From: Planotetraspora kaengkrachanensis
Lineage (GTDB): Bacteria; Actinomycetota; Actinomycetes; Streptosporangiales; Streptosporangiaceae
Assembly: GCF_016862895.1 (NCBI RefSeq)
Contig: NZ_BONV01000004.1
Span: 186,001 to 250,000 of the forward strand
Length of the DNA stretch: 64,000 nucleotides
Direction of reading: 5' to 3'
Both the position numbers and the translations under genes were made by a program. The stretch's first letter is position 1; every line of letters begins with the position of its first letter. The notes below the pieces were generated by a model, which did not search any database, was not told the origin of the DNA, and worked only from the letters and a program-made list of their open reading frames with translations. This document shows positions 1 through 64,000 of the stretch, piece after piece.

Positions 1-1524
1 GAGTACGCCCAGCTCGCTCCGATGCTGGTCGTCTTCGGCGCGGCGATCGTGGGCGTTCTCGTGGAGGCGTTCGCTCCGCGCTACCTGCGCTCGGCGATCC
101 ACGTGCCGATCACCCTGCTGTCGCTGGCCGGCGCTTTCGCGCTGACCATCTGGCAGGTGGTCAAGGGGGTTCCGACCAAGCCCGCCGCCATGGGCGCGGT
201 CGCCGTCGACGGCCCGTCGTTGTTCATCTGGGGCACCATCTTGGTGCTCGCCTTCGTGAGCGTCATGCTGATCAACGACGAGGGCCACTTCGTCGCAGCG
301 GCCGCGGCCGTCCCGGGATCGGCGGAGGAGGAGCAGGCCCTGCACGAGGGGGCCGGCCACACCGAGGTCTACCCGCTGGCGCTCTTCGCGGTCGGCGGAA
401 TGCTGCTCTTCCCCGCGGCCAACGACCTGCTGGTCATGTTCGTGGCCCTGGAGGTCATGTCCCTGCCGCTGTACCTGCTCTGTGGCCTGGCGCGCCGCCG
501 CCGGCTGCTCTCGCAGGAGGCCGCGGTCAAGTACTTCCTGCTGGGCGCGTTCTCGTCCGCCTTCTTCCTGTACGGCACGGCCCTGCTGTACGGCTACGCC
601 GGTTCGATCGACCTCGCCAAGATCAGCACGTCGCTGAGCGTCATCGGCGGTCAGGAGACCCTGCTCTACATCGGCGTCGCCATGCTCGGCGTCGGCCTGC
701 TGTTCAAGATCGGCGCCGCGCCGTTCCAGGCCTGGAAGCCGGACGTCTACCAGGGCGCGCCGACCCCGGTCACGGCCCTGATGGCCTCGGGCACCCTGGT
801 GGCCGCCTTCGGCGCGCTGCTGCGGGTGTTCTGGGTCGCCCTCGGCGGTCTCGACTGGGACTGGAGCCCGGTCCTGTGGGCAGTGGCGATTCTCACGATG
901 ATCGTGGGCGCGATCCTCGCGATCACGCAGACCGACATCAAGCGGATGCTGGCCTACTCGTCGATCGCGCACGGCGGCTTCCTGCTGGTCGGCGTGGTCG
1001 CGACGGGTGCGGCCGCCGGGCAGAACTCCAAGGCCCTGTCGGCGATCCTCTTTTACCTCGTGGCCTACGGATTCACCACGGTGGGCGCCTTCGCGGTGGT
1101 CACCATGGTCCGTGACGCGGGTGGCGAGGCCTGGCACCTGTCCCGGTGGGCGGGGCTCGGCAAGCGGTCGCCGCTGCTGGCCGGCATCTTCGCCTTCTTC
1201 CTGCTCGCCTTCGCCGGAATTCCGCTGACCAGTGGTTTCTTCGGGAAGTACGCCGTCTTCCAGGCGGCCGTGTCAGGGGGCGCGCTGCCGCTGGTGATCG
1301 TCGGCGTGGTGGCGTCCGCGGTGGCGGCGTTCTTCTACGTCCGCGTCATCGTGCTGATGTTCTTCAGTGACCCCTCCGCCGACGGCCCGTCGGTCGTGCT
1401 GCCGTCGCGGGGTACCGCGGCTGTGGTCGGCGTGGCCGTATTGGCTACCGTATTCCTGGGGGTCTACCCGCAGCCTGTGCTCCACCTGGCGCAGAACGCT
1501 GCTCAGTCGCTGTTCATCCGTTAG
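1..1524 (+). CDS. nuoN: NADH-quinone oxidoreductase subunit N (5' end outside window)
   Basis: Membrane antiporter-like subunit of respiratory complex I, which couples quinone reduction to proton pumping. The frame is open from base 1, where the residues before the first Met read EYAQLAP, so the true start lies upstream and 507 residues are visible. Around a dozen hydrophobic segments run through the protein, with the conserved proton-antiporter core (KYFLLGAFSSAFFLYG near residue 176, then FKIGAAPFQAWKPDVYQG near 236). It is the last nuo gene: a polyprenyl diphosphate synthase starts 12 bp after its stop, the usual actinobacterial nuo order, so both are probably co-transcribed and link complex I to menaquinone side-chain synthesis. 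The identification is secure; only the N-terminus is missing. Confidence 0.96.
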   Translation, partial: EYAQLAPMLVVFGAAIVGVLVEAFAPRYLRSAIHVPITLLSLAGAFALTIWQVVKGVPTKPAAMGAVAVDGPSLFIWGTILVLAFVSVMLINDEGHFVAAAAAVPGSAEEEQALHEGAGHTEVYPLALFAVGGMLLFPAANDLLVMFVALEVMSLPLYLLCGLARRRRLLSQEAAVKYFLLGAFSSAFFLYGTALLYGYAGSIDLAKISTSLSVIGGQETLLYIGVAMLGVGLLFKIGAAPFQAWKPDVYQGAPTPVTALMASGTLVAAFGALLRVFWVALGGLDWDWSPVLWAVAILTMIVGAILAITQTDIKRMLAYSSIAHGGFLLVGVVATGAAAGQNSKALSAILFYLVAYGFTTVGAFAVVTMVRDAGGEAWHLSRWAGLGKRSPLLAGIFAFFLLAFAGIPLTSGFFGKYAVFQAAVSGGALPLVIVGVVASAVAAFFYVRVIVLMFFSDPSADGPSVVLPSRGTAAVVGVAVLATVFLGVYPQPVLHLAQNAAQSLFIR

Positions 1525-1536
1525 GAGCCCAGTTCT

Positions 1537-2532
1537 ATGGCCGCGCCGCCCGTTGTGGACATCCCTCAGATCGACGAGCAGCTGGCCGTGGACCTCGCTA
1601 ACGGCCTGGCGGCAGTGGAGAAGATGCTCCGGTCGTCCGTGGAGAGCGAGGACGCCTTCGTCACGGAGGCGTCCAAGCATCTCATCGAGGCGGGCGGCAA
1701 GCGTTTCCGCGCCACGCTGATGCTCCTGGCCGCGCAGTTCGGCAATCCCGACGCCCCGGGCGTGGTGCCCGGGGCCGTCGTGATCGAACTGACCCACCTG
1801 GCCACCCTGTACCACGACGACGTCATGGACGAGGCGCCCGTACGGCGCGGCACTCCCTCGGCCAACGCCCGGTGGGACAACACCATCGCGATCCTGACCG
1901 GCGACTACCTCTTCGCGCAGGCGTCGGAGATCCTCGCCGACCTGGGCACCGAGCTCATCCGGATCCAGGCGCGCACCTTCTCCCGCCTGGTGCGGGGGCA
2001 GATCAGGGAGACCCTGGGCCCCGCGGAGGGCGCGGACGCCGTCGCGCACTACATCGACGTGCTGACCGACAAGACGGGGTCGCTGATCGCCACCTCGGGT
2101 CAGTTCGGCGCCCTGCTGTCCGGCGCCCCGGCGGAGGTGGTCGAGAGGCTGACCGACGCCTGTGAGGCCATCGGTGTGGCCTGGCAGCTCGGAGACGACC
2201 TCATCGACGTGGCGGCGACGACCACGGACTCGGGGAAGACCCCGGGAACCGATCTGCGCGAGGGCGTCCACACGCTTCCCGTCCTGTACGCACTGGCCTC
2301 CGAGGACCCGGCGGACGCCCGGCTCCGCACGCTGCTCGCCGGCCCCGTGCGGGAGGAGGACGTCGAGGAGACGCTCGCACTCCTGCGGAGCAATCCGGCC
2401 ATGGAGCAGGCCCGCAAGGAGCTCATCCGGTGGACCGACCGCGCCAAGGCCGCCCTGGCCGGGCTGCCCGACATCCCGGCGCGGGCGGCTCTCCTGGCGC
2501 TGTGCGACTACGTGGTCGAGCGGTCCGGCTGA
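1537..2532 (+). CDS. Polyprenyl (heptaprenyl/octaprenyl-type) diphosphate synthase
   Basis: Trans-isoprenyl diphosphate synthase that condenses isopentenyl diphosphate units into the long prenyl chain used for menaquinone. It has 331 residues, normal for the family. The first aspartate-rich motif DDVMD lies at residues 94-98 and the second, DDLID, at 220-224; GGKRFRA near residue 52 is the conserved substrate-binding stretch. The spacing of bulky and small residues before the first motif does not let me fix the chain length. It starts 12 bp after nuoN and belongs to that operon. Its stop is followed by an inverted repeat that also covers the stop of the convergent LLM gene. Confidence 0.93.
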   Translation: MAAPPVVDIPQIDEQLAVDLANGLAAVEKMLRSSVESEDAFVTEASKHLIEAGGKRFRATLMLLAAQFGNPDAPGVVPGAVVIELTHLATLYHDDVMDEAPVRRGTPSANARWDNTIAILTGDYLFAQASEILADLGTELIRIQARTFSRLVRGQIRETLGPAEGADAVAHYIDVLTDKTGSLIATSGQFGALLSGAPAEVVERLTDACEAIGVAWQLGDDLIDVAATTTDSGKTPGTDLREGVHTLPVLYALASEDPADARLRTLLAGPVREEDVEETLALLRSNPAMEQARKELIRWTDRAKAALAGLPDIPARAALLALCDYVVERSG

Positions 2533-2551
2533 CCATCGCGTAACGGTCAGC
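2528..2551. terminator. Small inverted repeat between convergent genes
   Basis: GCTGACC (2528-2534) and GGTCAGC (2545-2551) form a perfect 7-bp stem with a 10-nt loop. It overlaps the stop codons of the prenyl synthase and the LLM oxidoreductase, which are only 14 bp apart. Likely a bidirectional terminator; there is no T tract, as is common in actinobacteria. Confidence 0.5.
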
Positions 2552-3383
2552 GGCCGGCGAGGAGCTCGACGACCGGGGCGAAAGCCTGGGCGAAGACGCC
2601 GTTGACGGTGACGTAGGAGATCCCCAGTTCGTCGCGGCGGCGCAGGAGCGTGTCGGCCATCTGGCGGGGCGTCCCGTCCAGCACGGCGAGCGACCCCGGT
2701 CCGGCCCCGTGGAGCAGCGGCCGCAGCCACGGCGGCGGATCCGAACCGACCAGGTGGACGTTGCTGCTGAGCTCGATCTCGCCGAATCGGGCACCCGCCT
2801 TCTCCTCGAGGACGGCGAGGGGCCGGTGAAGGGCGTGCGGAGCGCTCGCCGGATGGACGGCGAACGTCACGATGTCGGCCTCCTTCGCGGCGAGGGTGAG
2901 CATGCGTTCCCCGGCGGCCGCCAGCAATACGGGGGGCCCCTCCTTCTGCACCGCCCCGGTGAACCGCCCTGATCCGCCGAACGCCGCGCGGACCTCAGTG
3001 ATCAGTTCCTCCACCTGTGAGAGGCGTTCCCCCGCGGAGCCGTACGGCATGCCGAGGAACTCGGCGTCCGCACGGGCGTCGGCGCGTCCGGTTCCTATCC
3101 CGAGATCGAGCCTTCCTCCCGAGAGGAAGTCGAGCCCGGCCAGTTCCCACGCCAGTTGCCGGGGGCGGCGGTAGGGCACGCTCAGCACGAACGTGCTCAG
3201 CCGCAGGGTCGTGGTCGCGCCGGCCGCAGCGGCGAGGGCGAGGAGCGGGGGCAGGGTGCCGAGCGTGTCGGGCACGAGGAGGGTCGAGTACCCCAGGTTC
3301 TCGGCCTGACGCGCGAGGCCCGTCCAGCTCTCGGCGTCCGGCGCGAAGCCCGCCACGACGCCGAAACGGAAATGCTTGGTCAT
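2547..3383 (-). CDS. LLM-class flavin-dependent oxidoreductase (F420/FMN type)
   Basis: Luciferase-like monooxygenase-fold enzyme of 278 residues. The N-terminus (FRFGVVAGFAPDAESWTGLA), the beta-barrel stretch LSTFVLSVPYRRPRQLAWEL near 83 and GGRLDLGIGTGRADARAEF-like sequence near 110 match the short actinobacterial subgroup usually annotated as F420-dependent. The substrate is unknown. It is convergent with the prenyl synthase and is followed (upstream on this strand) by a RarD permease with about 80 bp between, so a shared transcript is possible but not shown. Cofactor choice (F420 versus FMN) cannot be decided from sequence alone. Confidence 0.82.
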   Translation of the reverse strand: MTKHFRFGVVAGFAPDAESWTGLARQAENLGYSTLLVPDTLGTLPPLLALAAAAGATTTLRLSTFVLSVPYRRPRQLAWELAGLDFLSGGRLDLGIGTGRADARADAEFLGMPYGSAGERLSQVEELITEVRAAFGGSGRFTGAVQKEGPPVLLAAAGERMLTLAAKEADIVTFAVHPASAPHALHRPLAVLEEKAGARFGEIELSSNVHLVGSDPPPWLRPLLHGAGPGSLAVLDGTPRQMADTLLRRRDELGISYVTVNGVFAQAFAPVVELLAGR

Positions 3384-3461
3384 GGGCCGATCCTCGCGGG
3401 ACGCGGCCGTGGCGTCGTCGGTCCCGGGGAGACGCGATCCCTACTCCCCAGGGCGTACGCG

Positions 3462-4373
3462 TCAGACGGTCTCGAGTGCGGGGGCCGTGCGGGCCCGGCG
3501 GCGGACGGCCCGGGCGGCGCGGAAGCCGTCCCAGGTGAAGACGGCGAGTGCGAGCCACACGACGGTGAAGCCGATCCACCGGCTCGCGGGCATGGTCTCG
3601 TGCACGATCAGCACGCCGCAGAGGAACTGCAGGACGGGCGCGATGTACTGGAGAACTCCGATGACGGTGAGCGGGACCCGGATCGCCGAGGCGGTGAAGG
3701 CCAGCAGCGGGACGGCGGTGACGATGCCCGCGCCCACCAGGAGCGCCACGTGCCCGAGACCGTGGTGCCCGAACGTGGCGCCGCCGTTCACCTCGAGGAC
3801 GGTGAGGTAGACGAGCGCGGGGACGAGGAGCACGAGCGTCTCGACGGCCAGGCTTTCCGCGCTGCCGACCTGTGCCGCCTTCTTGATCAGGCCGTACGTG
3901 CCGAAGCTCACCGCGAGGACGATGGCGATCCAGGGGAGACGGCCGTAGTCGAAGGCGAGGATGAGCACGGACGCCCCGCCGAGCCCCACGGCGACCCACT
4001 GCCACGGGCGCAGACGCTCGCGGAAGATGACGACGCCGAAGAGCACGCTGACGAGGGGGTTGATGAAATAGCCGAGGGCGCCTTCGACCACGTGCCCGCT
4101 GTTGACGGCGTAGATGTACGTGCCCCAGTTGACGGAGATGGTGATGGCGGCGAGGGTGAGCAGGATGAGCTGGCGGCGGGTCAGCGCGCGAAACCAGGAC
4201 CAGTGCCGCCGCACGGCCAGCACCGCGACCACCGCGACGAGGGACCAGACCATCCGGTGAGCCAGGATCTCCACGGCGCCGGACGGCTTCAGCAGCGGCC
4301 AGTAGAGCGGGAAAAGGCCCCACATGACGTAGGCGGCGACGCCGTACAGGATCCCCCGACGCTCTTCATGCAT
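3462..4373 (-). CDS. rarD: EamA-family transporter, RarD type
   Basis: Inner-membrane permease of 303 residues with about ten hydrophobic helices and the internally duplicated EamA fold. The opening (GILYGVAAYVMWGLFPLYWPLL, quoted in part) and the stretch LGYFINPLVSVLFGVVIFRE near 138 are diagnostic of RarD; the second-half counterpart reads LQYIAPVLQFLCGVLIVHE. The substrate of RarD proteins is not established (chloramphenicol sensitivity in the founding case). The ATG at 4373 is followed upstream by an AT-rich gap of 132 bp shared with the divergent msrA, which must hold both promoters. Confidence 0.88.
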   Translation of the reverse strand: MHEERRGILYGVAAYVMWGLFPLYWPLLKPSGAVEILAHRMVWSLVAVVAVLAVRRHWSWFRALTRRQLILLTLAAITISVNWGTYIYAVNSGHVVEGALGYFINPLVSVLFGVVIFRERLRPWQWVAVGLGGASVLILAFDYGRLPWIAIVLAVSFGTYGLIKKAAQVGSAESLAVETLVLLVPALVYLTVLEVNGGATFGHHGLGHVALLVGAGIVTAVPLLAFTASAIRVPLTVIGVLQYIAPVLQFLCGVLIVHETMPASRWIGFTVVWLALAVFTWDGFRAARAVRRRARTAPALETV

Positions 4374-4505
4374 GTCGCAATTTTTGCCGATACTAGGATT
4401 TAATACAAATAAGTATTGCTATGTCCGGTTATTAAGGGCTGCTTACGACAGGAACAACGCGACCCCCTGTCTGGTTGGGACAGTCAGAACGGATGGAGGT
4501 TCGAC
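4374..4505. promoter_or_regulatory. Divergent promoter region rarD / msrA
   Basis: Markedly more AT-rich than its flanks, with the small inverted repeat AATAC-N6-GTATT around 4402-4417. msrA has a good ribosome-binding site (GGAGGT, 4495-4500) before its ATG at 4506. Confidence 0.45.
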
Positions 4506-5168
4506 ATGGGCTGGCTCTTCGGCCGGAACAAGACATCGATGGTGGACCCCTCGGAGGCGCTGCCGGGCCGTTCCGCGGCGATGCCGGTGGCCGGACGCCA
4601 CGTGGTGTTGGACGCGCCGCTGGCGGCGCCGTACCCGGACGGCACGGAGATCGCGGAGTTCGGACTGGGCTGCTTCTGGGGAGCGGAGCGGAAGTTCTGG
4701 CAGACGCCGGGCGTCGTCTCCACGTCGGTCGGATACGAGGGCGGATACACCGCCAATCCCACCTACGAGGAGGTGTGTACCGGGATGACCGGGCACGCCG
4801 AGGTCGTCAGGGTGGTGTTCGACCCGGCCACGGTGTCCTACGAGGAGCTCCTCAAGGTCTTCTGGGAGGAGCACGACCCGACCCAGGGGATGCGGCAGGG
4901 GAACGACGTCGGCACGCAGTACCGGTCGGTCATCTACACCCACGGTCCCGAGCAGGCGAAGGCGGCTCAGGCGTCCAAGGACGCGTACCAGGACGTGCTG
5001 ACCAAGGCCGGGTACGGCCAGATCACCACCGAGATCGCCCCAGCCGGCGAGTATTACTTCGCCGAGGACTATCACCAGCAGTACCTGTTCAAGGTCCCCA
5101 ACGGCTACTGCGGGATCGGTGGAACGGGCGTCTCCTGCCCAGTCGGCCTGACCACCGGCGAGGCGTGA
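4506..5168 (+). CDS. msrA: Peptide-methionine (S)-S-oxide reductase MsrA
   Basis: Repairs methionine-S-sulfoxide in oxidised proteins, using thioredoxin or mycothiol-dependent reductant. The catalytic motif GCFWG is at residues 55-59 (Cys56); C-terminal Cys202 and Cys211 in [12 protein letters not shown] are placed to resolve the disulfide. Start chosen at 4506 because GGAGGT lies 6 nt upstream; a longer frame from 4416 has no such site. Length 220 residues is typical. The last ~80 bp of this gene recur as degenerate direct repeats downstream (9899, 20653, 21963, 22271, 22808, 23607 and 24497), which makes its 3' end a candidate recombination site (see findings). Confidence 0.95.
5090..5168 (+). 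repeat. msrA 3'-end repeat, parental copy (A)
   Basis: Coding bases for the final residues of MsrA ([16 protein letters not shown] to the stop). Copy B at 9899-9948 matches bases 5090-5139 at 44 of 50 positions by hand alignment; copy C at 24497-24552 matches the 3' portion including the ACCGGCGAGGCG end. Confidence 0.7.
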
Positions 5169-5480
5169 CTCTCCCCGAATAATCGCTGGCCCTTGATCGC
5201 CCGGCTCGCCCGGCCTCGGTCGAGGGCCAGAGCCGTTTTCGGCGACGACTTTCTCTACAAGGTCAGGGCGTCGGCGCTCCGCGCCGCCGCCCCAATGCAG
5301 CCCTACGATCGCCATGGGGTGGCCAAGGTCTGCCATGGTCGGGGGCGACCGAAGATCCAGGGCTCGTTCCTCACCCCGGCTCACCGGGGAATGCGGCTAA
5401 TCACTGCGTGCAGTGAGCTACCGAGGCGACCCCTGCACATCGCCGGCATCGACGAACGGCTGTGACCGCTCCCTAGTTTC
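5169..5480. other. Intergenic stretch without a recognised gene
   Basis: 312 bp downstream of msrA. The only structure I see is the short palindrome TCACTGC-GT-GCAGTGA (5401-5416). No open frame with a credible start or family resemblance. Confidence 0.5.
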
Positions 5481-5918
5481 TCACTTGTACCAGTCATCGC
5501 CGTCCGAGCCCGCCCGACGCTCCAGATAGTCCTCCAGTGACCTGGCAACCCACTTGCGTTCATCCGTTTCGTGATCCCACACGAACACATCGCCCGGCCT
5601 CGCGGGCACCCGGACATACGCGAACTGGTCCCCGCCGCCGTTGTCTCCCATGAACATGAGCTGGTCGAACGACATATAGAGCTCGGCGAAGTCGGCGCTC
5701 TGCCGGAATTCCGTGTTCCCCTTGATGATCTCCTGCGCCGACCACACCAGCCCGGATCCATACTCGGCCCGAACGCCGTTTGTTTGCCGCAGCAGTTCTC
5801 GCAGTTCGTCCGGCACGGCCTGGCCTAGCAGCCGCTCAATCTGATTGATCGCCTCATCGGAAGCAGGCTCGGCGAACTCCGCATCGTCGTACAGCCGGCC
5901 GATCATCTCTCTCCACAC
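5481..5918 (-). CDS. SMI1/KNR4 (SUKH) family protein, immunity-like
   Basis: A 145-residue SUKH-superfamily protein. These commonly neutralise nuclease or deaminase toxins of contact-dependent and polymorphic toxin systems. It shows the family pattern: an N-terminal helix ending ASDEAINQIERLLG, the hinge VPDELRELLRQTNGV, then strands with MGDNGGGDQFAY and the C-terminal acidic helix SLEDYLERR. I chose the GTG at 5918 because AGGAGAG lies 8 nt upstream; a longer frame to 6035 exists but reads into transposase remnant sequence. No toxin partner is next to it, so it may be an orphan immunity gene left after rearrangement. Confidence 0.75.
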   Translation of the reverse strand: MWREMIGRLYDDAEFAEPASDEAINQIERLLGQAVPDELRELLRQTNGVRAEYGSGLVWSAQEIIKGNTEFRQSADFAELYMSFDQLMFMGDNGGGDQFAYVRVPARPGDVFVWDHETDERKWVARSLEDYLERRAGSDGDDWYK

Positions 5919-5950
5919 GGCGGATCCTCTCCTGTCTGCGGAAACGGCGA

Positions 5951-6125
5951 TCATGGTAGACGAACCAGCCCCCCGGGGAAGTACGGGCTGTCGCCATGCT
6001 GACCAGGACTGATTATCCGGGCGACGGGACGACAACGCGGGTCGACGACCAGGTGCACCTTGGTGGTCAGCCTGCCGTGTGAGCGGCCCAGCGCCTCCCG
6101 GCCCTTCGACTCCGGTTTGTGATCT
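5951..6125 (-). pseudogene. IS5-family transposase, C-terminal-side fragment
   Basis: In the minus frame this encodes GREALGRSHGRLTTKVHLVV then RCRPVARIISPGQHGDSPYF, the conserved DDE-transposase block of IS5-type elements. It lacks a start and the C-terminal catalytic Glu region. It is the continuation of the fragment at 7900-8095 on the same strand; the two halves are separated by the 6147-7899 unit. Inactive. Confidence 0.8.
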
Positions 6126-6146
6126 ACGGGCTCCCTTGACCGGAAT

Positions 6147-6170
6147 GGGCGTAGCTCGTTCTGAGGGAGT
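6147..6170 (+). repeat. Left terminal inverted repeat of the 1.75-kb unit
   Basis: 24 bp, 21 identical to the reverse complement of 7876-7899. It ends two bases before the hydrolase stop codon. Confidence 0.75.
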
Positions 6171-6171
6171 C

Positions 6172-6906
6172 TCAAGCGTCGGCGAGCAGGCCCAGGATCC
6201 GGGTCCGGGCGTCGTCTCGGGCCTTCTGGTTGAAGGCCGGCGTGCCGGGCCAGAAGAATGCGTGAGCGACGTCGGGGTAGGTGACCATTTCGTGCTCGAC
6301 GTCGGCCTGCTCCAGTGCGGCGCGGATCTGGCCGCGCTGGCCCCTGTCGATCAGTGTGTCGTCCTGGCCGACCAGGTAGAGCAATCGCCCGCTGATCCCA
6401 GGGGTCAGGTCCAGCGTGGGCGTGGGTTGACTCATCGGGATATCGGTGGTGGTCAGCCAGCCGCCGTACAGCACGGCGGTGTGGCTGATCGGCAGCTGGC
6501 AGGCTGCGAGGTAGGCCAGGTGGCCGCCGGCGCTGAAGCCGATCATCGCGGTCTGCTGAATGTCTGGCTGCGCGCCCAGCCAACTCAGGCAGGTGTCCAC
6601 ATCGGCCAAGGCCTCGTTGCGGCGCAACTGGTGCAGGAGGGCGAATCCCTCTCGGCGCCCGGCGTCGGTGCGTTCGAGCCAGCGGCCGGGTTCGGCGTGC
6701 CGGTGGTAGAACTCCGGCACGAGGGCCAGATACCCGGCCAGCGCCAAGGCATCGGCCACGCCCCGGATGTCGGGGTTCACCGCGAATAGCTCGTGCGCCA
6801 CGATCACCGCGACTGGGGCGGCGCGGCCAGCCGGGCGGGCCAGGTAGGCGGGCAAGGTGGTGCCGTCGGCCACGGGGATGGTGATGGTTTCCGGGGTGAT
6901 CGTCAT
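6172..6906 (-). CDS. Dienelactone hydrolase family protein
   Basis: A 244-residue alpha/beta hydrolase of the dienelactone hydrolase family, cytoplasmic. The nucleophile elbow is GFSAGG with Ser125 where classical dienelactone hydrolases have Cys, so it may act as a serine esterase/lactonase. Asp182 or Asp183 (VGQDD) and His215 (VAHAFF) complete a triad. The early HELFAVNPDIRG motif (residues 38-49) is conserved in the family. It is transcribed divergently from an XRE-type regulator across a 77-bp gap with a palindrome, which suggests that the regulator senses a substrate of this enzyme. Both genes sit inside an inverted-repeat-bounded unit. Confidence 0.85.
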   Translation of the reverse strand: MTITPETITIPVADGTTLPAYLARPAGRAAPVAVIVAHELFAVNPDIRGVADALALAGYLALVPEFYHRHAEPGRWLERTDAGRREGFALLHQLRRNEALADVDTCLSWLGAQPDIQQTAMIGFSAGGHLAYLAACQLPISHTAVLYGGWLTTTDIPMSQPTPTLDLTPGISGRLLYLVGQDDTLIDRGQRGQIRAALEQADVEHEMVTYPDVAHAFFWPGTPAFNQKARDDARTRILGLLADA

Positions 6907-6930
6907 GGGCTCAGCTTGGGCGAGACTGAA

Positions 6931-6960
6931 ACTGGTAACCAGAGCAGCTTGTTACTGGTA
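6931..6960. promoter_or_regulatory. Operator between hydrolase and XRE regulator
   Basis: CTGGT-A-ACCAG palindrome at 6932-6942 and the direct repeat ACTGGTA at 6931-6937 and 6954-6960. Candidate binding site for the divergent regulator. Confidence 0.5.
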
Positions 6961-6983
6961 TTGGCATGACTAGGCTGCGCTGT

Positions 6984-7793
6984 ATGGCGGCAAGCGGTGA
7001 TCTGCAGGCCCTGGGGCAGTTGCTCCGGTCCCGGCGCGAGCGCCTGCGTCCCAGCGATGTCGGCCTGCCCGCCGGAAGCCGCCGGCGCACGGCGGGACTG
7101 CGCCGCGAGGAGGTCGCGCTGCTGGCCAACATGTCCGTTACGTACTACACGTTCCTCGAGCAGGGCCGACCCGTGCGGCCCTCGGGCCAGGTGCTGGACG
7201 CCCTGGCCGACGCGCTGCGGATGTCCGGCGCAGAACGGCAGTACCTGCGGGTGCTCGCCCGTGGCGGCCAGGACGGCCCCGGCGCTGGTACCGCTGCGGC
7301 AGCGGCGGAGTGGATCGATCCCGAGGCGGTCGCCCTAGTGCAGCGGCTCGAGCCGTTCCCGACGATCGTCAAGGGACGCCGCTGGGACGTACTGGCCTCC
7401 AACCCCTCCGCGCGTGAGCTGTTCGCCGACTGGGACGCGCTGCCAGACGGCGAGTGCAACCTCGTGCGCTGGATGTTCACCGCGCCGCTCGCGCGAACGG
7501 TGTATCTCGAATGGGAACCGGAGGCCCGGGCCATGCTCGGCCGGTTCCGGCTCGCCGCGGCTGGGCACCCGGACGATCCCGGCTTCGAGGCCCTGATCGA
7601 AGAGTTGAAGGGGGACAGCGCGGAGGTCCGGCAGTGGTGGCCGCGGCATGACGTCATGTCGGTGGGCAGCGGATCGAAGAAGCTTCGCCATCCGAGGCTC
7701 GGTGCGCTCAACTACAGCCACGTCGTGCTGCAACTCGCGGACAACCCGGACCAGACCCTGGTCACCTACTCGGCGGCAGGCGCGGTCGGCTGA
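6984..7793 (+). CDS. XRE-family regulator with MmyB-like ligand-binding domain
   Basis: Transcription factor of 269 residues. An N-terminal XRE helix-turn-helix (GLRREEVALLANMSVTYYTF, residues 40-60) is followed by the MmyB-type C-terminal domain (FPTIVKGRRWDVLASNPSAR, near 125) and the terminal LVTYSAAG stretch. Proteins of this type usually repress or activate a divergent oxidoreductase or hydrolase gene, here the dienelactone hydrolase. I place the start at 6984 because TAGGCT ends 7 nt before that ATG, a leaderless arrangement; an upstream in-frame ATG at 6966 is the alternative and lacks a ribosome-binding site. It lies inside the inverted-repeat-bounded unit. Confidence 0.85.
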   Translation: MAASGDLQALGQLLRSRRERLRPSDVGLPAGSRRRTAGLRREEVALLANMSVTYYTFLEQGRPVRPSGQVLDALADALRMSGAERQYLRVLARGGQDGPGAGTAAAAAEWIDPEAVALVQRLEPFPTIVKGRRWDVLASNPSARELFADWDALPDGECNLVRWMFTAPLARTVYLEWEPEARAMLGRFRLAAAGHPDDPGFEALIEELKGDSAEVRQWWPRHDVMSVGSGSKKLRHPRLGALNYSHVVLQLADNPDQTLVTYSAAGAVG

Positions 7794-7875
7794 GGGGAAC
7801 TGGCGTGGCACATGGCCGTCCCGGGCAGTGCTGCCCATTTGGCACGGCCCCGAACTATGAATCCCCAGCTCAGCC

Positions 7876-7899
7876 ACTCCATCGGAACGAGCTACACCC
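7876..7899 (-). repeat. Right terminal inverted repeat of the 1.75-kb unit
   Basis: Reverse complement matches 6147-6170 at 21 of 24 positions. It lies directly against the N-terminal transposase fragment. Confidence 0.75.
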
Positions 7900-8095
7900 A
7901 ACCGGGATGTGACGGGCCGGTACATGGCGGGCTCGGGCCGCGTCCCGATGGGTCCGTACCACGGTGGATTCCACGGTCCCGTCCAATCGGCATGTGATCG
8001 ACCCACCCACCTCCCAGGGCGGGATTGACCGGCAACAGCGGCAGCAGCCGTTGCCGCTCATCCTCGGACAAGTCCTGATGATTCCAGGCGATGAT
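7900..8095 (-). pseudogene. IS5-family transposase, N-terminal-side fragment with internal deletion and frameshift
   Basis: Minus-strand translation begins HQDLSEDERQRLLPLLPVNP, the typical IS5-family N-terminus. It then shifts frame after WVDH into DGTVESTVVRTHRDAARARH, the conserved block that in intact transposases lies about 100 residues later. The downstream half is found at 5951-6125, displaced by the 6147-7899 insertion. So the gene suffered an internal deletion and an insertion. Confidence 0.75.
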
Positions 8096-8186
8096 CAATC
8101 GGACTGATCTACACCAAATCACCATCAAAGATCCACAGGACGCGCCCCAGTAACGACGGCCGGTCGACCTGGCCGCAGGAAGATGC

Positions 8187-8488
8187 TGCCAACCGCATGT
8201 CGCAGACCGGCACGTTCTAGCTGCAGCGATAAAGGCGAGGGCACAGATCATCGTCGCGTCGAACCTCAGGACTTTCCTCCAGAGCACCTGGTGCCCTGGG
8301 ACATTGAGGCGAAGTCTCCTGATGACTTCGTGCTGGACCAGATCGACCTTGACGGACGAGTCGTCTGGGCTTGTGTGCAGCAGATCGCGGACTCACGCAT
8401 CAGCCCGCCGGAGACCGTAGACGATGTGCTCGACGCTTTGGAGAAAGCAGGCCTCGTAGAGTCGGTTGCTGCGCTTCGGGCTGGTTAG
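8187..8488 (+). pseudogene. PIN-domain toxin, C-terminal half, frameshifted
   Basis: Frame 1 reads DRHVLAAAIKARAQIIVASN (8205 on), the conserved third acidic motif region of PIN-domain ribonuclease toxins. The frame breaks near 8266 and continues one frame over as DFPPEHLVPWDIEAKSPDDF then VDDVLDALEKAGLVESVAAL to the stop at 8488. The N-terminal half with the first catalytic Asp is missing and no antitoxin is present. Its left end abuts the transposase remnant, so an IS insertion probably destroyed it. Confidence 0.75.
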
Positions 8489-8846
8489 CAGCTCGGCGGC
8501 CGTGATCTATTGCCTTGTGGCCGCCTACAGCGAATTCGCTGCAGCGTTGACCGAACTGTCGCCGTATGGCTGAGCCACTCGGATGCGGCCGCACACAAGC
8601 GACTGCTCGCTGACGCTGATCGTCCGCCGTGTCCGCGTTCGTCACCGCTGCTTCGGAGCGTCTCCTGGGCGGAGAGTGGACACGCCGACGGGCCCGCCTG
8701 GGTGATGGCGAGCAATCAGGACTTCCAGCCCCAGCCCGTCAGCCCACGACCGTCCACACCGGACGTGGTCATCCCTGGGCGGAGACGTCCCGACGGCACG
8801 CGTCAGGACATCTCCGCCGAGAGGATGACCCGTGGGTGCCTCAGGG
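8489..8846. other. Intergenic stretch without a recognised gene
   Basis: 358 bp. Contains the perfect 14-bp palindrome CAGCGAATTCGCTG (8528-8541). Open frames here match nothing I know and have poor starts. Confidence 0.4.
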
Positions 8847-9476
8847 TCAGACCTCGGGGCGCACGGCGGCGAAGAAGCCGCTGCTCCAGTAACCACTGAG
8901 ACTGTCGATCCTGACCACCGCGCCGGTATGGGGGGCGGCGATCACCTTGTCGTGTCCTATGTACATGCCCACGTGGCCGCCGCCGTCGGTGAAGATGAGG
9001 TCGCCAGGCTTGAGATGTGCCAGGGAGACCTTCTTCCTGACGGCGCTGATCATTGACCACGTCGTGCGCGGGAGCGTGATTCCGGCCTTGCGCCAGGCGA
9101 ACTGGACCAGTCCCGAGCAGTCGAACGCCGCTGGGCCCGTGGCACCCCACACGTAGGGGTCGCCGAGGTGATCTGTCGCCACCTCGATGGCGCGTTTGGC
9201 CTTCGCCTGCTGGAGAGCGGACTTGGTGGCCTTCATGCTCGCGGAGGCTTCCGCCATTAACGCCACGAGAATCTCATGGGTGTACTGGGTGGCCCCCGCA
9301 ACGGGTCGTGCGGCGGGCTCAGGTGGGAAGACCGTCGATGCCGGGGGCGTGACTGTCACTGTCCCCGAATCGGCGGACGCAGGGACTGCGCTGAAGGCCC
9401 CTATTGAGGCAGTGAGCGCGGCGCTGCTGAGCGTGACGCAGGCAATGCGGAACAGAGTGGTGGGGTTGGCAGGCAA
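8847..9476 (-). CDS. Secreted NlpC/P60 peptidoglycan endopeptidase
   Basis: Extracellular cell-wall hydrolase of 209 residues that cuts within the peptide stems. A signal peptide covers residues 1 to about 35 (hydrophobic core LSSAALTASIGAFSA, cleavage near ASA-DSG). A short spacer and helical stretch follow, then the NlpC/P60 domain from about 92: the catalytic Cys120 in DCSGLVQF, His168 in GGGHVGMYIG and the third polar residue His183. A c-di-AMP riboswitch lies in its leader, the standard actinobacterial arrangement for wall hydrolases, which ties expression to osmotic and wall homeostasis. The gene itself looks intact although it lies among broken genes. Confidence 0.92.
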   Translation of the reverse strand: MPANPTTLFRIACVTLSSAALTASIGAFSAVPASADSGTVTVTPPASTVFPPEPAARPVAGATQYTHEILVALMAEASASMKATKSALQQAKAKRAIEVATDHLGDPYVWGATGPAAFDCSGLVQFAWRKAGITLPRTTWSMISAVRKKVSLAHLKPGDLIFTDGGGHVGMYIGHDKVIAAPHTGAVVRIDSLSGYWSSGFFAAVRPEV

Positions 9477-9490
9477 GGGGGGCTCCTAGG

Positions 9491-9645
9491 GTCTTCCGCT
9501 TGCGCCTACCGGGTTAGCTGACGGATTCGGGCAGGGAAGTCGCCCTACGGCGCTTGGCGCGCCGATTCACCCCAGACCTTCATCGAAGGTCGACTGGTTC
9601 CCCGGCTCCGTACCTCCTTGTTGCACGGATTCGGCAGATCACCGG
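9491..9645 (-). promoter_or_regulatory. c-di-AMP riboswitch (ydaO/yuaA type)
   Basis: The transcript upstream of the NlpC/P60 gene contains the conserved blocks GGGGTGAATC (minus strand, 9564-9573), GTAGGGCGAC, CCCGAATCCGTCAGC and AGCTAACCCGGTAGGC (9503-9518), in the family order and spacing, with the earlier GCCGAATCCGTGCAACAAGG segment. In actinobacteria this class turns off wall-hydrolase genes when c-di-AMP binds. The start codon follows the last block by about 25 nt. Confidence 0.92.
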
Positions 9646-9898
9646 CGCCCTGGGGGGCGGAGAGGACATGGCGGCGGTGACGGTGGATGTTCGCTTCGAA
9701 CACGGCCGGCCGTCCGTGTCCGCGACGGCGGCGCCACGCTGGGTGCCGCTGTAAGGCAAGGAACGTACCAATACGCGCATATTGCCGTAAAGGGCATGAA
9801 ACGGTAAAGAGCACACAAAAAGGATCAAAACGCAAGAAACCGCAGATCAGAGCACCTATTGGCTGCCAATGTGATGCTCGTCACACATGTTCGGAGGG
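9646..9898. other. Riboswitch-gene promoter region and low-GC stretch
   Basis: The promoter of the riboswitch transcript must lie here on the minus strand. From about 9755 to 9865 the sequence is distinctly AT-richer, with runs such as CACACAAAAAGGATC, unlike its surroundings. No gene recognised. Confidence 0.4.
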
Positions 9899-9948
9899 CA
9901 AGGTTCCTGACGGCTCCTGCGGGATCGGCGGAACGGGCGTCGCCTGCC
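9899..9948 (+). repeat. msrA 3'-end repeat, copy B
   Basis: 44 of 50 bases match 5090-5139 of msrA, same orientation; translated it still reads [16 protein letters not shown]. There is no msrA body upstream of it. Confidence 0.75.
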
Positions 9949-10202
9949 GGCGCGTCGGCAGACACGGCTCTTCAATGGCTCGAGTCAGGCCACTGCCAGC
10001 AGCCGTCAGTGTCCAGGCCGCCTGTTCGGTTGATACCGCGTTCGGTGAACGAGGCGCGTGGCCAGGTCGAGGTGGCCGTCGTCCCGCATGGACCGCGGCG
10101 TGTGCAGCACGTCAGGATGGGCGGATGGTGGAGAGCGAAGCGGATCTGATGACGTTGCTGCGCCGGCTTGACGATCCTGAGTGACTGGAGTGGCCAAGGG
10201 GC

Positions 10203-10295
10203 TACAGCACCTGGTCCCCCAAGGTGATGGTGGCCGCGATGCCTGGAACGCCGCTGATCGACCTGCCGCGCTGGGCCAGCCAGGCATCTGATCAT
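10203..10295 (-). pseudogene. Fragment of a serine beta-lactamase-like gene
   Basis: Minus strand reads GVPGIAATITLGDQVL then a stop, the start of the beta-lactamase/transpeptidase fold. Bases 10203-10252 match the corresponding part of the intact serine hydrolase gene at 14507-14556 at about 42 of 50 positions. Nothing of the catalytic part remains. Confidence 0.55.
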
Positions 10296-10338
10296 TGCGT
10301 TCGTGATGGTTGGCGATGCCAAGCCGCTGAGGCCGCCG

Positions 10339-10665
10339 CTAGCAACTCTCTTCGATCACCAGGAGACAACCGCCTCCCTGCTTGGACCACTCCGTCACGC
10401 TGATGAGCGAATTGGCGTCCTTCAACGACTCGAGCCATCGCTGGTGCTGACGTCCACGATCAGTCGGTGAATCCGCCCAGTTGACCGGACCTCCGAATCG
10501 CCAGTACCCGATTCGGACCTCACGGTCGGCGAAGAGATCAGCCGCACGCGCCGGATCAACCCGGTAGGTGTCGCCTGGCACACGTGCCCACTCCTGCCCG
10601 GTGTCGTCCCATAGGCGATCGTTCAGACGCCGATTGGAATTCAGGCCCTTCTTCTTCGCCATCAT
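10339..10665 (-). CDS. Hypothetical protein
   Basis: A 108-residue hydrophilic protein beginning MMAKKKGLNSNRRLNDR, with a basic N-terminus and a Trp-rich middle (RIGYWRFGGPVNWADS). I do not recognise a family. There is no signal peptide or membrane segment. A larger frame to 11145 runs antisense over the nucleotidyltransferase-like gene and is unlikely to be the real start. The ribosome-binding site is weak; codon use is ordinary for the window. It is divergent from the gene starting at 10795. Confidence 0.5.
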   Translation of the reverse strand: MMAKKKGLNSNRRLNDRLWDDTGQEWARVPGDTYRVDPARAADLFADREVRIGYWRFGGPVNWADSPTDRGRQHQRWLESLKDANSLISVTEWSKQGGGCLLVIEESC

Positions 10666-10794
10666 CCGGCCACCGTACGGTTGATCGAGCCGAGCCGAAA
10701 CGCATTTAGATCCCGGCGCCGAGCTAGGGGTTCGGTGATCTCGCGGCGGCCATCGGAGAAGGAGACCGCCGCGATCGCCCGCGATACTGGGCCC

Positions 10795-11400
10795 GTGACA
10801 CCAGCGGATGACGTGGTTCGACGCCAGGACGCCCTCCAAGGCGAGGCGGAGGCGGTGAGCCTCGATCTGGAACTGCAGGAGCGTTTGTCCACTCTGGGCG
10901 ATCCGGTCCGGGTGGGCAGCGCCGCGCTCGGCCTGATGGTCCGCCGCGACCTGGACATGACGACCACATGTCCCGCTCTCGGCATGCCGGTCACCGAGGC
11001 CGTCGCGCAGCTCGGCGCCCGCCTGGCCGTCCACCCTCGCGTACGGCAGGTGCAGTTTCGCGACGACACCGGGCATTGGAACACCGACCCGGCCTATCCG
11101 GACGGGCTCTACCTCGGCGTCCGGTATCGCTCCCCTCAGGGGCACGACTGGACTCTCGACCTGTGGTTCGTGGACGAACCCGAGCGACAGCCCGACCTCG
11201 CCGATCTGCGAACGATGCCGCCGCGCCTCACCGGCGAAGCCCGCGTCGCGATATTGCGGATCAAGGACGCCTGGGCGGATCGGCCCGAGTACGGAGTGGC
11301 CGTACGCGGCGTCGACGTCTACCGATCAGTGCTGGACGACGGAGTCCGTACGCCAGAGCAGTTCACTCAGTGGTTGTCGGCCCGTAGCCACCGTTCGTGA
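10795..11400 (+). CDS. Nucleotidyltransferase-like protein
   Basis: A 201-residue protein with a polymerase-beta-type nucleotidyltransferase signature: VRVGSAALGLMVRRDLD at residues 38-54, that is GS (41-42) followed by Asp52 and Asp54. A C-terminal region (GLYLGVRYRSPQGHDWTLDL) resembles proteins annotated as nucleotidyltransferase-domain hypotheticals in actinobacteria. The target is unknown; it could modify a small molecule or act in a toxin-like way. Start set at the GTG at 10795: GATACT lies 7 nt upstream, fitting a leaderless transcript, while the longer frame from 10681 has no supporting signal. Confidence 0.6.
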   Translation: MTPADDVVRRQDALQGEAEAVSLDLELQERLSTLGDPVRVGSAALGLMVRRDLDMTTTCPALGMPVTEAVAQLGARLAVHPRVRQVQFRDDTGHWNTDPAYPDGLYLGVRYRSPQGHDWTLDLWFVDEPERQPDLADLRTMPPRLTGEARVAILRIKDAWADRPEYGVAVRGVDVYRSVLDDGVRTPEQFTQWLSARSHRS

Positions 11401-11430
11401 CCTGGTCGGGCATGGGTCGAGCTGCGCGCG

Positions 11431-12084
11431 TCATTGCGAGGTGAGGCCCGCTTCGTGGGCAAGGACGGCCGCCTGGACCCGGTTGCGCAGGTCGAGCCGG
11501 GTGAAGATGGCGCTGACGTGACCCTTGACGGTCCCCTCGACGAGGTTGAGCCTGCGGGCGATCTGGGCGTTGGACAACCCGGCGCCCAGCAGGGCCAGCA
11601 CGTCGCGTTCCCGTTCGGTGAGCGCTGCCGTCCTGGTGCGTGCGGTCGTCGCGCGGCTGAGTCCGGTGGAGCGTAGTTCGCCGATGATCCGTGCGGCCAC
11701 CCTCGGTGACAGGTACGCGCCGCCCGCGGCGACCGCGTGGACGCCGGCGATCAGCTCGCGGGGGTTGCCTGACTTGAGGAGGAAGCCGCGGGCGCCTTCG
11801 TCGAGCGCCCGGGCCACGTAGGCGTCGTCGCCGAAGGTGGTGAGGATGGCGACGGCGACCGCCGGGGCCGCGCGGGAGATCTCGGCGCCGGCGGCCAGAC
11901 CGTCCAACCGGGGCATGCGGATGTCGAGCAGGGCGACGTCCGGGCGAAGCGCGAGGGCGAGCTCGATCGCCTCCCGCCCGTCGCCGGCTTCGGCGATCAC
12001 TTCGATGTCGGGGTCGGTGGCGAGGATGGCGCGGACGCCGGCTCGGATCAGTTCGTCGTCGTCGGCCAGCAGGATCCTGATCAT
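11431..12084 (-). CDS. LuxR/NarL-type response regulator
   Basis: DNA-binding response regulator of 217 residues. The receiver domain carries acidic residues DDD at 8-10, the phospho-acceptor Asp54 in LLDIRMP and the conserved Lys near 104. The C-terminal LuxR helix-turn-helix contains LTERERDVLALLGAGLSNAQ and VEGTVKGHVSAIFTRL. Its ATG overlaps the stop of the upstream histidine kinase by 4 bp, so the two are translationally coupled and form a cognate pair. The kinase and a membrane-anchored serine hydrolase precede it on the same strand, which suggests a cell-wall or beta-lactam stress circuit (inference). Confidence 0.93.
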   Translation of the reverse strand: MIRILLADDDELIRAGVRAILATDPDIEVIAEAGDGREAIELALALRPDVALLDIRMPRLDGLAAGAEISRAAPAVAVAILTTFGDDAYVARALDEGARGFLLKSGNPRELIAGVHAVAAGGAYLSPRVAARIIGELRSTGLSRATTARTRTAALTERERDVLALLGAGLSNAQIARRLNLVEGTVKGHVSAIFTRLDLRNRVQAAVLAHEAGLTSQ

Positions 12085-13178
12085 GCTTCTTCCCGTTGGG
12101 GCAGCGTGGCCACGAGCTGGAACTCGTGATCACATGGTCCGGCGTGGAGGGTACCGCCGAGGAGCCGGATGTGTTCCCGCAGCCCTGACAGTCCGGTCCG
12201 TGTGCCGCGGCCACGCCGCGCGTTCGGTGGCACGGCGTTGGTGACGGTCACCGTGGTGGTGCCGGCCGCGGTCGCCAGCCGTACCTGTACGGCCGCTCCG
12301 GCCGCGTGCTTCGCGGCGTTGGTCAGCGCCTCCTGGACGACGCGGCGTGCGGCGATGTCCACCGACGGCGGCAGGTGCCGTTCGCCCGGCCACTCCAGGG
12401 TCACGGGCAGACCGGCCTGGACGGCGCGTTCGACGATGTCCTCGACGCGGTCGGTGCCCGGCAGCAGGGGCGCGGGCTCGTCGGCCCGTAACACGGTGAG
12501 GATCTCGGCGAGTCGCTCGATCGCCTCCCCGGCTCCGGTCCGCAGGTCCGCCGCCGTCGCCCGGTGCCGTTCGTCGAGTTCGGGTGCGATCTCCAGTGCT
12601 CCGGCGCGCAACGCCAGCAGGCTCAGCTCATGTCCGAGCGTGTCGTGCATGTCGCGGGCGATGCGGTGGCGCTCATGCATCCGGGCCCGTTCGGCGGTGG
12701 CGGCGACCAGTTCGGCCTGCTGATGGAGGGAACGGCCCAGAGCCCAGGGCAGTACCACCGTCAGGCCCAGCAGCAGCAGGCCCGTGGCCCACGCGTCATC
12801 CGCGGCCAGGAGGAGCAGGAGGCTCAGCGTGCCCCCCGCCGCGACCACGCCCAGCGCGCGGACCGGCTGGGGCGTCCGCCGACCGGCGAGCAGACTGAAC
12901 ACGAAGATCGCCCCTGCGAAGGCGCTGCTCCACACCGGGACGGCGCCGGCCATGCCCACCGCCGTCGCGACGCTCGTCACGGCGCACACTCCCAGTGAGA
13001 TGACCGGGTACGACGTGACGAGCGCGGCGGCCACGACGAGAGCCGGCAGGGCGCCCGCCCACGCCCACACGGGCATTTCTGCGGAGGACAGGACGACGAC
13101 GACCAGCAGTGCCGCGAGCACGCTCAGCGCCCACGGTGATACGGGCCACCTGGCCGGCCATCCGCGGCCGTCGTTCAT
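12081..13178 (-). CDS. Sensor histidine kinase (HisKA_3, NarL-partner type)
   Basis: Membrane histidine kinase of 365 residues. The N-terminal part has about five closely spaced hydrophobic helices and no large extracellular domain, so it probably senses a membrane-linked signal. The dimerisation/phosphoacceptor block HRIARDMHDTLGHELSLLAL carries the His that passes phosphate to the regulator. The ATP-binding domain is degenerate in the usual way (RRVVQEALTNAAKHA, then GRGTRTGLSGLREHI). Start chosen at the ATG at 13178 (MNDGRGW), just 13 bp after the preceding serine hydrolase; a longer frame would overlap that gene. It overlaps the regulator by 4 bp. Confidence 0.9.
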   Translation of the reverse strand: MNDGRGWPARWPVSPWALSVLAALLVVVVLSSAEMPVWAWAGALPALVVAAALVTSYPVISLGVCAVTSVATAVGMAGAVPVWSSAFAGAIFVFSLLAGRRTPQPVRALGVVAAGGTLSLLLLLAADDAWATGLLLLGLTVVLPWALGRSLHQQAELVAATAERARMHERHRIARDMHDTLGHELSLLALRAGALEIAPELDERHRATAADLRTGAGEAIERLAEILTVLRADEPAPLLPGTDRVEDIVERAVQAGLPVTLEWPGERHLPPSVDIAARRVVQEALTNAAKHAAGAAVQVRLATAAGTTTVTVTNAVPPNARRGRGTRTGLSGLREHIRLLGGTLHAGPCDHEFQLVATLPQREEA

Positions 13179-13191
13179 CACGCCGCCGACG

Positions 13192-14706
13192 CTATCCCGT
13201 GGCAAGTCGGGCGGATCCGTCCGGTACAGGCGGAGCTTCGACTGAGCGGCGCGCACGGATCAGAGCGACGACGCGGACGGTCAACACGCCGATGTTCATC
13301 ACGGTCGCGACCGCGGACCAGGCGACCAGCGGCACCGAGTAGTAACACAACTGGAGGAAGGTCATGTCCCGTCCGCCTCCCACGATTCGACCGAGCAGGT
13401 CCGGCAGGGTGATCAGCAGGGCGAGGGGGACGACCCGGGGCGTCAGCCGCAGGGCGAGTCGCCACGACGGCCGGGGGGCGAGCCGGGCCGCCCAGTCCCG
13501 CGTGTGCCGCAGATTGCGGACGCCGAGGAACGCACTCAGCAGTGTGAGGGCGGCGAGCAACAGGTCGACGATGAGTCGCACCGGGGCGCCCGTTTGCGGC
13601 TCGCCGCCGGCCACGAGAGTGGCCAGCTCGTCCGTCAACGCGGCGACTCCCTCGTTGCCGAGGCCGATGCCGCTGTTGCCGATGACCGCGATGCCGTAGC
13701 CGCCGGGGAGCAGGAGCTCGTCGGAGGTGTAGGTGAACCAGATGCCGTTGTGGTGGACCCGCCCCTTCAGGTCGGTGTCCCAGCCCATGCCGTACGTCCA
13801 CCGTGGGTCGGAAGAGGTGTGCATGGCCGCGACGCTCGCGGCCGAGACCAGGCGGGTCCCGTTCGCGGCCAGGCCCCCGCTGTTCTGCAGGATCAGCCAT
13901 TGCGCCATGTCATCGGCGGTCGTGATCACGCCGTCCGAGCCGTTGACGAACCGGATCGGTTCGGTGGCGGGAATCGACATGCCATATGCGTAGATGTATC
14001 CCTTACGCAGGTTATCGGGGAGATCACGCGGAGTCTGGTTGATCGTGGTGGTCGCGCGCATGCCGATCGGCTCGAACACGTCACGCCGCATGTAGTCCGC
14101 GAACGGCTCACCGGTGACGACTTCCACCAGGCGGGCGGCGAGGTGGTAGTTCGTGTTCGTGTAGTAATGCTTCGTGCCGGGCTCGGCGGCCAGCGTCGCA
14201 TCGCGCGCACGCGTCACCGCGGCCGCCGGCGAGGCCGGCTGCGGCAGGCTCTTCTCCGGGAAGGTGCCGTCGGTGATCCCGGAGGTCTGGTTCAGCAGCT
14301 CGCGTACCGTGATTCGCGCCCCGCGCGGGTCGGCGATCCGGAAATCCGGCAGGTAGTCGCGCACCGGCGCGTCCAGTGTCACCTTTCCCGCCTCGGCCAG
14401 CCGCATGACGGCGAGCGCCGTGAACGACTTGCTGACCGACGCCACCGGCATCGGCGTCGTCGCGGTCACGGCGGCACCCGCCGAGTCATGGCCGTACCCG
14501 CCCGTGTACAGCACCTGGTCGCCCTTGGTGATGGCGACCGCGATGCCTGGATAGCCGGCCTTGCCGGCGAAGCCGGACACGACCTGTTCCACGGCCGCCG
14601 CGTCCGGCGCCGTCGCCGCGAACCCCGTGTCCGCGGCGGACGACACCATCAGCCCGGCGGCGACCGCCGCCACCACACCGGACCACCGTTTCCTGCTGTT
14701 TCGCAC
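13192..14706 (-). CDS. Membrane-anchored serine hydrolase (beta-lactamase/D-Ala-D-Ala carboxypeptidase family)
   Basis: A 504-residue exported protein with the class C beta-lactamase/penicillin-binding fold. A signal peptide spans residues 1-31. The active-site S90-V-S-K93 sits in PVASVSKSFTAL, the second motif is Y182-T-N184 and a HNG motif near 325 takes the KTG position. After the catalytic domain (to about 370) come three or four hydrophobic helices that anchor the C-terminus in the membrane, a layout seen in actinobacterial FmtA/EstB-like proteins. It heads an operon with the histidine kinase and response regulator below it. A decayed copy of its N-terminal region lies at 10203-10295. 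Confidence 0.9.
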   Translation of the reverse strand: MRNSRKRWSGVVAAVAAGLMVSSAADTGFAATAPDAAAVEQVVSGFAGKAGYPGIAVAITKGDQVLYTGGYGHDSAGAAVTATTPMPVASVSKSFTALAVMRLAEAGKVTLDAPVRDYLPDFRIADPRGARITVRELLNQTSGITDGTFPEKSLPQPASPAAAVTRARDATLAAEPGTKHYYTNTNYHLAARLVEVVTGEPFADYMRRDVFEPIGMRATTTINQTPRDLPDNLRKGYIYAYGMSIPATEPIRFVNGSDGVITTADDMAQWLILQNSGGLAANGTRLVSAASVAAMHTSSDPRWTYGMGWDTDLKGRVHHNGIWFTYTSDELLLPGGYGIAVIGNSGIGLGNEGVAALTDELATLVAGGEPQTGAPVRLIVDLLLAALTLLSAFLGVRNLRHTRDWAARLAPRPSWRLALRLTPRVVPLALLITLPDLLGRIVGGGRDMTFLQLCYYSVPLVAWSAVATVMNIGVLTVRVVALIRARRSVEAPPVPDGSARLATG

Positions 14707-14819
14707 AGCGCGCTCCCGTCGTCTCGTTGACGACGGTCACGCTAGGGATCGCGCCCTCTCGGTACAGGACCCGAAGGACACGGCCCGCCCCTGACTTTCG
14801 TCAGGCTGAGCTCCTGAGC

Positions 14820-15420
14820 TCACGCCGGGTACGGAGAGGTCTCGCGTGCCGATCGGAGCGCGCCCGCCCACCAGGCCAGTTGGTCGAGCAACGCCTTGGC
14901 GTACCCGGAGGCCTCGGGGTCGAGCGGACGACCGTCCTGCCAGGCCGTGAAGTAGTTCGGGAAGGCCAGACCGTCGCGGATCGTCACCGCGTGCAGTTCG
15001 GTCAGGACGTTCTCCAGGTGAAGTACGGCATGCCTGCCGCCTGCCGCCTGCCGCCCCGCCGTAGCTGACGAAGGCGACGGGCTTGGCCGTCCACTGGGTG
15101 AAGTGCCAGTCGATGGCCGCCTTCAGCGACGCGGGATAGCTGTGGTTGTACTCGGGAGTGACCACGATGAACGCGTCAGCGGCTTCCAGCGCCGAGGTCA
15201 GCGCCGCCATCCCGGCCGGGCGAGGGTAGCCGTCGCCCGCGAACTTCGGCGGCGCCGCGGGCAGGGCCAGCGGGATCTCGACCTGGGCCAGGTCGACGAC
15301 GTTCACCTCGAATCCGCCGTGAGTGCGGGCCTGATCGGCGACCCAGGAGGCCACCGCTGGACCGAACCGTCCTTCCCGGACGCTTCCGACGATGATCACC
15401 AAGTTGTGCTTGTCATCCAT
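14820..15420 (-). pseudogene. NADPH-dependent FMN reductase, frameshifted at a 7-bp tandem repeat
   Basis: Flavodoxin-like reductase that would be about 198 residues if intact. From the ATG at 15420 the frame reads NLVIIVGSVREGRFGPAVAS, then VTPEYNHSYPASLKAAIDWH, the family flavin-binding blocks, up to FVSYGGAAGG. There it leaves frame within three tandem copies of GCCTGCC (plus strand, 15032-15052). Removing exactly one copy restores SYGGAAGGRHAVLHLENVLT and the normal C-terminus (TAWQDGRPLDPEASGYAKAL) ending at 14820. So this is either a slippage-inactivated gene, a phase-variable one, or a sequencing artefact. It is divergent from a regulator that is itself frameshifted. Confidence 0.8.
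15032..15052. repeat. Three tandem 7-bp units (GCCTGCC) that break the reductase frame
   Basis: Units at 15032-15038, 15039-15045 and 15046-15052. Two copies would keep the gene in frame; three do not. Confidence 0.9.
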
Positions 15421-15533
15421 GCCCACCACGATCAGGCCGTCGTGACGGTGACAACCAGACCGCACTCAGGCTGGCCCCCGGAGGGCCACGCTGAGCACGC
15501 CGCGGTCGAAGTGCGCCGCCATATGCTTCCGGC

Positions 15534-16369
15534 ATGGGTACGCCGCTGGGGGATTTCATCCGGGCCAAGCGCGACAGCGTCCAGCCGGAGTCGTTCGGAC
15601 TGCCGGAGCGAGGCCGCCGCCGGTCGCCTGGTCTGCGACGCTCGGATCTGGCTGCTCGAGCCGGCGTCAGCGTCGAGTACCTGACCCGTATCGAGCAGGG
15701 TCGTGACCGCAACCCCTCGGTGGCGGTGGTGAACGCGCTCGCCGATGCGCTCAGCCTCGACCCTTCTGAGCGAAACCACCTGCGCTACCTGGCCAAGATC
15801 GCCGGCGGTGAATGTTCCGGCCGTACCCGGCCCGCACCGCCGCAGCGCGACGTCCGGCCGTCCATCCTGGAGACGCTCCGCCTTCTTGAACCGGGGATCG
15901 CGGTGGTGACGAACCGGCTGGGCGACGTCCTCGCCCACACCAGCGGCTACGAGTTGGTGATGGGCGAGACCGGGTTGCTCGACGCAGACGCGCCGAACCT
16001 CACCCGGTACGTCTTCACCGACCCCGGCGCCCGGAAGGTCTTCGCCGACTGGGACGACGTCGCGGACGAGCAGGCCTTCGACCTGTGGCTCGCGCCATCC
16101 GTCGAGAACTCCGAGTGGCTCACCGCGGAGCTCGCGCCCGTCGCCGGGCCCGAATTCACGCGGCGCCTGAACCGTCCGTGGTTCCGCGACGTGGAGTGCT
16201 CCGGCTCAACCACTCATCCGGGCACGAACTCCGGCTGCTCCGCGAGACGCTCGACCTCTCCTCGGACGCGCAACAACTGGTGGTTCTGCTCCCCGCAGAC
16301 GAGGAGACGGCCCAGAGCATCGATCGGCTCCGTCGTGGGCTCCCGGGCCGCCTCCGCGCGATCTCGTAG
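15534..16369 (+). pseudogene. XRE-family MmyB-type regulator, frameshifted near its 3' end
   Basis: Helix-turn-helix regulator of about 277 residues if repaired. The N-terminus has the XRE domain (GLRRSDLAARAGVSVEYLTR, residues 34-53) and the MmyB-like domain (ILETLRLLEPGIAVVTNRLG). After FTRRLNR at about 16171-16205 the frame is lost; the correct C-terminus, HSSGHELRLLRETLDLSSDA to a stop at 16369, continues in the next frame. The unshifted frame would run on to 16811 over the antisense NmrA gene, which is not credible. It is divergent from, and presumably regulated, the equally frameshifted FMN reductase. Confidence 0.75.
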
Positions 16370-16511
16370 CGCACCAGGTCACGTTTTCGAGGCTGGTACG
16401 AGGCCGTCCTCCATCGAGCCCTGGCCCACATCGCCATCCCCCTCGGCACGGTCGACGGGGTCGTGGACGCGCTCTTTACGGGCATCGCCGCCGCAGCCCG
16501 CGGAGACTGAT
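16370..16511 (+). other. Possible C-terminal gene remnant
   Basis: One frame reads WYEAVLHRALAHIAIPLGTV then DALFTGIAAAARGD and a stop at 16511, amphipathic and helical, with no start. It could be the tail of a lost regulator. I cannot name the family. Confidence 0.25.
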
Positions 16512-16526
16512 ACGCCTGAGCAGTGC

Positions 16527-17390
16527 TCACCCCGCGGTGCGGGGCTGCAGGGCATCGGCGTGTCCGGCGCACCACTCGGCGAAGGTGCGGGGCCGTCGGC
16601 CGAGCAGGCGTCGCACGGTGTCGGTGCGGACTCCCGTCGTGTCCGCGCGCATGATCGCGGCGGCTTCGAGGATCGCGTCGGCCAGGGGCTTCGGGGCTCC
16701 GTCAGGGTAGCGAGACCGGACGATCTCCTCTGGGGAGACCGCCGGGCGCACTTCGATGTCGCGGCCGATGGTGGCGGCGATGATCTCGACCTGCTCGGCG
16801 GTGGTGAGTGACTCGTCGCCGGTGAGGACGTAGGTCTGTCCGGCATGGCCGTCCTCGGTCAGTACGAGGCCGGCGACGGCGGCGATGTCGGCAGGATCGA
16901 TCGGTGCGGCCCGGCCCGGTCCGATCGCGTCCAGAACGAAGCCCTTCGTTTCGATGGACGGCACCCATTCCAGGGCGTTGGTCGTGAAGCCGCCGGGACG
17001 CAGGATCGTGGCCGGTATTCCGGACATGCGTAGGAGCTGCTCACGTTCGTGATGCCAGCGACCCATGGCGGGCACCGGATCGCCCGAGACCCAGATGGAC
17101 GACAGCAGCACGATGTGGCGCACTCCAGTGGTGCGGGCGGCGGCGACGGCGTTGGCGGCCTGGTCGGTGCCGATGCCCGGGGTGAGCAGGAACAGCCGGT
17201 CGGCGCCGCGGAAGGCGGGAACCAGCGTCGAGGGTTCGTCCAGGTCGCCGACCACGCGTTCGGCGCTTGCGGGAAGGTCGGCCGCCCGGGCCGGGTCGCG
17301 GACGAGGATGCGGAGATTCGCGTTCCTCGCGTCGAGCTCCCGGACCAGCTCGCGGCCGATTCTGCCGGTTGCTCCGGTCACAAGTATCAT
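16527..17390 (-). CDS. NmrA/atypical SDR-family NAD(P)-binding protein
   Basis: A 287-residue Rossmann-fold protein of the atypical short-chain dehydrogenase group (NmrA/quinone oxidoreductase-2-like). The nucleotide-binding motif is MILVTGATGRIGRELVREL at the N-terminus. The usual catalytic Tyr-Lys pair is not in place, as in NmrA-type proteins, which act as redox sensors or NADPH-dependent quinone reductases. RPGGFTTNALEW near 135 is typical of the group. It is divergent from a MarR regulator across 96 bp that contains clear palindromes, so it is most likely that regulator's target. Confidence 0.85.
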   Translation of the reverse strand: MILVTGATGRIGRELVRELDARNANLRILVRDPARAADLPASAERVVGDLDEPSTLVPAFRGADRLFLLTPGIGTDQAANAVAAARTTGVRHIVLLSSIWVSGDPVPAMGRWHHEREQLLRMSGIPATILRPGGFTTNALEWVPSIETKGFVLDAIGPGRAAPIDPADIAAVAGLVLTEDGHAGQTYVLTGDESLTTAEQVEIIAATIGRDIEVRPAVSPEEIVRSRYPDGAPKPLADAILEAAAIMRADTTGVRTDTVRRLLGRRPRTFAEWCAGHADALQPRTAG

Positions 17391-17417
17391 CGGAACCCCT
17401 AGTCATTTGCCGTCTAA

Positions 17418-17465
17418 CGATTGATGCTGGGGGAGATTAGCCGGTTAATGATTAGCCGTCAATCG
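17418..17465. promoter_or_regulatory. Divergent operator region NmrA-like / MarR
   Basis: CGATTGA (17418-17424) pairs with TCAATCG (17459-17465), and the near-palindrome ATTAGCCGGTTAAT sits between them (17436-17449) with ATTAGCCG repeated at 17451. Candidate MarR site. Confidence 0.55.
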
Positions 17466-17486
17466 ATCTGCTGTCCGGAGGTCGCA

Positions 17487-17906
17487 GTGCCCGAGTTCCT
17501 TGACTTGCACAGCCGAACGACGAAGGTTCTGCGTGCGCTGGTCGAGACCGCGATGCGCCGCCATGGCCTGCACCAGGGGCAGGATCACCTGCTGGCGGCC
17601 TTGTGGAAGCGTGATGGCGGCACGCCCGGCGAGATCGCCGCCGCGTTGCATGTCACCACGCCCACCGTCGTCAAGATGGCCACCCGCATGAGCGCCGTCG
17701 GCCTGCTGACCCGTCGCCGCGACGAACATGACAGCAGGCTGGTCCGACTATGGCTGACCGACGCGGGCCGGGCGCTTCGGGAGCCGGTCGAGGCGGAGCG
17801 TCGAAACCTGGAGGAGAAGATCACCGCCGACCTGACCGAGGACGAGCGCCGCCTCCTGATGACCGCGCTGGGCAAGATCCACAAAGCGGGTGGTGATCTG
17901 CTGTGA
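17487..17906 (+). CDS. MarR-family transcriptional regulator
   Basis: Winged-helix repressor of 139 residues. It carries the MarR recognition pattern: LLAALWKRDGGTPGEIAAAL, then VTTPTVVKMATRMSAVGLLT and the wing RRRDEHDSRLVRLWLTDAGR. Start placed at the GTG at 17487 because CGGAGG lies 6 nt upstream; a longer frame from 17421 would start inside the operator. It is transcribed away from the NmrA-like gene and probably represses it and itself in response to a phenolic or redox ligand (family knowledge; the ligand is not predictable). Confidence 0.88.
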   Translation: MPEFLDLHSRTTKVLRALVETAMRRHGLHQGQDHLLAALWKRDGGTPGEIAAALHVTTPTVVKMATRMSAVGLLTRRRDEHDSRLVRLWLTDAGRALREPVEAERRNLEEKITADLTEDERRLLMTALGKIHKAGGDLL

Positions 17907-17969
17907 CCGGGGCCGCCGCCTGACCGGCTCGAGTGCGTCCTCGGGCACGATCTCAGGCTCGATCACTAC

Positions 17970-17993
17970 CAAAAGTCCGAAATATGACTTTTG
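17970..17993. terminator. Perfect inverted repeat between MarR and GDPD genes
   Basis: CAAAAGTC (17970-17977) and GACTTTTG (17986-17993), 8-nt spacer. It could end the MarR transcript or be an operator for the phosphodiesterase; the AT-rich stem without a T tract leaves both open. Confidence 0.45.
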
Positions 17994-18073
17994 ATCGTCG
18001 GGGACGATTCACCGATGGGTTCGGCAACATCGGAATGCTCGACGAGTCATTGTGATCGTCGAGAGGATCGGAC

Positions 18074-19312
18074 ATGACGTCCCCCACTGCACGCCGGACC
18101 GTGCGGTCGCTGGCCGCCGTCGCTGCGATAACGGCGGCCCTGGTCGCGGGCAACGCCACCGCCCATGCCGAGGACGACCCACGGGTCGAGCAAGTCAGGC
18201 AGGCGATCGCCGTGCTGAAGCCGCTGGTGAAGCAGCCGGTGTGCGACGAGGTGCCGGAGCCGGGTCGCTGGGTCGACGCCGGGACCCCGGACAAGGGCTC
18301 CGCCAACGTGTTGATCTCCGCACACCGGGGAGCCAACACCCTCGCTCCCGAGAACACCCTGAAGTCGTACGAGTACGCCTTCGCGTACGGGGTCGACATG
18401 GTCGAGGTCGACGTCCAGCAGACCAAGGACGGGCGTTTCGTCGCACTGCACGACTCCACGGTCGACCGTACGACCAACGGCACCGGCAACATCGCGGACC
18501 TGACCTACGGCGAGGTGCGCGCCCTCAACGCCGCCGACTACGAGCCCTGGAAGGGCGGCGAGTACGAGCCGGCGCAGATCGCTTCGCTGGACGAGATCCT
18601 GGCCCTCGCCAAGCGGGTCGGCCGCGGCGTCGAACTCGACGTCAAGGGGTCGGTGACCGAGGAGGGCAAGCTCGCCGAACTGGTGGGCGAGTACGGGCTC
18701 ATCGAAGAGTCGATCTGGAACTCGGGCGACCCGCGGATCCTGGTCGCCGAGCCCGGCGCCCGGATCATCTACAACCGTGACTCGTGGGAGCCGGGCTTCT
18801 TGATCTACGAGATCGGCCAGGTCGCGAAGGTCTTCGGTTCCACGCTGGCCGAGTACACGCCTGAGTCCATCGCCGCGGCCCATGACGCGTGCGCGGTCGT
18901 CATGCCTCACGCGTACGACGCCGGCGCCGACCAGGAGGTGGCCCAGTTCCAGCTCGCCCGTTCGATGGGCGCCGACGGGGTCCAGACCAACCAGCCCGAT
19001 CTCATCGTGGCGGCGGCCGGGGAGGCTGTGGACTCCAAGCTCGTCGTCCACCGTCAGCAGAAGGGACACGACGACCACAAGGAGGCCCACGGCGACTCCG
19101 TGTGCCTGGTCAACGCCGAGAACGGTCTGGGCTTCCCCGGCAAGACGGTGCACCTGGCCAAGGGCAAGGGCAAGAAGTCGATCGACCTGACCACCGGCTA
19201 TGACGGTTGCGCGACGGTGCCGGACGTGAACTGGCGCGGCTCGTCTGTGTCGTTCGCCGGCGACGGTGCCGTACACGCGTCCAGCGGACGGCTTGTGCCC
19301 AGCAACCGCTGA
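18074..19312 (+). CDS. Secreted glycerophosphodiester phosphodiesterase
   Basis: Exported enzyme of 412 residues that hydrolyses glycerophosphodiesters to glycerol-3-phosphate, a phosphate and glycerol scavenging role. A signal peptide covers residues 1-32 (VRSLAAVAAITAALVAG, cut near AHA-ED). The GDPD catalytic set is clear: H84-R-G86, E93 in PENT, E111 and D113 in VEVDVQ, H126-D127. The C-terminal 90 residues after DGVQTNQPDLIV form an extra Lys/His-rich beta domain ending near residue 412, seen in actinobacterial secreted GDPDs. A good ribosome-binding site (GAGAGGAT) precedes the ATG. Confidence 0.92.
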   Translation: MTSPTARRTVRSLAAVAAITAALVAGNATAHAEDDPRVEQVRQAIAVLKPLVKQPVCDEVPEPGRWVDAGTPDKGSANVLISAHRGANTLAPENTLKSYEYAFAYGVDMVEVDVQQTKDGRFVALHDSTVDRTTNGTGNIADLTYGEVRALNAADYEPWKGGEYEPAQIASLDEILALAKRVGRGVELDVKGSVTEEGKLAELVGEYGLIEESIWNSGDPRILVAEPGARIIYNRDSWEPGFLIYEIGQVAKVFGSTLAEYTPESIAAAHDACAVVMPHAYDAGADQEVAQFQLARSMGADGVQTNQPDLIVAAAGEAVDSKLVVHRQQKGHDDHKEAHGDSVCLVNAENGLGFPGKTVHLAKGKGKKSIDLTTGYDGCATVPDVNWRGSSVSFAGDGAVHASSGRLVPSNR

Positions 19313-19317
19313 CCTGT

Positions 19318-19355
19318 GGCAGATCTGCCGCACGGTCTGCGGCAGATCTGCCGCA
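19318..19355. terminator. Nested palindromes after the GDPD gene
   Basis: GGCAGATCTGCC occurs twice (19318-19329, 19341-19352). The second lies in the perfect 18-bp palindrome 19338-19355, and TCTGCCGCA-CGGTC-TGCGGCAGA makes a 9-bp hairpin (19324-19346). Terminator, possibly doubling as an operator. Confidence 0.6.
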
Positions 19356-19440
19356 CTGGCGGTGGCATACCTAGGACCGAAGGTTTGCGATCAGGTCACG
19401 TAGGCGGTCAAGTGGCCTCACGTTGACTAGCCTCACCGGC

Positions 19441-20340
19441 ATGCCCCTTGCCTCGATTCCGAGCCCTTCCGAAGGGGTCTGGTATCTCGGATTCATCCCG
19501 ATCCGGGCCTACGCATTGTGCTTCGTCCTCGCGATCGCCTTCGGCATCTGGCTCAGCGAGCGCCGCTGGCGCGCCCGCGGCGGCGAGAAGGGCATGATCA
19601 GTGACATCGCGTTCCCCGCAGTGATCTTCGGCCTGATCGGCGCGCGCCTCTACCACGTCATCACCGACTGGCAGACCTACTTCGGCCCGCGCGCGATCAA
19701 GGAGCCCTACCGGGCGCTGTTCATCTGGGAAGGCGGGCTCAGCATCTGGGGCGCGGTCGCCCTGGGAGGCGTGGGCGTGTGGCTGGCCTGCCGCCGCCGG
19801 GGGCTGTCTCTGGGCGCCGTGGCCGACACGATCGCGCCCAGCATCGCGTTCGGGCAAGCGATCGCCCGCTGGGGCAACTGGTTCAACCAGGAGCTTTACG
19901 GCAGTCCGACCACGTTGCCGTGGGGCCTGGAGATCGACCAGGCGCACGGCGGCGAGCCAGGCGTGCTCTACCACCCGACGTTCCTGTACGAGTCGCTGTG
20001 GGATGCGGCGCTCGGTTTCGGACTGATCCTGGCCGGCAGGCGGTTCACGCTGCGCCACGGCCGCCTGTTCGCCCTCTACGTCGCCGGCTACACGCTCGGG
20101 CGGTTCTGGATCGAGGGGCTGCGGATCGACCCGGTGGGCGGAGTGGACCACGCGGTGACGCTCCTGGGGCTGCGGATCAACCAGTGGACCTCGATCGTGC
20201 TGTTCGTCGGCGCGCTGGTCTATCTCTGGGTGACGCGTAACAAGGACGCCGAACAGATCGTGGTCCCAGCCTCACAACACAAGGCCTCGCACGAGGAGAA
20301 CGGCGGGCAGGCCTCCGATGGGGAAGAAGAAGCGATGTGA
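19441..20340 (+). CDS. lgt: Prolipoprotein diacylglyceryl transferase Lgt
   Basis: First enzyme of lipoprotein maturation; it transfers diacylglycerol from phosphatidylglycerol to the lipobox Cys. The protein has 299 residues and seven or so membrane helices. Signature stretches: FGLIGARLYHV (63-73), EGGLSIWGAV (97-106) and ARWGNWFNQELYG (142-154), then GRFWIEGLRIDP. Start at the ATG at 19441: TAGCCT ends 7 nt upstream (leaderless), while a TTG at 19423 is less likely. It is a core gene lying in an otherwise accessory region. Its stop overlaps the start of an XRE gene (ATGTGA), an unusual partner for lgt. The C-terminal tail (about 25 residues) is acidic and not conserved. Confidence 0.95.
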   Translation: MPLASIPSPSEGVWYLGFIPIRAYALCFVLAIAFGIWLSERRWRARGGEKGMISDIAFPAVIFGLIGARLYHVITDWQTYFGPRAIKEPYRALFIWEGGLSIWGAVALGGVGVWLACRRRGLSLGAVADTIAPSIAFGQAIARWGNWFNQELYGSPTTLPWGLEIDQAHGGEPGVLYHPTFLYESLWDAALGFGLILAGRRFTLRHGRLFALYVAGYTLGRFWIEGLRIDPVGGVDHAVTLLGLRINQWTSIVLFVGALVYLWVTRNKDAEQIVVPASQHKASHEENGGQASDGEEEAM

Positions 20341-20636
20341 GCGAGCAGGAGAGCTGGCGAGAGCTCAGGGATCGCCGCTTGGCCGAGCCGGGCGCGGCTG
20401 AGGCTTATGAGGCGACGCGTCTCGCCTACGAACTGGGCAAGACGGTTCGGGCGATGCGTGAAGGGCGAGGTTGGAGTCAGAACGACCTGGCACGCGAGGC
20501 CGGCATGACGCAGTCGGCGGTGGCACGGTTCGAGGCCGGCGGGACGATCCCCACGTTGCCTGTCCTGGAACGCCTCGCCCGCGCCTTGGACGCGGACGTC
20601 GAGGTCCGTCTGACACCACGGGCTCCTGCCGCTTGA
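20337..20636 (+). CDS. XRE-family regulator, HigA-like orphan antitoxin
   Basis: A 99-residue helix-turn-helix protein. The HTH spans about residues 33-87 (VRAMREGRGWSQNDLAREAG, then MTQSAVARFEAGGTIPTLPV), the form found in antitoxins of HigB/RelE-type pairs, where the antitoxin follows its toxin. Here the gene upstream is lgt, whose stop it overlaps through GTGA, so no toxin is visible and the protein depends on lgt transcription and translational coupling. The first of the five direct repeats of the toxin-antitoxin array begins 16 bp after the stop. I infer that the former toxin was lost by recombination. Confidence 0.8.
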   Translation: MSEQESWRELRDRRLAEPGAAEAYEATRLAYELGKTVRAMREGRGWSQNDLAREAGMTQSAVARFEAGGTIPTLPVLERLARALDADVEVRLTPRAPAA

Positions 20637-20652
20637 GCTGAGCCAATTCTGG

Positions 20653-20742
20653 GGATGCTGCGGCCTCGGCGGCACCAGCGTCAAGCCAGGTGGCCCTTCG
20701 GCATGGTGCCCGACGGGAGTGATGAGCTCGTCTGAGGACGCC
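20653..20742 (+). repeat. Array repeat R1 (full length)
   Basis: About 90 bp. The core GGCACCAGCGTCAAG begins at 20671; GGCACCA (20671-20677) can pair with TGGTGCC (20704-20710). The left third reads in msrA frame as GCCGLGGTSV, against [10 protein letters not shown] in MsrA. Confidence 0.75.
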
Positions 20743-20837
20743 GGACGAGGGACCCCAGTATGAGTGGATGTACGTGTGTGGATCGCCAGGCGAGTTGTTC
20801 GGTTCCTTTCTTTTGGCTGAGACGAACAACCCAAATC

Positions 20838-20880
20838 GATTTTGTTCGGTACGGTTAATTCGACCCAGCCGAACAAAATC
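20838..20880. promoter_or_regulatory. Long inverted repeat in front of the Fic gene
   Basis: GATTTTGTTCGG (20838-20849) and CCGAACAAAATC (20869-20880) form a perfect 12-bp inverted repeat with 19 bp between; another half-site CGAACAA lies at 20823-20829. Likely the operator of the fic gene, possibly bound by an XRE-type regulator. Confidence 0.65.
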
Positions 20881-20886
20881 ATTGGA

Positions 20887-21891
20887 GTGTCGGTGTCAGG
20901 ACCGGGCAGGCCGTCCAGAGCGAGTGTGTATCAGCGCCTCGACGAGGCCGTTCGAGAGCTCCGTGATCGCTTGGGCGGATTGCCATCGCCCGCTGAGGCG
21001 GAGGACATCTGGTCTGACATCTGGCACCAGGAGGCCCACAACAGCACTGCGATCGAGGGCAACACGCTCGTGCTGCAAGAGGTGGAGAAGCTTCTTGAGG
21101 AGGGCCGGGCGGTCGGCGCGAAGCCACTGAGGGACTACATGGAGGTACGGGGCTACGGCGACGCCGCGAAGTGGGTGTACGGGCAGGCACTGAACCCGGG
21201 AGACTGGCAAAACGGAGATCTCATCACGCTCCAGGAGGTCCGTCAGATACACCATGCCGCCATGTCGCTCGTGTGGGCTGTAGACCCCCATCCGCATGCC
21301 ACCCCCGCCGAGGGCCCGGGGAACTATCGGCAGCACGAGATCGCTAAGTTCCCGGGAGGTATGAAGCCGCCGCCATGGCCGGAAGTCGACCCCCAGATGC
21401 GGGACTGGGTAAAGGCGGTCGACGACCTTCGCGGCGCATCCGACGAAGCCCTACCCGAACGCTTGGCCGGCGTTCATAACCGATTCGAACAGATACACCC
21501 GTTCCTCGATGGAAACGGACGGACGGGCCGTTTGGTGCTCAACTTGATCCTTTGCCGAATCGGATATCCACCAGCGATCATCTATAAGCGCGACCGCGAC
21601 AAGTACCTTCAGGCGATGCGTCGAGCCGACAACGACGAGTTCGGCCCATTGGGTGAACTCATCGCACGCAGCGTGACGACAAATCTGTACCGCTTCGTCA
21701 TGCCAGCGGTGGCCGGCCCGGTAAAGCTTGTTCCTCTACCCGCTCTCGCGAGGCGCGACCTGACCGAAAACGCGCTCCGGGTCGCTGCCGCACGGGGACG
21801 ACTCCGTGCGGTCAAGGGGGATGACGGTATGTGGCGGAGCAGCAAGAAGTGGGTGAACGACTACATCAAGTCGAGGCACCGCCGGTCGTGA
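20887..21891 (+). CDS. Fic-family protein (AMP-transferase type), self-inhibited class
   Basis: A 334-residue Fic-fold enzyme that would transfer AMP, or another nucleotide part, to a protein hydroxyl. The active-site motif HPFLDGNGRTGR is complete at 204-215. An intramolecular inhibitory motif of the form S/T-x3-E-G/N is present at S53-TAI-E57-GN, so it belongs to the class that carries its own antitoxin helix on the N-terminal side. A winged-helix-like C-terminus follows (after 270). Start set at the GTG at 20887, just after the 12-bp inverted repeat; the TTG at 20842 would lie inside the operator, and GTG 20893 is possible. Repeats R1 and R2 flank the gene. Confidence 0.9.
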   Translation: MSVSGPGRPSRASVYQRLDEAVRELRDRLGGLPSPAEAEDIWSDIWHQEAHNSTAIEGNTLVLQEVEKLLEEGRAVGAKPLRDYMEVRGYGDAAKWVYGQALNPGDWQNGDLITLQEVRQIHHAAMSLVWAVDPHPHATPAEGPGNYRQHEIAKFPGGMKPPPWPEVDPQMRDWVKAVDDLRGASDEALPERLAGVHNRFEQIHPFLDGNGRTGRLVLNLILCRIGYPPAIIYKRDRDKYLQAMRRADNDEFGPLGELIARSVTTNLYRFVMPAVAGPVKLVPLPALARRDLTENALRVAAARGRLRAVKGDDGMWRSSKKWVNDYIKSRHRRS

Positions 21892-21962
21892 CGCCGCTGC
21901 CGCGGAGGAAAGATGTCCTAGCGGCAGGCCTGCTGCCAGCGGCATCTCTTCCATGACCCTAC

Positions 21963-22051
21963 GGATATTGCGGTCCCGCTGGCGCCAGCGTCAAGCTAAG
22001 TGACCCTTCGGCATAGTGCCCGACAGGGGCGACGGGCTCGTCTGGGGACGC
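21963..22051 (+). repeat. Array repeat R2 (full length)
   Basis: Core GGCGCCAGCGTCAAG starts at 21981. In msrA frame the left part reads YGYCGPAGASV. It aligns without gaps to R1 over about 75 bp. Confidence 0.75.
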
Positions 22052-22270
22052 GTACGGGCGGCTCGACCCAAGAACGCGAGTTTCCGCAGTAGACCGTGCA
22101 ACTTGCGTAAGCTGCAAGCTACGTTTCAGTTTATGAAACAGCCGCCTTCTGTCTTGCTGCCCCTGCTTGGCGACCCTTGATCGCCGTCATTTCACCGTCG
22201 TTCGCCCCCGCCACGTCGACGCGCTCACCCTGCTTCCTGGACAGCTCTGAAAGATCGAGTCGTTCGATGG
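22052..22270. other. Spacer between repeats R2 and R3
   Basis: About 220 bp without a recognisable gene. It contains GTTTCA-GTTTA-TGAAAC (around 22123-22139) and CTTGC-N7-GCAAG (around 22102), so it may be a promoter or operator remnant of a lost module. Confidence 0.35.
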
Positions 22271-22320
22271 GGGCATTGCGTACCGACGGGCACCAGCGTC
22301 AAGCTAAGTGGCCCTTCAGG
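22271..22320 (+). repeat. Array repeat R3 (left half only)
   Basis: Carries GGCACCAGCGTCAAGCTAAG from 22289 but lacks the pairing half. Ends about 55 bp before the Phd gene. Confidence 0.7.
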
Positions 22321-22350
22321 CCGCTGCGTGCGAGCAGTCACATGGTCGTC

Positions 22351-22370
22351 TGTACATCTATCTATACAGT
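22351..22370. promoter_or_regulatory. Phd operator and promoter
   Basis: CTGTA-N10-TACAG inverted repeat; TATACA within it ends about 8 nt before the ATG at 22377, giving a leaderless transcript overlapping the operator, as expected for an autoregulated antitoxin. Confidence 0.55.
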
Positions 22371-22376
22371 TCTCGT

Positions 22377-22688
22377 ATGGCTGTTCTCCATGACGCGACC
22401 GAGCTCACGGTCACCGAGGCCGCGCAGCGTGGGGTGGCACGCCTGGTGGCTGACGCGGAGCAGGGTGCGGATCTGGTGGTAACCCGCCGGCACCAGCCGA
22501 TCGCGGCAGTTGTGAGCATGCGACGTCTCAACGAGTTGGAAGAAGCCGCAGCAGATCTGCGGGATCTGGCCTTGGTTCTCGTCAGGGCCGCCACGGACAC
22601 GGGGCGGCGGAAGTCGATGGACGAGGTCCTATCCGCCTTCGGGCATACCCGTGAGTCGCTGGCTGCGCTTCCGGATGACGACGAGTAG
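22377..22688 (+). CDS. Phd/YefM-family antitoxin
   Basis: A 103-residue antitoxin. The N-terminal DNA-binding fold shows the Phd pattern: ELTVTEAAQRGVARLVADAE, then DLVVTRRHQPIAAVVSMRRL. The helical C-terminal tail (residues 45-103) would wrap the toxin. I place the start at 22377, after a leaderless-type -10 box; the frame extends upstream to 22308 into repeat R3, which is not credible. The toxin reading frame downstream is cut short after 24 residues, so this is a solitary antitoxin now. It lies between repeats R3 and R4. Confidence 0.82.
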   Translation: MAVLHDATELTVTEAAQRGVARLVADAEQGADLVVTRRHQPIAAVVSMRRLNELEEAAADLRDLALVLVRAATDTGRRKSMDEVLSAFGHTRESLAALPDDDE

Positions 22689-22690
22689 CA

Positions 22691-22765
22691 GTGTCCGACG
22701 TCGTATTCATCGACCTGGAAGAAGCCGTCGACCTTTGGGCAGAGTTCCGCTCCAAGTCCCGCTAG
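22691..22765 (+). pseudogene. Truncated toxin start, probably Doc-type
   Basis: A GTG 2 bp after the antitoxin stop opens VSDVVFIDLEEAVDLWAEF and ends after 24 residues. The position and the hydrophobic-then-acidic start fit a Doc/Fic-fold toxin that has lost its body. Repeat R4 begins about 45 bp later, so the break may lie at a repeat-mediated junction. Family assignment is tentative. Confidence 0.45.
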
Positions 22766-22807
22766 CCCTCGTCGGCGTTCACGCTGAAACACGTGCTGTT
22801 CGACGCC

Positions 22808-22858
22808 GGGCCACTGCGGCATCGTTGGCACCAGCGTCAAGCTATGTGACCCGTCAGA
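22808..22858 (+). repeat. Array repeat R4 (left half only)
   Basis: Core GGCACCAGCGTCAAGC from 22827. In msrA frame it reads PGHCGIVGTSV, the copy closest to the MsrA C-terminus. It stops at the 3' end of vapC. Confidence 0.7.
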
Positions 22859-22872
22859 GGCGGCGAATGCTG

Positions 22873-23286
22873 CTACGGAAGCAGTTGGAGAACGGCGACG
22901 TGTAGGGGGCGCACGATACTGAAGTGGCGATGATCCAGAGTCGCAACCGCTGGGAACCCGAGCCGCTCAGCGATCGCGATCACGGATGCGTCGACTGCGC
23001 CCAGGGGAAGATCCTTATACAGTCGCACGAGCTCCGCGATGCGCGTAATGTCCTTCGGCTCCACAGCGATCAACTCCAGCTCGCCGCTGTCGATAGAGCT
23101 GAGGAAGGCGGCCTCCGCGAGCGCGCCTCGGTACTTCTCGATGAGCCAGCACACTTCCACCATTACGGTCACGGGAACCAGCAGCGGTCCTGAAGCGGTT
23201 TGCAGGAGCTCAGAGCAACGCACATAGTCCTTGTCGTCGGCATCCAGAGCCGCGACCAGCGGGCCCGTATCGAGAAGGATCGTCAC
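22873..23286 (-). CDS. PIN-domain ribonuclease toxin (VapC type)
   Basis: A 137-residue PIN-domain protein, expected to be an Mg-dependent RNase that cuts tRNA or rRNA. All four acidic positions are present: D6 (ILLDTGPL), E44 (VMVEVCW), D99 (GAVDASVIAIAERLG) and D118 (ATLDHRHF). Its ATG overlaps the antitoxin stop by 4 bp. The pair lies on the minus strand between repeats R4 and R5, opposite to the neighbouring modules. Unlike the Phd/Doc pair next door, both partners are intact, so it should be active. Confidence 0.92.
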   Translation of the reverse strand: MTILLDTGPLVAALDADDKDYVRCSELLQTASGPLLVPVTVMVEVCWLIEKYRGALAEAAFLSSIDSGELELIAVEPKDITRIAELVRLYKDLPLGAVDASVIAIAERLGFPAVATLDHRHFSIVRPLHVAVLQLLP

Positions 23287-23549
23287 ACCGGACGATTCAA
23301 CCCCTCGCGGAGGATCTCTTCATGGCGTTCGGCCAGATCGCCGACTCCGGAGCTCATGGTGCCGATGAATGACAACCGCCGCCGGCTGCTTCGCTCGGTG
23401 TCTGGCTGATCCAGGCTCTCATTGGCCTCCACCAGCCGGAGAGCGACGGCACGTAGATCGCGCGCCTGGTCAGGGCTCAGCCTGTCCACCAAGGCGTGCA
23501 GATCCTCGTAATCATGCGCCGCGGTCATGCTCACAGTGTACGTCGCCAT
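23283..23549 (-). CDS. VapB-type antitoxin
   Basis: An 88-residue partner of the downstream PIN toxin (67 residues longer helix-rich part from LHALVDRLSPDQARDLRAVA). The C-terminus after GVGDLAERHEEILREGL is the common toxin-wrapping tail of actinobacterial VapB-like antitoxins. The ATG at 23528 is the more likely start: TACACT lies 6 nt upstream as a leaderless -10 box. The first ATG at 23549 would add seven residues. The 4-bp overlap with vapC indicates coupled translation. The operon promoter faces repeat R5. Confidence 0.82.
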   Translation of the reverse strand: MATYTVSMTAAHDYEDLHALVDRLSPDQARDLRAVALRLVEANESLDQPDTERSSRRRLSFIGTMSSGVGDLAERHEEILREGLNRPV

Positions 23550-23606
23550 GGTTTCCGAACCAGGAGACCTTGTCGGCTCCTAGCATGATCGCCGCCTGTA
23601 TCGATT

Positions 23607-23694
23607 GATCGTTGAGGTCTCGGCGGCACCGGCGTCAAGCTATGTGACCCTTCGGCACGGTGCCCGAGAGGTGATGAGCTCGCCCGAGGAAGCT
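23607..23694 (+). repeat. Array repeat R5 (full length)
   Basis: Core GGCACCGGCGTCAAGC from 23625. The arms GGCACCG (23625-23631) and CGGTGCC (23658-23664) keep pairing although both differ from R1 (A to G, T to C), a compensatory change. Confidence 0.75.
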
Positions 23695-23874
23695 GGACGA
23701 TGGACCTCACTCACCGGAGGTACGGATCTTCGAGTGATGATCCAGGCAGGGCATTCAAGGTTCGGCGAGATGGAATTTTGGAAGCCAGGCTTGCCGCGGC
23801 CGCCGTGGATCTCAGTTGCCCCCGGCAAGTGTCGGAGGGATCCTCTAGCCTGGCAAAGGGAGGTGACCGAGACG

Positions 23875-24198
23875 ATGACCGCAGAACCACATGGGCCCAG
23901 CACCGTGGCGCCGTTCCTGGCCGTGCCGGACAAGACGCCACGTGCGATCCGGGCTGCTCTGCTTCCCGAAGAGGTCGGCGACTTCGACCGGGAGTTCCGG
24001 GCGGTCATGGCCGAGGCGACGGAGACGCTCGATCTGACCGTCGTGACTTCGTTCATCGAACGGTGGTGGCGAGTCGCATGGTCGTCAGCCGACGCTGCGG
24101 TTCACCGGGCGATGCTGGATCAAGCGGATCGATTGACCCGCGGGGAGGAAGTTCCCACCCGATCGTGGGCTGAGACCAAGGCTCGACTGGGGTTGTGA
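23875..24198 (+). CDS. DUF6247-family protein, probable antitoxin
   Basis: A 107-residue protein of the actinobacterial DUF6247 type: PRAIRAALLPEEVGDFDREF, then SFIERWWRVAWSSADAAVHR and an AETKARLGL end. Start at the ATG at 23875, 8 nt after GGGAGGTGA; the longer frame from 23605 would read through repeat R5. Its stop is immediately followed by the ATG of a small RelE-like gene (TGAATG), the usual layout for this family. I infer the antitoxin role from that pairing. The module lies between R5 and the msrA-like fragment C. Confidence 0.72.
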   Translation: MTAEPHGPSTVAPFLAVPDKTPRAIRAALLPEEVGDFDREFRAVMAEATETLDLTVVTSFIERWWRVAWSSADAAVHRAMLDQADRLTRGEEVPTRSWAETKARLGL

Positions 24199-24453
24199 AT
24201 GTACTCGGTGGAGACGGGTGACGACGCGTCGGAGCAGATCGCCGTTCTCCCCAAGGAGGGACTGCTTTCATTCGCATCGCTTGTCGACTTGCTTGAGATC
24301 CACCCGTGGAGTGGCGACTCCTATAACAGGAAGCGTCCATACGCGAACATGCGCACTCATGCCTTCGGGGATCATCGGCAAGGGCTGGCCATCTACCTCA
24401 TTCTCGAAGATCAGTTGCGCGTGGTCGTCCTGCAGGTCCTCTGGCACGGTTGA
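24199..24453 (+). CDS. Small RelE/ParE-like protein, probable toxin
   Basis: An 84-residue protein with the compact alpha-beta pattern of RelE/ParE toxins: helical N-terminus (EQIAVLPKEGLLSFASLVDL), then strands ending YLILEDQLRVVVLQVLW. The start codon abuts the stop of the DUF6247 gene, so translation is coupled. Catalytic residues of RelE are not conserved in this subfamily and I cannot predict whether it cuts mRNA or acts otherwise. Confidence 0.65.
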   Translation: MYSVETGDDASEQIAVLPKEGLLSFASLVDLLEIHPWSGDSYNRKRPYANMRTHAFGDHRQGLAIYLILEDQLRVVVLQVLWHG

Positions 24454-24496
24454 CCGATAAAGACGGGTCTGCGCTCATCTTTCGTTGTTGTTCTCG

Positions 24497-24552
24497 GGCA
24501 TTTCGGCCTTGATGGAACGGGCGTCGCCTGCCCGGTCCCAACCGGCGAGGCG
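24497..24552 (+). repeat. msrA 3'-end repeat, copy C
   Basis: GGAACGGGCGTC, CCTGCCC and the end ACCGGCGAGGCG match msrA 5121-5165 with one 6-nt gap. In frame it reads GHFGLDGTGVACPVPTGEA against [21 protein letters not shown] in MsrA. Same orientation as msrA; no gene body. Confidence 0.7.
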
Positions 24553-24670
24553 CGGCCTTTCGACCATGACGGGCCGTGGTGTTCGTCGGGACCGGTGACC
24601 GACCCCTCGTCGTGCCGCCTGGCGGGTTCGAGGGGTCGCATGGGCGCGATCGTTCGGCGGTGGCTTCGGG

Positions 24671-25561
24671 CTACTGGGGACGTACGCGCACATCCTTGAG
24701 CGCGCTTCGTACGAACTCCTCGTCGCCCGAGGCCGCCAGGTAGAAGCCGCCACGGCAGACGCTCCCCGAGATGGGGTGGCGTGAGTCGAGGACGACGCGT
24801 GCCTTGCTCGCCCTTTCGCAGTCGGGGATCGGAGCCAGCACCAGCATCCGGCGGCTCAGCCCGCCGAGCCACAACTGCGGCCCGACGAGCACGCCCTCAC
24901 GGGTCTGACCCGGTCGCGAGAGCCGTACGGGGCCGTCGGCCGAGAGGGTGAGGAAACCGTCCGGGGTGAGGCTGCCGTGCAGGTGCTCCGCCCAGGCCAG
25001 CCGTTGTTCGAAGGTCATTCCGGCGGAGGTGTCCTGCAGGGCGATCCGCCAGTCGCCGAAGGCGAAGAGCAGGACGGAACCGGCGGAGTCCACTCCCAGC
25101 GGCCCGGGCCACACCGTGACATTGCCGGTGAGGCGCCGGATCATCGGGCGCCCGGCGGCGGTCTCGGCCTCGCCGTACAGCGGGGCGGTCAGGGAGCGGA
25201 ACTCGCTCGCGTCCCCGTCCGCGTCCCCGGCGAGAGTCCCGCTCACGTACGGCCGCACGCCCAGGGAGGACAGGTTCAGATCGGCGGGGTAGGTGATCGC
25301 CGCCTTCGACCCGTCGGGGAAGGCGACCCGCATCGTCCTCATGTCGCCTTGATCGCTCGCCGTCGGGTAGACGGCGTTGGGTGTCACGCTGATCGCGTTG
25401 CGCAGGGGGACGGGAGTGACGATCGGGACGGGGCGGCTCGTTTCCCGGTCGGCGAGGATCCCGATGAGCGGCAATGCCAGGAGAGCGACCAGCACCAACG
25501 TTCCAACCCAGCGGGGCCCGCGCGGGTTCTGCTCGACGATGTCGACACGGCCGGTGGCCAT
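24671..25561 (-). CDS. Membrane-anchored hypothetical protein
   Basis: A 296-residue protein with one N-terminal membrane helix (WVGTLVLVALLALPLIGILA, residues 19-38) and a large extracytoplasmic part rich in beta-strand patterns. I do not recognise a named family. Start at the ATG at 25561, preceded by AAAGGAAGG; a frame 11 residues longer exists. Two Cys near the C-terminus (DCERASK, SVCRGGF) may form a disulfide. It is divergent from the AAA ATPase gene, with about 130 bp between. Confidence 0.6.
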   Translation of the reverse strand: MATGRVDIVEQNPRGPRWVGTLVLVALLALPLIGILADRETSRPVPIVTPVPLRNAISVTPNAVYPTASDQGDMRTMRVAFPDGSKAAITYPADLNLSSLGVRPYVSGTLAGDADGDASEFRSLTAPLYGEAETAAGRPMIRRLTGNVTVWPGPLGVDSAGSVLLFAFGDWRIALQDTSAGMTFEQRLAWAEHLHGSLTPDGFLTLSADGPVRLSRPGQTREGVLVGPQLWLGGLSRRMLVLAPIPDCERASKARVVLDSRHPISGSVCRGGFYLAASGDEEFVRSALKDVRVRPQ

Positions 25562-25694
25562 TGGCCTTCCTTTGTCGTACGGCTGTCGCACCAAGTTCAG
25601 ACCAACAGCCGCCCACCGCGCAAGCCCGCATGGGCACGGGCGAACCGTCCCCGCCGCTCATGTCGGCGCCGGCCGCCATCGATACCCTGCGGAA

Positions 25695-28013
25695 GTGACC
25701 CTGATCGGCCGTCGCGGCGTTCTGGCTGCGGTGGAACAGCTGCTCGACCGGGCCGCGGCCGGGCTCGGCGGACATCTCATCGTCACGGGACCGCCGGGAG
25801 CCGGTAAGACGGCGCTGATCGGCGTCGCGGCGGATCTGGCGCAGGCGCGGGGGATCACGGTCGTCCGCGTGACGGGCCTCAACTCAGGTTCGCCGATCTC
25901 GGTGCCGTCGCCGGGCGAAATCGAAGGTCGGCCGCGCGACGAGCCCCCGCGTGTCGAGCTGCGGCTGCTCCTGATCGACGACGTCGACCGCGCAGGCACG
26001 GAGGCCGTCGACTTCGTCTCCCAGCTCGCCGCCCGTCTCTCCTCAGGCGCGACCGTGCTGCTCGCGACGGCCGAGGATCCCCTCGGACTGACGCCGGAGA
26101 TCCGGCTGCGCGGCCTGACCGAGCCGGAACTCGCCCTGCTGACATCGGACCTGCCCGCCGACGCGACCCATGCGATCTGGCTGGCATCGGGCGGGCTGCC
26201 AGGAGCCGCCATCGGACTCGCCCGTGAGCTGGCCGGCCTCGACGCCACGGCCGATGCGGTGACCCACCTGGCGCTGACGGCACCGTCGCGGGCGGAGTTC
26301 CTCGACCTCGACGCCGGCCTGATCCGCCTGTTGGAGGCGGCTGCCGAGCGTCCGTCGCCGCCGGCCACCCGGGCCCGGGTGCTGGCCAGGCTCGCCCGTG
26401 AGTCACTGGGCGACCCGTCGGGCGGGGCACGCAGACGCGAGTTGGTCGACGAAGCGGTCGCCTTGGCCCGGACGGCCGGCGATCCCGGCACGATCGCCGA
26501 GGTCCTCGACTCCCGGCTGCACGCGTTGTGGGATCCGGCGGCCGCGCATGAACGCCTGACCACCGCGACGGAGATCGTCGAGCAGGCGCGGCAGGCCTGC
26601 GACGCCCTGGCCGAACGGCGGGGCCTTTTCTGGCGCTTCGTCGCCCTGGCCGAGCTGGGTGAGCTGGGACCGGCCGAGGCGGCGCTCACCGCGTACGCCC
26701 GGGCGGCCGAACTGGCCGGGGACGCCGAGGCGGCGGTGGTGGTCCTGGCGCGCCAGGCGATGCTGGCGACGGTCCGCGGCAGGTTCGACCTGGCCGCGGG
26801 GCTCGCAGCCGAGGTCGCCGTGCGTGGACGGCGGGCGGGGCTGAGCGACACCGAGCGCCTTGCTGGGTCGTTGCGCGCCGCCCTCGCCGCGGTCCGGGGC
26901 GAGTTCGAGACGCTCGTCGATCCCTGGCAGGAGCTCGCCCGGCGGCTGCCCGGCCATTTCTTCGAGGCGACAGCGGCCAGGTCACTGGCCGAGTCGGGGC
27001 GTGAAGTCGAGGCGGGACTCGAACTGGAGAGGTTGCTGCCCTCCGTGCTCGCCGGGTCCGGACCACGCTGGCTGGGGGTCGTGGCCGACCTGGCGATCGT
27101 GGCGTCACGGACCGGGGATGCGGCGGCCGCGCAGGCCCTGTACGACGCGCTGCTGCCGTACCAGGGACGTCTGGTCGTCTGGGGCGGGGCCAACACGATC
27201 ACCGGGCCGGTGGACGACTACCTGGGACGGCTGGCCCTGCGACTGGGCAGGCTCGACCAGGCCGTCTCCCATCTGGACGGCGCGGCGGCGCTGGCGCAGC
27301 GGATCGGAGCGCTGCCCTGGCTCGCGTGGACCCTGGCGGCCCGGGCCCGGGCACTGTCCATGCGCGACGGAGAGGGAGACGGGTCGCGCGCCGGTTCGGA
27401 CCTCGATCGGGCCCGGTCGATGGCGGAGCGTCTCGGCATGACGGGACTCCTCGCCAGGCTCGCCCCCGCACCCGGCGAGTGGCGGCTGGCCCGCGACGGC
27501 GACGACTGGCGTCTCGACGCCGGAACCGAGAGCGTGCGACTGCGGGACCACCGCGGCATGCGGTACCTGCGTGCGCTGCTGGCCGCGCCCGGCCAGGAGA
27601 TCGCGGCGCTGGACCTCGTGGCGGGAGGCGCGGGCCTGCGGGTCCCCGAAGGCGACCCGATGCTCGATGAGGCCGCCCGCACCGCCTATCGGCGTCGGTT
27701 GCGAGTGCTCGACGAGCAGTTCGACGCGGCCGACCGGGCCGGTGACGTCGAACGGGCGTCGGCCGCCCAGGCGGAGCGGACCGCGCTGCTGGCCGAGTTG
27801 CGGCGGGCCACCGGGCTTGGCGGCCGGTCGAGGGCACAGGACGCAGAGGCCGAACGTGCCCGGGTCAACGCCACCCGTGCGTTGTGGGCGACCGTCAAAC
27901 GAGTGGAGTCGGCCGCGCCACTGGCGGGGGCCCATCTGCGCGCATCGCTGCACACCGGCCGGTTCTTCCGGTACCAACCCGCGCCGGGCGGCCCGGCCCG
28001 CTGGGACGTGTGA
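25695..28013 (+). CDS. Large AAA ATPase regulator-like protein (MalT/STAND type, no LuxR domain)
   Basis: A 772-residue protein with an N-terminal nucleotide-binding domain: Walker A GPPGAGKT at 32-39 and Walker B-like LLLIDDVD at 91-98. A long helical repeat region (about 260-620, TPR-like, very Ala/Leu/Arg rich) follows. The C-terminal part holds the block RLRDHRGMRYLRALLAAPGQ, common in actinobacterial ATPases related to LuxR/SARP activators, but no helix-turn-helix is seen. Start at the GTG at 25695: TACCCT ends 6 nt upstream (leaderless). The frame is open back to 25377, but that part overlaps the divergent gene antisense. Signal transduction is inferred; the partner is unknown. Confidence 0.72.
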   Translation: MTLIGRRGVLAAVEQLLDRAAAGLGGHLIVTGPPGAGKTALIGVAADLAQARGITVVRVTGLNSGSPISVPSPGEIEGRPRDEPPRVELRLLLIDDVDRAGTEAVDFVSQLAARLSSGATVLLATAEDPLGLTPEIRLRGLTEPELALLTSDLPADATHAIWLASGGLPGAAIGLARELAGLDATADAVTHLALTAPSRAEFLDLDAGLIRLLEAAAERPSPPATRARVLARLARESLGDPSGGARRRELVDEAVALARTAGDPGTIAEVLDSRLHALWDPAAAHERLTTATEIVEQARQACDALAERRGLFWRFVALAELGELGPAEAALTAYARAAELAGDAEAAVVVLARQAMLATVRGRFDLAAGLAAEVAVRGRRAGLSDTERLAGSLRAALAAVRGEFETLVDPWQELARRLPGHFFEATAARSLAESGREVEAGLELERLLPSVLAGSGPRWLGVVADLAIVASRTGDAAAAQALYDALLPYQGRLVVWGGANTITGPVDDYLGRLALRLGRLDQAVSHLDGAAALAQRIGALPWLAWTLAARARALSMRDGEGDGSRAGSDLDRARSMAERLGMTGLLARLAPAPGEWRLARDGDDWRLDAGTESVRLRDHRGMRYLRALLAAPGQEIAALDLVAGGAGLRVPEGDPMLDEAARTAYRRRLRVLDEQFDAADRAGDVERASAAQAERTALLAELRRATGLGGRSRAQDAEAERARVNATRALWATVKRVESAAPLAGAHLRASLHTGRFFRYQPAPGGPARWDV

Positions 28014-28087
28014 CCCCCGCCACGTACAGGTTGTGCACGCCGGAGTCACGCCTCCCCTGTGCAAACCATCGGGGATGGGAGTGGAAC

Positions 28088-28858
28088 ATGCGATTCGGTG
28101 GTCTTTCCGCCGACAGCCGCGGCACGGCCGACGATCGGCCGCCGCTGGTCTTCCTGCACGGTCTCTCGTATGACCGGCGGCAGTGGGGCCCGGTACTGGA
28201 CGAACTGGCCGCCGTCGACGGGGACCGGCGGGCACTGGCCCTCGACCTGCCCGGGCACGGAGGCTCGCCGCGACGTGATTCCTACCGGCTCGACGAGGTC
28301 GTCGCGGTCCTGCACCAGGCGGTGACCGAGGCCGGGCTCGACGCGCCGATCGTCGTCGGGCACTCGCTCGGCGGCGTGCTGGCGACGATCTACGCCGCGA
28401 CGTATCCGGCGAGGGGCGTCGTCAACGTGGATCAACCTCTGCTGGTGGGCGGCTTCGGAGACGTGTTGCGCAGGGCCGAGCCGGTCCTGCGCAGCCCGGC
28501 GTACGGAGAGGTCTGGGAGTCCATGCTCGCCGGCATGCACATCGACCTGCTGCCGCCGCAGGCGCGGGAACTCGTCCGTACGGCCACGACCCCGCGGCAG
28601 GACCTCCTCCTCGGGTACTGGGACGAGGTCATGACCGTGCCCGCCGCCGACCTCGGTGCACGGCGGGTGCGCGACCTGGAGGTCATCCGCTCACGCGGCA
28701 TCGCGTACGACTACGTGACGGGCGGCGAACCGGATCCCGCCTACCGTCATTGGCTGGAGTCGGCCCTGCCCGGCGTCGCCGTCACCGTCCTCCCGGGCAG
28801 CGGTCACTTCCCGCACCTGGCTCATCCGGCCGCCTTCGCCAGGATCCTCACCGGGTGA
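28088..28858 (+). CDS. Alpha/beta hydrolase
   Basis: A 256-residue cytoplasmic alpha/beta hydrolase. The oxyanion motif is HGLSYDRRQWGP (24-35), the nucleophile Ser93 lies in VVGHSLGG, and the catalytic His lies in GSGHFPHL near 240. The acid is likely Asp in the TGGEPDP loop. Start at the ATG at 28088, with GGGAG about 8 nt upstream; longer frames overlap the ATPase gene. Substrate unknown. It follows the ATPase gene by 74 bp and could be co-transcribed. A strong hairpin ends the unit. Confidence 0.88.
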   Translation: MRFGGLSADSRGTADDRPPLVFLHGLSYDRRQWGPVLDELAAVDGDRRALALDLPGHGGSPRRDSYRLDEVVAVLHQAVTEAGLDAPIVVGHSLGGVLATIYAATYPARGVVNVDQPLLVGGFGDVLRRAEPVLRSPAYGEVWESMLAGMHIDLLPPQARELVRTATTPRQDLLLGYWDEVMTVPAADLGARRVRDLEVIRSRGIAYDYVTGGEPDPAYRHWLESALPGVAVTVLPGSGHFPHLAHPAAFARILTG

Positions 28859-28876
28859 CCGAGGTCCCCCGCCGGC

Positions 28877-28903
28877 GAGGCCGCCGGGAACTTCGGCGGC
28901 CTC
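28877..28903 (+). terminator. Terminator after the hydrolase gene
   Basis: GAGGCCGCCG and CGGCGGCCTC form a perfect 10-bp stem with a 7-nt loop. Confidence 0.75.
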
Positions 28904-28904
28904 G

Positions 28905-28931
28905 TGTCACCTCGGCCCTGTTCGCTACGTC
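28905..28931 (+). promoter_or_regulatory. ECF41-type promoter of the sigma gene
   Basis: TGTCACC (28905-28911), 16 bp, CGTC (28928-28931). This fits the published ECF41 target TGTCACA-N16-CGTC except one base, and stands 37 bp before the sigma factor gene, which indicates autoregulation. Confidence 0.7.
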
Positions 28932-28967
28932 ATAGTCATGAACGCACGTGACGGGTGAGGGTGGATC

Positions 28968-29855
28968 ATGGCGGAGCAGGACTGGCTGGCCGAGCGGTTC
29001 GACGAGCACCGGGCGCATCTGCGCTCGGTCGCGTATCGGATGCTCGGCTCGCTCCACGAGGCGGACGACGCGGTGCAGGAGTCCTGGCTTCGGCTCAGCC
29101 GCTCCGACACCGGCGACGTGGCGAACCTGCGCGCCTGGCTGACCACGGTGACCGGCCGGATCTGCCTGGACATGCTGCGGGCGCGTGGCTCGCGGCGTGA
29201 GCAGCCGCTGGACGTCCACGTGCCGGATCCGATCGTGAGCCCGGCGGGCGGCGTCGACCCGGAGCAGGAGGCGTTGCTCGCCGAGTCGGTCGGGCTCGCC
29301 CTGTATGTGGTCCTGGAGACCCTCAACCCCGCCGAGCGGCTGGCCTTCGTGCTGCACGACATGTTCGCCGTGCCGTTCAACGACATCGCGGCGATGCTCG
29401 GCCGGTCGACGGACGCGACCAAGCAGCTGGCGAGCCGCGCCCGAGGCCGGGTCCGGGCGGGCGGGCCGCAGCCCGACGCCGATCTGACACGGCAGCAGGA
29501 AGCGGTCCGTGCGTTCTACGAGGCGGCTCACCGCGGTGACTTCGACGCCCTCGTCGCGCTGCTGGACCCGGAAGCCGAGATGCACTCGGACGGCGGCGCC
29601 ACGCGTCCGCAGGTCACCGGGGTGACCCGGGGGGCGGCGGCGATCGCGGGCCGGGCGCTGATGTTCGCCCACCCGGACGCGACGGTGCGCCCGGCCCTGG
29701 TCAACGGCGCCGCGGGCGCGGTCGTCGTCGTGAGCGGACGCCCCGTGTCGGTCATGGGATTCACCGTCAGGGACGGCGTGATCGTCGCGATCGACGTGCT
29801 GGCCGACCTCGACCGACTGGGACGGCTCGACCTGTCCGGGCTCGAGAGCGCCTGA
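28968..29855 (+). CDS. ECF sigma factor, SigJ/ECF41 family
   Basis: RNA polymerase sigma factor of 295 residues. Region 2 (LRSVAYRMLGSLHEADDAVQ) and region 4 (ERLAFVLHDMFAVPFNDIAA) are followed by a SnoaL-like C-terminal extension of about 130 residues (AFYEAAHRGDFDALVALLDP onward). In ECF41 proteins this domain acts as a built-in regulator in place of an anti-sigma factor. A ribosome-binding site (GTGAGGGTGG) precedes the ATG. An ECF41-like promoter lies just upstream. The usual linked target, a small carboxymuconolactone decarboxylase or oxidoreductase gene, is not adjacent; the next gene is a mycothiol-type DinB protein. Confidence 0.92.
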   Translation: MAEQDWLAERFDEHRAHLRSVAYRMLGSLHEADDAVQESWLRLSRSDTGDVANLRAWLTTVTGRICLDMLRARGSRREQPLDVHVPDPIVSPAGGVDPEQEALLAESVGLALYVVLETLNPAERLAFVLHDMFAVPFNDIAAMLGRSTDATKQLASRARGRVRAGGPQPDADLTRQQEAVRAFYEAAHRGDFDALVALLDPEAEMHSDGGATRPQVTGVTRGAAAIAGRALMFAHPDATVRPALVNGAAGAVVVVSGRPVSVMGFTVRDGVIVAIDVLADLDRLGRLDLSGLESA

Positions 29856-29935
29856 CCGGGGGCTCCACATCCTGCTCGCCGGCAGCATAGGGTTTCGGCC
29901 GGCGGCGGAGATCGCATCCCCCTTGGAGGCGTGGA

Positions 29936-30574
29936 ATGGCTCAGATCAGGGACCTCTACCTCACGGCGGCCGCGTCGGCGGCCGACCTGCTCGCCTCTCC
30001 CCAGGTGGCGAGCGCATGGCACGAGCCGAGCTCATTGCCCAAGCTCAGCGTCCAGGGCCTCGCCGGCCATCTGGCCGGGCAGATCTTCTTCATCCCCAAG
30101 ATGCTCGCCGAGCCGGTGCCCACCGAGGAGGTCATCCCGCTCCACGAGTACTACGCGCGGGTGAGCTGGATCGGATCGGATCTCGACGATCCGTTCAACG
30201 TGCTCATCCGCACCAGCGGGGAACAGGCCGCGAAGGACGGCCCCGCCGCGCTGGCGGCCCAGGTGGAGGCGACCGTCCAGGAGTTGCGCACGGTGCTGCC
30301 CGCCGCACCGTCGCGGCCGGTACGGCGCCCCTCGTGGGGGGCGTGGTCGATCAGCCTGGACGACTTCGTGGCCAGCCGGATGCTGGAGGTGGTCGTCCAC
30401 AGCGACGACCTGGCTCACAGCGTGGGAGTGCCGACGCCCGAACTGCCCGCCGAGGTCGTGGAGACGGTGGTCGACATCCTGACCCGCATCGCCCTGCGCC
30501 GCCATGGCGCGACCAGTGTGCTGCGTGCGCTCAGCCGCGCCGAGCGCGCGCCCGCCTCGATCTCCGCGCTGTAG
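29936..30574 (+). CDS. Maleylpyruvate isomerase/DinB-family mycothiol-dependent protein
   Basis: A 212-residue four-helix-bundle protein with the N-terminal DinB/maleylpyruvate isomerase domain: metal-ligand His in LAGHLAGQIFF (near 41) and HSDDLAHSVG (near 155). Family members use mycothiol in S-transferase or isomerase reactions. A ribosome-binding site GGAGG precedes the ATG. A perfect terminator hairpin follows. No aromatic catabolism genes are nearby, so the substrate is open. Confidence 0.78.
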   Translation: MAQIRDLYLTAAASAADLLASPQVASAWHEPSSLPKLSVQGLAGHLAGQIFFIPKMLAEPVPTEEVIPLHEYYARVSWIGSDLDDPFNVLIRTSGEQAAKDGPAALAAQVEATVQELRTVLPAAPSRPVRRPSWGAWSISLDDFVASRMLEVVVHSDDLAHSVGVPTPELPAEVVETVVDILTRIALRRHGATSVLRALSRAERAPASISAL

Positions 30575-30586
30575 GCCCCGGTCCTC

Positions 30587-30609
30587 GTGCGGGACGTGTT
30601 GTCCCGCAC
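30587..30609 (+). terminator. Terminator after the DinB-family gene
   Basis: GTGCGGGAC, 5-nt loop, GTCCCGCAC: a perfect 9-bp stem. Confidence 0.75.
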
Positions 30610-30708
30610 TGAGGTCGGGACGGCGGACTCAGGCGCCCGGGACTCCTCCGGGCGCATGCTCCTCCGCGAAGGCCGCCGCACCGGGCGGCCCGCACCGAGG
30701 AGGAAGCC

Positions 30709-31398
30709 ATGTCCGTCAGCGATTCCGCACGTCTAGAGGAATCCCAGTCCTCGACTTTCCGGCCGCAGCAGCGCTGGAGCATGCCGCTGCGGATCGGCGC
30801 CGCCGCCGCGCTCGTGCTCGGCCCGGCTCTTCAGGTCGCCGAGGAGCTTCTGGAACCTGCCAGCGCCGACGACGCCGAACGCTTCACCTGGATCTCCGCC
30901 AACCTCGACGCCTTCACCCTCACCAAGATCGTCGGCTTTCTCGCCGTGCCCGCGCTGATCGGGATGCTGGTGGTCTTCGCGGTTCTGGCCCGCGGCCGCG
31001 CTCCGCGACTGAGCATGATCGGTGCGGCCGTGGGCGTGCTCGCGGTGACCGCGGTGGCGGCCATCCAAGGCACGGAGTACGCCGTCTTCGGCGGCGTCGC
31101 GGCCTCCGGCGGCGACGTGGCGCAGGTGGAGGCGCTGTTCACGGCGCTGGACGAGAGCGGGTTCGCCACCATGGTGTTCCTGTGCATGCTGATCGGCATG
31201 TTCCTCGGGCTGGTGCTGCTCATGGTCGCCCTGTGGATGTCGAAGGCCGTCCCCCGCTGGGCGCCGGCGCTCATCGTGGTCTTCCTCGTCGTGGACTTCC
31301 TCGGCCTCGTGCCGATGTCGCACGCGATCCTGCTGGTCGGCACCGTGGGCGTCGCTTATGGCGTGATTTCCGCACGATCGACGGTCACGGGACACTGA
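30709..31398 (+). CDS. Multi-pass membrane protein, unknown function
   Basis: A 229-residue integral membrane protein with about six hydrophobic helices (for example LTKIVGFLAVPALIGMLVVF and LLMVALWMSKAVPRWAPALI). The N-terminal 23 residues are polar. The pattern resembles actinobacterial DUF4386-like proteins, but I cannot assign it firmly. GGAGGAAG precedes the ATG. It lies 25 bp before a histidine kinase gene on the same strand, so it may belong to that signalling operon as an accessory sensor or as its target. Confidence 0.6.
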   Translation: MSVSDSARLEESQSSTFRPQQRWSMPLRIGAAAALVLGPALQVAEELLEPASADDAERFTWISANLDAFTLTKIVGFLAVPALIGMLVVFAVLARGRAPRLSMIGAAVGVLAVTAVAAIQGTEYAVFGGVAASGGDVAQVEALFTALDESGFATMVFLCMLIGMFLGLVLLMVALWMSKAVPRWAPALIVVFLVVDFLGLVPMSHAILLVGTVGVAYGVISARSTVTGH

Positions 31399-31423
31399 GT
31401 CGCCGTTAGAGAGAGGAGGGCCC

Positions 31424-33472
31424 GTGCCGACCGTTTCCCGGGCCGCACGCATCGCCACCGTGGTAACCGCCGCCTGCACACTCGCCGTCGTGCTGGGCCT
31501 CCTCCTCGCCGTACGGGCGGGACACCCGTTCGCGGAGCTCGCCACCGGATCCGAGCTACGGCAGAGCGTGCTGGCGCCGGCCTTCGGCGTGGCGGCGATC
31601 CTGGTGTTGCGCGGCCAGCCGGCCAACCGGTTCGGCTGGCTGCTGCTCACGGAGGCCGTGCTGAACGCCGTCACCGTGTCACTCGTCGGCGTGGTCGACG
31701 AGCTGCTGCCCTTCCCTGGACTCGTCGGCACCATTGGCGAGGTGCTCGCGCCGGTGGCCGCCTCGATCTGGTTGCCCGCGGTCGGCTTCGGGTTGGGATG
31801 GATCGCCCTGCTCTACCCGACCGGGAAGCTGCCGTCGCGGCGGTGGCGACCCGTGTTGTGGCTGGCCGCGCTCGGGCTGGCGGCGTTGTCGCTCGGTGGC
31901 CTGTTCAGCCGCGAGTTCCTGGTCGACGTCTTCCCCGGGCTGGCACACCCGTACGCCCCGGGGTGGGAGACCGCGCCGGTCGCTTTCGTCGGCCTGATCG
32001 CCATCGTCGGCGCCGGCGTGGCTTCGGTGGTCGGCCTTGTCGTGCGCTGGTGGCGGGCGGAGCCACCGCAGCGGGGCCAGCTCGGCTGGTTCCTGGTCGC
32101 GCTGTTCGGCCTGTTCGTCACCGGCCTGTTCAGCGTCGGCTGGCTGTTGTCGCTCGCGATGACGGTGGCGTTCCCGTTGTGCCTGGCCGCCGCCGTCCTG
32201 AGGCACGGCTGGTTCGACGGCGACCTCCTGCTGTCGCGCACCGTCGGGTACGCCCTGGTGTCGCTGCTCATCGTCGGCGTTTTCGCGTTCGGAGTCGGCG
32301 TCCTGGGGCGGACCCTGGGCGGCGCCGGGGTCGGTGCCGTCGTGGCGGCCGTCGCCGTCGCCGTCTTCCTCGCCCCGGTACGGGAGGCGGTGCAGCGGAT
32401 CACCGACCGGGCGGTGTACGGAGAACGGCGTGATCCGTACACGGCCATGACCCGCCTCGGCGAGCGACTCGCCACCGCACCCCATCCCGACGAGGTGCCC
32501 GCGACGGTCGTCGAGACCGTCCGGAGGAGCCTGCGCGTGCCGTACGCGGCGGTGTCCTTTCCCGGGGACTCCGCGCCCGCCGCGGACGCGGGTGAGCGGC
32601 CCGAGATCTGCCACGAGGTGCCGCTGCACTCTGCGGGCTCGCTGGTCGCGACCCTGGTCGTCGGCCTGCGGCCGGGGCAGCGCGCGCTCGACGTGGCCGA
32701 CGCGACGCTGCTGTCCGCCTTCTCGGCCCAGGTCGGCCCGGCGGTCGCCGCCGTACAGCTCACCCATGACCTGCGGCGCTCCCGGGAGCGGATCGTGCTG
32801 GCCCGCGAGGAGGAGCGCCGGCGCCTGCGCCGTGATCTCCATGACGGGCTCGGGCCCGCGCTGGCCGGAATGGCGCTGGGCATCGGGGCGGCCGCCCGGA
32901 CCGCGCAACGGGAGGGATCGTCGCTGACGGACCTTCTCGGCGGACTGGAGGGAGAGGCCCGGTCGGGGCTCAACGAGGTGCGCCGTATCGTGCACGACCT
33001 GCGCCCCGCGGCGCTGGACGAGTTGGGACTCATGGCGGCGCTGCGGCAACACGCCGAGACGGTGACGGTGCGTGACGGAGGGCTGAAGGTCACGGTGACC
33101 GGACCGGCGGAGCTGGACACGCTGCCGGCGGCGGTCGAGGTCGCCGCCTACCGGATCGTGATGGAGGCCGTGACCAACACCGTCCGGCATGCCCACGCCG
33201 GCAACTGCAGGATCAGCATCGACCTGGAGGATCGGCTGACGATCCGGGTCGCGGACGACGGGGTGGGCCTCACGCGGAAGGCCGGCCAGGGAGGCGGAGT
33301 AGGTCTCGCCTCGATGGCCGAGAGGGCGGCGGAGCTCGGGGGCGCCTTCGACGCGGCGACGGCCCCGGAGGGCGGTACGGTGATCACCGCGGTCCTGCAC
33401 GTGTCGGCTCAGGAAGGACCCACACCTCGAGAAGAGACGGCGGAGCCGTCGACGGCGGGAGGTGCCGCATGA
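31424..33472 (+). CDS. Sensor histidine kinase (HisKA_3) with large membrane domain
   Basis: A 682-residue kinase. The first ~300 residues contain about eight membrane helices. A GAF-like linker (RLGERLATAPHPDEVPATVV onward) precedes the phosphoacceptor helix AREEERRRLRRDLHDGLGPA, where the His in DLHDG is phosphorylated, and the ATPase domain (RIVMEAVTNTVRHAHAGNCR, GQGGGVGLASMAERA-like end). It starts at a GTG with a GAGAGGAGGG ribosome-binding site. The stop overlaps the ATG of the response regulator (ATGA), so this is a clear two-component pair. Confidence 0.92.
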   Translation: MPTVSRAARIATVVTAACTLAVVLGLLLAVRAGHPFAELATGSELRQSVLAPAFGVAAILVLRGQPANRFGWLLLTEAVLNAVTVSLVGVVDELLPFPGLVGTIGEVLAPVAASIWLPAVGFGLGWIALLYPTGKLPSRRWRPVLWLAALGLAALSLGGLFSREFLVDVFPGLAHPYAPGWETAPVAFVGLIAIVGAGVASVVGLVVRWWRAEPPQRGQLGWFLVALFGLFVTGLFSVGWLLSLAMTVAFPLCLAAAVLRHGWFDGDLLLSRTVGYALVSLLIVGVFAFGVGVLGRTLGGAGVGAVVAAVAVAVFLAPVREAVQRITDRAVYGERRDPYTAMTRLGERLATAPHPDEVPATVVETVRRSLRVPYAAVSFPGDSAPAADAGERPEICHEVPLHSAGSLVATLVVGLRPGQRALDVADATLLSAFSAQVGPAVAAVQLTHDLRRSRERIVLAREEERRRLRRDLHDGLGPALAGMALGIGAAARTAQREGSSLTDLLGGLEGEARSGLNEVRRIVHDLRPAALDELGLMAALRQHAETVTVRDGGLKVTVTGPAELDTLPAAVEVAAYRIVMEAVTNTVRHAHAGNCRISIDLEDRLTIRVADDGVGLTRKAGQGGGVGLASMAERAAELGGAFDAATAPEGGTVITAVLHVSAQEGPTPREETAEPSTAGGAA

Positions 33473-34119
33473 TCCGCGTCCTCATCGTCGACGACCATCC
33501 GGTCTTCCGCGCGGGGCTGCGGGCCGTACTGGGCGGAGAGGACTCCCTCGAGATGGCCGGCGAGGCCGCGGACGCCGCGCAGGCCCTCGCGGCGGCCCGC
33601 GAATGCGCGCCCGACGTCGTCCTGATGGACCTGCATCTTCCGGACGGCAGCGGCATCGACGCCACCCGGGCACTGCTCGCGGACCACCCCGGCGTCGCCG
33701 TGCTGGTGCTGACCATGCACGAGGACGAGGAGCGGCTGTTCGCCGCCATGCGCGCCGGCGCCCGCGGCTACCTGGTCAAGGGCGCGGATCAGGAACGGAT
33801 CGTCGCGGCGATCCACGCCGTCGCCGCCGGAGAGGTGGTCTTCGGCAGGGCGGTCGCGGACCAGGCGCTGGCCTTCCTGACAGGAGCGGGGACCCGCCGG
33901 CGGGTGGAGGGCCCGTTCCCGCAGCTCACCGAGCGGGAGGTGGAGGTGCTCGCCCTCGTGGGCCGGGGGCTTTCCAACGCCGACATCGCCCGGCGGCTGG
34001 TGCTCAGTGAGAAGACCGTGCGCAATCACGTGTCCAACGTGTTCGCGAAGATCCACGTCGCGGATCGGGTCCAGGCCGCGGTGAAGGCGCGCGAGGCCGG
34101 CTTGGTCGCCGACGGGTGA
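33469..34119 (+). CDS. LuxR/NarL-type response regulator
   Basis: A 216-residue regulator coupled to the kinase by a 4-bp overlap. Receiver acidic pair D8-D9, phospho-acceptor Asp54 in VLMDLHLP, and Lys near 104 in YLVKGAD. LuxR helix-turn-helix: LTEREVEVLALVGRGLSNAD, then SEKTVRNHVSNVFAKIHVAD. Targets unknown; the membrane protein upstream of the kinase is one candidate. A GC-rich hairpin follows the stop. Confidence 0.93.
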   Translation: MIRVLIVDDHPVFRAGLRAVLGGEDSLEMAGEAADAAQALAAARECAPDVVLMDLHLPDGSGIDATRALLADHPGVAVLVLTMHEDEERLFAAMRAGARGYLVKGADQERIVAAIHAVAAGEVVFGRAVADQALAFLTGAGTRRRVEGPFPQLTEREVEVLALVGRGLSNADIARRLVLSEKTVRNHVSNVFAKIHVADRVQAAVKAREAGLVADG

Positions 34120-34120
34120 G

Positions 34121-34151
34121 GCCGGCGAGCGTCTTACAGGGGGACGCCGGC
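34121..34151. terminator. Inverted repeat between convergent genes
   Basis: GCCGGCG (34121-34127) and CGCCGGC (34145-34151), between the response regulator and the AHSA1 gene. Confidence 0.45.
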
Positions 34152-34163
34152 GCGTCCGCGCCT

Positions 34164-34661
34164 TCAGGCCATGGCCAGCGCCTCGAAGTAGTCCTTCATC
34201 GAGGGGTAGTAGTCGGCGAAGTCGGGCAGGGGTGAGTCTTCGCGGGCGGCCACCAGCATGTCCAGGTAGTACTCCCAGCCCGGGCCCACCTCACCGACGC
34301 CGTCCTCGCCGGTCAGGTGGTGCACGAGCCGCAGTTCCGTCGAGCCGTCCGTCTCGGCCAGCGACAGTTCCAGCCGCCAGGCACCGAACTCGTCGGTCGT
34401 CGACAACGCCAGCCGTCTCGGCGGCTCGCACGCGTCGATCCGCATCTCGCACCACGGTGCCTGCTCCTCGTACGCCATCTGCACCTTGATGACCCGGCCT
34501 GGAGCGGCCTCGCCCTCCCACGGCCCGAACCAGCGGGCGGTCCGGTCGGATTCGGTGACACTGGCCCACACGTCCTCGGCGGACGCGCGGAACCTGCGGC
34601 TGACGACCAGATCGCTGCCGGTGGCGGTGCGAAGCAGCCGGCCGGTTGGCGTGAGAGTCAT
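34164..34661 (-). CDS. SRPBCC/AHSA1-domain protein
   Basis: A 165-residue START-like fold protein of the activator-of-Hsp90-ATPase-1 group: LVVSRRFRASAEDVWASVTE at the N-terminus, ARWFGPWEGEAAPGRVIKVQ and a C-terminal GWEYYLDMLVAARE helix. The cavity probably binds a small hydrophobic ligand. It overlaps the upstream ArsR gene by 4 bp, a common pairing in actinobacteria in which the ArsR repressor controls the pair. A second ArsR/AHSA1 pair occurs at 51528-52383. Confidence 0.85.
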   Translation of the reverse strand: MTLTPTGRLLRTATGSDLVVSRRFRASAEDVWASVTESDRTARWFGPWEGEAAPGRVIKVQMAYEEQAPWCEMRIDACEPPRRLALSTTDEFGAWRLELSLAETDGSTELRLVHHLTGEDGVGEVGPGWEYYLDMLVAAREDSPLPDFADYYPSMKDYFEALAMA

Positions 34662-35023
34662 GCGGTGTCCTTCCTTACTCGGTCACTTTCCTGGGACGCC
34701 GTGCGGCGCTCGCGCCGGGTCCGGTGGACCTCCGTCTCGAGTGCGTCGAGGCGGTGCTCCCACCCGGACGGCCGGGTGAACCGGCTGATCCACTCGGCGA
34801 GTTCGGTGAGAGGTCCGGCGTCGAGCGTGTAGAACCGCTGCCTGCCGACCAGTTCGTCGTGGACCAGCCCGCTCTCCCTGAGCACGCGAAGGTGCCGGCT
34901 CACGGCGGGCCTGCTGACGGAGAAACGCCCGGCGATCTGCCCCGCGGACAGCGGCCCGTTCCTGAGCATCAGCAGGATTTCGCGCCGTACGGGATCCATG
35001 ATCGCCGCCGCCACCTCGTCCAT
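34658..35023 (-). CDS. ArsR-family repressor
   Basis: A 121-residue winged-helix regulator. The HTH reads MDPVRREILLMLRNGPLSAG, then IAGRFSVSRPAVSRHLRVLR and the wing GLVHDELVGRQRFYTLD. No metal-binding Cys cluster is seen, so it is of the non-metal type. A perfect 11-bp inverted repeat starts 5 bp before its ATG and should be its own operator. It overlaps the AHSA1 gene and probably autoregulates the pair. Confidence 0.88.
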   Translation of the reverse strand: MDEVAAAIMDPVRREILLMLRNGPLSAGQIAGRFSVSRPAVSRHLRVLRESGLVHDELVGRQRFYTLDAGPLTELAEWISRFTRPSGWEHRLDALETEVHRTRRERRTASQESDRVRKDTA

Positions 35024-35027
35024 GCAG

Positions 35028-35053
35028 AAAGCGTAACCCCTTGGTTACGCTTT
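35028..35053. promoter_or_regulatory. ArsR operator, perfect 11-4-11 inverted repeat
   Basis: AAAGCGTAACC (35028-35038), CCTT, GGTTACGCTTT (35043-35053), directly in front of the ArsR start. Confidence 0.8.
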
Positions 35054-35145
35054 CGCGAGAGCCCGTACGCGCGTCTTTCGCGAGCCTGGGAAGTTTCGGC
35101 ACAGTAAGAGAGAGCCGATCGATCGGCACCGTTCGAGAGGGTTTG

Positions 35146-35862
35146 ATGAGCATCGACATCATCGACATACGGCCGCTCGCGGGACGCGTCTGGCTCGTTC
35201 CCGGCGACCCGGATCCGGACAACATCCGGGGCAGCGTCGCCGTCGTCGCCGACGACGCGGGGAGCGTGGTCGTCGACGCAGGGCAGAGCCCCACGCACGC
35301 CCGGGAGATCCGGCACGCCATGGACGCGGCGGGGTTGCCACCGGCCAGATGGCTGGTCTACACGCATCATCATTGGGATCACGTCTGGGGCGCGTGCGCC
35401 TGGCCCGACGTGGAGATCATCGGGCACGTCGCCGGACAGGAGATCCTCCGGCGTGAGGCGGCCCGGGCGTGGAGCCACCGCTACCTGCGTGACGAGGTCC
35501 GCGCGAATCCGCTCCTGGGCCCGAGCTTCCGCGCACGCGCGCTCGCGATGGACACCTGGGACGGCTTCACCGTCCTGCCGCCGCGACGCGTCTTCACCGA
35601 CGAACTGACCCTTCCCACCGGCGTACGGCTGCGCCATGTCGGCGGCGCGCACGCACCCGACTCGACGATCGTGCTCGTCCCCGACTCGTCCGTCGCGCTG
35701 CTCGGCGACTGCTACTACCCGCCGCCCGCGCATCTGCGTTCCCCCGACGACGCACCCGACCTGACGATGGTGGCGGGCCTCGTCCGCGACGAGTACGACT
35801 GGTACGTCGACAGCCACAGCGAGCCCTGGACCCTGGAGCAGGCGCGGTCGTTCAAGGCCTGA
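35146..35862 (+). CDS. MBL-fold metallo-hydrolase
   Basis: A 238-residue metallo-beta-lactamase-fold hydrolase. The metal motif HxHxDH is at H74-H-H76-W-D78-H79 in VYTHHHWDHVWG; further ligands are His in VGGAHAPDSTIV and Asp in LLGDCYY. The fold and length fit small thiolesterase or lactonase-like MBL proteins; substrate unknown. Start at the ATG at 35146, with CGAGAGGG just upstream; the frame from 35041 would begin inside the ArsR operator. It is convergent with the TROVE gene, with a long hairpin between. Confidence 0.87.
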   Translation: MSIDIIDIRPLAGRVWLVPGDPDPDNIRGSVAVVADDAGSVVVDAGQSPTHAREIRHAMDAAGLPPARWLVYTHHHWDHVWGACAWPDVEIIGHVAGQEILRREAARAWSHRYLRDEVRANPLLGPSFRARALAMDTWDGFTVLPPRRVFTDELTLPTGVRLRHVGGAHAPDSTIVLVPDSSVALLGDCYYPPPAHLRSPDDAPDLTMVAGLVRDEYDWYVDSHSEPWTLEQARSFKA

Positions 35863-35888
35863 CGCCTGCACGCTCCGCTGCACGCGCG

Positions 35889-35931
35889 GACGCCTCACGC
35901 CACCGCCCCCATGGAGGTGGCGCGAGGCGTC
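35889..35931. terminator. Bidirectional terminator MBL / TROVE
   Basis: GACGCCTC plus CGCCACC pair with GGTGGCG plus GAGGCGTC across an 11-nt loop, with one bulge per side: about 15 bp in all. Confidence 0.8.
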
Positions 35932-35946
35932 ACGCGCACAATGCGG

Positions 35947-37530
35947 TCAGAACGGCCAGCCGGCCGACCTGCCCGCCTCGAGCAGCGGGATCAGCCGGAA
36001 CGACGCGTCGGAGAACCCGCCGAACTCGTGCCGGTTCGCCTGGCCGGTCGGCATCGCCGCCGCTCGGTACCCCTGCAGGTTGAAGCCGTACAGCGGGATG
36101 TCCGCCGGCACCGCCGTGGTGACCCCGCTCGCGTAGTGGCCGGTCATGGTCTGCATGTCCGACAGGATCACCGCCCGATCGTGACCCTTCCACGAGCGCC
36201 GCAGCGAGTCGGCGATCTGGGTGCCGTGACCCACCTCGCCTATCCGTCCGCAGAACCGCTCGACCTCACGCAACACGGAAGCGCCGCGCCGGACCTCGTG
36301 CCGGAACGTCCCGTCGGCGAACCCGACGAGGTCGACCTGGTCGCCGCGGGCCGCGAGCGTCACGCCGAACAGCGCGGCGGCCTGGACCGGCGTGACCGTC
36401 GACCGTGCCGAGATCGCCCCGGACGTCATCGACGCCGAGGTGTCCACCAGGACCAGAGTCCGGCCCGTGAAGGACGGAACGTTCCGGGTGGCGAGCGTCA
36501 GCGCCCTGTCCAGCGCGTGGCCCCACCGCAGCGACGGCGCGTTGCGGTACGCCGAGTAGAACCGGAACGGCAGCTGCCGTGACCTGGCGACCTCCTCCGG
36601 GGCGGACAGCTTGGCCGCGATCTGCCCGGCCAGGTCGTCGTCGATGCCCGTCTCGTCGAAGTTCCTGAGGTTGCGAATGAGGGCCATGTACCCCATGGAC
36701 GGGATGATCGCCTCCCACGCCGCAGCGTCCATCGGACCCTGCAGCCAGCCCGCCAGCGCCTCCCACGTCATGCCCGCGGACCGAAGCCGTCCGGGGTCCG
36801 CGGCCATGACCGTGCGACGCTCGTCCACCGGCAGCGAGAGAAGCTCCGCGCGCCGGCGCAACATCCCGAGCGACTCCGGGATCGGCTTGTCCCGCTTGTG
36901 CCGGCGGTCGAGCGCGTGCACGAACAGGTCGCCCTGCGTGTGCTTGTCGTCGGCCGGCGCAGGGTGGACGAGATCGATCACATCGCCGAAGCGGAAGCCT
37001 CGCGCGTCGCCGTCGTACTTCGCCAGCGACCGCTCGGTGTACAGCCGCTGTACGGCGTCGGCGACGCCCCGCTTGACGGGCTTCGGGATCGCCCGGCCGT
37101 ACCGGGAGGTCCAGTAGGCGAGGGCCTCGCCGGGCTCGTCGGCACGCTGGAGCACGGACGCGACCAGCTCGCGGTTTCCTCCGTGTAGGCCGGCCGCGAG
37201 CCGGGCCCTGACCGCCTCGAGCGCGGCGACGACGGGCGCGGACCGCAGGTTGGCCTCGCCGCGCAGCCACGGCAGGAAGCGGCTCATCCAGTCGAGGTCC
37301 TCGACGGCGACCTGGTGCACGAGTGCGCGGAACCGTGCGTCGCGGTCGGCGGCGTTCTCATAGAAGGTGCTCTCGCCGACCATGTTGGAGACGGCGAGGA
37401 GGAAGAGCTCACCCTTCGCGTCGCGGACGTAGCCGGGGGCGCCCTCGTGCGTGGTGGTGGTCGGCGTGCGCCCGGTCGTGACCGGGCTGGTGACGGCCGG
37501 GCGGGCGGCGGTCGTGTTGAACTTCGACAT
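35947..37530 (-). CDS. rsr: TROVE-domain protein, bacterial Ro60 orthologue (Rsr-like)
   Basis: Ring-shaped RNA-binding protein of 527 residues that holds misfolded RNAs and Y RNAs and in bacteria can guide exonucleases such as PNPase. The TROVE HEAT-repeat region runs from about 30 to 350 (GAPGYVRDAKGELFLLAVSN, DLDWMSRFLPWLRGEANLRS, RNLRNFDETGI). It is followed by a von Willebrand A domain whose metal site D363-T-S-A-S367 is complete. Start at the ATG at 37530, with GGAAGGAG 8 nt upstream; this site lies in a hairpin. Upstream on the same strand are four Y-RNA-like genes, the last ending 45 nt before the ATG, so protein and RNAs probably form one transcription unit. Confidence 0.95.
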   Translation of the reverse strand: MSKFNTTAARPAVTSPVTTGRTPTTTTHEGAPGYVRDAKGELFLLAVSNMVGESTFYENAADRDARFRALVHQVAVEDLDWMSRFLPWLRGEANLRSAPVVAALEAVRARLAAGLHGGNRELVASVLQRADEPGEALAYWTSRYGRAIPKPVKRGVADAVQRLYTERSLAKYDGDARGFRFGDVIDLVHPAPADDKHTQGDLFVHALDRRHKRDKPIPESLGMLRRRAELLSLPVDERRTVMAADPGRLRSAGMTWEALAGWLQGPMDAAAWEAIIPSMGYMALIRNLRNFDETGIDDDLAGQIAAKLSAPEEVARSRQLPFRFYSAYRNAPSLRWGHALDRALTLATRNVPSFTGRTLVLVDTSASMTSGAISARSTVTPVQAAALFGVTLAARGDQVDLVGFADGTFRHEVRRGASVLREVERFCGRIGEVGHGTQIADSLRRSWKGHDRAVILSDMQTMTGHYASGVTTAVPADIPLYGFNLQGYRAAAMPTGQANRHEFGGFSDASFRLIPLLEAGRSAGWPF

Positions 37531-37534
37531 GGAG

Positions 37535-37563
37535 GGGCTCCTTCCTGCATATGGGAGGAGCCC
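37535..37563 (-). promoter_or_regulatory. Hairpin covering the TROVE ribosome-binding site
   Basis: In the transcript GGGCTCC (37557-37563) pairs with GGAGCCC (37535-37541), enclosing the GGAAGGAG ribosome-binding site. It may limit translation relative to the RNAs upstream. Confidence 0.55.
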
Positions 37564-37575
37564 GCGCTCAGAATC

Positions 37576-37710
37576 GTGCCCGAGATCGAGATCGGCGACG
37601 GATGCCAAGTGCTCTGGCCGCCTGAGCTACAGGGCCGAAACCCCGGCAGGACTCGAACCTGCGACCACTCGATCCCGAATCGAAGTAACCGTCGCCTGCG
37701 CACCGGGCAC
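37576..37710 (-). ncRNA. Y RNA-like gene 4 (with tRNA-like domain)
   Basis: 135 nt. Outer stem GTGCCCG (start) with CGGGCAC (end), internal loop with GTGCG on the 5' side and TCGATCT on the 3' side, inner stem GGCGACGG with CCGTCGCC. The apical part is a circularly permuted tRNA mimic: T arm GCAGG-TTCGAGT-CCTGC first, then a short closed acceptor stem (CGGGG with CCCTG), then a D arm TAGCTCAGGCGGCCAGAGCA. This is the YrlA topology described for bacterial Y RNAs, in which the Ro-binding stem enters through the anticodon position. TACTTC follows the inner stem as in the other three copies. Confidence 0.85.
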
Positions 37711-37727
37711 ATTCTGAATTCGTTTTC

Positions 37728-37822
37728 CTCCCGAGATCAAAGGCGGCGGCAGTGTGCGGGTGTCGAAACCCGCCACCCGAAGGTGTTCAACCAAGAAGTA
37801 ACTGCCGCCATCGCACCGGGAG
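37728..37822 (-). ncRNA. Y RNA-like gene 3 (no tRNA-like D arm)
   Basis: 95 nt. Outer stem CTCCCG with CGGGAG; inner stem GGCGGCAGT with ACTGCCGCC, 9 bp perfect; conserved loop boxes GTGCG and TTGATCT and the TACTTC motif are kept. The top carries CACC-TTCG-GGTG and a T-arm-like hairpin GCGGGT-TTCGAC-ACCCGC but no D arm. It is separated by 17 nt from its neighbours on both sides. Confidence 0.82.
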
Positions 37823-37839
37823 ATGCGTATGAAGTTGTG

Positions 37840-37914
37840 CCTCCCCGAGATCGGAGGTGGTACCGGCTGGATTTCTTTTGGGGAGAAGTAGCCGGGACCT
37901 TCGCACCGGGGAGG
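37840..37914 (-). ncRNA. Y RNA-like gene 2 (compact)
   Basis: 75 nt. Outer stem CCTCCCCG with CGGGGAGG, 8 bp perfect; inner stem GGTCCCGGCT with AGCCGGTACC (one mismatch). Loop boxes GTGCGAA and CGATCT are conserved; the apical loop is only about 20 nt, beginning ACTTCTCC. This form has no effector module at all and resembles a minimal Ro-binding stem. Confidence 0.8.
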
Positions 37915-37932
37915 TGCCTGCCAAGTTGTGTC

Positions 37933-38067
37933 CCACCCGAGGTCGGAGCGGCGACGGCGACCAAGTGTCCTGGGCCGCTGGACGACGCCGGCGTGAACCG
38001 GCGGCGGGATTCGAACCCGCGTTTCTCCTTTTGCAGAGGAAGTAACCGTTGCCTTCGCACCGGGAGG
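37933..38067 (-). ncRNA. Y RNA-like gene 1 (with tRNA-Glu-like domain)
   Basis: 135 nt, first in the array. Outer stem CCTCCCG with CGGGTGG (one T-T mismatch), inner stem GGCAACGG with CCGTCGCC (one mismatch), conserved boxes GTGCGAA and CGACCT, and TACTTC. The apex again has T arm GCGGG-TTCGAAT-CCCGC, closed acceptor stem CGCCGG with CCGGCG, then a D arm TCGTCCAGCGGCCCAGGAC that looks like tRNA-Glu. No anticodon arm is present, so it is not a tRNA gene. Confidence 0.85.
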
Positions 38068-38228
38068 TACAAGATCAGACGATATCCGGCGCGATATTCG
38101 GCGCGCATTCTGTTTTTTCCGTGACCGGCGAATTACGGGGGGCGGCCGAACCGGGAGTGCCATGGCTTCGACGGGCGCCGGGAGAATCCGGCGATTCGCG
38201 TTTCCGTCGTTTCCCGGGGGCCGGGCCG
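38068..38228 (-). promoter_or_regulatory. Presumed promoter region of the Y RNA/TROVE unit
   Basis: Contains two tandem 12-bp units, ATATCCGGCGCG and ATATTCGGCGCG (plus strand 38082-38105), just before Y RNA gene 1, and a TATCGT hexamer on the minus strand as a possible -10 box. Not verified. Confidence 0.4.
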
Positions 38229-38798
38229 TCAGGCTCTGCCGTACCAGGTCACGGCGGCTCCGTTGGAGAAGGACCGTGTGCGTGACGGGGTGAAGAGCGT
38301 GGGCCGGAAGGCTCCGGAGAAGGCGGAGACGCCGCCCCCCGCGACGACGGGGTAGCTCTTGACGATCAACTCGTCGATCTCCGGGAGCAGTGAGCCGGCC
38401 AGCTTCCCGCCTCCGCACAGCCAGATGTCCAGGCCGTCCTCCTTCTTCAGCCGTCGGACGAGCGAGACGGGGTCGCCGCCGACCAGTTCGACCTCGGGAT
38501 CCGCGATCTCCGGTGTCGTCGTGGAGACGACGTACTGCCTCAGGTGCGCGTAGGGGCTGGTGACACCGACGTCGAGCCCCGGCTGGTACGTGCCCCTTCC
38601 CATCACCACGGTGTCGAAATGCCCGTTGGGCGCGTCGAGACCGATCTGGGATCGGATGTGGCTGGGAACGATCTCCGGATACTCAGCGGTCATCCACGCG
38701 GTCATGTCGTCCGACAGTGGATAGAAGTCGAACTCCCCGCCGGGTCCGGCGATGTAGCCGTCGATGCTCACGCCGACGTAATAAACGAGCTTTCGCAT
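38229..38798 (-). CDS. Dihydrofolate reductase-family protein (RibD C-terminal-like)
   Basis: A 189-residue protein of the RibD-C/DHFR fold: MRKLVYYVGVSIDGYIAGPG at the N-terminus, VVMGRGTYQPGLDVG near 67 and IWLCGGGKLAGSLL near 125 are the family NADPH-binding segments. These stand-alone proteins are putative reductases of unknown substrate. It is divergent from a TetR gene, with two AGTACT palindromes between, so it is probably the TetR target. It ends about 160 bp before the Y RNA array on the same strand, so read-through is possible. Confidence 0.85.
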   Translation of the reverse strand: MRKLVYYVGVSIDGYIAGPGGEFDFYPLSDDMTAWMTAEYPEIVPSHIRSQIGLDAPNGHFDTVVMGRGTYQPGLDVGVTSPYAHLRQYVVSTTTPEIADPEVELVGGDPVSLVRRLKKEDGLDIWLCGGGKLAGSLLPEIDELIVKSYPVVAGGGVSAFSGAFRPTLFTPSRTRSFSNGAAVTWYGRA

Positions 38799-38813
38799 TG
38801 ATGCGGTCCATTC

Positions 38814-38851
38814 GTAGTACTCTGTCTGTAGTGGTTTGAACGTAGTACTAC
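38814..38851. promoter_or_regulatory. TetR operators, two sites
   Basis: GTAGTACT (38814-38821) and the perfect palindrome GTAGTACTAC (38842-38851), in the divergent gap. Confidence 0.6.
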
Positions 38852-38867
38852 AAATGGAGTGGTGTCA

Positions 38868-39443
38868 ATGCGGCAGAACCAGGCGAGGCGGATGGCGTTG
38901 CTCGATGCGGCCATCGACGTGCTGGCGCGTGAGGGGGCGCGCGGCCTGACCTTCCGTGCCGTCGACGCCCAGGCGGGGGTGCCCGGCGGCACCACGTCCA
39001 ATTACTTCGCCAACAGGGACGATCTGCTCACCCAGGCGGGCACGCGCATCTACGAGCACATGCAGCCGGACGTCGCGACCATGGCCAAAAGCCTGGAGGG
39101 CCCGCGCGACCGCGAACGGGTGACCGGGCTCATGCACGATCTGGTCGAGCGGATCGGCGCCTACAGCGTCGGTTATCTCGCCCTGCTGGAGTTGCGTCTG
39201 GAGGCGACGCGCAGGCCTGCCCTTCGGGCCGTCCTCACGGAGCAGGTCAAGGCGAACGTCGACGCGAACGTCGAGTACCACCTCGGGACGGGGCTGCCCG
39301 GAGACGCCACGACGGTCGAGCTGCTCTACCTGGCCATGAACTGGCTGATCGTGGAGCGGCTCACGTTGCCCGGCGTGTTCACCGAGGCACGGCTGCGTGA
39401 GCTGGTCGACGGCGCGGTCGAACGCATCGTCCCCGCGGGCTGA
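38868..39443 (+). CDS. TetR-family regulator
   Basis: A 191-residue TetR repressor. N-terminal HTH: RMALLDAAIDVLAREGARGL, then VDAQAGVPGGTTSNYFANRD. The C-terminal ligand domain is typical in length. Start at the ATG at 38868, after GGAG; a GTG at 38859 is the alternative. It is divergent from the DHFR-like gene and very likely controls it. Confidence 0.88.
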   Translation: MRQNQARRMALLDAAIDVLAREGARGLTFRAVDAQAGVPGGTTSNYFANRDDLLTQAGTRIYEHMQPDVATMAKSLEGPRDRERVTGLMHDLVERIGAYSVGYLALLELRLEATRRPALRAVLTEQVKANVDANVEYHLGTGLPGDATTVELLYLAMNWLIVERLTLPGVFTEARLRELVDGAVERIVPAG

Positions 39444-39485
39444 CCGCTCCCCGGGCGGCTTCGTGCGGAGCGAGGTGGGGCGCGT

Positions 39486-39905
39486 TCACTTGCCTTCTGT
39501 GAGTTTTCTGAAGACCTCGTACGCGTTGCGCTCGACCCGGTTGGACAGGAGCCTGCCGTCCTCGCCGACGGCCCAGACCGCAGTGCCGGTCATCTCGATG
39601 GGTTCGCCGGAGGGTTCGGTACCGAAGACGCCGTTGTTCCTGCCGGTGATCCGCCACATCGAGGCCACGCGCGAGCCGTCGTGGTTCTCGAAGGATTCGA
39701 CCACCTCGAAGTCCATGTCGTCGATCTTGGAGCCGAACTCGCGCGCCCACTGCTTGAAGGCCTCGCGGGACTCGATTCGTGTACCGCCGGTGATGAGGAC
39801 GAAATCCTCGACGGCGAGATCGTCGATGGCGTCGTAGTTCTGGGGAGGCTGCCAGACCTGCGCCCAGAACTCGTGGACCAGGTCGACACTCGAGCGCTTC
39901 CTCAT
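39486..39905 (-). CDS. SnoaL/NTF2-like protein
   Basis: A 139-residue cone-fold protein of the nuclear-transport-factor-2 group: HEFWAQVWQPPQNYDAIDDL, then VASMWRITGRNNGVFGTEPS. It is related to SnoaL-type cyclases and isomerases and to carotenoid cleavage-like accessory proteins; here probably a small-molecule enzyme. GGGGAG precedes the ATG. It lies 17 bp downstream of an SDR gene on the same strand, so the two form an operon. Confidence 0.78.
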   Translation of the reverse strand: MRKRSSVDLVHEFWAQVWQPPQNYDAIDDLAVEDFVLITGGTRIESREAFKQWAREFGSKIDDMDFEVVESFENHDGSRVASMWRITGRNNGVFGTEPSGEPIEMTGTAVWAVGEDGRLLSNRVERNAYEVFRKLTEGK

Positions 39906-39921
39906 TCGCGGCTCCCCGTTG

Positions 39922-40755
39922 TCAGATGCTGCGGTGGGTGCTGACGGCGGCCCTGCGTTCGGCGAGCGTCGGTGCGATGGCGGCGTCGACGGCGAGCGGG
40001 TCCTGGTTATTGAGTTCCCGCAGTGCGCGCCGGTCAGGCGATTGCGTGTCGATGTCGACGTGGCGGGCCTCCAGGCCGGCCATGATCTCCGCGGCCACCT
40101 CGCCGACGGGGCGGAGCCCGTACCCCAGGTCCGGCCCGGCCTGGGAGGAGGCCATCATCGGCGTGTCCACGGGGCCGGGGTAGACCGTGGCCACATGGAC
40201 GCCTGTTCCGATGAGTTCGCGGCGCAGCGCTTCGTCGAATCGGGTGAGCCCGGCCTTGGTGGCCGCGTAGGCGGCGTAGTAGGGCAGGCCGACCAGGGCG
40301 GAGGCCGAGGCGATGCCGACCAGGGCGGCGTGTCCGTGCCGGGCTCCCGCGGCGCGCAGGTGCGGCAGCGCCGCCTTGGCCGCGAGTATCGGCGCGACGA
40401 GGTTGAGCCTGATCATGGCGTTGATGTCGGCCGCGTCGATGTCCTCGAGCGCACCGGCCCGCACGTTGCCCGCGTTGTTGACGAGGACGTCGAGGCCGCC
40501 GAGCGCGGCGACGGTCTCCGCGATGACGCGTTCGGGCTCCCCGTCGTCGGCGAGGTCGGCGATGATCGTGTGTGCGGTGCCACCACACCGGGCGACCAGC
40601 TCCGCGGTCTCGGCCAGCGGGCCGGGCCGCCTGCCCGCCAAGGCGAGCACACCCCGGCGGGAGGCCAGTTCCAGGGCCAGGGCACGGCCGATTCCGCTGC
40701 CCGCACCGGTGATGAGGGTACGGCGAGCTTGCAGATCAAGGTGAGAGCCGCTCAT
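39922..40755 (-). CDS. SDR-family oxidoreductase
   Basis: A 277-residue classical short-chain dehydrogenase. Cofactor motif TGAGSGIG near residue 17; NNAG in VLVNNAGNV near 92; catalytic Ser in ALVGIASAS and Tyr-x3-Lys in YAAYAATKAG near 160; PGPVDTP follows. Start at the ATG at 40755 (MSGSHLD); the longer frame would include the operator. It is divergent from a TetR gene with a rich operator between and is followed by a SnoaL-like gene. Confidence 0.9.
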   Translation of the reverse strand: MSGSHLDLQARRTLITGAGSGIGRALALELASRRGVLALAGRRPGPLAETAELVARCGGTAHTIIADLADDGEPERVIAETVAALGGLDVLVNNAGNVRAGALEDIDAADINAMIRLNLVAPILAAKAALPHLRAAGARHGHAALVGIASASALVGLPYYAAYAATKAGLTRFDEALRRELIGTGVHVATVYPGPVDTPMMASSQAGPDLGYGLRPVGEVAAEIMAGLEARHVDIDTQSPDRRALRELNNQDPLAVDAAIAPTLAERRAAVSTHRSI

Positions 40756-40850
40756 GGAAGTGACCTTTCGAGATCGATGCGGAGCGCGAAGACCGCCGGC
40801 GGGTGCGGAATCGCCCGATGGCCGTTGGGCCGAAGGGCGCCGGAACCAGT

Positions 40851-40912
40851 CATCTTTGACACCCCTGTCATATTTGACAGGCTTGCATACATTGACAGTG
40901 CTGTCAAAGATG
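40851..40912. promoter_or_regulatory. Nested TGTCA operators between SDR and TetR
   Basis: CATCTTTGACA (40851-40861) pairs perfectly with TGTCAAAGATG (40902-40912); inside lie CCTGTCA (40864-40870) and TGACAGG (40875-40881). Five TGTCA half-sites in 62 bp. Confidence 0.75.
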
Positions 40913-40926
40913 ATTAAGGTCGCCAC

Positions 40927-41511
40927 ATGGTCGGACAACGTCAGTTCGATGAGAAGCAGGCTCTGGAGAGCGTCCGGGACGTGTTCTGGCACAAGGGCTA
41001 CGGCGCGACCTCGATGCAGGACCTCGCGGCGGCTTCAGGAGTTCTGCGCGGGTCTCTCTACAACGCCTACGGCGACAAGGAGGCGCTGTTCCTGCGGGTC
41101 TACGCGGACTACGCCGACCAGTTCCTCGCCGATGCCGCGGCGGCGCTCACCCATCCGAGGGTCGACCAGGCGCTCCGCGACTTCTTCGACTTCACGATCA
41201 CGTCCATGACGACGGGGGTCCCCACCCGCGGATGCCTGACCACGAAGACGGCGATCGACACGAAGGCCGACGGGGAGCGGATCCGCGCCGCGGTCCGTGG
41301 TCTGCTCGACGACATGGAGCGGTTGCTCGAACGGCGTCTGTCCGCCGACGACGCCCGCCCACGCCTCGCCGTCCCGCCGGCGGAGGCGGCCCGGGTCCTG
41401 ATCACCATGACTCGGGGGATCGTCGTCATGGAGCGCGTCTACCAGGACGCCGAGCGTCTCAGGGCCACGGCCGCCGCACTGATCGACGCGCTGGTCCCCG
41501 ACATGGGGTGA
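40927..41511 (+). CDS. TetR/AcrR-family regulator
   Basis: A 194-residue repressor of the YxaF/LmrA-type TetR subgroup: QFDEKQALESVRDVFWHKGY, then MQDLAAASGVLRGSLYNAYG and the C-terminal RGCLTTKTAID block. It is divergent from the SDR gene across the nested TGTCA operator and is the likely binder. Its stop codon (41509-41511) overlaps the first unit of the GTGATCATGC repeat array. Confidence 0.9.
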   Translation: MVGQRQFDEKQALESVRDVFWHKGYGATSMQDLAAASGVLRGSLYNAYGDKEALFLRVYADYADQFLADAAAALTHPRVDQALRDFFDFTITSMTTGVPTRGCLTTKTAIDTKADGERIRAAVRGLLDDMERLLERRLSADDARPRLAVPPAEAARVLITMTRGIVVMERVYQDAERLRATAAALIDALVPDMG

Positions 41512-41912
41512 TCATGCACAGGTTCAGGGAAGCGAGCCCCCCACCCCATGTCGTGATCATGCACATACTCGCGGGCATGCCGTACGACCTGCGTCTTTCC
41601 TGTTCGTGATCATGTACGGATTCGGAGACCTGCGGCCTGAGCTGCTCCTTTGCCGCTCGTGATCATGCGCGTGGTCCCGAACTTCCATGGGCGCGCATGA
41701 TCACAAACGGTGTTTCCGCTCGTCAGGGGCTTGATCGCCGAATCTGCGCATGATCACGGTGAGGAAACGCGCAGGTCGCGCGGCCCGAGAGCGAAGGCGT
41801 GCATGATCACGGCGAGGGGGTGCGCAGGTCGCGCGGCATGCCCCCGAGCGTGTGCATGATCACGCCCTCCTTGTGATCATGCTCTTTGCGGTCACGCCTC
41901 CCTTGTGATCAC
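41508..41912. repeat. Mirror-image array of ten GTGATCATGC-type repeats
   Basis: Forward units GTGATCATG at 41508, 41553, 41606 and 41659, then reverse units GCATGATCAC at 41695, 41748, 41801 and 41854, and closing units at 41873 and 41905. Spacing within each half is close to 53 bp. GACCTGCG occurs twice in the left half and its complement twice in the right half. The array fills the gap between two convergent stops exactly. Confidence 0.85.
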
Positions 41913-42587
41913 TCAGGGGGTGAGCAGGGTGGGGAGGTCTGCCACGCCGGGGAGCAGATGGGTGTGCCGCTCGGCGCCCAGGCCGGTGGCGTCCAGCTTC
42001 CCGGTGAGAACGCCGACGACGAAGCCGGCGCCCGCGTTGGTCCCCGCCTGCAGGTCGCGGATGGTGTCGCCGGCGACGAGCACCCGCGCGACGTCGTGAA
42101 CCCCGGTGGCCTCCATCGCGCGGAAGATCATGTAAGGGGCGGGACGGCCGGCCGGGACGTCGTCCACGCACACCACGGCGTCGACCACGTCGTGTTCCCA
42201 GCCGAGGGTGTGCAGGATGGACTCGGTGACCTCGCGGTCGAACCCGGTCGTCAGCGCCACCTTGGTCCCGGCCGCGCGGATGCGGCCGAGCGCCTCGGGC
42301 ACACCGGGCAGCGGAACGGGCGGCCGGTCGCGGTAGGCCTTGTCGAGCCGGGAGCGGAAGTCGGCGAACGCGGCGTCGACCGTCTCCGGCGCGACTTCGT
42401 GGCCGAAGTGCTCCTCGAGCAGGTGCTGGATCGCCTCGCGCTTGCCCGCGCCCATCCAGCGCTGGATGTCCGCCTCCGAGGGCTTCCCGCCCGCCGCGGT
42501 CACGGCTTCGGCCAGCGCGTCGTAGACGGCGCCGTATTCCTCGATCGTCGTACCGGCCATGTCCAGGACCATCAGTTCGATGGGCAT
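41913..42587 (-). CDS. HAD-family phosphonatase-like hydrolase
   Basis: A 224-residue HAD-superfamily hydrolase. Motif I is MVLDMAGTTIEEYG (nucleophile Asp9, with AGTT as in phosphonatases); TTGFDREV is motif II; VCVDDVPAGRPAPYMIFRAM carries the motif III Lys position region as Arg/Pro; VLVAGDTIRDLQAGTNAGAG is motif IV. The insert and these motifs match the phosphonatase-like group often found with an FAD oxidase and a GntR regulator in organophosphonate clusters. Start at the ATG at 42587. It sits 7 bp after the GntR gene on the same strand. Confidence 0.85.
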   Translation of the reverse strand: MPIELMVLDMAGTTIEEYGAVYDALAEAVTAAGGKPSEADIQRWMGAGKREAIQHLLEEHFGHEVAPETVDAAFADFRSRLDKAYRDRPPVPLPGVPEALGRIRAAGTKVALTTGFDREVTESILHTLGWEHDVVDAVVCVDDVPAGRPAPYMIFRAMEATGVHDVARVLVAGDTIRDLQAGTNAGAGFVVGVLTGKLDATGLGAERHTHLLPGVADLPTLLTP

Positions 42588-42594
42588 GAGTTCC

Positions 42595-43377
42595 TCACTT
42601 GGGGTGTGTCTGGTTGTCGTCGGCGGGGATAGGCCGCCAGGCTCGTGCCACCGAGGGATGCGCCTGTTCGGCGTTCTCGATGGTGAAAGTGACGATGTCC
42701 GGTCGGTAGCGGTCGTCGGAGTATTCGTACGGCTCGCCGGACGCACTGCCGGCGCGCCGCCGTTCCCGCAGCAGGGGTGCGCCCTCGGGGACCTCCAGAA
42801 GGGAGGCGTCCGCCGGGTCGGCGGCGACCGCGTCGAACACGTGCCGGGCGACGCTGAGATCGACTCCCCGCTCCGCCAGGTACGCGTAGATCGAGCTGGA
42901 GTCCGGATCGAAGGCGACGTCCAAGAGGAGGCGGCCCACGGATTCCACGAAGGTCGTCCGCTCGATCATGGTGGGCCGCCCGTCCAGTAGGCGTAGCCGT
43001 ACCAGGTCGACGACGGGGTCGCCCTCGTCGATCGCCAGTGCGTCGGCCACCTCCTGGCGTGCGGGCCTGCGCGCGATCTCCAGAGTTCGCTGACCGGGTG
43101 TGCGGCCCAGGCTGTGGGCCCAGTGGGAGAAGGACAGCAGGGTCTCGAACGGCTGCGGGACCCGGCTCGTCCGCACGACCGGCGGACGGCCGCGGCCGCC
43201 GCCGATGAGCCCCTCGGCGCGCAGTGCGATGAGCGCCTGGCGCACCGGACCGCGCGAGGCCGACCACTGCCGGCACAGCTGCGACTCGGACGGCAGCGCG
43301 GCTCCGACGGGAAGGTCGCCACGGGCGATGCGGCGACGCAGATCGTCGGCGATGCGCTGGTAGAGAGGCTCGTCCAC
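42595..43377 (-). CDS. GntR-family regulator (HutC/PhnF type)
   Basis: A 260-residue regulator: winged-helix domain LYQRIADDLRRRIARGDLPV, then PSESQLCRQWSASRGPVRQA, followed by a UTRA ligand-binding domain of about 150 residues (RRPARQEVADALAIDEGDPV onward). Start at the GTG at 43377, preceded by TATAGT 7 nt upstream (leaderless); the frame to 43509 would run over the operators. With the HAD hydrolase and the divergent FAD oxidase it forms a likely phosphonate-utilisation regulon (inference from gene families). Confidence 0.85.
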   Translation of the reverse strand: MDEPLYQRIADDLRRRIARGDLPVGAALPSESQLCRQWSASRGPVRQALIALRAEGLIGGGRGRPPVVRTSRVPQPFETLLSFSHWAHSLGRTPGQRTLEIARRPARQEVADALAIDEGDPVVDLVRLRLLDGRPTMIERTTFVESVGRLLLDVAFDPDSSSIYAYLAERGVDLSVARHVFDAVAADPADASLLEVPEGAPLLRERRRAGSASGEPYEYSDDRYRPDIVTFTIENAEQAHPSVARAWRPIPADDNQTHPK

Positions 43378-43419
43378 GAACTTGACTATACAGATGATCC
43401 ATGTCGACACAAGGGGCGG

Positions 43420-43439
43420 GAGAGGCAGCTCTGCCTCTC
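43420..43439. promoter_or_regulatory. Inverted repeat in the GntR/FAD-oxidase gap
   Basis: GAGAGGCAG-CT-CTGCCTCTC, a 9-bp inverted repeat with 2-bp centre. Confidence 0.5.
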
Positions 43440-43523
43440 TGATAAGGCCAAATGAATCCAGGGAGAACATATCTCGACGATCGAGGGCATCCGGTTGACT
43501 CCCGTTCAATCCTGAGCGAGGCT

Positions 43524-43539
43524 ACTTGTCATGACAAGT
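43524..43539. promoter_or_regulatory. Perfect 16-bp palindrome over the FAD-oxidase start codon
   Basis: ACTTGTCATGACAAGT, with the ATG at 43531-43533 at its centre. Candidate GntR operator. Confidence 0.7.
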
Positions 43540-44667
43540 GCTCCCTTGCTCGCCGGCTCCACCGACAGGGCCGACGTGGTCATCGTCGGAGCCGGGATCG
43601 TCGGTCTCGCACATGCCGTCGAGGCGGTCCGCAGAGGTTGCTCCGTGGTGGTGGTCGAGCGTGACGACCGGGCCGTCGGAGCGTCGGTGCGGAACTTCGG
43701 GCACGGGTGCTTCACCGCGCAGGGAGGCCGGGCGCTCGAGTACGCCACGGCCGCCCGCACGGCCTGGATCAGGCTGGCGAAGGAAGCGGGCTTCTGGCTG
43801 CGCGAGAGCGGAACCGTCGTGGTGGCCCGCGCCGAGGACGAGCGGGCCGTGCTGGAGGAGCTCCGCGAGTCCCGCGGCGACCAGGTGGAGATGCTCGACC
43901 GGGCCGACGTCGAGGCCCGCCTGCCCGTCGGCGCGGACGTCATCGGCGGCGCCTGGCTCCCGTTGGACATCCGGGTCGATCCCCGCGAGGCCGTCCACAT
44001 GATTGCCGCCTGGCTGCGCACCCAGGGGGTCCGGTTCCGGTGGGCCACGACCGCCCTGGCGATCGAGCCGGGTCTCGTCCGCACCAGCCGCGGCGACGTC
44101 GCCGCGGATCACATCGTCGTGGCCGTCGGACACGACGTGGACCGCCACTTCCCCGGCCTCGCCGAGCAGGCCGGTGTCGTCAGGTGCGCCCTGCAGATGT
44201 TGCGCGTGGCGGCTCCCGGCGACCGGGTCATCGACCCGGCCGTCCTCACCGGTTTCTCCCTGCTGCGATACGGAGGGTTCGCGGAGTGCACGTCGCTGCC
44301 GGCCGTACGGACGCGGCTCGCCGCCGACCACCCCGATCTGGTGGCCGCCGGGCTGAACCTCATGTTCACCCAGCGCCCCGATGGCGACCTGACCATCGGG
44401 GACACGCACACCTACGGCCGCACGGTCGAGCCCTTCTCCATGGAGTCCCTCGACGAGGCCATCCTCGGGCAGATCGCGTCCCTGCTCGGGAGCGGGCGGC
44501 TGACCGTCCGCGAGCGGTGGCAGGGGGTGTACGCCTCGTCGCCTGATCGCGACTTCCTCATCGAGGCGCCCGGTTCCGGTATCCGGGTCGTCTCCGTCAC
44601 CTCCGGCGTCGGCATGACCACCGCTCTCGGACTCGCGCAGGACGTCCTCGGCGGGTTGCTCGGCTGA
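43531..44667 (+). CDS. FAD-dependent oxidoreductase of the phosphonate-associated group (TIGR03364-like)
   Basis: A 378-residue D-amino-acid-oxidase-type flavoenzyme. The dinucleotide-binding motif is VVIVGAGIVGLAHAVEA (G20, G22, G25). ASVRNFGHGCFTAQGGRALE near 56 is typical of the subgroup found beside phosphonatase-like hydrolases. The C-terminus has the second flavin contact SVTSGVGMTTALGLAQ. It probably oxidises an amine or hydroxyl on a phosphonate or similar amine. It is divergent from the GntR gene. Confidence 0.82.
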   Translation: MTSAPLLAGSTDRADVVIVGAGIVGLAHAVEAVRRGCSVVVVERDDRAVGASVRNFGHGCFTAQGGRALEYATAARTAWIRLAKEAGFWLRESGTVVVARAEDERAVLEELRESRGDQVEMLDRADVEARLPVGADVIGGAWLPLDIRVDPREAVHMIAAWLRTQGVRFRWATTALAIEPGLVRTSRGDVAADHIVVAVGHDVDRHFPGLAEQAGVVRCALQMLRVAAPGDRVIDPAVLTGFSLLRYGGFAECTSLPAVRTRLAADHPDLVAAGLNLMFTQRPDGDLTIGDTHTYGRTVEPFSMESLDEAILGQIASLLGSGRLTVRERWQGVYASSPDRDFLIEAPGSGIRVVSVTSGVGMTTALGLAQDVLGGLLG

Positions 44668-44712
44668 TCCCGTGAGAGGGCGCCGCACCGGCCTGCCGCG
44701 TGAACGCCGCGG

Positions 44713-46467
44713 TCAGCGAGGTACGGCCGCCTGCAGGAGCCGGACGGGCAGGTACGGCGAGACGACCTGGACGTTCCAGCCCCGGCGCCGGGCATGGCAG
44801 GCCAGGGCCAGGATGTCGAGGTTGATCGCGGCGTCGGAGTCGTCCGCACGGTCGGCGACGGCGTAGTGGTCGCGGTGAGCCGTGAGCGCGTCGAGGAGGG
44901 CCAGGTTGAAGCTCTCCTCGTCGCCCTCGACCAGTTGGGAGAACAGGACGGCGGGCGGGGGGAAGAACCCCCAGTTCTTCGCCTTTTCGCAGTCGGCCAG
45001 CGCCCGGTCCGTTGCGGGTTCGGGGTCGACCCCACGCAGGTAGTCGTGGAGGGCCCGGCGGTAGGAGGCGAAGGCGGAGCCGTCCTTCTGCAGAGCGGCG
45101 GAGCCGGCGAGCACAAGCGGGGCGAGGTCCTCGCGGACACCCGTGATCAGGGCGAGGTTCGTGGCCGTGTGCCAGTGGCCGGGCCCGGCGTAATCTCCCC
45201 GATAGGCGGGGAAGGTGAGTGAGCGGCCGTCGATCGTCACCTCGACGTCGGTGCCGGGCTCGGCCAGGGTGGTGCGGAACAACGCGGCGCCCATCTGGGA
45301 CCACAAGTGCAGGTTCCGCATCTGTGGGTCCGTGACGTCGTCGGACTTCGATGCCCCGATTTTGAAGAGCATCTCCTGCTTGCCCATGACCCACGGCAGG
45401 TCCCTGGCGTCCAGCGGCTCCCCGGCCACCGGCGTGAGGGCCTCTTTGGTCCGCTCCTCCAACTGGGCCGCGCTCTCCGGGTGCAGGAAGAGGGGGGCGC
45501 CCGGCCGCTCGAACACCACGGGTCCGGCGGCCAGTGCGGCGACCGCGTCCTGCCGCCTGGCGCGGCCGTACTCCTGGACCCGCGGCCCCGAGGCCTCGAA
45601 CCCGGTCACCAACGCGAGCGGGAGATAACCGGTGTCGATCGGCGGCCGCCAGCCCTTACGGCGGTAGGCGAGCGCGGCCAGGGTGAGCGGGAGGAGGGGA
45701 AGCAGGGACGCGGGTGCGGAAGGCGAGCCGTGGAGGGCGGTGTGCCGTAGCAGCGCGGCCAGATCGGTGCGGAAGGCCTCCTGGTCGCCGGCCGTCAGCG
45801 CGCGCAGGGCGTGGAGCGCGACGCCCTGTGGGTGGTCGAGAAGGCCTTCGCCGATCTCGTCACCCAGGGTGCGGATCCGGGCGAGCGCGGCGTCGAGCGC
45901 CGCGAGCTTCTGCTCCCGGGACGGCGGGTAGTCCGCGTCGTCTCCCGTGTCCCCGACGACGTACGCCATCAGGCCGTTGATGAGCTCGACGGCGGGACGC
46001 CCGGCCCCGGCCTGCTGGGGCTCGGCGCGGGCGAAGTGGAACGCCTCCCCGTGCCATTCGGCCTTGCCGGCCAGGACGGCCAGGCAGAAGGCGTCGATCC
46101 ACTGGTACGCGCTGACGGAGTCCCTCTCACCCTCGGACCCGCGCTCGTAGGTGACCCCGAAGTTCACGTAGTTGAGGAAGACCGAGAACTGGTTGTACGG
46201 GTAGTACACGGCGTACTGCACGGCACCCGCTGCGGCCTCGGCGGCGTCCTCGAGGACCGCCTTGGCCTCGGGGGTGCCGAGGTCGGGTGTCTCGACGGAG
46301 AGCGCGCCCAGATAGGCCAGGAACTCCTCCGAGATTTGCCACCACTCGTAGGCGGTCATCGGGCCGGCCTTCGACATCGAGTGGACCTGCGAACCGATCC
46401 TGTTGGGGAAGTCCTCGCGGGCCACCGTGACCGCGGCCTCGCTCACCCGATGCCGCTCTATCCGCAT
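44713..46467 (-). CDS. Imm49-family immunity protein, duplicated
   Basis: A 584-residue soluble protein with two tandem copies of the Imm49 pattern. The first half ends LLPLLPLTLAALAYRRKGWR then TGYLPLALV; the second ends INLDILALACHARRRGWNVQ then SPYLPVRLL. Each half carries an AL-x-AL-T-A helix before this block. Imm49 proteins protect against polymorphic toxins. No toxin gene is adjacent, and the gene has a normal GGGGAG ribosome-binding site. A double-length form may bind two toxin molecules or be a paralogue with a new role (inference). Confidence 0.78.
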   Translation of the reverse strand: MRIERHRVSEAAVTVAREDFPNRIGSQVHSMSKAGPMTAYEWWQISEEFLAYLGALSVETPDLGTPEAKAVLEDAAEAAAGAVQYAVYYPYNQFSVFLNYVNFGVTYERGSEGERDSVSAYQWIDAFCLAVLAGKAEWHGEAFHFARAEPQQAGAGRPAVELINGLMAYVVGDTGDDADYPPSREQKLAALDAALARIRTLGDEIGEGLLDHPQGVALHALRALTAGDQEAFRTDLAALLRHTALHGSPSAPASLLPLLPLTLAALAYRRKGWRPPIDTGYLPLALVTGFEASGPRVQEYGRARRQDAVAALAAGPVVFERPGAPLFLHPESAAQLEERTKEALTPVAGEPLDARDLPWVMGKQEMLFKIGASKSDDVTDPQMRNLHLWSQMGAALFRTTLAEPGTDVEVTIDGRSLTFPAYRGDYAGPGHWHTATNLALITGVREDLAPLVLAGSAALQKDGSAFASYRRALHDYLRGVDPEPATDRALADCEKAKNWGFFPPPAVLFSQLVEGDEESFNLALLDALTAHRDHYAVADRADDSDAAINLDILALACHARRRGWNVQVVSPYLPVRLLQAAVPR

Positions 46468-46600
46468 TGCACCGCTCCCCGCGTACGCGCCGTTTCCCCG
46501 GCCGCGAAGTCCAGATGCGGATGGTGTGCCGGGGAGTGAGAAATGCCTACGTTAGCGCTCTTTCCGTCGTGAAGATCGGCCTGCTTTTCACGATGGAGGC

Positions 46601-47164
46601 TCAGTCCTCGTCTGCGGGGAAGGCGAAGAGCCGGACGTACAGGGGGCGGGCGTCCGGAGCCGCGTCCTCGGCCCGCCGGCTGTACTTCATGAGCAGGGCC
46701 ATGTAGGCCTCGAAGAACTCCTCGAACTCCGCCAGGGTCATCCGGCCGAGACCGCGGGACGCCTTGACCCAGCGGGGGTCGCGTTCCCAGATCTCGGGCA
46801 GGCGGTCGAACAGCCGGAGATCCTCGTCCATGCCGATCCGGTGGAACTCGGTGAGCACGGGACGGTCTTCCGGGGCCAGTTGGTCCGGGGTGGGAAGCCG
46901 CATGTCTCGCGGCGCATCGGTCCTGCGCCACCAGCGTTCGCGTCCGCGGGAGCGCTCCGGGATCTCCTCGATGAAGCCGGACTTCTCGAGTTGCCGCAGG
47001 TGATAGCTCGTCGTGCCCGTCTTGGCGCCGAGCAGGTCGCCGAGCGTCGTCGACGTCGCGGGGCCGTGCACGCTGAGGTGGCGCAACATGAGCCGCCGCA
47101 TGGGGTGCGCCAGCGCCTTGAGCCGCGCCGGGTCGTCGAGCATGAACGGCTCGTCATCCTTCAT
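46601..47164 (-). CDS. Winged-helix (ArsR-like) regulator
   Basis: A 187-residue regulator with an N-terminal HTH: LKALAHPMRRLMLRHLSVHG, then TTLGDLLGAKTGTTSYHLRQ and a Trp-rich wing (RSRGRERWWRRTDA). The C-terminal half is helical and acidic, as in actinobacterial helix-turn-helix_20-type proteins. Start at the ATG at 47164: TAGGGT lies 7 nt upstream (leaderless); a GTG at 47173 is the alternative. It is divergent from the membrane-linked hydrolase gene, with CTGCAGA boxes between. Confidence 0.83.
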   Translation of the reverse strand: MKDDEPFMLDDPARLKALAHPMRRLMLRHLSVHGPATSTTLGDLLGAKTGTTSYHLRQLEKSGFIEEIPERSRGRERWWRRTDAPRDMRLPTPDQLAPEDRPVLTEFHRIGMDEDLRLFDRLPEIWERDPRWVKASRGLGRMTLAEFEEFFEAYMALLMKYSRRAEDAAPDARPLYVRLFAFPADED

Positions 47165-47180
47165 GACGAACACCCTAGTC

Positions 47181-47243
47181 CTGCAGAACGATATCTGCAG
47201 ATAAATCTATGCCGAGGTTTCTCTGCAGAATAGATTCGGCATA
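47181..47243. promoter_or_regulatory. CTGCAGA boxes and start-region inverted repeat
   Basis: CTGCAGA at 47181, ATCTGCAGAT at 47193-47202 and TCTGCAGA at 47222-47229; also TATGCCGA (47208-47215) with TCGGCATA (47236-47243), which ends on the A of the hydrolase start codon. Confidence 0.6.
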
Positions 47244-48781
47244 TGAGACCGATTCGACACGTCCTGATCGCGGCCGCCCTCGCGCTGGGCCTGACCGCCG
47301 TCCCCGCCGCCGCGAGTCCCGTCGCGGCCGCCACGGTCACGAGCGCCGCCGTAGCCACGAGCGCCGCCACGGTCACGAGCGCCGCCGTAGCCCCGAGTGC
47401 CGCCGCGGCCGCCGCGGTCGTCGATGCGGCGGACCCCACCCCCTCCGTGCCACCCGACCTGCGGTCGGTGGAGGTGACCTTCTCCGGAGGGGGAGGCCTT
47501 ACCTTTCACGGCTCGGTCCTGTCGCCCGGCGACGCGAAGCCCGGGCGGCCCGGCGTCGTTCTGATCCACGGAGCCGGAACGGGCACGCCCCGGACGAAGC
47601 TGATGGTCGAGGCCGTCGAGTTCGCCCGCCGGGGCATGTCCGTGCTGATCTATGACAAGCGATCCGTGGACTATTCGCTCTTCCGGCGGTCGTACTCGCT
47701 GCTCGCCGACGACGCGCTCGGAGCGGTGGCCGCGCTGCGTTCCCAGCCGGGCGTCGACCCGGCGAAGGTCGGCATCTGGGGGCTCAGCGAGGGCGGCTGG
47801 GTGGCGCCGATCGCGGCGGCGCGGTCGGCGGACGTCGCCTTCGTCGTCCTCGTCGGGGCCAACGGCCTGCCGCCGCTCCGGCAGCAGACCTGGGCCGTGG
47901 CCGCGGGGCTGCGCAAGGCCGGGGTGTCAGGCTCGCTCGTCGACCGGACGGAGCTCAACCTCTACCGGGCGATCGCCGACGGCGGCATGTTCCCCGAGCC
48001 CTACTACGACCCCGAGCCGACGATCGCCGCGGTGAAACAGCCGGTGCTCGCCATCTGGGGTACGCACGACCTGCTGACTCCGCCTGTGGAGAGCCCGCCG
48101 ATATTCGCCAGAGCGCTCGAAGGAGGAGGCAACGAGAACTACACGTTCCGCTTCTTCCCCGACGCCGATCACGCCGCCCATTGGACCCCCGACGGCGGAG
48201 TCACCCGCCTGCCCGAACTCGCCCCCGGTTACGCCGACCAGGTCGGCACCTGGGTGGACGCCGTCACCAGCGGCAGGCCTCCCGCGACGGGCACGGCGGG
48301 GCCCGCGCCCGTGCAGGACTCCCTCACCGTTCCGGTGAGCCCTCCGGCCTGGTGGGAGTCGGCGCCGGTCCAGCTCGGGGCACTGCTCCTTTTCGTGGTC
48401 GCGTTCACCGCCTACCCGCTGGTCGCCCTGGTGCGGCGGATTCGCGGCGGGTCGCGGGAGCCGGTGACGAGGGCCGCCAGGCTCGTCAGCGCCACCGGGA
48501 TCGCGGTGGTGCTCGGATCGTTCGCCTACCTCCTCTTCCTGGTGATGACCGGCGGCAAGCTGGCCGTCACCGGGCCCGTCCTGGCGGGGCGGCCGGTCAT
48601 CTGGCTCGTACTGCAGGCGCTGGCGGTGGTGTCGGCGGCGGCCACGGTCCGCACCGCGGTGGCGTGGCGGCGTGCGCGCGGATCCACCTCGCGAGGGGAA
48701 CGGGTACGGCTCGGCCTCCTGCTCGCCGGCGGGCTGGCGTTCATCCCCTGGGCCGTCTACTGGGGCCTGCTCCTTCCCTGA
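47243..48781 (+). CDS. Exported alpha/beta hydrolase with C-terminal membrane domain
   Basis: A 512-residue protein. A signal peptide (1-30) is followed by a low-complexity Ala/Thr/Ser/Val segment (31-62) with an almost repeated unit (TVTSAAVATSAATVTSAAVA). The hydrolase domain (about 70-345) has VLIHGAGTGTPR, nucleophile elbow GLSEGGW and the C-terminal His in DADHAAHW. About four membrane helices complete the protein (after 370). Extracellular esterase or acyl-hydrolase activity is likely. Its divergent regulator probably controls it through the CTGCAGA boxes. Confidence 0.82.
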   Translation: MRPIRHVLIAAALALGLTAVPAAASPVAAATVTSAAVATSAATVTSAAVAPSAAAAAAVVDAADPTPSVPPDLRSVEVTFSGGGGLTFHGSVLSPGDAKPGRPGVVLIHGAGTGTPRTKLMVEAVEFARRGMSVLIYDKRSVDYSLFRRSYSLLADDALGAVAALRSQPGVDPAKVGIWGLSEGGWVAPIAAARSADVAFVVLVGANGLPPLRQQTWAVAAGLRKAGVSGSLVDRTELNLYRAIADGGMFPEPYYDPEPTIAAVKQPVLAIWGTHDLLTPPVESPPIFARALEGGGNENYTFRFFPDADHAAHWTPDGGVTRLPELAPGYADQVGTWVDAVTSGRPPATGTAGPAPVQDSLTVPVSPPAWWESAPVQLGALLLFVVAFTAYPLVALVRRIRGGSREPVTRAARLVSATGIAVVLGSFAYLLFLVMTGGKLAVTGPVLAGRPVIWLVLQALAVVSAAATVRTAVAWRRARGSTSRGERVRLGLLLAGGLAFIPWAVYWGLLLP

Positions 48782-48799
48782 AGATCCGCGACCCGAAGG

Positions 48800-48860
48800 G
48801 CGTGGCAGATGGATCCATAGAGGATCGTCTATTACGGATCTATCTGCTACGGTCCTTCTT
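48800..48860. promoter_or_regulatory. Possible operator of the DHA2 exporter
   Basis: AGAT and ATCT enclose ATAG-N8-CTAT with GGATC three times (around 48809-48848), upstream of the exporter start. No regulator gene is adjacent. Confidence 0.35.
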
Positions 48861-48888
48861 GTCGCCTATCGAAACAGGAGCAGCAGAC

Positions 48889-50370
48889 ATGTCCCCCACA
48901 TTCGCCTCCGCGCCCGGATCTCCCCGGTCCGCCTGGTCACGCAGGCTCGCCCTCGTCGCGCTCTGTGCCGGGATGCTCATGGTCGTCCTGGACGGCAGCA
49001 TCGTCACCGTGGCGCTGCCGGCCATCCAGCAGGACCTGCGCTTCTCACCGTCCGGCCTGACCTGGACCGTCAACGCGTACCTGATCCCCTTCGGCGGCCT
49101 GCTGCTTCTGTCCGGACGGCTCGGCGACCTGATCGGCCGCAAGCGCGTGCTCCTGGCCGGCCTCGCCGTCTTCACCGTCGCCTCGCTGCTGTGCGGGCTG
49201 GCGGGCAGCGCCGAGATGCTGATCGCCACCCGGTTCCTGCAGGGAGTCGGGGGCGCGATGTTCTCCGCGGTCAGCCTCGGCATGATCGTCACGCTGTTCA
49301 CCGACCCGCGCGAGCGGGCTTCGGCGATCGGCGCCTTCGCCTTCACCGGCGCCGTCGGCGCCTCGATCGGCCAGGTCCTCGGCGGCGTCCTCACCGACGC
49401 ACTCGGCTGGCACTGGGTGTTCCTCATCAACCTGCCGATCGGCGTCGTCGCCGCTCTGCTCGCCGTACCTCTTCTCGAGAACGAGCGCGGGCTCGGGCTC
49501 CGTGACGGGGCGGACGCTCTCGGCGCCGTCCTGGTCACCGGGGGCTCGATGCTCGGCGTCTACGCCATCGTCCAGGCCGAGCAGTACGGCTGGGCGTCGG
49601 GGCGCACCCTCGGCCTGGCCGCCGTCGCGCTCGCCCTGATCGCGGGATTCGTCGTCCGTCAGGCCGTCGCGGCCCGTCCGCTGCTTCCGCTGCGCGTGTT
49701 CCGTTCCCGGAACGTCTGGGGGGCGAATGTGATCCAGATGCTGGTGCTGGCCGCCATGTTCAGTTTCCAGATCCACGTCGCCCTCTACATGCAGAGCGTG
49801 CTCGAGTACGGCGCGACCGCGACCGGCCTCGCGATGCTTCCCGCGGCTCTGACCATCGGGGCGGTGTCGCTCGGCTCGTCCGCCCGTCTGATCGCGCGTT
49901 TCGGTGATCGGGCGGTCCTGCTGGCCGGTCTGTTGTTGTTGCTGGCGGCCCGCCTGCTGCTCCTGCGTCTGCCGGTCGACGGCGCGTACGCCGCGGACCT
50001 GTTGCCGGTGATGCTGCTCACCGGTGGCGCCGGTCTCGTGCTGCCCGCGCTGACCGGGCTCGGCATGTCGGGCGCCAGGCCCGAGGACGCGGGAGTGACC
50101 TCCGGTCTGTTCAACGCCACCCAGCAGATCGGCGCCGCGCTCGGCGTCGCCGCCCTGTCCACCCTGGCCGCGTCCCGCACGCAGGACCTGGCGGCCGAGG
50201 GGGTGCGGACGGCGTCGGCGCTGACCGGCGGCTACCACCTGGCGTTCGTCGTCGGGGGCGTGCTGCTGGCCGTCGCGGTCGTGCTCACCGTCCTGGTGCT
50301 GAGGAAGCCGGCCACCGAGACTCCGGAGGCCGCGGGGCAGGACGCGGCAGCGCCGGCGACGGTCGCCTGA
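48889..50370 (+). CDS. MFS drug exporter, DHA2 (EmrB/QacA) family
   Basis: A 493-residue transporter with 14 predicted membrane helices. Family motifs: LDGSIVTVALPAIQQDLRFS in helix 1, the loop 2-3 motif GRLGDLIGRKRV and the antiporter motif C region (ASIGQVLGGVLTDALGWHWV). Proton-driven export of drugs or secondary metabolites is expected. Start at the ATG at 48889, with AGGAG about 8 nt upstream; the frame is open much further back (48181) only as a shadow of the preceding gene. A GC-rich terminator follows. Confidence 0.92.
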   Translation: MSPTFASAPGSPRSAWSRRLALVALCAGMLMVVLDGSIVTVALPAIQQDLRFSPSGLTWTVNAYLIPFGGLLLLSGRLGDLIGRKRVLLAGLAVFTVASLLCGLAGSAEMLIATRFLQGVGGAMFSAVSLGMIVTLFTDPRERASAIGAFAFTGAVGASIGQVLGGVLTDALGWHWVFLINLPIGVVAALLAVPLLENERGLGLRDGADALGAVLVTGGSMLGVYAIVQAEQYGWASGRTLGLAAVALALIAGFVVRQAVAARPLLPLRVFRSRNVWGANVIQMLVLAAMFSFQIHVALYMQSVLEYGATATGLAMLPAALTIGAVSLGSSARLIARFGDRAVLLAGLLLLLAARLLLLRLPVDGAYAADLLPVMLLTGGAGLVLPALTGLGMSGARPEDAGVTSGLFNATQQIGAALGVAALSTLAASRTQDLAAEGVRTASALTGGYHLAFVVGGVLLAVAVVLTVLVLRKPATETPEAAGQDAAAPATVA

Positions 50371-50391
50371 TCGGCGGCGGACGACTGGCCG

Positions 50392-50415
50392 GCCGGGCGG
50401 TCCAGGCCGCCCGGC
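50392..50415 (+). terminator. Terminator after the exporter gene
   Basis: GCCGGGCGG, loop TCCAGG, CCGCCCGGC: a perfect 9-bp stem. Confidence 0.75.
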
Positions 50416-50441
50416 TTCGGGAGGCGGCAGTGGTCAGATTG

Positions 50442-50460
50442 CTACTTCAAGTAGTAAACT
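50442..50460. promoter_or_regulatory. Operator/promoter of the second PIN toxin-antitoxin pair
   Basis: CTACTT-C-AAGTAG inverted repeat (50442-50454) and TAAACT (50455-50460), 6 nt before the ATG at 50467: a leaderless, self-repressed promoter. Confidence 0.6.
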
Positions 50461-50466
50461 CGTCGC

Positions 50467-50778
50467 ATGGGTGAGCCTGAGGAAGAGTTCGCTCCGGGGG
50501 AGGGCCCGGCTGCCAAGGTCAGCGTCTCTCTGCGGGCCGGCAACATCCGTGCCATCAAGGAACGCGTCGGAGCTCGCGGATTCTCCGCCTACGTGGATGC
50601 CGCCGTAGAGCGTCAGATTGAGCGGGATCTGCTGGAAGAGGCTCTTCAGGCCAACGAGGCCCAGAGCGGTCCGATTGCCCAGGTCTTCCGTGACGAGGCG
50701 GCGGAGTTGTTCCGCCAGGTGAAGTCCGCACCCGAGCTGCAGGGAGACGACGGATGGCACGCACACGAAGCAAGCTGA
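50467..50778 (+). CDS. CopG/VapB-like antitoxin
   Basis: A 103-residue antitoxin. Residues 18-50 (KVSVSLRAGNIRAIKERVGA, then FSAYVDAAVERQIERD) resemble a ribbon-helix-helix DNA-binding domain. The remaining half is helical and acidic (toxin-binding). The toxin frame starts inside this gene (25-bp overlap), so the two are translated together. The start matches a leaderless promoter. Confidence 0.82.
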   Translation: MGEPEEEFAPGEGPAAKVSVSLRAGNIRAIKERVGARGFSAYVDAAVERQIERDLLEEALQANEAQSGPIAQVFRDEAAELFRQVKSAPELQGDDGWHAHEAS

Positions 50779-51170
50779 GTGCGGGCACCGTCGTCCTCGA
50801 TTGCGAAGGCCTTTCCCGTTGGTGTGCGGCTGACCAGCGTGTTACGGCGGTCGTGCGTGAGGCTCAGAGTAATGATTTCCGGGTCGTCGTCAGCGCCGTG
50901 ACACCCATCGAGGCATTCGACACTCGGGTGAAGAGCGATCGGCTGCGCTGGCACCTGTCCAGACTCCGGGTAGAGCCGGTGACGGAAGAGGTCTCTCTCC
51001 GTGCGCTCGAACTGCTCCGCGCCAGTGGCCTTCATGGCCATAAGTACGCCATCGACGCGATCGTGGCGGCCACGGCTCTCCACTCCGTCCGGCCGGTGAT
51101 CGTGCTGACGTCCGACGAGGACGATATGAGGAAACTCTGCGGGAAAGCGGTCCGCCTCGTCAGGGTCTGA
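50754..51170 (+). CDS. PIN-domain ribonuclease toxin
   Basis: A 138-residue PIN protein with all acidic positions: D16 (VVLDCEGLS), E53 (TPIEAFD), D101 (YAIDAIVAATA) and D121 (TSDEDDM). It overlaps the antitoxin gene by 25 bp. Independent of the VapC at 22.9 kb by sequence; the pair is complete and probably functional. Confidence 0.88.
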   Translation: MARTRSKLSAGTVVLDCEGLSRWCAADQRVTAVVREAQSNDFRVVVSAVTPIEAFDTRVKSDRLRWHLSRLRVEPVTEEVSLRALELLRASGLHGHKYAIDAIVAATALHSVRPVIVLTSDEDDMRKLCGKAVRLVRV

Positions 51171-51289
51171 CGGCCTGAGGGCGGGTGCTCATCCCATCCG
51201 GTCTCGGCGTGCTGGCAGTGCGAAGCGCCGAACGCCGGCTGACCGTGAACGTGGCATCTCCTCGGTTCGGCGCTGATCTGGCCTGACAG

Positions 51290-51412
51290 TCGTCGCGCAT
51301 TCCTGTTGGCGCGCGATCGGTGCCGCATGCACCACCGAAGGCCGCCGATGCCGATCGGCGTCGTGTCGTCGTAAAGGTCCATCGGACCAAGCATGGTGAT
51401 TTCGCACCGCAT
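51290..51412 (-). pseudogene. Possible remnant of a SARP/BTAD regulator N-terminus
   Basis: From an ATG at 51412 the minus strand reads CEITMLGPMDLYDDTTPIGI then GGLR, like the first strand of SARP regulators, then degenerates. The rest of 51171-51527 holds no recognisable gene. Confidence 0.35.
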
Positions 51413-51527
51413 TCCCACGGGCTCCGGCCGTGCGAACCCGCGTCGGGGTGTTTTCCCGGGGGGCCTTGACATGGGAGTGGTGTCATCGCATATTTAACCT
51501 ACTCGTTTTGAAACAAGGTGGTTATGA

Positions 51528-51911
51528 ATGGCGACCGACCCGCTCAGTCTGGTGTTCCAGGCGCTCGCGGACCCCATCCGCCGCGCGATCCTGACGCGAC
51601 TGACGACCGGCGACGCGACCGTCGCCGAGCTCGCCGAGCCGTTCGACGTCACACAGCCCGCGATCTCGCGGCACCTCAAGGTGCTGGAGACCGCGGGGCT
51701 CATCTCACGGACCCGTCGCGCGACGGCCCGGCTCAGCCATCTGGAGGCCGAGCCGCTCCGCGAGGTGACCACCTGGCTGGCTCGATACCAGCAGTTCTGG
51801 GACGAGAGTCACGAGCGGCTCGACGAGCTGCTGGCGGCGCTGCAAAGCAAGCGGCAGGACGACCCCGACCGCACCGACGCGGTCGCAGAGAAGGGAAACG
51901 GACATGGTTGA
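51528..51911 (+). CDS. ArsR-family repressor
   Basis: A 127-residue winged-helix regulator: VFQALADPIRRAILTRLTTG, then AELAEPFDVTQPAISRHLKV and a REVTTWLARYQQFWDESHER tail typical of ArsR proteins paired with AHSA1 genes. AAGGTGG precedes the ATG; TAACC and GGTTA half-sites flank the promoter. It overlaps the AHSA1 gene by 8 bp. Second pair of this type in the window, not closely similar to the first. Confidence 0.88.
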   Translation: MATDPLSLVFQALADPIRRAILTRLTTGDATVAELAEPFDVTQPAISRHLKVLETAGLISRTRRATARLSHLEAEPLREVTTWLARYQQFWDESHERLDELLAALQSKRQDDPDRTDAVAEKGNGHG

Positions 51912-52383
51912 CACGAAGATCACCGCCGAGCCGGGTACGTCGCAGATCGTCATCGAGCGGGAGTTCGACGCACCCCGCGACCTGGTCTTCCGCGCCTACA
52001 CCGAGCCGGAGCTGATCGTCCAGTGGCTGGGTCCGCGCGACCTGGCCATGAAGATCGAGGAGTACGACGTGCGCGACGGCGGGAAGTGGCGCTACATCAG
52101 CACGGACGCCGAGGGCAACGAGTACGGCTTCCACGGGGTCTTCCACGGAACCCCGACGCCGGACCTCACCGTGCAGACCTTCGAGTTCGAGGGTGTCCCC
52201 GGCCACGTCGCCCTGGAGAGGATCACCCTCGAGGAGCGGAACGGCAGGACGCTGGTGCGCACGTTGTCGAGCTTCCAGTCGGTCGAGGACCGGGACGGCA
52301 TGGTCGCCTCCGGCATGGAGCACGGCGTCCGCGACAGCGACGAGAGGCTGGCGGAGCTGCTGAAGAGGCTGCAGAACGACTGA
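51904..52383 (+). CDS. SRPBCC/AHSA1-domain protein
   Basis: A 159-residue START-like protein: IVIEREFDAPRDLVFRAYTE, then VQWLGPRDLAMKIEEYDVRD and a closing GMEHGVRDSDERLAELLKRL helix. It is translationally coupled to the ArsR gene. Ligand unknown. A strong hairpin follows. Confidence 0.88.
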   Translation: MVDTKITAEPGTSQIVIEREFDAPRDLVFRAYTEPELIVQWLGPRDLAMKIEEYDVRDGGKWRYISTDAEGNEYGFHGVFHGTPTPDLTVQTFEFEGVPGHVALERITLEERNGRTLVRTLSSFQSVEDRDGMVASGMEHGVRDSDERLAELLKRLQND

Positions 52384-52398
52384 GGCGGCGACGGGATG

Positions 52399-52439
52399 CC
52401 TCCGTACAGGGCGGGCGGACCGCCTTCCCTGCACGGAGG
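52399..52439. terminator. Long hairpin after the AHSA1 gene
   Basis: CCTCCGTACAGGG pairs with CCCTGCACGGAGG (12 pairs, one A-C mismatch) around a 15-nt loop. Confidence 0.75.
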
Positions 52440-52518
52440 ACCCACCCCCCACCGCACGGGACGGTTACGCGGACAGGCGGCATGACGTGTTGCTCGAGGG
52501 CCCGGGCGCGCCGGCGAC

Positions 52519-53088
52519 CTACATGCGGTAGTCCCACGTGATCTCCTCCGTACGGAGATCCTCCACGAGCTCCCTGACGTACTCGAGCTCGGTCCCGAGC
52601 ACGGCGAGCTGGTATTCGGACTCGACGAGGAAGATGCGGGGCAGGAACCTCTCCCCGTCGGCCAGCTCGGTCCGCAGGGCGACGATCCGAGTCTCGAGCG
52701 CGATCACCCGCGCCTCCAGCGCCGCCCGGGCGTCCTCCGGCTCCAGCACGGGGAGGAACGCCAGCGCGGCGGGGAACTCCGGGAACTCGCGGGACGGAGT
52801 GGAGAGCATCGTCCGCATCCACTGCCGCAACGTCTCGCGGCCCTCGTCGGTGAGCTCGTAGACGGTCCTCTCCGGCCGGTTCTCCTCGCGCGAGGTCTCC
52901 AGCACCGCGATGAGCCCGTCACGCAGCAGCCGTTCGATCGTCTGGTACACGCTGTTGCGCTGCGCGACGTTGACCACGTCGTCCTTGTGCCGCTCCTTGA
53001 TCAGCTGCTGCATCCGGTACGCGTGCATCGGCGCCTCGCCGACCAGGGAGAGCAGGGCCATGGCCAGGGGAGATCGCCGGGTCGACAT
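52519..53088 (-). CDS. PadR-family regulator
   Basis: A 189-residue PadR regulator with long C-terminal helix: ALLSLVGEAPMHAYRMQQLI, then RNSVYQTIERLLRDGLIAVL, wing RPERTVYELTDEG, and a C-terminal Vir-like coiled helix (LEARVIALETRIVALRTELA). Start at the ATG at 53088, after GGGGG; an ATG at 53100 is also possible. A TAGAAT -10 box lies upstream. It is divergent from a flavin monooxygenase gene whose start codon is inside a matching inverted repeat, so it probably represses that gene. Confidence 0.87.
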   Translation of the reverse strand: MSTRRSPLAMALLSLVGEAPMHAYRMQQLIKERHKDDVVNVAQRNSVYQTIERLLRDGLIAVLETSREENRPERTVYELTDEGRETLRQWMRTMLSTPSREFPEFPAALAFLPVLEPEDARAALEARVIALETRIVALRTELADGERFLPRIFLVESEYQLAVLGTELEYVRELVEDLRTEEITWDYRM

Positions 53089-53117
53089 GGCCCCCAGCAT
53101 AGGGGGCTGTCAGATTC

Positions 53118-53149
53118 TAGTCATATTATGTATAGTAAGTTTATGACTA
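53118..53149. promoter_or_regulatory. PadR operator spanning the monooxygenase start
   Basis: TAGTCATA (53118-53125) and TATGACTA (53142-53149), perfect 8-bp inverted repeat; TATAGT (53131-53136) between them is a leaderless -10 box 6 nt before the ATG. Confidence 0.75.
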
Positions 53150-54324
53150 AACGAGCTCTTGTCATCGGCGGAGGCATCGCCGGGCCGGTCACCGCAATGG
53201 CGCTGCAGCGCGCCGGAATCGACAGCGAGGTCTTCGAGGCCTACGAGCGCGGTTCGGAGGGCGTGGGCGCCTTCCTCACACTCGCGGTCAACGGCCTGGA
53301 GGCCCTGCGCGTCCTCGACCTGCACGATCTCGTATGCGACCTGGGCATGGACTCGTCGCTGATGCGCATGAGCAACGGGCGGGGAAAGCACCTGGGGGAG
53401 CTCGCGCAGCCGTCCCGGACGCTGAAGCGCGCCGACCTCTACCAGGTGCTGCGCGACGAGGCCGTACGGCGAGGCGTGCGCGTCCACCACGGCAGACGCC
53501 TCGTCGACGCCTCGATCGCGGACGGACGGGTGCGGGCCGACTTCGCGGACGGCACGCACGCGGAAGGGGATCTGCTGATCGGAGCCGACGGGCTGCGCTC
53601 CCGCACGCGCACGATCATCGACCCCGGCGCGCCGCGCGCCCGTCACGTCGGCCTGCTCAACACGGGTGGGTTCGCCCGCGGCGTCACGGTGCCCGGCGAC
53701 CCCGGCACGAGCTACTTCATCTTCGGGAAGAGGTGCTTCTTCGGATACCTGATCCACCCGGACGGCGAGGTCTGGTGGTTCGCCAACCCGCCGAGCCCCG
53801 AGGAGCCGACCCGGGAGGAACTCGCGGCGATCACGCCGGCCGTGTGGAGGGCGAAACTGGTGGAGCTCTTCCGAGACGACATCGGGCCGATGCTCGACAT
53901 CATCGGGGCGACCGACGACATCATCGCCGGTTGGAACACCTACGACTTCCCGAGCGTCCCGAAGTGGTTCAACGAGCGGATGGTGATCGTGGGCGACGCC
54001 GCGCACGCGACCTCGCCGTCGGCGGGACAGGGCGCGTCCATGGCGATCGAGGACGCGGTCGTGCTCGCCATGTGCCTGCGCGACGTCCCCGGCACCCGAG
54101 ACGCCTTCGCCGCCTACGAACGGCTGCGGCGAAGGAGAGTGGAGCGGGTCGTCAAGCAGGGCCGGCGCAACGGGAGCGGCAAGGCCCCGGGCGCCTTCGG
54201 GGCCTTCGTCCGGGACCTGGGCATGCCGCCGGCCATGCGCCAGATTGCGAAGAGGGACCTGATGGCGTGGATCCACGACTACCGGATCTCCTGGGAGGAC
54301 CCGGTGGCGGCGCCGCTCGGCTGA
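53143..54324 (+). CDS. FAD-dependent monooxygenase (TetX/PHBH-like)
   Basis: A 393-residue group A flavoprotein monooxygenase. Motifs: GGGIAGPVTAMALQRAG (9-25) for FAD, LLIGADGLRSRTR (DG motif) and VIVGDAAHATSPSAGQG (GD motif). Such enzymes hydroxylate aromatics or inactivate tetracycline- or rifampicin-like compounds; the exact substrate cannot be told. ATG at 53143, leaderless. Controlled, by position, by the divergent PadR protein. A terminator follows the stop. Confidence 0.9.
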   Translation: MTKRALVIGGGIAGPVTAMALQRAGIDSEVFEAYERGSEGVGAFLTLAVNGLEALRVLDLHDLVCDLGMDSSLMRMSNGRGKHLGELAQPSRTLKRADLYQVLRDEAVRRGVRVHHGRRLVDASIADGRVRADFADGTHAEGDLLIGADGLRSRTRTIIDPGAPRARHVGLLNTGGFARGVTVPGDPGTSYFIFGKRCFFGYLIHPDGEVWWFANPPSPEEPTREELAAITPAVWRAKLVELFRDDIGPMLDIIGATDDIIAGWNTYDFPSVPKWFNERMVIVGDAAHATSPSAGQGASMAIEDAVVLAMCLRDVPGTRDAFAAYERLRRRRVERVVKQGRRNGSGKAPGAFGAFVRDLGMPPAMRQIAKRDLMAWIHDYRISWEDPVAAPLG

Positions 54325-54325
54325 G

Positions 54326-54344
54326 CCGTCCCGCAGGGGGACGG
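54326..54344. terminator. Hairpin between convergent genes
   Basis: CCGTCCC and GGGACGG with a 5-nt loop, between the monooxygenase stop and the stop of the frameshifted gene. Confidence 0.65.
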
Positions 54345-54717
54345 TCAGCTCGGGCGCATGTCCTCCACGTGGACGACGGCGGGCTCACGCCCGTCGCGAT
54401 CACGCTTGCGCCGGCCGAACAGGCCGACGTGCAAGTGCTCGTGCTCCTCCAGTTCGTCGGGCGAGACGTAGGTGAGGACGTCAGGATGATGGCCGGTCAC
54501 CGCCCAGCCGGGGACGTCGTCGAGCGCGATGACGTTGAAGTCGCCGGCCGGACTGCCCACGTGGACGGGGCCGTACTCCCGGAGGATGGGTCGCTTGCTG
54601 GGCCAGGTTTTCGGTGGGCTCCATGAGGATCACGCAGGTTCCGTGTGTGAACAGGACCCACGACTTGGCGGGATCCAGCAGCCTGCGCCAAATCTCGATC
54701 ATGGTCTCGTGGTTCAT
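54345..54717 (-). pseudogene. Hypothetical protein, frameshifted
   Basis: From the ATG at 54717 one frame reads MNHETMIEIWRRLLDPAKSW through EPTENLAQQAT. Near 54590 the sense continues in another frame as LREYGPVHVGSPAGDFNVIA and DVPGWAVTGHHPDVLTYVSP to the stop at 54345. The whole span is 373 bp, one base off a multiple of three, so a single indel breaks a protein of about 123 residues known only as a hypothetical in actinomycetes. Real mutation or sequencing error. Confidence 0.65.
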
Positions 54718-54807
54718 GCCGGGCAGGCTACCGACCGGCTACGACAGGAGCCGTGGGACCGAGGGGCGGCGCGCGTCGCCCGGCCGCCCCTCGTCTCCCG
54801 GGCCGCG

Positions 54808-55569
54808 TCAGGCCGGTTTGCGTGCTTCGATGAGGAACCGCGTCGCGTGGGCGACGAACGGCCCGTCCGCCTGGATCCGTTCGTGGAGGGCCTTCAGCTC
54901 CGCGCGGTAACGGCCGACGGTGAAGCCGGGGACGATCCAGACGACCTTCCGCAGGAAGTAGATCACCGCCCCGATGTCGTGGAACTCGGTGCGCAGGCGC
55001 TCCATCCGCAGATCGACGACCTCGAGGCCTGCCGCCTCGGCCTCCTGTCTGGCCGCCTCGGGGTCACGATGGGAGTTCGGCGCCTGGGGCCCGAGGAAGA
55101 CCTCCGTGAGCTCCACGACGCTGCGGGGACCCACCTGCTGTGACAGGTAGGCCCCTCCGGGCCGGAGCACACGGGAGATCTCGTTCCACCAGGTGACCAC
55201 CGGATGCCGGCTGATCACCAGGTCGAAGACGCCGTCGGCGAACGGGAGGCGGGGCTCGTCGTCGTCGGCGATGACGGCGACGCCGCGCGGGCGCAGCCGC
55301 TGGCTGGCGCGCACGATGTTCGGCGGCCACGATTCGGTCGCCACCGTCAGGGCGGGCAGCCACGGCACACCCGCGAGCACCTCACCGCCCCCTGTCTGGA
55401 TGTCGAGTGCGGCCGAGGCATGGGGCATCCGCTCCGCGATCAGCCGCGAGTAACGCCACGACGGGCGCTCCTCCGTCGCACGGCCGTGCAGCCAGGAGAA
55501 GTCCCAGCCTTCGACCGGGACGGACTCGGCGTCGGCCACGAGTTCGTCAAATGTCCATGTATTCGTCAC
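54808..55569 (-). CDS. SAM-dependent methyltransferase
   Basis: A 253-residue class I methyltransferase. SAM-binding region ALDIQTGGGEVLAGVP (motif I, near 53), the acidic DDDEPRLPFADGVFDLVISR stretch (motifs II/III) and ISRVLRPGGAYLSQQVG. A substrate is not predictable; the C-terminus (VVWIVPGFTVGRYRAELKAL) is typical of the group annotated as UbiE-like in actinobacteria. It lies 22 bp downstream of a quinone oxidoreductase-like gene on the same strand. Confidence 0.85.
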   Translation of the reverse strand: MTNTWTFDELVADAESVPVEGWDFSWLHGRATEERPSWRYSRLIAERMPHASAALDIQTGGGEVLAGVPWLPALTVATESWPPNIVRASQRLRPRGVAVIADDDEPRLPFADGVFDLVISRHPVVTWWNEISRVLRPGGAYLSQQVGPRSVVELTEVFLGPQAPNSHRDPEAARQEAEAAGLEVVDLRMERLRTEFHDIGAVIYFLRKVVWIVPGFTVGRYRAELKALHERIQADGPFVAHATRFLIEARKPA

Positions 55570-55591
55570 GTCCCCAGGCTGACAGTGGCCC

Positions 55592-56587
55592 TCATGCGCC
55601 GTCCAAGGGATTTCCCGTGCCCGGGGACCTGCCCGTCACCAGCAGGGTCTTGCCCACAGTCGCCCGGGACTGGATGGCGGCGTGGGCGTCGGCCGCCCGC
55701 TCAAGCGGGAAGCGCTGCCCGATCGACGGCCGCAGCCGGCCCGCGGCCGCCTCCGCCAGCGCGTCCGCGGTGAACGCCCGCGACGCCTCGGGCGTCAGTT
55801 GGGCGCCGCGGAGGAGGAGAACGTCGCGATCAGCCGCCTCCTCCTCCGAGACGCCGGTCCACCGGCCGCTCGCCATGCCGAAACTCAGCATCCGGCCGCG
55901 GCGTTCGAGCAGGTCGAACGCCGACCGGCCGATCTCGCCGCCGACTCCGTCGAAGGCGACGTCGACGCCGCCTCCGTTTTCGCGGACCCGGTCCGTCCAG
56001 TCCGCCTGCAGGTAGTCGACCGCCACGTCGGCGCCCAGGTCACGGGCCACCCGGCCCTTGTCGGCGCCGCCGGCGGCCGCGATGACGGTCGCCCCGGCCG
56101 CACGGGCCAGCTGCACCAGCAGGCCGCCGACGCCTCCGGCCGCCGCCTCGACCAGGACGCGTTCTCCGGGGCGTGGCGCCGCCGTCTGGAGGAGCCACAT
56201 CGCCGTGCGACCGTCGGCCAGCAGGGCCACCGCGCTGTCGAGCGCCAGGCCGTCGGGCACCTCGATCAGCCCGGCGGCGTCCACAGCGGCGAGTTCGGCG
56301 TAGCCGCCCGAGCCGCCGGTGCCGCAGACCACCCTCGTGCCGACCAGGCGGTCGTCCGCACCCTCACCCACGGCGACCACCACGCCGCCGACGCCGTTGC
56401 CGGGGATCATCGGGAGCTCCGCCTTGAACGGCCCGAAGCCGCCCGCGCGGAACTGGGTCTCGACGAAGGTGATGTTCGCGAACGCCACCTCGACGAGCGC
56501 CTGGCCCGGGCCCGCCACCGGGTCGGGGGTGTCGGAGGCGACGAGCACCTCGGGACCCCCGAACTCCTTCAACCACACCGCACGCAC
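55592..56587 (-). CDS. Zinc-type quinone oxidoreductase (MDR family)
   Basis: A 331-residue medium-chain reductase without catalytic zinc Cys. N-terminal GroES-like domain (VWLKEFGGPEVLVASDTPDP), cofactor motif EAAAGGVGGLLVQLARAAGA near 137 (NADPH-type), and FDGVGGEIGRSAFDLL. Probably a quinone or enone reductase. Start at the GTG at 56587, preceded by CCGGAGGGG; a longer frame to 56638 is less likely. Confidence 0.87.
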   Translation of the reverse strand: MRAVWLKEFGGPEVLVASDTPDPVAGPGQALVEVAFANITFVETQFRAGGFGPFKAELPMIPGNGVGGVVVAVGEGADDRLVGTRVVCGTGGSGGYAELAAVDAAGLIEVPDGLALDSAVALLADGRTAMWLLQTAAPRPGERVLVEAAAGGVGGLLVQLARAAGATVIAAAGGADKGRVARDLGADVAVDYLQADWTDRVRENGGGVDVAFDGVGGEIGRSAFDLLERRGRMLSFGMASGRWTGVSEEEAADRDVLLLRGAQLTPEASRAFTADALAEAAAGRLRPSIGQRFPLERAADAHAAIQSRATVGKTLLVTGRSPGTGNPLDGA

Positions 56588-56807
56588 GTGATCCCCCTCC
56601 GGCCGATCGGATACCGCGATGGGAGTGTGCAACTTCAACCTAAGTTGAAGTCAAGCGGCGGCCGCGGAGCGTGGACGATCTCCCCGCTGTGTCGTACCGC
56701 TCGCGAACCCTTGCCCATTCGCATGGACTAAAGCCGGATATATCCGGAAAGTGACAAAGGGTCGGGATTTCCCAGTGGAGGGTACGTCTCCTCGTGGGGG
56801 GGACGCC

Positions 56808-57182
56808 ATGAAGAAGATCGTCGCTGTGGCCGTGCTCGCTGCGATGACCATGCTCGGTGCGGTCACCACCGCGTACGCGGACGGCCGGCATCGAGCGGAC
56901 GGCAGACAACAGGAAGAGGTCAGCAGGGGGCAGTACGCCATCCTGCTCGGACAGTGCCGCTTCGGGGACACGTCCGGCGCCCGGACGCAGTGCCGGAAGG
57001 ACGTCAGGCTGAACTACCGCATCGGCGCACTGAACCCCAATCTCGACTGCCGCACCTACTCCAGCGTTTCGGTCTGCGGCGAACTGACCCTCAGCCCGCG
57101 AGAGCAGGCCTGCGTGAGCGAGTCCGTCGGGGCGGGGCTGACCTTCCGCCGGGCCGAGGTGGAATGTTTCGCCTTCGGGTGA
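56808..57182 (+). CDS. Small secreted cysteine-rich protein
   Basis: A 124-residue exported protein. Signal peptide 1-26 (KKIVAVAVLAAMTMLGAVTT, cut near AYA-DG). The mature part of about 98 residues has six Cys, enough for three disulfides (GQCRF, TQCRK, LDCRT, SVCGE, QACVS, VECFA). I do not recognise the family; it may be an extracellular inhibitor, toxin or structural protein. Strong purine-rich ribosome-binding site. Confidence 0.7.
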   Translation: MKKIVAVAVLAAMTMLGAVTTAYADGRHRADGRQQEEVSRGQYAILLGQCRFGDTSGARTQCRKDVRLNYRIGALNPNLDCRTYSSVSVCGELTLSPREQACVSESVGAGLTFRRAEVECFAFG

Positions 57183-57258
57183 CGCACGACGGGAGGAGAC
57201 CGCCCGCGGCGTCCATGATTCGTCCGACCGCCACCACAAAGTGATCTAACCTGCCGGG

Positions 57259-57663
57259 GTGGACGCCAACAGTCAGGGCGCCGTCCGACTTCTGCGAGCT
57301 CTGCTGCGTACGGCGGCGTTATTCACGGAGACGGGCCGATCCGTCTACCAGGACCACTTCCCCCACGTCCGCTGGATGCCCGTCTCGGATCTGGGCGGCC
57401 ATGCCGTACGGCTCGGCCTGGAACTGGCGGTGCTCGGCCACGAACTCGTCTTCGAGATCCGCGCCGGGCTGGAGGAGGACCGGTTCACGATCGAGGGAGA
57501 CATGGTGCTGGACGGCGAGGTGGTCCAGCTGGCGCTTCCCCCCGCTGCGACCGCCGACGTGGAGCGGTTCGTCGCCGTGCTCGACCGGTATGCCGAGGAG
57601 CTGACGGAGCCGGCCCGGGCGCACGTCGGCGCACTGATCGAGTCGTTCGCCCAGGAGGTGTGA
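57259..57663 (+). CDS. Hypothetical protein
   Basis: A 134-residue soluble protein starting at a GTG with no obvious ribosome-binding site (CTAACCT lies just upstream, possibly leaderless). It has an alpha-beta-alpha pattern with HAVRLGLELAVLGHELVFEI in the middle. No family recognised. Convergent with the DUF742 gene, 15 bp apart. Confidence 0.6.
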   Translation: MDANSQGAVRLLRALLRTAALFTETGRSVYQDHFPHVRWMPVSDLGGHAVRLGLELAVLGHELVFEIRAGLEEDRFTIEGDMVLDGEVVQLALPPAATADVERFVAVLDRYAEELTEPARAHVGALIESFAQEV

Positions 57664-57678
57664 CGACCGCCCGGACGC

Positions 57679-58032
57679 CTAGAGCGCCCGGAGGCCCTGG
57701 ATGACCTCGCGGAGGATGCGCTCCTCCGGGAGCTGGGCGACCGTCGCCTGCGGCCGCGCCGTGACGAGGCCCTGGTCGCGCAGGTCGCTGAGCAGGATGC
57801 GGATGACGTTGAGCGACACCCCCATGTCGGATGCGATGTCGGCGACCGAGGCGGGGGCGAGGCACAACTGGAGGATCCGCAGGTGCTCCGGAGGCAGCCC
57901 CGCCGCCCGCGTGTGGGCGGACGGCACCGTTCTGATCATGGTCATCAGGTCGAGGTCCGGCCCGCTCGGCCGGGTGCGGCCCCGCGTGAGCGTGTAGGGG
58001 CGAAGGAGCGGGCCGAACTCCTGCTCTGTCAT
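57679..58032 (-). CDS. DUF742 protein (conservon component CvnC-like)
   Basis: A 117-residue protein of the DUF742 family: PLLRPYTLTRGRTRP, then EHLRILQLCLAPASVADIAS and the winged-helix-like MGVSLNVIRILLSDLRDQGL. In complete conservons it is the third gene (cvnC). Here it directly follows the kinase gene with a 4-bp overlap, and the roadblock (cvnB) and GTPase (cvnD) genes are absent. Start at the ATG at 58032. Confidence 0.9.
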   Translation of the reverse strand: MTEQEFGPLLRPYTLTRGRTRPSGPDLDLMTMIRTVPSAHTRAAGLPPEHLRILQLCLAPASVADIASDMGVSLNVIRILLSDLRDQGLVTARPQATVAQLPEERILREVIQGLRAL

Positions 58033-60161
58033 GACGACTCCTCCTGGGCGCGCTGCCACCCTGCCTGGAAGGAGCCGAAGACGTCACGGGGTTCCTCGCG
58101 CAGCTGCGGCGCCAGATTGGCCTGCCGTACGCGCCTGGGCAGCGAATCCCCGTCGCCGTCCACGGCGGTGGATACGGACACGGAGACGTCGGCGGCGGGC
58201 GGGGTGAGCGCGAGAACCGGCGGAGCCGGCGGCCGCGGCGGGATCAGCCGCTCGACGGAGTGTTCGTCGCCGGCGTTCTCCACCACGATCTCCTTGGGCA
58301 GGAGCACGACCGCGCTGGTCCCGCCGTACGGCGAGGCCCGGAGGGACACGCGCACGCCGTGGCGCCTGGCGAGCAGTCCAACGACGAACAGGCCCAGGCG
58401 GTCGCTGTCGGCCAGGTCGAACTCGGGCGGATCGGCCAGCCGGTCGTTGAGCTGCGCCAGCTCCTCCGGGCTGATGCCGAGACCGCGGTCCTCGATCTCC
58501 ACCGCGAACCCGCGCGCCACCACTTCACCGCGCACGATGACCTGGGTGTGCGGCGGCGAGAAGATCGTGGCGTTCTCCACCAGTTCGGCGAGGAGGTGGA
58601 CGAGGTCGGTGACGCTTCCGCCGATGACCGCCGGGCCGTGCGGCACGACCACGCTCACGCGGAGGTAGTCCTCGACCTCCTCGACGGCCGCGCGGGCCAC
58701 GTCGTAGAGGCTGACGGGGTTGCGCCATCCGCGGCCGGGGTGCGCGCCGGACAAGATGATCAGGCCCTCGGCGTGGCGGCGCATGCGGGTGGTCAGGTGG
58801 TCGACCGCGAAGAGCTTGTCCATCGTGTCGGGATCGGCGACCTGCTGTTCGAGCTCGTCGAGCAGGGCGAGCTGGCGCTGCAGGAGCGACTGGCTGCGAC
58901 GGGCGAGGTTGAGGAACGCCTTCCCGACGCCCTTGCGGAGCTCCGCCTGGCCGACGGCGGCCTCCACTGCGGTGTGCTGCACCGAGGTGAAGGCGTTGCC
59001 GACCTCGACGACCTCGGCCGTGTCCCCCCGGGTGACGATCGGCGGCGTCTCGGCGACGACGTCGACGTCCTCACCCCGGCGCAGGCGCTGGACGATGCCG
59101 GGAAGGCGCCGGTCGGCGAGTTCGTGCGCGGCCCGCCGGAGCCCGACGAGCTCGGTGGTGAGTCCGCGGGCGAACCTGACGGAGATGAACAGGGTGGCGA
59201 TCACCGCGATCAGGCCGAGGGCGCCGGCGACGCCGATGCGGTAGAGCACGCGCTTGGCCAGGGGAAGGGCGCGGTCGGCGATCGCCTTGCTGCCGTCTCC
59301 GCTGATCTGCGAGAAGGTGCCGACCAGTCCCTCGGTGGTGGTGTGCCAGGCGTCCGCGTCGCGGGGCAGCCTCGTGTTGGGCTGCACGCCGACCATGATC
59401 TCGTTCTCCATGGACACGAACGTGGCGTAGGCGGGCGAGGCGTTCACCGCCGCGAACCCCTTGATCAGCTCGGAGTCGAGCTGGCTGGTGCCGAGCTGGT
59501 AGAGGAGGCGGCGCTGGCCGACCATCTTGCCGAAGGCGTCGCGTTCGTCTGGGGAGATCCTGCCGATCGCGAGCACGCCCGTGATCAGCGCGGACTCCTG
59601 GCTCATCACCTCGCGGCTGCGGCCGATCAGGATGATGGCCTTGGTCTGCTCGATGAGGTCCATGTCGGGGGAGATCATCAGGCGGTCGTACGCCTGGAAG
59701 CCGACCTCGGCGACGGCGCTGTAGTCCTCGATCGCCTCCAGGCGGGACAGGCTGTGGCCGTCGACGCGGGCGCGCAGGGCGTCGAACCTGCGGACCTGGC
59801 CGATGAGCTCCTGGATGCGCTGCCACATGGCCGCCGGCGTCTCGTCCTGCGCGTTCTGTGCGACGCGGGCCAGTTCCTCGAGAGAGGCGTCCGTGCGCTT
59901 GCGCTGGGCGTCGAGATCGTCGCGGACGGAGGACTTCCTGCCGAGGTAGGCGGCGGACAGGAGCCGTTCCTGCTGGATTTCGCCGAGCAGCGAGCGCGTG
60001 GGCACCACGACGTTGTCGTACACCGTCTGGATCTTGAGCAGTTCGAGTCCGCTCTGGACGGTGAGAGTGGCGGCGAATCCCCAGATCACCGCGAGGGCGG
60101 TCAGCGGAACCAGCAGGATCGCGAAAATCTTGAAACGAATGGAACGTTTCCGTCCAGCCAT
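58029..60161 (-). CDS. Conservon histidine-kinase-like sensor with NIT domain (CvnA-like)
   Basis: A 710-residue membrane sensor. First helix RFKIFAILLVPLTALAVIWG; an extracytoplasmic nitrate/nitrite-sensing (NIT) domain, about 60-310 (MISPDMDLIEQTKAIILIGR); second helix (GVAGALGLIAVIATLFISVR); HAMP-like linker and an ATPase domain (ELVENATIFSPPHTQVIVRG; GLGISPEELAQLNDRL; SDRLGLFVVGLLARRHGVRV). No clear phosphoacceptor His lies in the dimerisation region (NLARRSQSLLQRQLALLDEL), as is usual in CvnA. Start at the ATG at 60161. It overlaps the DUF742 gene by 4 bp. Confidence 0.9.
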   Translation of the reverse strand: MAGRKRSIRFKIFAILLVPLTALAVIWGFAATLTVQSGLELLKIQTVYDNVVVPTRSLLGEIQQERLLSAAYLGRKSSVRDDLDAQRKRTDASLEELARVAQNAQDETPAAMWQRIQELIGQVRRFDALRARVDGHSLSRLEAIEDYSAVAEVGFQAYDRLMISPDMDLIEQTKAIILIGRSREVMSQESALITGVLAIGRISPDERDAFGKMVGQRRLLYQLGTSQLDSELIKGFAAVNASPAYATFVSMENEIMVGVQPNTRLPRDADAWHTTTEGLVGTFSQISGDGSKAIADRALPLAKRVLYRIGVAGALGLIAVIATLFISVRFARGLTTELVGLRRAAHELADRRLPGIVQRLRRGEDVDVVAETPPIVTRGDTAEVVEVGNAFTSVQHTAVEAAVGQAELRKGVGKAFLNLARRSQSLLQRQLALLDELEQQVADPDTMDKLFAVDHLTTRMRRHAEGLIILSGAHPGRGWRNPVSLYDVARAAVEEVEDYLRVSVVVPHGPAVIGGSVTDLVHLLAELVENATIFSPPHTQVIVRGEVVARGFAVEIEDRGLGISPEELAQLNDRLADPPEFDLADSDRLGLFVVGLLARRHGVRVSLRASPYGGTSAVVLLPKEIVVENAGDEHSVERLIPPRPPAPPVLALTPPAADVSVSVSTAVDGDGDSLPRRVRQANLAPQLREEPRDVFGSFQAGWQRAQEESS

Positions 60162-60450
60162 GAGCCCCGCCCGTTCCGAAGACACATGTGTCAATAGTGG
60201 CGAAACCCTAGCAATGGGTGAGGAGGGATACCAAGGATTTGTACTGGCAAGTTCTGACATTTCACGATGGCGTGTCTGCCTCTGTGATCATGGTCAGAAG
60301 GTGCGTGGGGTAAGGGCGATGTGGCCGACCCTTGTGTACGGCCCGGCGAAATCCGTTTACCGGCTTTTATGGCGGCGCAGATCATCCCTTTCCGGGGTAT
60401 TTCCCCTATTTCCTGGCGGGGTTTTGGACCGCTCCCTAGGCTTGCTCATT
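60162..60450. other. Intergenic region, divergent promoters
   Basis: About 290 bp between the sensor kinase and the EamA gene. I see no gene; it must hold the conservon promoter on the minus strand. A single TGTGATCATGG at about 60283 resembles units of the 41.5-kb array. Confidence 0.45.
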
Positions 60451-60469
60451 TTGTCTGATTGTCAGACAA
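60451..60469. promoter_or_regulatory. FadR-type GntR operator
   Basis: TTGTCTGA-TTG-TCAGACAA: a perfect 8-bp inverted repeat 8 bp before the EamA start, matching the TNGTNNNACNA-type sites of FadR-subfamily regulators. The likely binder is the GntR protein encoded at 61439. Confidence 0.75.
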
Positions 60470-60476
60470 TCTGCGC

Positions 60477-61442
60477 ATGGCTCTGCGATCCGGTCCACTC
60501 GTCGTCATGGCCGCCGCGGCCCTGTGGGGCACGGCGGGCACGGCGGGCGTCGTGGCCGCGGCGGACCCCGTGCCGCTCGCCGCCGCACGTCTGGTGCTCG
60601 GCGGAGCGGTGCTCGCCGCCGTGGCCGTCCTGTCCCGGCCGCGGGGCGCGAAGTCCCGGGTCGCCCCCGTTCGCTCGCGAGACGTGGCGCCCCGGCACAC
60701 CGGCGACGGACGCCGGATGGGATGGGGGCCCGTGCTGGCGGCCGGCGCCGTCGCGGGCTACCAACTGTGCTTCTTCGCCGCCGTCCAGCGCACCGGCGTG
60801 GCCATCGGCACCGTGGTGGCGATCGGCAGCGGACCGGTGTTCACCGGGCTTCTGTCCTGGCTCGTCGGCCGTGAACCCCCGGCCCGCCGCTGGGCGTTCG
60901 CCACCGCCGCGGCCGTCGCCGGCTGCGCGGTCCTGGTCGGCGGAGGCGGCGTGACGGGCGGGGCGGATCCGTGGGGCATCGCCCTCGCGCTGCTCGGAGG
61001 CCTGCTCTACGCCTCCTACGCGGTCGTCGCTGCACGGGCGATCGGGCGCGGCACGGACTCGGGCGTCGTCATGGGCGTCATGTTCGGCGGAGCGGCCGTC
61101 ATCATGCTGCCCGTCCTGCTCGTGACCGGCGCGGGCTGGCTCGCGCACCCGCGTGGCCTGCTCGCGACGCTGTATCTCGGTTGTGCGACGACGGCCCTGG
61201 CCTATCTCCTCTACGGAAGGGGCCTGCGGACCACCCCGGTCGCGACCGCGGCGACGCTGGCGCTCGCCGAGCCCGCGGTCGCGGCGTTGCTCGGCCTGGT
61301 CGTGCTGGGAGAGCAGCTGTCCCCGGTCTCATGGGGAGGTCTCGCGCTGCTCGGCCTGAGCCTCGCCGTCGTCGCACTTCCCGGCGGAACCGTCTCCGGC
61401 CCGGTGGACAGGGCGCCCGCGCGTCTAGGCTCGGTGCCGTGA
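60477..61442 (+). CDS. EamA-family exporter
   Basis: A 321-residue permease with ten hydrophobic helices in two EamA halves (LVVMAAAALWGTAGTAGVVA; LALLGGLLYASYAVVAARAI; AEPAVAALLGLVVLGEQLSP). Probably exports metabolites or amino acids. Start at the ATG at 60477, close behind the palindromic operator. Its stop overlaps the GTG of a GntR regulator, so the two form an autoregulated operon. Confidence 0.88.
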   Translation: MALRSGPLVVMAAAALWGTAGTAGVVAAADPVPLAAARLVLGGAVLAAVAVLSRPRGAKSRVAPVRSRDVAPRHTGDGRRMGWGPVLAAGAVAGYQLCFFAAVQRTGVAIGTVVAIGSGPVFTGLLSWLVGREPPARRWAFATAAAVAGCAVLVGGGGVTGGADPWGIALALLGGLLYASYAVVAARAIGRGTDSGVVMGVMFGGAAVIMLPVLLVTGAGWLAHPRGLLATLYLGCATTALAYLLYGRGLRTTPVATAATLALAEPAVAALLGLVVLGEQLSPVSWGGLALLGLSLAVVALPGGTVSGPVDRAPARLGSVP

Positions 61443-62053
61443 CCACGCTCAGGCCCGTCTCCACCGTCGAGGCGCTCGCCGCGGCACTGCGCGAGCGCGT
61501 GCTGTCCGGAGACATCGGGCCGGGGGAGGCGGTGACCGAGCAGGAGTCGTCCGCCCGGTACGGCGTCGCCCGTCCGACCGTGCGTGAGGCTCTCGCCGTC
61601 CTCGTCCACGAAGGGCTGCTGCGACGCGAGCGCAACCGCAGCGCGTACGTCCCGGAGGTCACGCCGGACGACCTCGCGGACCTGATGTACGTCCGGCTGC
61701 CGCTCGAGGAGTTGATGGCGGGGGCGCTGGCAGGCCGTCGCGTGTCCGAGGCGGAGGCGGCGCTGGACCGGATGGGCGGCCTGTCCGCCGACGCTCCGTG
61801 GGCCGCGGTGGTGGCCGAGCACATGGCACTGCACGAGGCGTTGATCGCCGCCGTCGGCAGCCCGCGCCTGGACCGTCTCTACGGCACGCTCGCGGCGGAG
61901 ACGCGGCTCGGCCTGGTGCGCCTGCGCGACCTCTACGGAGACCGTCACGAGCTGGTGGCCGAGCACAGGGAACTGCTTCGGACGATCGCCCGGGGCCCCG
62001 AGGACGAGGCACGCCGGGCGGTGCGGGACCATCTGCGGTGGCGCGAATCGTGA
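61439..62053 (+). CDS. GntR-family regulator (FadR subfamily, FCD domain)
   Basis: A 204-residue regulator: HTH LAAALRERVLSGDIGPGEAV, then ESSARYGVARPTVREALAVL, followed by an all-helical FCD ligand domain (LADLMYVRLPLEELMAGALA; AEHMALHEALIAAVGSPRLD). Starts at a GTG that overlaps the EamA stop (GTGA). By position and site type it should bind the TTGTCTGA palindrome upstream of the operon. Confidence 0.88.
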   Translation: MTTLRPVSTVEALAAALRERVLSGDIGPGEAVTEQESSARYGVARPTVREALAVLVHEGLLRRERNRSAYVPEVTPDDLADLMYVRLPLEELMAGALAGRRVSEAEAALDRMGGLSADAPWAAVVAEHMALHEALIAAVGSPRLDRLYGTLAAETRLGLVRLRDLYGDRHELVAEHRELLRTIARGPEDEARRAVRDHLRWRES

Positions 62054-62096
62054 CCTCTCTTGCACGGAGCGCCCACAAGTCGTCACAATCGCGCCC

Positions 62097-62459
62097 ATGC
62101 ACGGCAACGCAGTGCCGGATTCCTATGTCTATGTCACCGAAGAGGGCGTCGCCCGTCACTACTCCGACGGCAGCGTCGAGGCCCTCGCGTGGGAGGACGT
62201 CGCGGAGGTCCGGGTCGGCGGGCTGGCACCGGCAGAGGACCGGCCCGACGTGCTCATCGTCCTTCTCGACCGCGACGGGGAGGGCTGCGTCGTCCCCCGG
62301 TCGGCGACCGACGCCGGCTTCCTCGCCCGGCTGAGATACCTGCCCGACTTCGACCTCGAACGGCTGCGCACGGCACTGGATTCGGCCGGCGACGCTTACG
62401 TGGTCGTCTGGCGCAGTCCCGATCCGCCTTCCCCGTTACCCGACCTCGAATACGACTGA
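62097..62459 (+). CDS. Hypothetical protein
   Basis: A 120-residue soluble protein with a beta-rich pattern (SYVYVTEEGVARHYSDGSVE, then VLIVLLDRDGEGCVVPRSAT), resembling a small PH-like or SUKH-adjacent fold; family not recognised. Convergent with the enoyl-CoA hydratase gene. The start has no strong ribosome-binding site. Confidence 0.6.
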   Translation: MHGNAVPDSYVYVTEEGVARHYSDGSVEALAWEDVAEVRVGGLAPAEDRPDVLIVLLDRDGEGCVVPRSATDAGFLARLRYLPDFDLERLRTALDSAGDAYVVVWRSPDPPSPLPDLEYD

Positions 62460-62471
62460 GCCCTCCCGCTC

Positions 62472-63236
62472 TCAGGCGCCGTGCCGCCCGCCACCGGCAC
62501 GGAACCTCTCCACCCCGGCCAGGCCTTCGGCCCGCATGGCGTCCAGCGACGCGAGGCCGTGCCGGAACTCGCCGGCCATGGCCTCGTCCTCCGGCAACCC
62601 CTCCTGCTCGAGCGCGGCCAGGCGGTCCTGACGCAGGCACACCTGGGGAAGCTCCGCGAGTTGCGCGGCGAGCGCCTCGGCGGCCTCGCGTGCCGTGCCG
62701 GCCGGGACCAGCCGGTTGACCAGGCCGATGTCCAGCGCCTCCCGCGCGGGCACGGCCCGGCCCGTGAGGATCAGATCCAGCGCACGTCCCGTGCCGATGA
62801 GGCGCGGCAGCCGCACGGTGCCGCCGTCGATGAGCGGCACGCCCCACCTGCGGCAGAAGACGCCGAACGTCGCGTCCTCGGCGGCGACGCGCAGGTCGCA
62901 CCACAGGGCCAGCTCCAGACCTCCCGCGACGGCGTAACCCTCGACCGCGGCGACGACCGGCTTGGACAGGCGCATCCTGGTGGGACCCATGGGCCCGTCG
63001 CCGTCCGGTTCGACCCGGTTGCCGCGGTCGGTGCCCACCGCATGGAGGTCGGCGCCCGAACAGAACGTGCCCCCCTCGCCCCACAACACGGCGACGGACG
63101 CGCTCTCGTCGTCCTCGAACGCGTGGAACGCGTCCGCGAGCGCCGTCGCGGTGGCCAGGTCGACCGCGTTGCGGACGTCGGGCCTACTCAGGACTACGGT
63201 CGTCACCGGGCCGCGCCGGTCGATGCGTACGGACAT
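62472..63236 (-). CDS. Enoyl-CoA hydratase/isomerase family protein
   Basis: A 254-residue crotonase-fold enzyme. RNAVDLATATALADAFHAFE, oxyanion-hole loops in GEGGTFCSGADLHAVG and VEGYAVAGGLELALWCDLRV, with catalytic Glu positions partly kept (GVPLIDGGTVRLPRLIG, where the second Glu is replaced by Asp-Gly, as in several isomerase-like members). The CoA ester is unknown. Start at the ATG at 63236. Confidence 0.9.
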   Translation of the reverse strand: MSVRIDRRGPVTTVVLSRPDVRNAVDLATATALADAFHAFEDDESASVAVLWGEGGTFCSGADLHAVGTDRGNRVEPDGDGPMGPTRMRLSKPVVAAVEGYAVAGGLELALWCDLRVAAEDATFGVFCRRWGVPLIDGGTVRLPRLIGTGRALDLILTGRAVPAREALDIGLVNRLVPAGTAREAAEALAAQLAELPQVCLRQDRLAALEQEGLPEDEAMAGEFRHGLASLDAMRAEGLAGVERFRAGGGRHGA

Positions 63237-63616
63237 ATCGAAAATGTAGTTCCGCGCGCCTTCGGTCCCAAGTCTCCCTACGCTTGTGCGTCGGCGAGGG
63301 AGACGGCCACGTCGAACCGGCCTGAGCACAGGTTTCGGCCGACGGGGCCGCATCGAACCATCTTCCACGCCATTTCCGGACGGGTGAACCGCGGCGGTAT
63401 TTCATGCTAATGGGGCACTGTTGGACCGTTCCGTCAAGCCATATCGGCCGCTTCACCGCGGCCGATTGTGGACAGTGATCACCGTTCCATCCCGTCCGGT
63501 CGCTCTTTAGTATCGATCTGGGTGCCCGGCCCTGGAACGCCTGAGTTCCCTGTGAACCGTTGGGATGCTTTATGCGTCAATCTCCTGCACACTCCAGCGA
63601 CTAAGGGCGTGGTGAG
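63237..63616. other. Intergenic region upstream of the glycosylphosphotransferase
   Basis: 380 bp, slightly richer in AT after 63400 (TTTAGTATCGATC, GATGCTTTATGCG), which should contain the promoter of the gene starting at 63617. No gene recognised. Confidence 0.45.
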
Positions 63617-64000
63617 ATGGAAGCTCGTGCGGGGCTGCCCGAACCTCCGGTGGTTCCCCTTGACGTCGTTGTGCGGTCGTCGCCCAGCATGTGGACCGCC
63701 TCCTACCGCAAGGTTCTGGTAGCGGGCGACCTGCTCTCCGCGGTTATCGCCTTCTCCGTCGTCGAGCTCACCCGGTTGTGGGTAGGGGCGTTCATCCCGC
63801 TCTACGACATCTACTTCGGGCTCGCCCTCACGGCCATCTGGCCCTTGACCATGGGGATGGCCGGCGGATATCGCAAGCGCGCCCACGGAGAGGGCACCGC
63901 CGAGTTCCGCGCCGTCACCGAGGGCGGCGTGGGCCTGATCGCCGTCGTCGCCATCGGCGCGTACGCCACGCAGACGATGATCGCCAGAAGCTACGTCATG
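63617..64000 (+). CDS. Polyprenyl glycosylphosphotransferase, N-terminal part (runs off window)
   Basis: The first 128 residues of a membrane protein. After a 30-residue cytoplasmic start come hydrophobic helices (LVAGDLLSAVIAFSVVELTR; FGLALTAIWPLTMGMAGGY) and the linker YRKRAHGEGTAEFRAVTEGG, which match the N-terminal membrane region of CpsE/WbaP-type exopolysaccharide initiating transferases. The catalytic C-terminal domain lies beyond the window, so the call rests on this pattern alone. A GGTGAG precedes the ATG. Confidence 0.72.
   Translation, partial: MEARAGLPEPPVVPLDVVVRSSPSMWTASYRKVLVAGDLLSAVIAFSVVELTRLWVGAFIPLYDIYFGLALTAIWPLTMGMAGGYRKRAHGEGTAEFRAVTEGGVGLIAVVAIGAYATQTMIARSYVM

Follow-up and report, generated by a model that had tools for sequence, protein, structure and literature searches.

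A TROVE/Ro60 gene preceded by four Y RNA-like elements

The window analyzed here is a 64,000-nucleotide stretch of the Planotetraspora kaengkrachanensis genome. Its minus strand carries a TROVE/Ro60 (Rsr-like) gene at positions 35947-37530, encoding a protein of ≈528 amino acids that was identified from Pfam, PDB sequences, and its predicted fold. The open reading frame matches PF05731 (E = 1.3e-13) and is the only match to this family in the genome. Its predicted structure (pLDDT 80.5; pTM 0.57) gave 13 PDB matches at E ≤ 0.001, and the title of every entry names Ro60, Ro/RSR, or TROVE; D. radiodurans Rsr (2nvo) and the Ro60 of a Thermus phage are among them. The helical-repeat ring and vWA domain of the Ro60 fold are both present in the prediction, at TM-scores of only 0.37-0.52, so the placement of the domains is uncertain. 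The MIDAS motif DxSxS...T...D, as defined in PMC11277228, is intact, with D363, S365, S367, T437, and D458 invariant among nine proteins. Neither rtcA nor rtcB was present among the four neighbor genes scanned around the TROVE gene. Elsewhere in the window, a c-di-AMP riboswitch (RF00379; 85.2 bits) lies on the minus strand at 9488-9646.

Four elements precede the TROVE gene on the same strand: the long elements E1 (38067-37933) and E4 (37710-37576) flank a short element, E2 (class S; 37914-37840), and a medium element, E3 (class M; 37822-37728). All four lie exactly where the original prediction had placed them, separated by 18, 17, and 17 nt (17-18 nt predicted), and 45 nt separate E4 from the ATG at 37530, again as predicted. 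A closing stem and internal loop are common to E1-E4, and each element contains the predicted second stem, TACTTC, and GAYCT-CGGG on the 3' side. The motif CCCGGTGCG, which was expected to begin every element, is likewise present in each, but it is preceded by 2-4 nt and so does not mark the exact start. On this Ro-type stem, E1 carries a circularly permuted tRNA-Glu-like module, recognized from its sequence and the P1/P2 descriptor, and E4 a circularly permuted tRNA module, recognized with the YrlA model RF02553 and our covariance model R1; E2 has a single hairpin, and E3 has a tetraloop hairpin and a T-arm-like hairpin. When each element was folded singly, the z-scores were -1.04 (E1), -4.45 (E2), -4.46 (E3), and -2.23 (E4); the energy of E1 alone is therefore unexceptional. 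The comparison with other genomes (see below) gives strong evidence for the elements.

Two minus-strand features flank the array. The promoter-like stretch upstream of E1 (38068-38127) is conserved, being alike in five genomes of the genus and ahead of the orphan array described below. Downstream, in the fold of 37510-37580, a hairpin at 37535-37563 covers the purine-rich AGGAAGGAG ahead of the TROVE start (z -1.85; 9 of 200 shuffles equally good). Similar letters are found in relatives, and this hairpin may control TROVE translation.

Recurrence of arrays beside one group of TROVE genes

All five Planotetraspora genomes searched have the TROVE gene and the long-short-medium-long order; the P. 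phitsanulokensis and P. silvatica records show 88% and 89% protein identity. In the family survey, 88 of 200 genomes had a TROVE match, and 94 regions plus the window gave 95 loci that were scored with a core descriptor. This descriptor accepted 155 elements at 59 of the 95 loci, with 1-5 elements per locus and 2-5 at 50 of the 59. A P1/P2 partner is present for all 155 core matches, and 149 exceed the 95th percentile of shuffles. The lengths fall into three classes of 68-86 nt (S; n=28), 95-121 nt (M; n=42), and 123-159 nt (L; n=85). Thus, the three architectures that the original prediction had singled out in one unit recur as classes, and tandem arrays are common in this sample, not rare.

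Where the TROVE gene is window-like, arrays occur at 58 of 69 loci, versus 1 of 26 where it is of another type (Fisher p 2.4e-13); at the other 11 window-like loci, the core descriptor found no array. TROVE genes unlike that of the window, 25 of 26 of which lack an array by the descriptor (among L036-L129), may use other RNAs or none. At one locus (L051), the TROVE (minus) strand contains five GTTACTTC sites not accepted by the core descriptor, perhaps a diverged array.

Among the best 80 of 443 relatives, taken as a named-genome set, at least one full-length model match precedes TROVE on the same strand at 76 of 80 loci (counted by eye from the list). The listed full-length R1 matches extend beyond the family, to f4, f14, f17, f18, f19, and f26 of the same class. 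In a phylum sample, matches at E ≤ 1e-9 were found in 8 of 296 genomes, namely the genome studied here, six of one genus (g85, probably Streptomyces), and one other. The R1 matches at E ≤ 1e-3 (229 of 394 genomes) were not all counted as Y RNAs, because partial matches over model positions ≈27-105 proved to be neighboring tRNA genes at all five loci checked.

A second array of four lies on another contig of the same genome (C53, 26409-26952; locus L190), where it was found with R1. Its element order is that of the window, and its triplets (see below) differ. Similarity between the two arrays stops ≈17 nt inside the TROVE gene, and no TROVE remnant was found within the 12 kb around this orphan array. 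The RNAs can therefore persist away from TROVE. The first element of the orphan array just meets the tRNA gathering score (29.1 versus 29). Arrays are also present on contigs classed as viral: the core pattern was found in 115 IMG/VR stretches, with a TROVE ORF in 66 of the 80 examined. Prophages may account for some of these contigs, and Y RNAs in phages are already known (PMC12282133).

Long elements carry circularly permuted tRNA-like modules

After TACTTC, the long elements first form a hairpin, which a short V loop separates from the T arm; the acceptor hairpin and then the D arm follow. This is the order of tRNA positions 27-76 followed by 1-26, that is, of a circularly permuted tRNA that is opened between positions 26 and 27 and keeps its anticodon arm. 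In E4, the anticodon-arm-like hairpin (minus strand, 37668-37684; loop TTCGGGA, given as anticodon cgg by ARAGORN) is followed by the 5-nt V loop TGGTC, the T arm (37646-37662), an acceptor-like hairpin that links the tRNA 3' and 5' ends (37630-37645), and the D arm (37611-37627), the last three being assigned from the analysis and alignment of the long elements. In E1, the hairpin at 38025-38041 (minus strand) has the 7-nt loop CTGCAAA, identical to that of the same-genome tRNA-Cys(GCA), the V loop has 4 nt, and the D arm at 37967-37983 is of tRNA-Glu type, matching 15 of 17 letters of the same-genome tRNA-Glu(TTC). This permuted tRNA mimicry with an anticodon-like loop in E1 and E4 had been missed by the original prediction.

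A T arm and acceptor hairpin were found in 77 of the 85 long elements of the family; the other 8 have no T arm by the test used. Covariation was counted in 26 of 51 hairpin-bearing long elements (alignment A2), selected as having both the hairpin and a V loop of 5 nt, because a MAFFT alignment of all 51 (A1) gapped the Glu-type anticodon stem. Over these rows, 98.1% of cells are paired and both partners differ between rows in 16 of 36 pairs, a level reached in 0 of 500 shuffles. In 13 of the 26 rows, one pair of P2 does not form, and four D-arm pairs are uninformative, since they never vary. RNAalifold, unprompted, returned the same main hairpins, including the anticodon-like one with its 7-nt loop. 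Among the 48 elements that have the common D arm, the tertiary pair 15-48 is G-C in 28, A-T in 19, and A-C in one; pairing is thus kept in 47 of 48 (p 1.7e-12). E4, itself one of the 26 training rows of R1, scores 136.9 bits against this model. The single-sequence minimum-energy folds of E1 and E4 contain no cloverleaf.

ARAGORN called part of E4 (37637-37709) a tRNA-Pro gene, a result that speaks against a non-tRNA assignment. We rejected a real tRNA gene here, as the acceptor of the call is borrowed from the Y RNA stem. In place of the normal order, open acceptor stem, and CCA 3' end of a tRNA gene, the module is permuted and its acceptor strands are joined by a loop. When the modules were un-permuted, ARAGORN called 71 of 77 as tRNA, or 73 with wider options. 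We did not take this as proof of the anticodon arm, because 61-69 of the 77 were still called after shuffling of the anticodon segment, and the test is therefore silent on the hairpin.

An anticodon-like loop that follows tRNA rules with a changing triplet

Of the 77 long elements that have a T arm and acceptor hairpin, 51 have a hairpin of 5 bp, one mismatch being allowed, and a loop of 7 nt before the V loop, compared to a mean of 10.5 and a maximum of 17 in 50 shuffling runs; this hairpin is absent from the other 26. The shuffle nulls used throughout ignore the relatedness of elements. In these 51 hairpins, position 32 is a pyrimidine in 49, position 33 is T in 48, position 37 is a purine in 49, and position 38 is A in 47, and positions 34-36 form 24 triplets. 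Moreover, G37 occurs in 12 of 14 hairpins with G at position 36 and in 6 of 37 otherwise. The named genomes gave an anticodon arm in 61 of 82 elements (null 13.1, maximum 22); this count prefers a hairpin beside TACTTC, and 28 of the 82 elements repeat the family set. In viral arrays, the arm is present in 26 of 50 tRNA-like elements (null 7.4, maximum 16), T33 and A38 are found in 26 of 26, and the 36/37 rule holds without exception (G37 in 5 of 5 with G36; A37 in the other 21 of 21). The viral hairpins (L290-L369) have T36 in 21 of 26, corresponding to triplets for codons starting with A.

The family, named, and viral sets together contain 78 distinct 17-nt arms, with T33 in 73, a purine at 37 in 71, 32 triplets, and a coupling of positions 36 and 37 at p 7.5e-10. 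None of the three triplets that read stop codons occurs among the 78, which is a weak observation. At 11 orthologous loci (10 Lentzea and one Nocardia sp. record), positions 32, 33, 37, and 38 are constant and 34-36 vary, whereas at 7 orthologous loci of genus g85, positions 34 and 35 vary, 36 is constant, and 32, 33, 37, and 38 are again constant. The triplet is variable, yet not uniquely so, since ordering the 150 columns of the first set by variability places positions 35 and 36 only 22nd and 23rd.

The triplet is also related to the type of D arm. All 14 elements of the Glu type (E1 and its kin), which have the D arm of the same-genome tRNA-Glu, have a 4-nt V loop, and 7 of the 14 bear a Glu anticodon triplet versus 1 of 36 with the other two D-arm types (p 2e-4; one hairpin-bearing element, L060-2 with triplet CTC, was omitted as its D arm is unclassed). 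The triplet of E1 is GCA in the window and CTC in its orphan-array twin.

Single tRNA-like arms in many short and medium elements

In the short class, 17 of 28 elements have an anticodon-arm-like hairpin with a 7-nt loop at TTC, compared to a mean of 2.1 and a maximum of 8 in shuffles. Sixteen of these 17 hairpins have T33, and the exception is E2 of the window, whose hairpin (minus strand, 37873-37887; loop CCCCAAA) is anticodon-arm-like but has C33. An alignment of 24 short elements (A3) had gaps in the hairpin and was excluded from the counts. A strict T arm was found in 23 of 42 medium elements (shuffles: mean 0.02, maximum 1). The T-arm-like hairpin of E3 (minus strand, 37756-37773; 6 bp, 6-nt loop) fails this strict test.

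Proposed function and alternatives

The reading of the elements as Y RNA-like genes beside a bacterial Ro60 gene, already that of the original prediction, is favored by the match of E4 to YrlA (see below) and the association with window-like TROVE genes. The sequence, conservation, and covariation of the elements, their adherence to tRNA rules, and their link to one TROVE group were observed directly, and we consider it probable that the four are Ro60-associated RNAs whose heads mimic parts of tRNA and that act as tethers or gates of Ro60. Transcription, processing, Ro60 binding, and recruitment of partners are the inferred steps of this model. The array and the Ro60 gene would probably form a single transcript that is then cut into separate RNAs. 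The shared closing stem and internal loop would serve as a handle for the Ro60 protein, bearing an anticodon-arm-like hairpin in short elements, often a T arm in medium elements, and a whole permuted tRNA in long elements. Each RNA may gate the Ro60 ring and recruit tRNA-recognizing partners or tRNA-like substrates, such that several heads could give one Ro60 protein several specificities.

An alternative is that arms of differing identity act as bait for tRNA-cleaving toxins or defense nucleases, with Ro60 holding or clearing the cut RNA and the phage copies protecting the phage; we regard this as possible but doubtful. Its appeal lies in triplet variation and viral carriage, which are its whole basis: the triplet positions vary between constant positions 32, 33, 37, and 38 in both orthologous sets (11 and 7 loci), there are 32 triplets among the 78 distinct arms, and about half of the viral elements (26 of 50) bear an arm that obeys the 36/37 rule. 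A competitive-inhibitor role has been raised for YrlA (PMC7790460), and tRNA-targeting nucleases have been proposed to shape phage tRNAs (PMC10264068). However, variable triplets are also expected from neutral drift of an unread loop, position 36 is constant in the g85 set, positions 35 and 36 are only 22nd and 23rd in variability in the first set, and PMC7790460 detected no fragments of Salmonella YrlA. The fullest version of this idea, to which we likewise give only a small chance, is that Ro60 in actinomycetes and their phages tethers whole sets of tRNA decoys, some of them full permuted tRNAs with many different anticodons and others reduced to the anticodon arm or the T arm. The anticodons would vary under conflict with tRNA-cleaving enzymes, and Ro60 would sense or absorb such attack through these decoys.

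It is improbable that the tRNA-like modules arose by chance capture of tandem tRNA genes that have since decayed to fragments, with the anticodon arm a functionless relic. The permuted module does resemble a slice through a pair of tRNA genes, given that the tRNA neighbors match R1 over positions ≈27-105, but covariation in the varying stems, the 15-48 pair, and the 36/37 coupling hold across families and viral contigs. The neighboring tRNA genes at L407-L411, which match this same segment, suggest a tRNA-pair slice as a possible origin of the permuted module. Quite improbable is a structured leader that controls TROVE translation or transcription in cis and whose RNAs have no separate life, for although all 76 named loci with matches have the array ahead of TROVE in the same orientation and a hairpin covers the purine-rich letters that precede the start codon of TROVE, each element has its own closing stem and the orphan array is followed by no TROVE gene.

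A class of Y RNA-like elements with an anticodon loop that follows tRNA rules and a changing triplet, occurring in several versions per genome and on viral contigs, offers a direct way to ask which tRNA enzyme or nuclease reads the heads. These arrays, which recur in many actinobacteria and on contigs classed as viral, bear on the purpose of bacterial Y RNAs and of their tRNA-like heads.

Comparison with known Y RNAs and permuted tRNAs

The closest known relative is YrlA (RF02553; PDB 6CU1), which is likewise encoded beside a Ro60 gene. The Rfam model matches E4 with 46.1 bits (E 5.1e-9; 801 bases searched) and E1 partially with 21.6 bits, both below the gathering score of 69; no YrlA match reached this score in nine sources, and at the gathering score the model is thus silent on the hairpin-bearing permutation at the loci scanned. 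Known YrlA has been described as a circularly permuted tRNA (PMC11472068) that has the D, T, and acceptor arms, the Salmonella type being modified by tRNA enzymes (PMC8394870). In both YrlA and E1/E4, the stem is accompanied by a T arm, acceptor hairpin, and D arm that stand in permuted order. They differ in that the YrlA consensus opens within the anticodon arm, whereas the long class opens between positions 26 and 27; the closed hairpin of E1 and E4, with its 7-nt loop, takes the place of paired strands in that consensus.

The YrlA-like arrangement is found in a subset of the family. We scored as P3 the strand before the V loop paired with the strand after the D arm, like an anticodon stem opened at its loop. 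A P3 of at least 5 bp is present in 15 of the 26 long elements without the hairpin (swap null 5.5, maximum 11 in 500), whereas the 51 hairpin-bearing elements show no signal (14 versus a null of 14.2). Thus, the long elements have two exclusive forms, a closed hairpin or a YrlA-like P3, and the hairpin-bearing form adds another circular permutation of the tRNA fold to that of YrlA within one RNA family.

Other known systems are more distant. The Deinococcus Y RNA (RF01053) has a ACGGUUACUUC stretch in common with E4, in a weak alignment of 15.5 bits that is not significant (E 8.3); according to PMC4726728 and PMC7790460, the D. radiodurans Y RNA tethers Rsr to PNPase. Salmonella encodes two Y RNAs, yrlB and yrlA, by rsr in the rtcBA operon (PMC7790460), and so resembles the window in having more than one Y RNA beside rsr, but the window has four and has no rtcA or rtcB among the neighbors scanned. 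A literature search, whose coverage fell short of the main Y RNA papers, found no Y RNA described as having an anticodon loop. Eukaryotic Y_RNA is absent from the 12 matches listed at E ≤ 10. By their position beside a Ro60 gene, the window's elements are candidate bacterial Y RNAs in the wide sense, which would also bind the Ro60/Rsr protein.

Permuted tRNA genes of algae have the 3' half before the 5' half. The modules of the window have the same half order, but, unlike in the algal genes, a short loop connects their acceptor strands and they are set in a Y RNA stem, so that they have no CCA end.
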